A stretch of 16,618 bases of DNA. Source: Campylobacteraceae bacterium (lineage in GTDB: Bacteria; Campylobacterota; Campylobacteria; Campylobacterales; Sulfurospirillaceae). A program made the translations under genes and the position numbers. The stretch is taken from contig JALUMJ010000166.1 of assembly GCA_027040375.1 (NCBI GenBank), positions 7,444-24,061 of the forward strand, in the 5' to 3' direction. Under the pieces are notes generated by a model. It had not been told where the DNA came from, made no database searches, and saw only the letters and a program-made list of their open reading frames with translations. Each line of letters opens with the position of its first letter. The stretch's first letter is position 1. This document shows, piece after piece, positions 1 through 16,618 of the stretch.

Positions 1-1
1 A

Positions 2-40
2 GTAGAAATTCTCTACTCACAAGTAGAAAAGATAGTTTAA
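2..40 (+). CDS. nusG: NusG transcription factor, C-terminal end only (partial)
   Basis: The reading frame that starts at base 2 is open from the window edge and reads VEILYSQVEKIV before a TAA stop at 38-40. NusG proteins typically end in a segment like TPVELDFxQVEKI, and nusG is normally the gene directly before rplK, so I call this the last 12 codons of nusG. NusG binds RNA polymerase and modulates pausing and termination; its C-terminal KOW domain contacts Rho or ribosomal protein S10. Only the extreme tail is visible, so domain integrity cannot be judged. The other two frames give no recognisable peptide. The identification rests on a short tail match plus gene order. Confidence 0.8.
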   Translation, partial: VEILYSQVEKIV

Positions 41-52
41 AACATAAATCTC

Positions 53-175
53 TCTCGCCAAAGGCGTAGCTTTAGTGAGGAAGTTTGAAATGTAAACCCT
101 TCTCGCCAAAGGCGTAGCTTTAGTGAGGAAGTTTGAAATGTAAACCCTTCTCGCCAAAGGCGTAGCTTTAGTGAG
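53..175. repeat. 48-bp tandem direct repeat with palindromic core (2.6 copies)
   Basis: Two identical 48-bp units lie at 53-100 and 101-148, followed by the first 27 bp of a third at 149-175. Each unit begins with a core of about 27 bp (53-79, 101-127, 149-175) and ends with a 21-bp linker (80-100, 128-148). The core is an imperfect palindrome: TCTCGC pairs with GTGAGA or GTGAGG (one G-U pair), then after a mismatch AAAG pairs with CTTT. It also contains the small alternative hairpin CGCC-AAA-GGCG. A degenerate linker-like piece (GTTTAAAACATAAATC, 35-50) precedes copy 1. The repeats fill the nusG-rplK gap and would be transcribed in the operon leader. There are no variable spacers and no coding frame. 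The function is unknown; it may be an intergenic palindromic element or a local tandem expansion. Confidence 0.9.
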
Positions 176-180
176 ATGAA

Positions 181-207
181 TTTTATATGGGCTTTGCTCA
201 TATAAAA
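181..207 (+). promoter_or_regulatory. Stem-loop in the rplK leader
   Basis: TTTTATATG at 181-189 is perfectly complementary to CATATAAAA at 199-207. The inner bases extend the stem (G190-U198 wobble, G191-C197, C192-G196) around a TTT loop at 193-195, giving a 12-pair stem. No U-tract follows on either strand, so it is not a classical intrinsic terminator. It ends 32 nt before the rplK start codon and just upstream of the ribosome binding site (AAGGAA, 227-232). Its position fits an mRNA processing site or a translational control element such as an L1 target, but nothing in the sequence proves either. Confidence 0.6.
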
Positions 208-239
208 GAAGAAATAAAAATGAAAGAAGGAATTATAAT

Positions 240-665
240 ATGGCTAAGAAAGTAATTGGCGAAATAAAATTACAAATTGCAGCAGCAAAAGCTAATCCAT
301 CACCTCCAGTTGGTCCAGCACTTGGACAACAAGGCGTGAATATTATGGAATTTTGTAAAGCATTTAATGAAAAAACAAAAGATATGATGGGATATAATAT
401 TCCAGTAGTTATCACAGTATATGCAGATAGAAGTTTCACTTTTATCACAAAACAGCCACCAGCAAGTGATTTGATTAAAAAAGCAGCTGGCATTAAAAAA
501 GGCAGTGATAATCCTTTGAAAAATAAAATTGCAAATTTAACTAAAGAACAAGTTCTATCTATAGTTGAGCAAAAGATAGCAGACCTTAATACTGACGATA
601 GAGAAGCAGCATCTAAGATTATTGCGGGAAGTGCTAGAAGTATGGGAATAACTGTTTCAGAGTAA
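240..665 (+). CDS. rplK: 50S ribosomal protein L11
   Basis: This 141-residue protein is the normal length for bacterial L11. The conserved N-terminal segment [22 protein letters not shown] sits at about residues 22-43 and carries the hinge prolines that contact thiopeptides and 23S rRNA. The C-terminal rRNA-binding domain includes the AAGIKKGS stretch and the ending [10 protein letters not shown]11 binds the GTPase-associated centre of 23S rRNA and helps EF-G and EF-Tu function and RelA activation. The ATG at 240 has a good ribosome binding site (AAGGAA, 227-232). The gene is first after nusG and is separated from rplA by 60 bp containing a hairpin. Confidence 0.98.
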
Positions 666-682
666 AAATTGTTAAACCTTAA

Positions 683-699
683 CCACTAAGGATTAGTGG
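683..699 (+). promoter_or_regulatory. Stem-loop between rplK and rplA
   Basis: CCACTAA (683-689) and TTAGTGG (693-699) form a perfect 7-bp stem with a GGA loop. A competing pairing of CCTTA just upstream with TAAGG (687-691) would be mutually exclusive. The hairpin ends 14 nt before the rplA ribosome binding site (GGAGAT, 715-720). No U-tract follows; the downstream run is A-rich. It may be an mRNA processing or expression-tuning element. Confidence 0.5.
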
Positions 700-725
700 A
701 AGCAAAAAAAATGCGGAGATAAATA

Positions 726-1430
726 ATGGGAAATAAAATTAATAAAAGAATTCAAGAACTTCAAAAAAAAGTAGATTTTGAAAAGATATATAAGATGGAA
801 GAAGCTCTTGCAAATATTAAAAATTTAGCAAGTGCAAAATTTGATGAAACGATTGAAGTAGCATTGAAATTAAATGTTGATCCAAGACATGCAGACCAAA
901 TGGTAAGAGGCTCTGTAGTCCTTCCTGCTGGAACTGGTAAAAATGTTAGAGTTGCAGTTGTCGCAAAAGATGCTAAAGCTGATGAAGCAAAAGCAGCTGG
1001 AGCTGATATCGTTGGAAGTGACGAGTTGATTGCAGATATTCAAGCTGGTAAAATTGATTTTGATGTACTAATAGCTACTCCAAATATGATGGGTATGGTA
1101 GGTAAAGTTGGTAGAATTTTGGGACCAAAAGGTATCATGCCAAATCCAAAGACTGGTACAGTTACTATGGATGTTGCAAAAGCAGTAGAAAACTCAAAAG
1201 GCGGACAAGTAAACTTTAGAGTTGATAAACAAGGTAATGTACAAGCTGGTATAGGAAAAATTAGTTTCACAAATGAACAAATAAAAGAAAATTTTGAAAC
1301 ATTTATAAAAGCAATAAACAAACAAAAACCAGCAGCTTCAAAAGGTAAATATATAAAAACTGCTGCAATATCTCTAACAATGAGTCCATCATTGTCGCTT
1401 GATAACCAAGAATTGATTGATTTTAAATAA
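726..1430 (+). CDS. rplA: 50S ribosomal protein L1
   Basis: The 234-residue product is the usual L1 length. The signature [19 protein letters not shown] lies at about residues 123-141, followed by TGTVT and the [14 protein letters not shown] segment of the rRNA-binding domain. L1 binds helices 76-78 of 23S rRNA, forms the mobile stalk that moves deacylated tRNA out of the E site, and in many bacteria represses the rplK-rplA mRNA. The ATG at 726 follows GGAGAT at 715-720. A short terminator-like hairpin lies 7 bp past the stop, before the rplJ leader. Confidence 0.98.
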
Positions 1431-1436
1431 ATAACT

Positions 1437-1457
1437 AAAGCTGCATTTGCAGCTTTT
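1437..1457 (+). terminator. Terminator-like hairpin after rplA
   Basis: AAAGCTGCA (1437-1445) pairs perfectly with TGCAGCTTT (1448-1456), and one more T follows before the sequence turns A-rich. The 9-bp stem ends in a short T run (TTTT, 1454-1457). It sits between the rplA stop and the candidate L10 leader, so it is more likely a partial terminator or processing site than a full stop, since rplJ must still be transcribed. The short T-tract makes its strength uncertain. Confidence 0.55.
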
Positions 1458-1465
1458 AAAAATCT

Positions 1466-1545
1466 TGATTGGAGATAGCCGAGGCTTAGGCTTAATTTGG
1501 AATTTTCCATCTCTGCTTGAAATCACCGGTCGGAAAGGAGAAAAA
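1466..1545 (+). promoter_or_regulatory. Candidate L10 autoregulatory leader of rplJ-rplL
   Basis: The rplJ untranslated leader can fold as a three-way junction. GAGAT (1472-1476) pairs with ATCTC (1509-1513) as the closing stem, AGCC (1477-1480) pairs with GGCT (1489-1492), and GGAA (1499-1502) pairs with TTCC (1505-1508). Bacterial rplJ leaders bind the L10-(L7/L12) complex through a structured element of this kind to repress translation. The ribosome binding site AAAGGAG (1534-1540) lies just downstream, where such a fold could control it. The fold was worked out by eye; the match to the known L10 leader family is inferred from position and architecture. Confidence 0.6.
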
Positions 1546-2025
1546 TTGACAAGAAATAAAAAGATAGAAATAGTTGAAGAATTAACTGCTAGTTTTAAAG
1601 CTTCCGACGCATTTGTTGTTTGTGATTTTAAAGGACTTGACACTATATCTATAGAAGCATTGAGAAATGCTGCTAGAGAAGTAAATGTAAGTGTTCGTAT
1701 TGCAAAAAATACTTTAGCAACAATAGCTATGAAAAATGCTGAAATTGAAGGTATTAGCCTTAAAGACACAAATATGTTTGTTTGGGGCGAAGATCAACTA
1801 GATGTTACAAAAGTTGTAGCTAAATATGCTGAGAAAAATAAGAACTTTACTATAAGAACAGGTTTCATCGCTGGTGAAATAGTTGATGTTGCTAAGATTG
1901 AAGCATTATCTAAATTGCCTTCAAGAGATGAGCTTATTGGTATGTTACTTCAAACTTGGATGGCTCCAGTTACAAACTTTACAATCGGTTTGGATGCACT
2001 AAGAGCTAAAAAAGAAGAAGCATAA
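1546..2025 (+). CDS. rplJ: 50S ribosomal protein L10
   Basis: From the TTG at 1546 this gives 159 residues beginning MTRNKKIEIVEELTASFKAS, a normal L10 N-terminus. The frame extends upstream to an ATG at 1447, but that extension would translate the structured leader and reads as non-conserved sequence. The TTG is preceded at 5 bp by a near-perfect AAAGGAG (1534-1540), so I choose it. L10 is the base of the L7/L12 stalk: its N-terminal domain binds 23S rRNA beside L11 and its C-terminal helix carries L7/L12 dimers. The family segment DFKGLDTISIEALR and the later RIAKNTLATIA are present. A 58-bp gap with a hairpin separates it from rplL. Confidence 0.95.
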   Translation: MTRNKKIEIVEELTASFKASDAFVVCDFKGLDTISIEALRNAAREVNVSVRIAKNTLATIAMKNAEIEGISLKDTNMFVWGEDQLDVTKVVAKYAEKNKNFTIRTGFIAGEIVDVAKIEALSKLPSRDELIGMLLQTWMAPVTNFTIGLDALRAKKEEA

Positions 2026-2037
2026 TAATTTAAAAAT

Positions 2038-2056
2038 TTAACCATGATGTGGTTAA
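2038..2056 (+). promoter_or_regulatory. Stem-loop between rplJ and rplL
   Basis: TTAACCA (2038-2044) and TGGTTAA (2050-2056) form a perfect 7-bp stem around a TGATG loop. It lies 12 nt after the rplJ stop and before the rplL ribosome binding site (AAAGGAAAG, 2068-2076). No U-tract follows. Since L7/L12 is needed in several copies per ribosome, an element that stabilises or processes the mRNA here would make sense, but that is inference. Confidence 0.5.
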
Positions 2057-2083
2057 TATAAAAATATAAAAGGAAAGATAAAA

Positions 2084-2455
2084 ATGGCAATAACTAAAGA
2101 AGATGTATTAGAATACATTTCAGGTCTATCAGTACTTGAATTAAGTGAATTAGTAAAAGAATTTGAAGAAAAATTTGGTGTATCTGCTGCTCCAGTTATG
2201 ATGGCAGGTGCTGCCGGTGGCGACGCTGCTGCTGCAGAAGAAAAAACAGAATTTGATGTTATTCTTAAAAGTGCAGGCGCTAAGAAAATCAATGCTATTA
2301 AAGTAGTAAGAGCTATTACTGGTCTTGGCTTAAAAGAAGCAAAAGAAGCAGTTGAAAGTGCTCCAACTACATTAAAAGAAGGTGTTTCTAAAGACGAAGC
2401 TGAAGATATCAAAAAGCAAGTTGAAGAAGCTGGCGCGGAAGCTGAAATTAAATAA
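2084..2455 (+). CDS. rplL: 50S ribosomal protein L7/L12
   Basis: The 123-residue product has the three expected parts: an N-terminal dimerisation helix region (about 1-33, with [20 protein letters not shown]), an alanine/glycine-rich flexible hinge (about 36-52) and a C-terminal factor-binding domain. The latter contains [20 protein letters not shown] and the following EAVESAP, the surface that recruits EF-G, EF-Tu and IF2. The start at 2084 follows AAAGGAAAG at 2068-2076. L7/L12 is present in multiple dimers on L10. The gene is followed by a strong GC-containing hairpin before rpoB. Confidence 0.98.
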
Positions 2456-2463
2456 AACAATAC

Positions 2464-2484
2464 TCAGGGAGAAATTCTCCCTGA
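2464..2484 (+). terminator. Attenuator-like hairpin between rplL and rpoB
   Basis: TCAGGGAGAA (2464-2473) and TTCTCCCTGA (2475-2484) are perfect reverse complements, giving an effective 8-bp stem with a small A/T loop. The downstream sequence (TATATATTAAAAT) lacks a solid U-tract, so termination is probably partial. In E. coli the rplL-rpoB gap carries a transcription attenuator that reduces polymerase subunit synthesis relative to ribosomal proteins. The same position and form here suggest an equivalent role. Confidence 0.7.
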
Positions 2485-2538
2485 TATATATTAAAATATT
2501 AGATATAAAAATTTCTGTAATAAAACAGTCAAACTGCT

Positions 2539-2564
2539 ATGAGTTTGCAGATTTGCAATCTCAT
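2539..2564 (+). promoter_or_regulatory. Leader stem-loop upstream of rpoB
   Basis: ATGAG at 2539-2543 pairs with CTCAT at 2560-2564. After one T-T mismatch, TTGCA (2545-2549) pairs with TGCAA (2554-2558), and a G-T pair closes a two-base loop. A competing 6-bp hairpin (CAAACT 2530-2535 with AGTTTG 2542-2547) uses some of the same bases, so the two are mutually exclusive. The element sits 22 nt before the rpoB ribosome binding site AGG (2587-2589). Two alternative folds just before the beta-subunit gene could act as a switch, but this comes only from by-eye pairing. Confidence 0.45.
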
Positions 2565-2575
2565 CACCCTTATAA

Positions 2576-11259
<8,684 letters not shown>

Positions 11260-11262
11260 TAA

Positions 11263-11288
11263 AAAAGGCATATTTATATATGCCTTTT
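11263..11288 (+). terminator. Intrinsic terminator-like hairpin after rpoC
   Basis: AAAAGGCATAT (11263-11273) pairs perfectly with ATATGCCTTTT (11278-11288) around a TTAT loop, 3 bp after the rpoC stop. The 3' arm supplies only a four-T tract, then AACCCTCTTTT follows. The stem has just three GC pairs, so it may be a leaky terminator that lets some transcription continue into rpsL-rpsG-fusA. Confidence 0.65.
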
Positions 11289-11301
11289 AACCCTCTTTTA
11301 A

Positions 11302-11322
11302 GCTATTTTTAAATAAAATAGC
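11302..11322. promoter_or_regulatory. Inverted repeat overlapping a possible rpsL promoter
   Basis: GCTATTTT (11302-11309) and AAAATAGC (11315-11322) are perfect reverse complements with a TAAAT spacer. The right arm contains TAAAAT (11314-11319), a plausible -10 box after a T-rich stretch, as is common in Campylobacter promoters that lack a clear -35. If used, transcription would start near 11326 and the next large hairpin would form the 5' end of the rpsL mRNA. Promoter use is inference. Confidence 0.35.
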
Positions 11323-11329
11323 AGGCTTC

Positions 11330-11374
11330 ATTGCTTACACTCCATGGTTAAATTAACTATGAAGTGTAAGCAAT
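11330..11374 (+). promoter_or_regulatory. Long imperfect hairpin in the rpsL leader
   Basis: ATTGCTTACACT (11330-11341) is perfectly complementary to AGTGTAAGCAAT (11363-11374). Inside this, after one C-A mismatch, CAT pairs with ATG, G with T, and GTTAA (11347-11351) with TTAAC (11353-11357). The whole 45 nt is therefore nearly one continuous stem. It ends 14 nt before the rpsL ribosome binding site (AAGGAA, 11389-11394). It could be an mRNA-stabilising 5' hairpin, a ribosomal-protein operator, or a DNA-level operator palindrome; the sequence does not decide between these. Confidence 0.65.
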
Positions 11375-11399
11375 TATGAAAAATATATAAGGAAATGAT

Positions 11400-11774
11400 G
11401 TGCCAACAATTAACCAATTGGTAAGAAAAGAAAGAAAAAAGGTGATTAAGAAATCTAAATCTCCTGCATTGGTAGGGTGTCCTCAAAGAAGAGGGGTTTG
11501 TACGAGAGTTTATACAACTACTCCAAAAAAACCAAACTCTGCTTTGAGAAAAGTTGCTAAGGTAAGACTAACTAGCGGATTTGAAGTTATTAGTTATATC
11601 GGCGGTGAAGGCCATAACTTACAAGAACACTCTATTGTTCTAGTTCGTGGCGGTAGAATCAAAGATTTACCTGGTGTTAAGTATCATATAGTTCGTGGAG
11701 CCTTGGATACTGCTGGTGTTGCAAACAGAACTGTTGCAAGAAGTAAATACGGTACTAAAAAACCCAAAAAATAA
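11400..11774 (+). CDS. rpsL: 30S ribosomal protein S12
   Basis: The 124-residue product starts [14 protein letters not shown] and is typical of S12. The decoding-centre loop [13 protein letters not shown] is intact with K43 and K44, and the second loop [14 protein letters not shown] keeps K88, D89 and P91. None of the classic streptomycin-resistance substitutions is present. The start codon is GTG at 11400, placed 5 bp after AAGGAA (11389-11394). ATG triplets at 11395 and 11398 are in a different frame that ends after nine codons. S12 sits at the decoding site of the small subunit and controls accuracy. It is the first gene of the rpsL-rpsG-fusA set. Confidence 0.98.
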
Positions 11775-11800
11775 AATAAAATAATATAAATTTATCAAAC

Positions 11801-11831
11801 AGGTGCTATCCTTTGAATGTAGATAGTATTT
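11801..11831 (+). promoter_or_regulatory. Stem-loop between rpsL and rpsG
   Basis: AGGTGCTATC (11801-11810) can pair with GATAGTATTT (11822-11831) as a 10-pair stem with three G-U pairs and an 11-nt loop. It lies in the 88-bp gap before rpsG. In E. coli the rpsL-rpsG gap is the site where S7 represses its own operon, so a similar role is possible here. The wobble pairs make the fold less certain. Confidence 0.4.
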
Positions 11832-11844
11832 GAGTAAAATTTAG

Positions 11845-12333
<489 letters not shown>

Positions 12334-12345
12334 AAAGGAATAATT

Positions 12346-14424
12346 ATGCCAAGAAAACATCCTATTAATATGGTTAGAAATATCGGAATTGCCGCGCATA
12401 TTGATGCTGGTAAAACAACTACAACTGAGCGAATACTTTTTTATACTGGTATTTCACATAAAATCGGTGAAGTTCATGATGGCGCTGCTACTATGGACTG
12501 GATGGAACAAGAAAAAGAGAGAGGAATCACAATTACAAGTGCTGCTACTACATGTGAGTGGGATAATCATCAAATAAATATCATAGATACTCCAGGCCAT
12601 GTTGACTTTACTATTGAAGTTGAGCGAAGTATGAGAGTTCTTGATGGTGCAGTTGCAGTTTTTTGTGCAGTTGGTGGAGTTCAACCTCAAAGTGAAACAG
12701 TTTGGAGACAAGCAAATAGATATAAAGTTCCAAGAATGGTTTTTGTAAACAAAATGGATAGAGTTGGAGCTGATTTTTATGAAGTTGAAAAACAGATAAA
12801 AGAGAGATTAAAATCTAACCCAGTACCAATTCAGATACCAATCGGAGCAGAAGATAACTTCAAAGGTGTTGTTGATTTAGTTAAAATGAAAGCCCTTGTT
12901 TGGGAAGATGAGGCTGCTATGGGTTCACACTATGAAGTAGTAGATATTCCTGCTGATTTGCAAGAAAAAGCTGAAAAATATAGAGAACATATGATTGAGT
13001 CTATATCAGAAACTACTGATGAATTACTTGAAAAATACCTAGGCGGTGAAGAGCTTAGTGAAGATGAAATCAAAGCAGGACTGAAAGCTGGATGTCTAGA
13101 GATGACACTTGTCCCGATGTTGTGTGGAACTGCATTTAAAAACAAAGGTGTTCAGCCATTGCTTGACGCTGTTGTTGATTATATGCCAGCTCCTACAGAA
13201 GTGGCAGCTATCAAAGGCGAATACGAAGATGGAAGTGAAACTGTTGTAGATTCAAGCGATGATGGTGAATTTGCCGCACTTGCTTTTAAAATTATGACTG
13301 ATCCATTTGTTGGTCAATTAACATTTGTTAGAGTATATCGTGGAAGTCTTGAGAGTGGAAGTTATACTTATAATACTACAAAAGATAAAAAAGAGAGAGT
13401 TGGAAGACTCCTAAAAATGCACTCAAATAAAAGAGAAGAGATTAAAAAACTACACGCTGGTGAAATTGGTGCTGTTGTAGGTCTAAAAGATACGCTAACA
13501 GGAGATACACTCGCTGGTGATAAAGATAGAGTAATCCTAGAAAAGATGGACTTTCCAGATCCAGTTATCAGTGTTGCAGTTGAACCAAAAACTAAGGCTG
13601 ACCAAGAAAAGATGGGTATCGCACTTCAAAAACTAGCTCAAGAAGATCCTAGTTTTAGAGTTGAAACTGATGAAGAAAGTGGTCAGACAATTATCTCAGG
13701 TATGGGCGAATTGCACCTTGAAATTTTGGTTGATAGAATGCTTAGAGAATTTACTGTTGATGCCGAAGTTGGACAACCACAAGTTGCTTATAGAGAAACA
13801 ATCAAAAAAGAAGTAACACAAGAGCATAAATATGCTAAGCAATCAGGTGGTAGAGGACAGTATGGTCATGTATATATCAAACTTACTCCACTAAAACCAG
13901 GTGAGGGTTATGAATTTATAAATGATATCAAAGGTGGTTCAATTCCTAGAGAATTTATCCCAGCAGTTGATAAAGGTATAAAAGAAGCCATGCAAGGCGG
14001 TGTTCTTGCTGGTTATCCTGTTGAAGATGTCAAAGTTACGCTTTATGATGGAAGTTATCATGATGTGGATTCAAGTGAGATGGCATTTAAACTTGCAGCT
14101 TCTATGGCATTTAAAGAAGGTGCTAGAAAAGCTGACGCTATTATACTTGAGCCTATGATGAAAGTTGAAGTTGAAACTCCTGAAGATTTTATGGGAGATG
14201 TAATCGGCGACTTAAACAGAAGAAGAGGGCAAATCAGCTCTATGAGTGATAGAAGTGGCAACAAGATTGTTGATGCCTTTTGTCCACTCTCAGAGATGTT
14301 TGGATATTCAACAGATTTAAGAAGTCAAACTCAAGGAAGAGCTTCATACTCAATGGAATTTGACCATTATGCAGAAGTTCCAAGAAATGTTGCAGAAGAG
14401 ATTATCAAAAAGAGAAACGCTTAG
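12346..14424 (+). CDS. fusA: Translation elongation factor G
   Basis: The 692-residue product is full length for EF-G. GTPase motifs are in order: G1 AHIDAGKTT (17-25), G2 RGIT (59-62), G3 DTPGH (81-85), G4 NKMD (135-138), and a G5-type GTAFKNKGV further on. Later domains include the [14 protein letters not shown] segment of domain III, the [11 protein letters not shown] of domain IV and the C-terminal [21 protein letters not shown] (domain V) region. EF-G uses GTP to drive translocation of tRNAs and mRNA on the ribosome. AAAGGAAT precedes the ATG. No tuf gene follows, as expected when tuf is located elsewhere. A strong intrinsic terminator closes the gene. Confidence 0.99.
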
Positions 14425-14435
14425 TTTGAAAAATT

Positions 14436-14476
14436 AAAAAGCTAGGCATCTCTTTTGAGATGTCCTAGCTTTTTTT
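14436..14476 (+). terminator. Intrinsic terminator after fusA
   Basis: AAAAAGCTAGG (14436-14446) pairs with CCTAGCTTTTT (14464-14474), and the inner CATCTC (14447-14452) pairs with GAGATG (14457-14462) around a TTTT loop, with a single unpaired T at 14463. A run of eight T (14469-14476) follows the stem. This is the strongest terminator in the window and marks the end of the translation-gene block, 9 bp before the tRNA. Confidence 0.9.
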
Positions 14477-14485
14477 ATGCCTTTT

Positions 14486-14562
14486 GTCCTCGTAGCTCAG
14501 CAGGATAGAGCACTTGATTCCTAATCAAGAGGCCACAAGTTCGAATCTTGTCGGGGACACCA
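14486..14562 (+). tRNA. tRNA-Arg, anticodon CCU
   Basis: A full 77-nt cloverleaf is visible. The acceptor arms GTCCTCG (14486-14492) and CGGGGAC (14552-14558) pair with one T-G wobble. The D stem is GCTC/GAGC, and the anticodon stem is CTTGA/TCAAG with loop TTCCTAA, giving anticodon CCT at 14520-14522, which reads AGG. The T arm is ACAAG-TTCGAAT-CTTGT. A discriminator A and encoded CCA end the gene. It lies just after the fusA terminator, and the next coding start is only 15 nt beyond the CCA. No clear promoter is seen in the 9 bp between terminator and tRNA, so its transcription may depend on read-through or on a promoter overlapping the terminator. Confidence 0.97.
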
Positions 14563-14577
14563 CTCTTAGGAATAAAA

Positions 14578-14871
14578 ATGTTGATCAAAAATTTTTACAA
14601 AATTATATCTAAAGATAAAAATAGAGTCACTATAAAACTTTGCGATGAAAATCACCCAATATTTAAAGCTCATTTTCCAACAAATCCTATAATGCCAGGA
14701 TTTACAAATTTTGAAATAATTTCCCAAATATTTGACAAAGAAATTACAACAATAAAAAAAGCAAAATTCCTAAAACTAATCAAGCCAAACCAAATTTTAA
14801 TTTATGAAAAAAACAAAAATAACTATAAAGTTATCTGCGAAAACGAAATGGTTGCAAGCATATGCCTATGA
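14578..14871 (+). CDS. Hotdog-fold 3-hydroxyacyl-ACP dehydratase (FabZ/ApeI-like)
   Basis: This 97-residue protein carries the FabZ-family signature HPIFKAHFPTNPIMPGF at about residues 26-42. The catalytic pair is in place: H32 of AHFP and E46 in NFEIISQ, 14 residues apart as in FabZ. Ala replaces the usual Gly before the His. A later AKFLKLIKP segment matches the family's VKFRRPVxPG strand. Such enzymes dehydrate 3-hydroxyacyl-ACP; small stand-alone versions (ApeI type) occur in aryl-polyene clusters. I start at the ATG at 14578, with TTAGGAA just upstream; a TTG at 14548 is inside the tRNA and is rejected. It is short and lysine-rich (15 Lys), and overlaps the glycosyltransferase by ATGA. 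Confidence 0.75.
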   Translation: MLIKNFYKIISKDKNRVTIKLCDENHPIFKAHFPTNPIMPGFTNFEIISQIFDKEITTIKKAKFLKLIKPNQILIYEKNKNNYKVICENEMVASICL

Positions 14872-15554
14872 AAAGTTGTGTCGTTATTCCTGTTTATAAT
14901 TCACCATATATAAACGAAGTTATCAAAGATGTTTTAACCCTAAATTATGAAATCATAGTAGTAGATGACGGATCTGATAATGGAATAAAAATTAATGATT
15001 CAAATATACATTTGATTACTCATAAACAAAACAGAGGCAAGGGTGAAGCGATACTAAGTGGTGCTAAAAAAGCAAAAGAGTTAGGATATAAATTTTTTGT
15101 CACAATGGATGCTGATAAACAGCATATTAGCACAGAAATTTTTAAACTTGTAGATGTTTTGGAGGAAAATTGTATAATCATAGGAAGCCGTAATTTTGAA
15201 GAAGAAAATGTTCCAAAAAGCTCAATATTTGGGAGAAAATTTAGTAATTTTTGGGTGAATTTAGAGACATTTAAAAGTTTGAAAGACACTCAAAGTGGTT
15301 TTAGAATTTATCCCACAACCATACTTGATTTAAATATAAAAAAAAGAAGATTTGATTTTGAAATAGAGGTTTTAGTTCTTCATTGTTTTAGCGGTGGAAA
15401 GGTAAAAGAAGTTGATGTTGAGTGTTATTATCCGCCACCCAAAAAGAGAATTTCACACTTTGATAAAGTAAAAGACAATTTTCGTCTAAGTTGTATTCAT
15501 TCTAAACTTGTGATGCAGCGATTCTTGCTTCTTCGTGGCTTTTTGTGGAATTAA
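14868..15554 (+). CDS. Family 2 glycosyltransferase
   Basis: From 14868 this gives 228 residues of GT-A fold. The N-terminal CVVIPVYNS is followed by the nucleotide-binding VVDDGSDNG (31-39), NRGKGEAILSGAKKAKELGY, and the metal-binding DAD at 81-83 (FVTMDADKQH). GSRNF (106-110) and the acceptor-side DTQSGFRIYP (140-149) follow. The arrangement resembles dolichyl/polyprenyl-phosphate sugar transferases and the glycosyltransferases found in aryl-polyene clusters. No membrane segment is evident. An ATG two codons earlier (14862) is possible, but 14868 forms a 4-bp ATGA overlap with the dehydratase stop, typical of coupling. It probably adds a sugar to a lipid or polyene-linked acceptor; the substrate is not determined. 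Confidence 0.85.
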   Translation: MKSCVVIPVYNSPYINEVIKDVLTLNYEIIVVDDGSDNGIKINDSNIHLITHKQNRGKGEAILSGAKKAKELGYKFFVTMDADKQHISTEIFKLVDVLEENCIIIGSRNFEEENVPKSSIFGRKFSNFWVNLETFKSLKDTQSGFRIYPTTILDLNIKKRRFDFEIEVLVLHCFSGGKVKEVDVECYYPPPKKRISHFDKVKDNFRLSCIHSKLVMQRFLLLRGFLWN

Positions 15555-15577
15555 TAAAAGCTTAATTGCACTTAGTG

Positions 15578-15583
15578 TAAAAT
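15578..15583 (+). promoter_or_regulatory. Possible -10 box upstream of the DarA-like gene
   Basis: TAAAAT preceded by TG lies 29 bp before the DarA-like start codon in the only non-overlapping gap of the accessory gene set (58 bp). No convincing -35 is seen, which is common in Campylobacter-type promoters. It may allow separate transcription of the DarA/DarB pair, but the AT-rich context makes chance matches likely. Confidence 0.25.
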
Positions 15584-15612
15584 ATAGACTCATATAAAAA
15601 ATAAAGATACGC

Positions 15613-16524
15613 ATGAAAAAAGTTTTAGTTTTATATTATTCACAATCTGGTCAGTTAAAAAGTGTAGTTGATAGCTTTATTTCTAAACTCAATGATGATG
15701 ATATAATAGTTGATGTAAAATCTATTAAGCCAACCACTTCATATCCTTATCCGTGGTCATTTTATGAATTTTTTGATGAATTTCCTGATGCCGCTCGCAT
15801 GAGAGGATGTGAGGTTAAAAAGTTGGAAAATCTTGAAGATGATTATGATTTGATTGTGCTGGGGTACACTATTTGGTTTTTGGCTCCTTCATCTCCTATT
15901 GTTGGATTTTTGAAGTCATCCCAAGCAAAAAAGATTTTTAAAGATAAACCAGTCGTTACCTTGATAGCTTGTAGAGATATGTGGGTGATGGCTCAAGAAA
16001 AAGTCAAAAAGTTGCTTAGCAATGTTGATGCAAAACTGATTGACAATGTTGCATTGACTGACCAAGGTAAAGGTATATACTCTTTTGCTACGACTCCTAG
16101 GTGGCTTTTAAGTGGAAAGAAAGATGCTTTTTGGATTTTTCCACCTGCTGGGATTTTGCAAAAGGATATAGACGATGCTTCAAGATTTGGACAAAGACTA
16201 AATGAGGCGCTAAAGCAAGATAAAGAAAAAGAGGGTAAACCACTTTTAAAAAACCTAAATGCAGTTTGTGTGAATGGAAAATTAATCGCTTCAGAGATGA
16301 TAGGAACTAGAAGTTTTTATATCTGGAGTAAAATTATAGATTTTTGTGGCAAGAAAAAAACGATAAGCAGAAAAATTGCCATTACGGTTTATGCTGTTTT
16401 CTTAGCTTTGATGGTTTTTACAGTAGTGCCTATAAATATAATAGTAAGAAAGATTTTAAACAGTTTTCAAAAAGATAAATTAAAAGAGTTAGAAAAAAAA
16501 TACGAGGAACCAAGCGGTAGATGA
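15613..16524 (+). CDS. DarA-like flavodoxin-fold protein (dialkylresorcinol pathway)
   Basis: The 303-residue product opens with VLVLYYSQSGQLKSVVDSF (4-22), a flavodoxin-type first strand and phosphate-binding loop, followed by YDLIVLGYTIWFLAPSSPIVGFL in two parts (78-100), the flavin-contact region, and VVTLIACRDMWVMAQEKV (114-131). After about 200 residues it departs from ordinary flavodoxins and ends with a hydrophobic stretch at about 255-278, then a charged tail, suggesting membrane anchoring. This plan matches DarA proteins, which act with the ketosynthase DarB in making dialkylresorcinols, where DarA is thought to aromatise the cyclohexanedione product. The following gene looks like darB and overlaps by ATGA. 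The ribosome binding site is weak. A generic NAD(P)H-dependent oxidoreductase is the main alternative. Confidence 0.72.
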   Translation: MKKVLVLYYSQSGQLKSVVDSFISKLNDDDIIVDVKSIKPTTSYPYPWSFYEFFDEFPDAARMRGCEVKKLENLEDDYDLIVLGYTIWFLAPSSPIVGFLKSSQAKKIFKDKPVVTLIACRDMWVMAQEKVKKLLSNVDAKLIDNVALTDQGKGIYSFATTPRWLLSGKKDAFWIFPPAGILQKDIDDASRFGQRLNEALKQDKEKEGKPLLKNLNAVCVNGKLIASEMIGTRSFYIWSKIIDFCGKKKTISRKIAITVYAVFLALMVFTVVPINIIVRKILNSFQKDKLKELEKKYEEPSGR

Positions 16525-16618
16525 GCGAAGTATATATAAACAACATTGCAGCATTTTTTCCAAATGATGCGGTAGATAATGACAACATAGAAAATGTTTT
16601 AGGTGTGATTGATGGAAA
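16521..16618 (+). CDS. KAS III-like ketosynthase, DarB-like (N-terminal part, runs off window)
   Basis: An ATG at 16521 overlaps the stop of the preceding gene by 4 bp and opens a frame that stays open to the window end (32 complete codons). It reads MSEVYINNIAAFFPNDAVDN and then DNIENVLGVIDG. Ketoacyl-ACP synthase III-like proteins start with a similar YI..I..(F/Y)LPN..V.N..IE..LG pattern, and DarB proteins continue with a GGKPSR-type motif just where this window stops. DarB condenses two beta-ketoacyl units to a cyclohexanedione. The catalytic Cys-His-Asn residues lie outside the window, so the call rests on the N-terminus and the DarA-like neighbour. Confidence 0.65.
   Translation, partial: MSEVYINNIAAFFPNDAVDNDNIENVLGVIDG

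Follow-up and report, generated by a model that had tools for sequence, protein, structure and literature searches.

Genes beside a tRNA-Arg in a Campylobacterota genome very probably open a flexirubin-type dialkylresorcinol and aryl-polyene cluster

Four genes at the end of the contig

The window analyzed here, a stretch of 16,618 nucleotides from a Campylobacteraceae genome, ends with a tRNA gene followed on the same strand by genes for a dehydratase, a family 2 glycosyltransferase (GT2), a DarA-like protein and the beginning of a DarB-like ketosynthase (Table 1). This order had been proposed in a preliminary description made from the sequence, and profile and structure matches confirmed it. 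That two of the three gene junctions are ATGA overlaps was likewise borne out: dehydratase and GT2 genes overlap in this way, as do darA and darB, while 58 bases separate the GT2 gene from darA. The last base of the window is also the end of the contig (C166), and only the first 98 bases of darB are present.

Table 1. Features at the end of the window (positions counted from its first nucleotide).
Feature	Position	Strand	Basis or remark
tRNA-Arg(CCT)	14486-14562	+	directly upstream of the predicted cluster
ApeI/FabZ-like hot-dog dehydratase, 97 aa, His32 and Glu46	14578-14871	+	profiles, alignment, model, Foldseek
GT2 glycosyltransferase	14868-15554	+	PF00535; corresponds to the initial portion of E. 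coli ApeJ; start set by comparison with relatives
DarA-like protein, flavodoxin domain and C-terminal hydrophobic helix	15613-16524	+	predicted resorcinol-forming aromatase
5′ end of darB (StlD/DarB ketosynthase)	16521-16618	+	cut by contig end

In a profile search the dehydratase matched the FabA-like domain PF07977 (25.8 bits, cut-off 23). FabZ models recognized it with an E-value of about 2e-8, yet the 34-35 bits scored lie below their equivalog cut-offs (113-155). Its His and Glu lie 14 residues apart, which is the spacing of FabZ and agrees with what had been noted earlier; among 16 aligned relatives the His is present in all, and the acidic residue is Glu in seven and Asp in nine. The structural model (pLDDT 93.4) retrieved FabZ structures first in Foldseek, with ApeI:P (6qsr) at rank 14. 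The GT2 protein matched its family profile at 74.5 bits, and that of a congener is 36% identical to ApeJ across 226 aa.

The DarA-like protein had a weak match to Flavodoxin_4 (20.4 bits, below the cut-off of 24). Its model has a flavodoxin fold according to Foldseek (3edo_B, TM 0.74 by target); the top two rows were receptor entries, which we take to be flavodoxin fusions. Several homologues carry the source name "dialkylresorcinol condensing enzyme," and NCBI annotation already gives that name to the DarA homologues of such MAGs. Fold and names together uphold the proposal of a DarA-like flavodoxin protein next to darB. The 32 DarB residues encoded in the window matched both NCBIfam DarB models (E about 1e-7), and full-length DarB of a congener (G006) scored 566 bits with the StlD/DarB model (cut-off 450) vs. 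only 74-86 bits with FabH/KAS III models, placing the last gene in the StlD/DarB family, as first suggested, and not with FabH. The best solved structure for the congener protein was StlD (5gk0, 417 bits), and the DarB Cys-His-Asn motifs were present in 14 of 14 loci. Scores with NF053539 resorcinol_DarB, at 494.9 bits for G006 and 502.3 for G018, were under its cut-off of 550. FabH or an ordinary flavodoxin as the identity of the last two genes was ruled out by the DarB scores, the StlD structure and the flavodoxin-fold model.

The remainder of the cluster in relatives and in the same genome

A reading of the next 10-15 kb had been proposed; the contig stops where the window does, and the genes were found on other contigs and in relatives. 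Relatives have the predicted ketosynthase (KS), ACP, acyltransferase, AMP ligase, LolA-like and MMPL genes following in one direction, and the genome of the window has part of them. In G008, everything from dehydratase to MMPL is intact on a single strand, the stretch covered ending there. In G005, a complete run on one strand continues to the AMP ligase, a second ACP and a 118-aa protein, with darA and darB frames broken. The block is kept across families.

Congener G006 matched the NCBIfam families DarG (162 bits, cut-off 70) and DarH (490, cut-off 300). With reference proteins from G008, G005 and contig C157 of the window's own genome, blastp at E<=0.05 found counterparts of E. coli ApeI, J, E, F, O, R, C, Q, D, L, M and H, and none in this set of ApeA, B, G, K, N and P. 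The ammonia-lyase Ala-Ser-Gly is kept in 14 of 15 loci, these being the ones that cover it. The polyene gene set includes KS, chain-length factor (CLF), ketoreductase (KR), dehydratases, ACP and AMP ligase, as an aryl polyene requires; the second-best structure was 6qsp, presumably ApeO. PlsC was recognized by PF01553 in G008. The LolA-like and MMPL proteins are assigned from position and weak blastp matches (ApeL, E 0.007; ApeM, E 2e-6), the former having no Pfam match, and the 118-aa candidate second dehydratase had no Pfam match over cut-off and none to ApeP. Narrow NCBIfam flexirubin cut-offs were missed by FlxA (326 of 700 bits), FlxB (262 of 340) and flexirubin DarG (114 of 170), and likewise in G018 (343, 239 and 104, respectively). 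We therefore file the cluster as flexirubin-type and do not assign it to the Bacteroidota flexirubin clade.

Other contigs of the window's genome carry ketosynthase, CLF, ammonia-lyase, KR, LolA-like, MMPL and AMP-ligase genes, the back parts of the cluster lying on C22 (with the ammonia-lyase gene) and C157 with open frames and 66-74% identity to G008. No DNA match in this assembly was found for about 6.8 kb (the rest of darB, DarG, DarH, both ABC genes, ACP, first KS and KS′, and the start of the second KS) or for about 0.9 kb of the PlsC region, and no protein match for the rest of DarB or for DarH. Among the polyene parts, the genome holds a dehydratase, a KS piece, CLF, KR and AMP ligase; an ACP and a second dehydratase were not seen in the assembly, which comprises 224 contigs, is 91% complete, and has the missing parts falling at contig ends. 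Because the middle is unmatched, completeness of the cluster in this genome is assumed from congeners.

Distribution, pigmentation and interpretation

DarH was found in 21 of 397 sampled Campylobacterota genomes, and dialkylresorcinol (DAR) genes occur across six families of that sample. Within the window's genus, six of ten genomes have DarA, two have remnants and two have neither. One remnant genome (G002) retains the dehydratase gene and a shortened GT2 gene, and the other (G007) the dehydratase gene with a GT2 stretch that appears degraded by eye; since only remnants are kept, the cluster is dispensable. Strain 1612 (G009), a whitish member of the genus, had no cluster match. In G007 and in G001, a 59-bp partial copy of the tRNA 3′ end marks an inserted element (L132, L133), with an integrase (PF00589) in L132. 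These repeats delimit an element before the dehydratase gene in each genome and do not record arrival of the cluster; the tRNA as its entry route was accordingly dropped. Plasmid searches with DarH and DarB returned distant relatives only, all below 60% identity. Lone darB-type genes stand beside regulators on Bacteroidales plasmids.

Colonies of Sulfurospirillum deleyianum 5175T are yellow and contain a flexirubin-type pigment, according to passages of an earlier report (PMC3035281). The flexirubin-like reading of the window genes is supported, while the idea of a first sign of the pigment in the phylum was rejected, that report being earlier. Genome G018, of the window's family and taken here as S. 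deleyianum 5175T, matched 20 of 22 reference cluster genes, making these candidate genes for that pigment. Its cluster belongs to a different type, type B, whose DarA is 46% identical to the window's, and its pigment therefore supports the window cluster indirectly. In G018, darA-B-G-H with a second KS, CLF and ACP occupy one strand, and ABC-ACP-KS and dehydratase-GT2-lyase-KR-MMPL-ligase the other; PlsC and LolA-like genes were unmatched, and a 312-aa protein matches part of ApeJ. Color agreed with genotype in two of two strains: S. deleyianum is yellow and has the cluster, and 1612 is whitish and lacks it. The comparison did not extend to S. arcachonense, which is whitish, or to S. barnesii, for which no color is given. 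A cultured yellow species with the genes and a cultured whitish strain lacking them, in one family, make the link between genes and pigment directly testable, as well as a pigment role at oxic-sulfidic borders. No description of this cluster in Campylobacterota was found among the matches listed in open PMC full text (judged by titles and abstract starts, in lists of at most 10 to 20 papers), in passages of PMC6562949 and PMC10132072, or by term look-ups in PMC11406935 and PMC13209400.

We consider it very probable, from gene content, order, family membership, intact catalytic motifs and distribution, that the four window genes are the start of a DAR plus aryl-polyene cluster of flexirubin type. 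The 6.8 kb unmatched in the assembly, together with the remnants in G002 and G007, could instead mean that the cluster is decaying here, with front and back genes left and the middle lost somewhat as in those two genomes. We think this improbable, given that darA is intact, darB is open up to the contig end, the parts on C22 and C157 are open as well, and the gaps coincide with contig ends of a fragmented assembly. Slightly less probable still is that the dar genes yield a free, unjoined dialkylresorcinol acting as signal or antimicrobial, the polyene genes being mere neighbors. Free dialkylresorcinols are known from other bacteria, and the lone plasmid darB-type genes beside regulators would suit such a role, but here dar and ape genes share a strand with the transporter genes and those for DarG and DarH, and G018, the presumed source of the pigment described in passages of PMC3035281, has genes of both kinds. 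Weak Pfam matches of dehydratase and flavodoxin are what would favor unrelated adjacent housekeeping genes (part of a common FabZ, with a flavodoxin and a FabH beside it); with the DarB scores given above and a block conserved across families, that reading is hardly credible.

If the cluster is of flexirubin type, an aromatic amino-acid ammonia-lyase would supply an arylacrylic acid, which the AMP ligase would load onto an ACP. The KS/CLF pair, the KR and small dehydratases, one of them encoded by the first of the four genes, would then build the polyene. DarB is predicted to condense two fatty-acid-like thioesters into a cyclohexanedione, to be aromatized to the DAR by FMN-type DarA. A flexirubin-type pigment is a DAR esterified with an aryl-polyene acid, and its color shifts with alkali. 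DarH, GT2 and PlsC may join or anchor the products, and the ABC pair, LolA-like and MMPL proteins may bring the lipid to the outer membrane. Such a yellow, membrane-bound pigment would probably act as an antioxidant in habitats that are microaerobic and sulfidic. We also entertain, as a doubtful extension, an old flexirubin-type system of two lineages in Campylobacterota, in which a changed ammonia-lyase pocket of the window type (Phe-Cys, not Phe-His) gives another polyene head group (e.g., from phenylalanine) and from which Vibrionaceae took their dar genes; the tree for the direction of transfer lacked chromosomal Bacteroidota along with most Pseudomonadota, and a scan skewed to the window's own DarA supplied many of its sequences.

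Comparison with known clusters

Of the aryl-polyene cluster of E. coli CFT073 (L107), the proteins ApeI, J, E, O, C, Q, D, L, M and H have blastp counterparts in the window's lineage; for E. coli, passages of PMC8253772 list neither dar genes nor an ammonia-lyase. ApeJ is fused in E. coli, whereas GT2 stands alone in the window. The dar loci of Vibrio, Aliivibrio and Photobacterium have DarA 58-60% identical. Loci L051 and L053 have the order darA-B-G-H-ABC-ABC-ACP-KS-KS′, and their 20.9-kb stretches had no match to a second KS, CLF, lyase or KR.

Flexirubins are described as a chemotaxonomic trait of Bacteroidota (PMC3992019). The clusters of Chitinophaga pinensis and Flavobacterium johnsoniae have in common with that of the window's lineage darA, darB, a HAL-like ammonia-lyase, an acyl ligase, several ketosynthases, a reductase, dehydratases, an acyltransferase, LolA, a glycosyltransferase and an exporter (PMC3992019, in part). 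In C. pinensis they form two separate clusters, in contrast to the single run here (PMC3992019, in part). Expression of the C. pinensis darA and darB genes in E. coli has been used to look for a dialkylresorcinol (PMC3992019). The window's lineage, unlike the Bacteroidota flexirubin clusters, scores below the NCBI flexirubin-specific cut-offs, and no methyltransferase was found among the identified genes of L022 and L030/L096.

It had been suggested that content and order may differ from described clusters; most of the content and the dar order instead match such clusters, for example the arcuflavin cluster of Azoarcus (PMC3949708, in part). The Azoarcus block has two extra genes, annotated with prevent-host-death and PilT domains, its polyene genes are at two other loci, and a XanB2-type chorismatase supplies its starter in place of the ammonia-lyase of the window cluster (passages of PMC3949708). 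Azoarcus sp. BH72 nevertheless shares the order darA, darB, conserved hypothetical, BtrH-like, ABC ATPase, ABC permease, ACP, ketosynthase, hypothetical (passages of PMC3949708).

Gene content of the cluster

The window (G000:C166:7444-24061, from a 1.67-Mb assembly of 224 contigs rated 91% complete) stops at the last base of its contig, C166. The preliminary description had read four consecutive genes after the tRNA as a FabZ/ApeI-like dehydratase (DH), a GT2 glycosyltransferase, a flavodoxin-type DarA-like protein and the start of darB, encoding a DarB-like ketosynthase (KS), and this is confirmed. By eye, an rplK-rplA-rplJ-rplL-rpoB-rpoC-rpsL-rpsG-fusA block occupies window positions 240-14424 with the cluster directly behind it, an address that is unusual for secondary metabolism. 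The hairpin behind fusA comes from a terminator search that found two such sites against 0.8 expected and listed none between the tRNA and the DH gene; the cluster may therefore be transcribed by read-through from upstream. The DH model (pLDDT 93.4) matched FabZ entries structurally, with the ApeI:P dehydratase complex 6qsr at rank 14. The DarA model (pLDDT 86.5) has a predicted flavodoxin domain (3edo_B, TM 0.74 by target) and a predicted long C-terminal helix of hydrophobic residues, and the two best rows of its structural search were receptor entries.

Features of the cluster in the window, in other contigs of the same genome and in related genomes
Feature	Location	Remarks
Terminator-like hairpin	window 14445-14464	behind fusA
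tRNA-Arg(CCT)		behind fusA and hairpin; DH gene starts 15 bases beyond
DH gene	window 14578-14871	
GT2 gene	window 14868-15554	start position taken from relatives
DarA-like gene	window 15613-16524	
darB, 5' part	window, from 16521	
Further cluster genes	C22	KS piece; KS N-domain protein like ApeC chain-length factor; ammonia-lyase; ketoreductase; membrane protein
Further cluster genes	C157	LolA-like gene end; inserted class IV aminotransferase; MMPL; AMP ligase
Polyene-type KS	G028:C1:2819698-2820777	
Polyene-type KS	G030:C1:2731989-2733068	
Polyene-type KS	G013:C7:87014-88087	

Further parts of the cluster were matched in the same genome by a DNA search with the cluster of G008, a congener: C22 (4096 bp, 74% identity) and C157 (66-67%). 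Query bases 88-6858 (remainder of darB into the second KS) and 10988-11902 (PlsC region) had no DNA match in this genome. No DarH was found there at the protein level, and a DarB family search returned only the C166 piece plus weak matches on C174, which we took for FabH. The class IV aminotransferase gene of C157 (L073:319-1182) lies between the LolA-like and MMPL genes, a place where G008 and another congener, G005, have no such gene.

The order in congeners is DH, GT2, DarA, DarB, DarG, DarH, ABC ATPase, ABC permease, ACP, KS, KS' (262 aa), KS, chain-length factor (215 aa), lyase, ketoreductase, membrane protein (180 aa), PlsC, LolA-like, MMPL, AMP ligase, ACP and a 118-aa protein; the gene products were examined by family tests, comparison with E. 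coli Ape proteins and solved-structure relatives. G008 carries DH to MMPL on one strand, on a contig extending beyond MMPL, and G005 goes on past MMPL to the AMP ligase, the second ACP and the 118-aa protein, which occupies the position of a second dehydratase and had no Pfam match over the cut-off. The conserved 262-aa protein between two KS (L022:7722-8510 and relatives), in place of Azoarcus darK, had no Pfam match and no NCBIfam match at 1e-5; it is perhaps a worn KS partner. In the G005 assembly darA is split into two frames and darB is without a start (L030:5203-7272), reflecting either a genuine disruption or an artefact of assembly.

Distribution, location and loss

DarA was present in 14 of 60 searched genomes, the present one included. 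Of 397 genomes sampled evenly across the phylum Campylobacterota, 21 (13/68 genera, six families) had a DarH match above the cut-off, with no match in 14 named control genomes; within the window's family it was found in 15 of 44, the present genome scoring negative owing to the gap described above. Three genomes of the family (G028, G030, G013) have a polyene-type KS (49-51% identity to the polyene KS of the cluster) and no DarA or DarH match, and thus likely carry aryl-polyene clusters without dar genes.

Among the ten genomes of the window genus, DarA occurs in six (G000, G003, G004, G005, G006, G008). G002, rated 100% complete, retains DH and a GT2 gene cut short, with no match to the remaining cluster genes; there (L126:1-1352) the shortened GT2 is followed by sequence that by eye resembles a transposase gene. 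G007 (90% complete) keeps DH together with a stretch that looks by eye like a degraded GT2, with another gene after it. DNA matches were short or absent in G001 (92% complete) and G009 (one contig), each of which gave one partial match in the KS search that looks like housekeeping FabF.

The cluster directly follows tRNA-Arg in G000 and G008, while in G006 a chemoreceptor gene intervenes. In G005 the cluster and fusA are on different contigs; in G003 and G004 the location of the cluster is obscured by contig ends. In G007 (L132:275-1584) the DH gene is immediately preceded by a gene for a phage-type integrase (PF00589) and by 59 bp that partially copy the tRNA-Arg(CCT) 3' end (92% identical); G001 (L133:5-63) has a similar 59-bp partial copy (88%) with identical upstream bases. 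tRNA-Arg(CCT) thus acts as an insertion site for an integrative element in this genus, adjoining the cluster.

Evolution of darB

The darB tree (42 sequences, five of them plasmid-borne outgroups) splits into type B (support 100: four genomes of the genus of Sulfurospirillum deleyianum, two of family f9, and locus L104) and type A (support 96: the window genus, genus g5 and other Campylobacterota MAGs). Both types are present in the window's family, which suggests that transfer or replacement happened at least once. The darB genes of Psychromonas, Vibrio, Aliivibrio and Photobacterium form a single group (96) within type A, adjoining MAGs labelled Helicobacteraceae (supports of 61, 91 and 98 at the successive nodes leading to it). 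An unrooted tree of concatenated DarA, DarB and DarH from 32 loci does not conflict with this; given biased and narrow sampling, transfer may have run in either direction. Plasmids of Bacteroides, Prevotella and Phocaeicola (L138, L139, L140) carry StlD/DarB-type KS genes beside helix-turn-helix or TetR-type regulators, with no darA annotated within the stretch seen; such pairs are possible small-molecule signal modules.

Pigment and comparison with known systems

The cluster connects genes to a reported pigment and exposes repeated loss inside one genus. The single contig of G018 (2,306,351 bp), taken as S. deleyianum 5175T, matches 20 of 22 reference genes at 2,108,118-2,132,154, interspersed with some unrelated genes; PlsC and the LolA-like gene are the two without a match. 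Beside its AMP ligase, on the opposite strand, lies a lipoprotein-like gene (L027:3516-3920) matching E. coli ApeA (38% over 131 aa), and L073:5150-6082 and L096:4462-5433 look similar by eye only. G009 (single contig, 2,377,931 bp) is taken as Sulfurospirillum sp. 1612, a strain that GTDB assigned to an unknown genus according to a passage of PMC13209400. For S. deleyianum a flexirubin-type pigment is reported (PMC3035281). The species is listed as yellow and 1612 as whitish (PMC11406935, Table 1). Cluster and color thus agree in both strains tied to a genome (yellow with it, whitish without it), which is agreement, not proof. The earlier interpretation as an aryl-polyene/dialkylresorcinol (flexirubin-like) cluster is supported.

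Each of the 14 loci that cover the Ala-Ser-Gly motif of the lyase has it (a further locus, L029, is cut). The selectivity pair of this enzyme, located by alignment with Anabaena PAL (Phe-Leu; 3czo) and tyrosine aminomutase (Ser-His), is Phe-Cys in eight loci and Phe-His in six. Since Phe at the first position is PAL-like, the polyene head group may not be tyrosine-derived. This prediction stays weak because one motif of FlxA resembled HAL, yet the enzyme is a tyrosine ammonia-lyase (PMC3992019, section 4, part 1). The GT2, acyltransferase, LolA-like protein and exporter would act as proposed for E. coli in a passage of PMC8253772. The dar gene order is the same as that described for Azoarcus in section 18 of PMC3949708, where the BtrH-like gene is named darE, whereas the names DarG and DarH used here follow the different scheme of NCBI.
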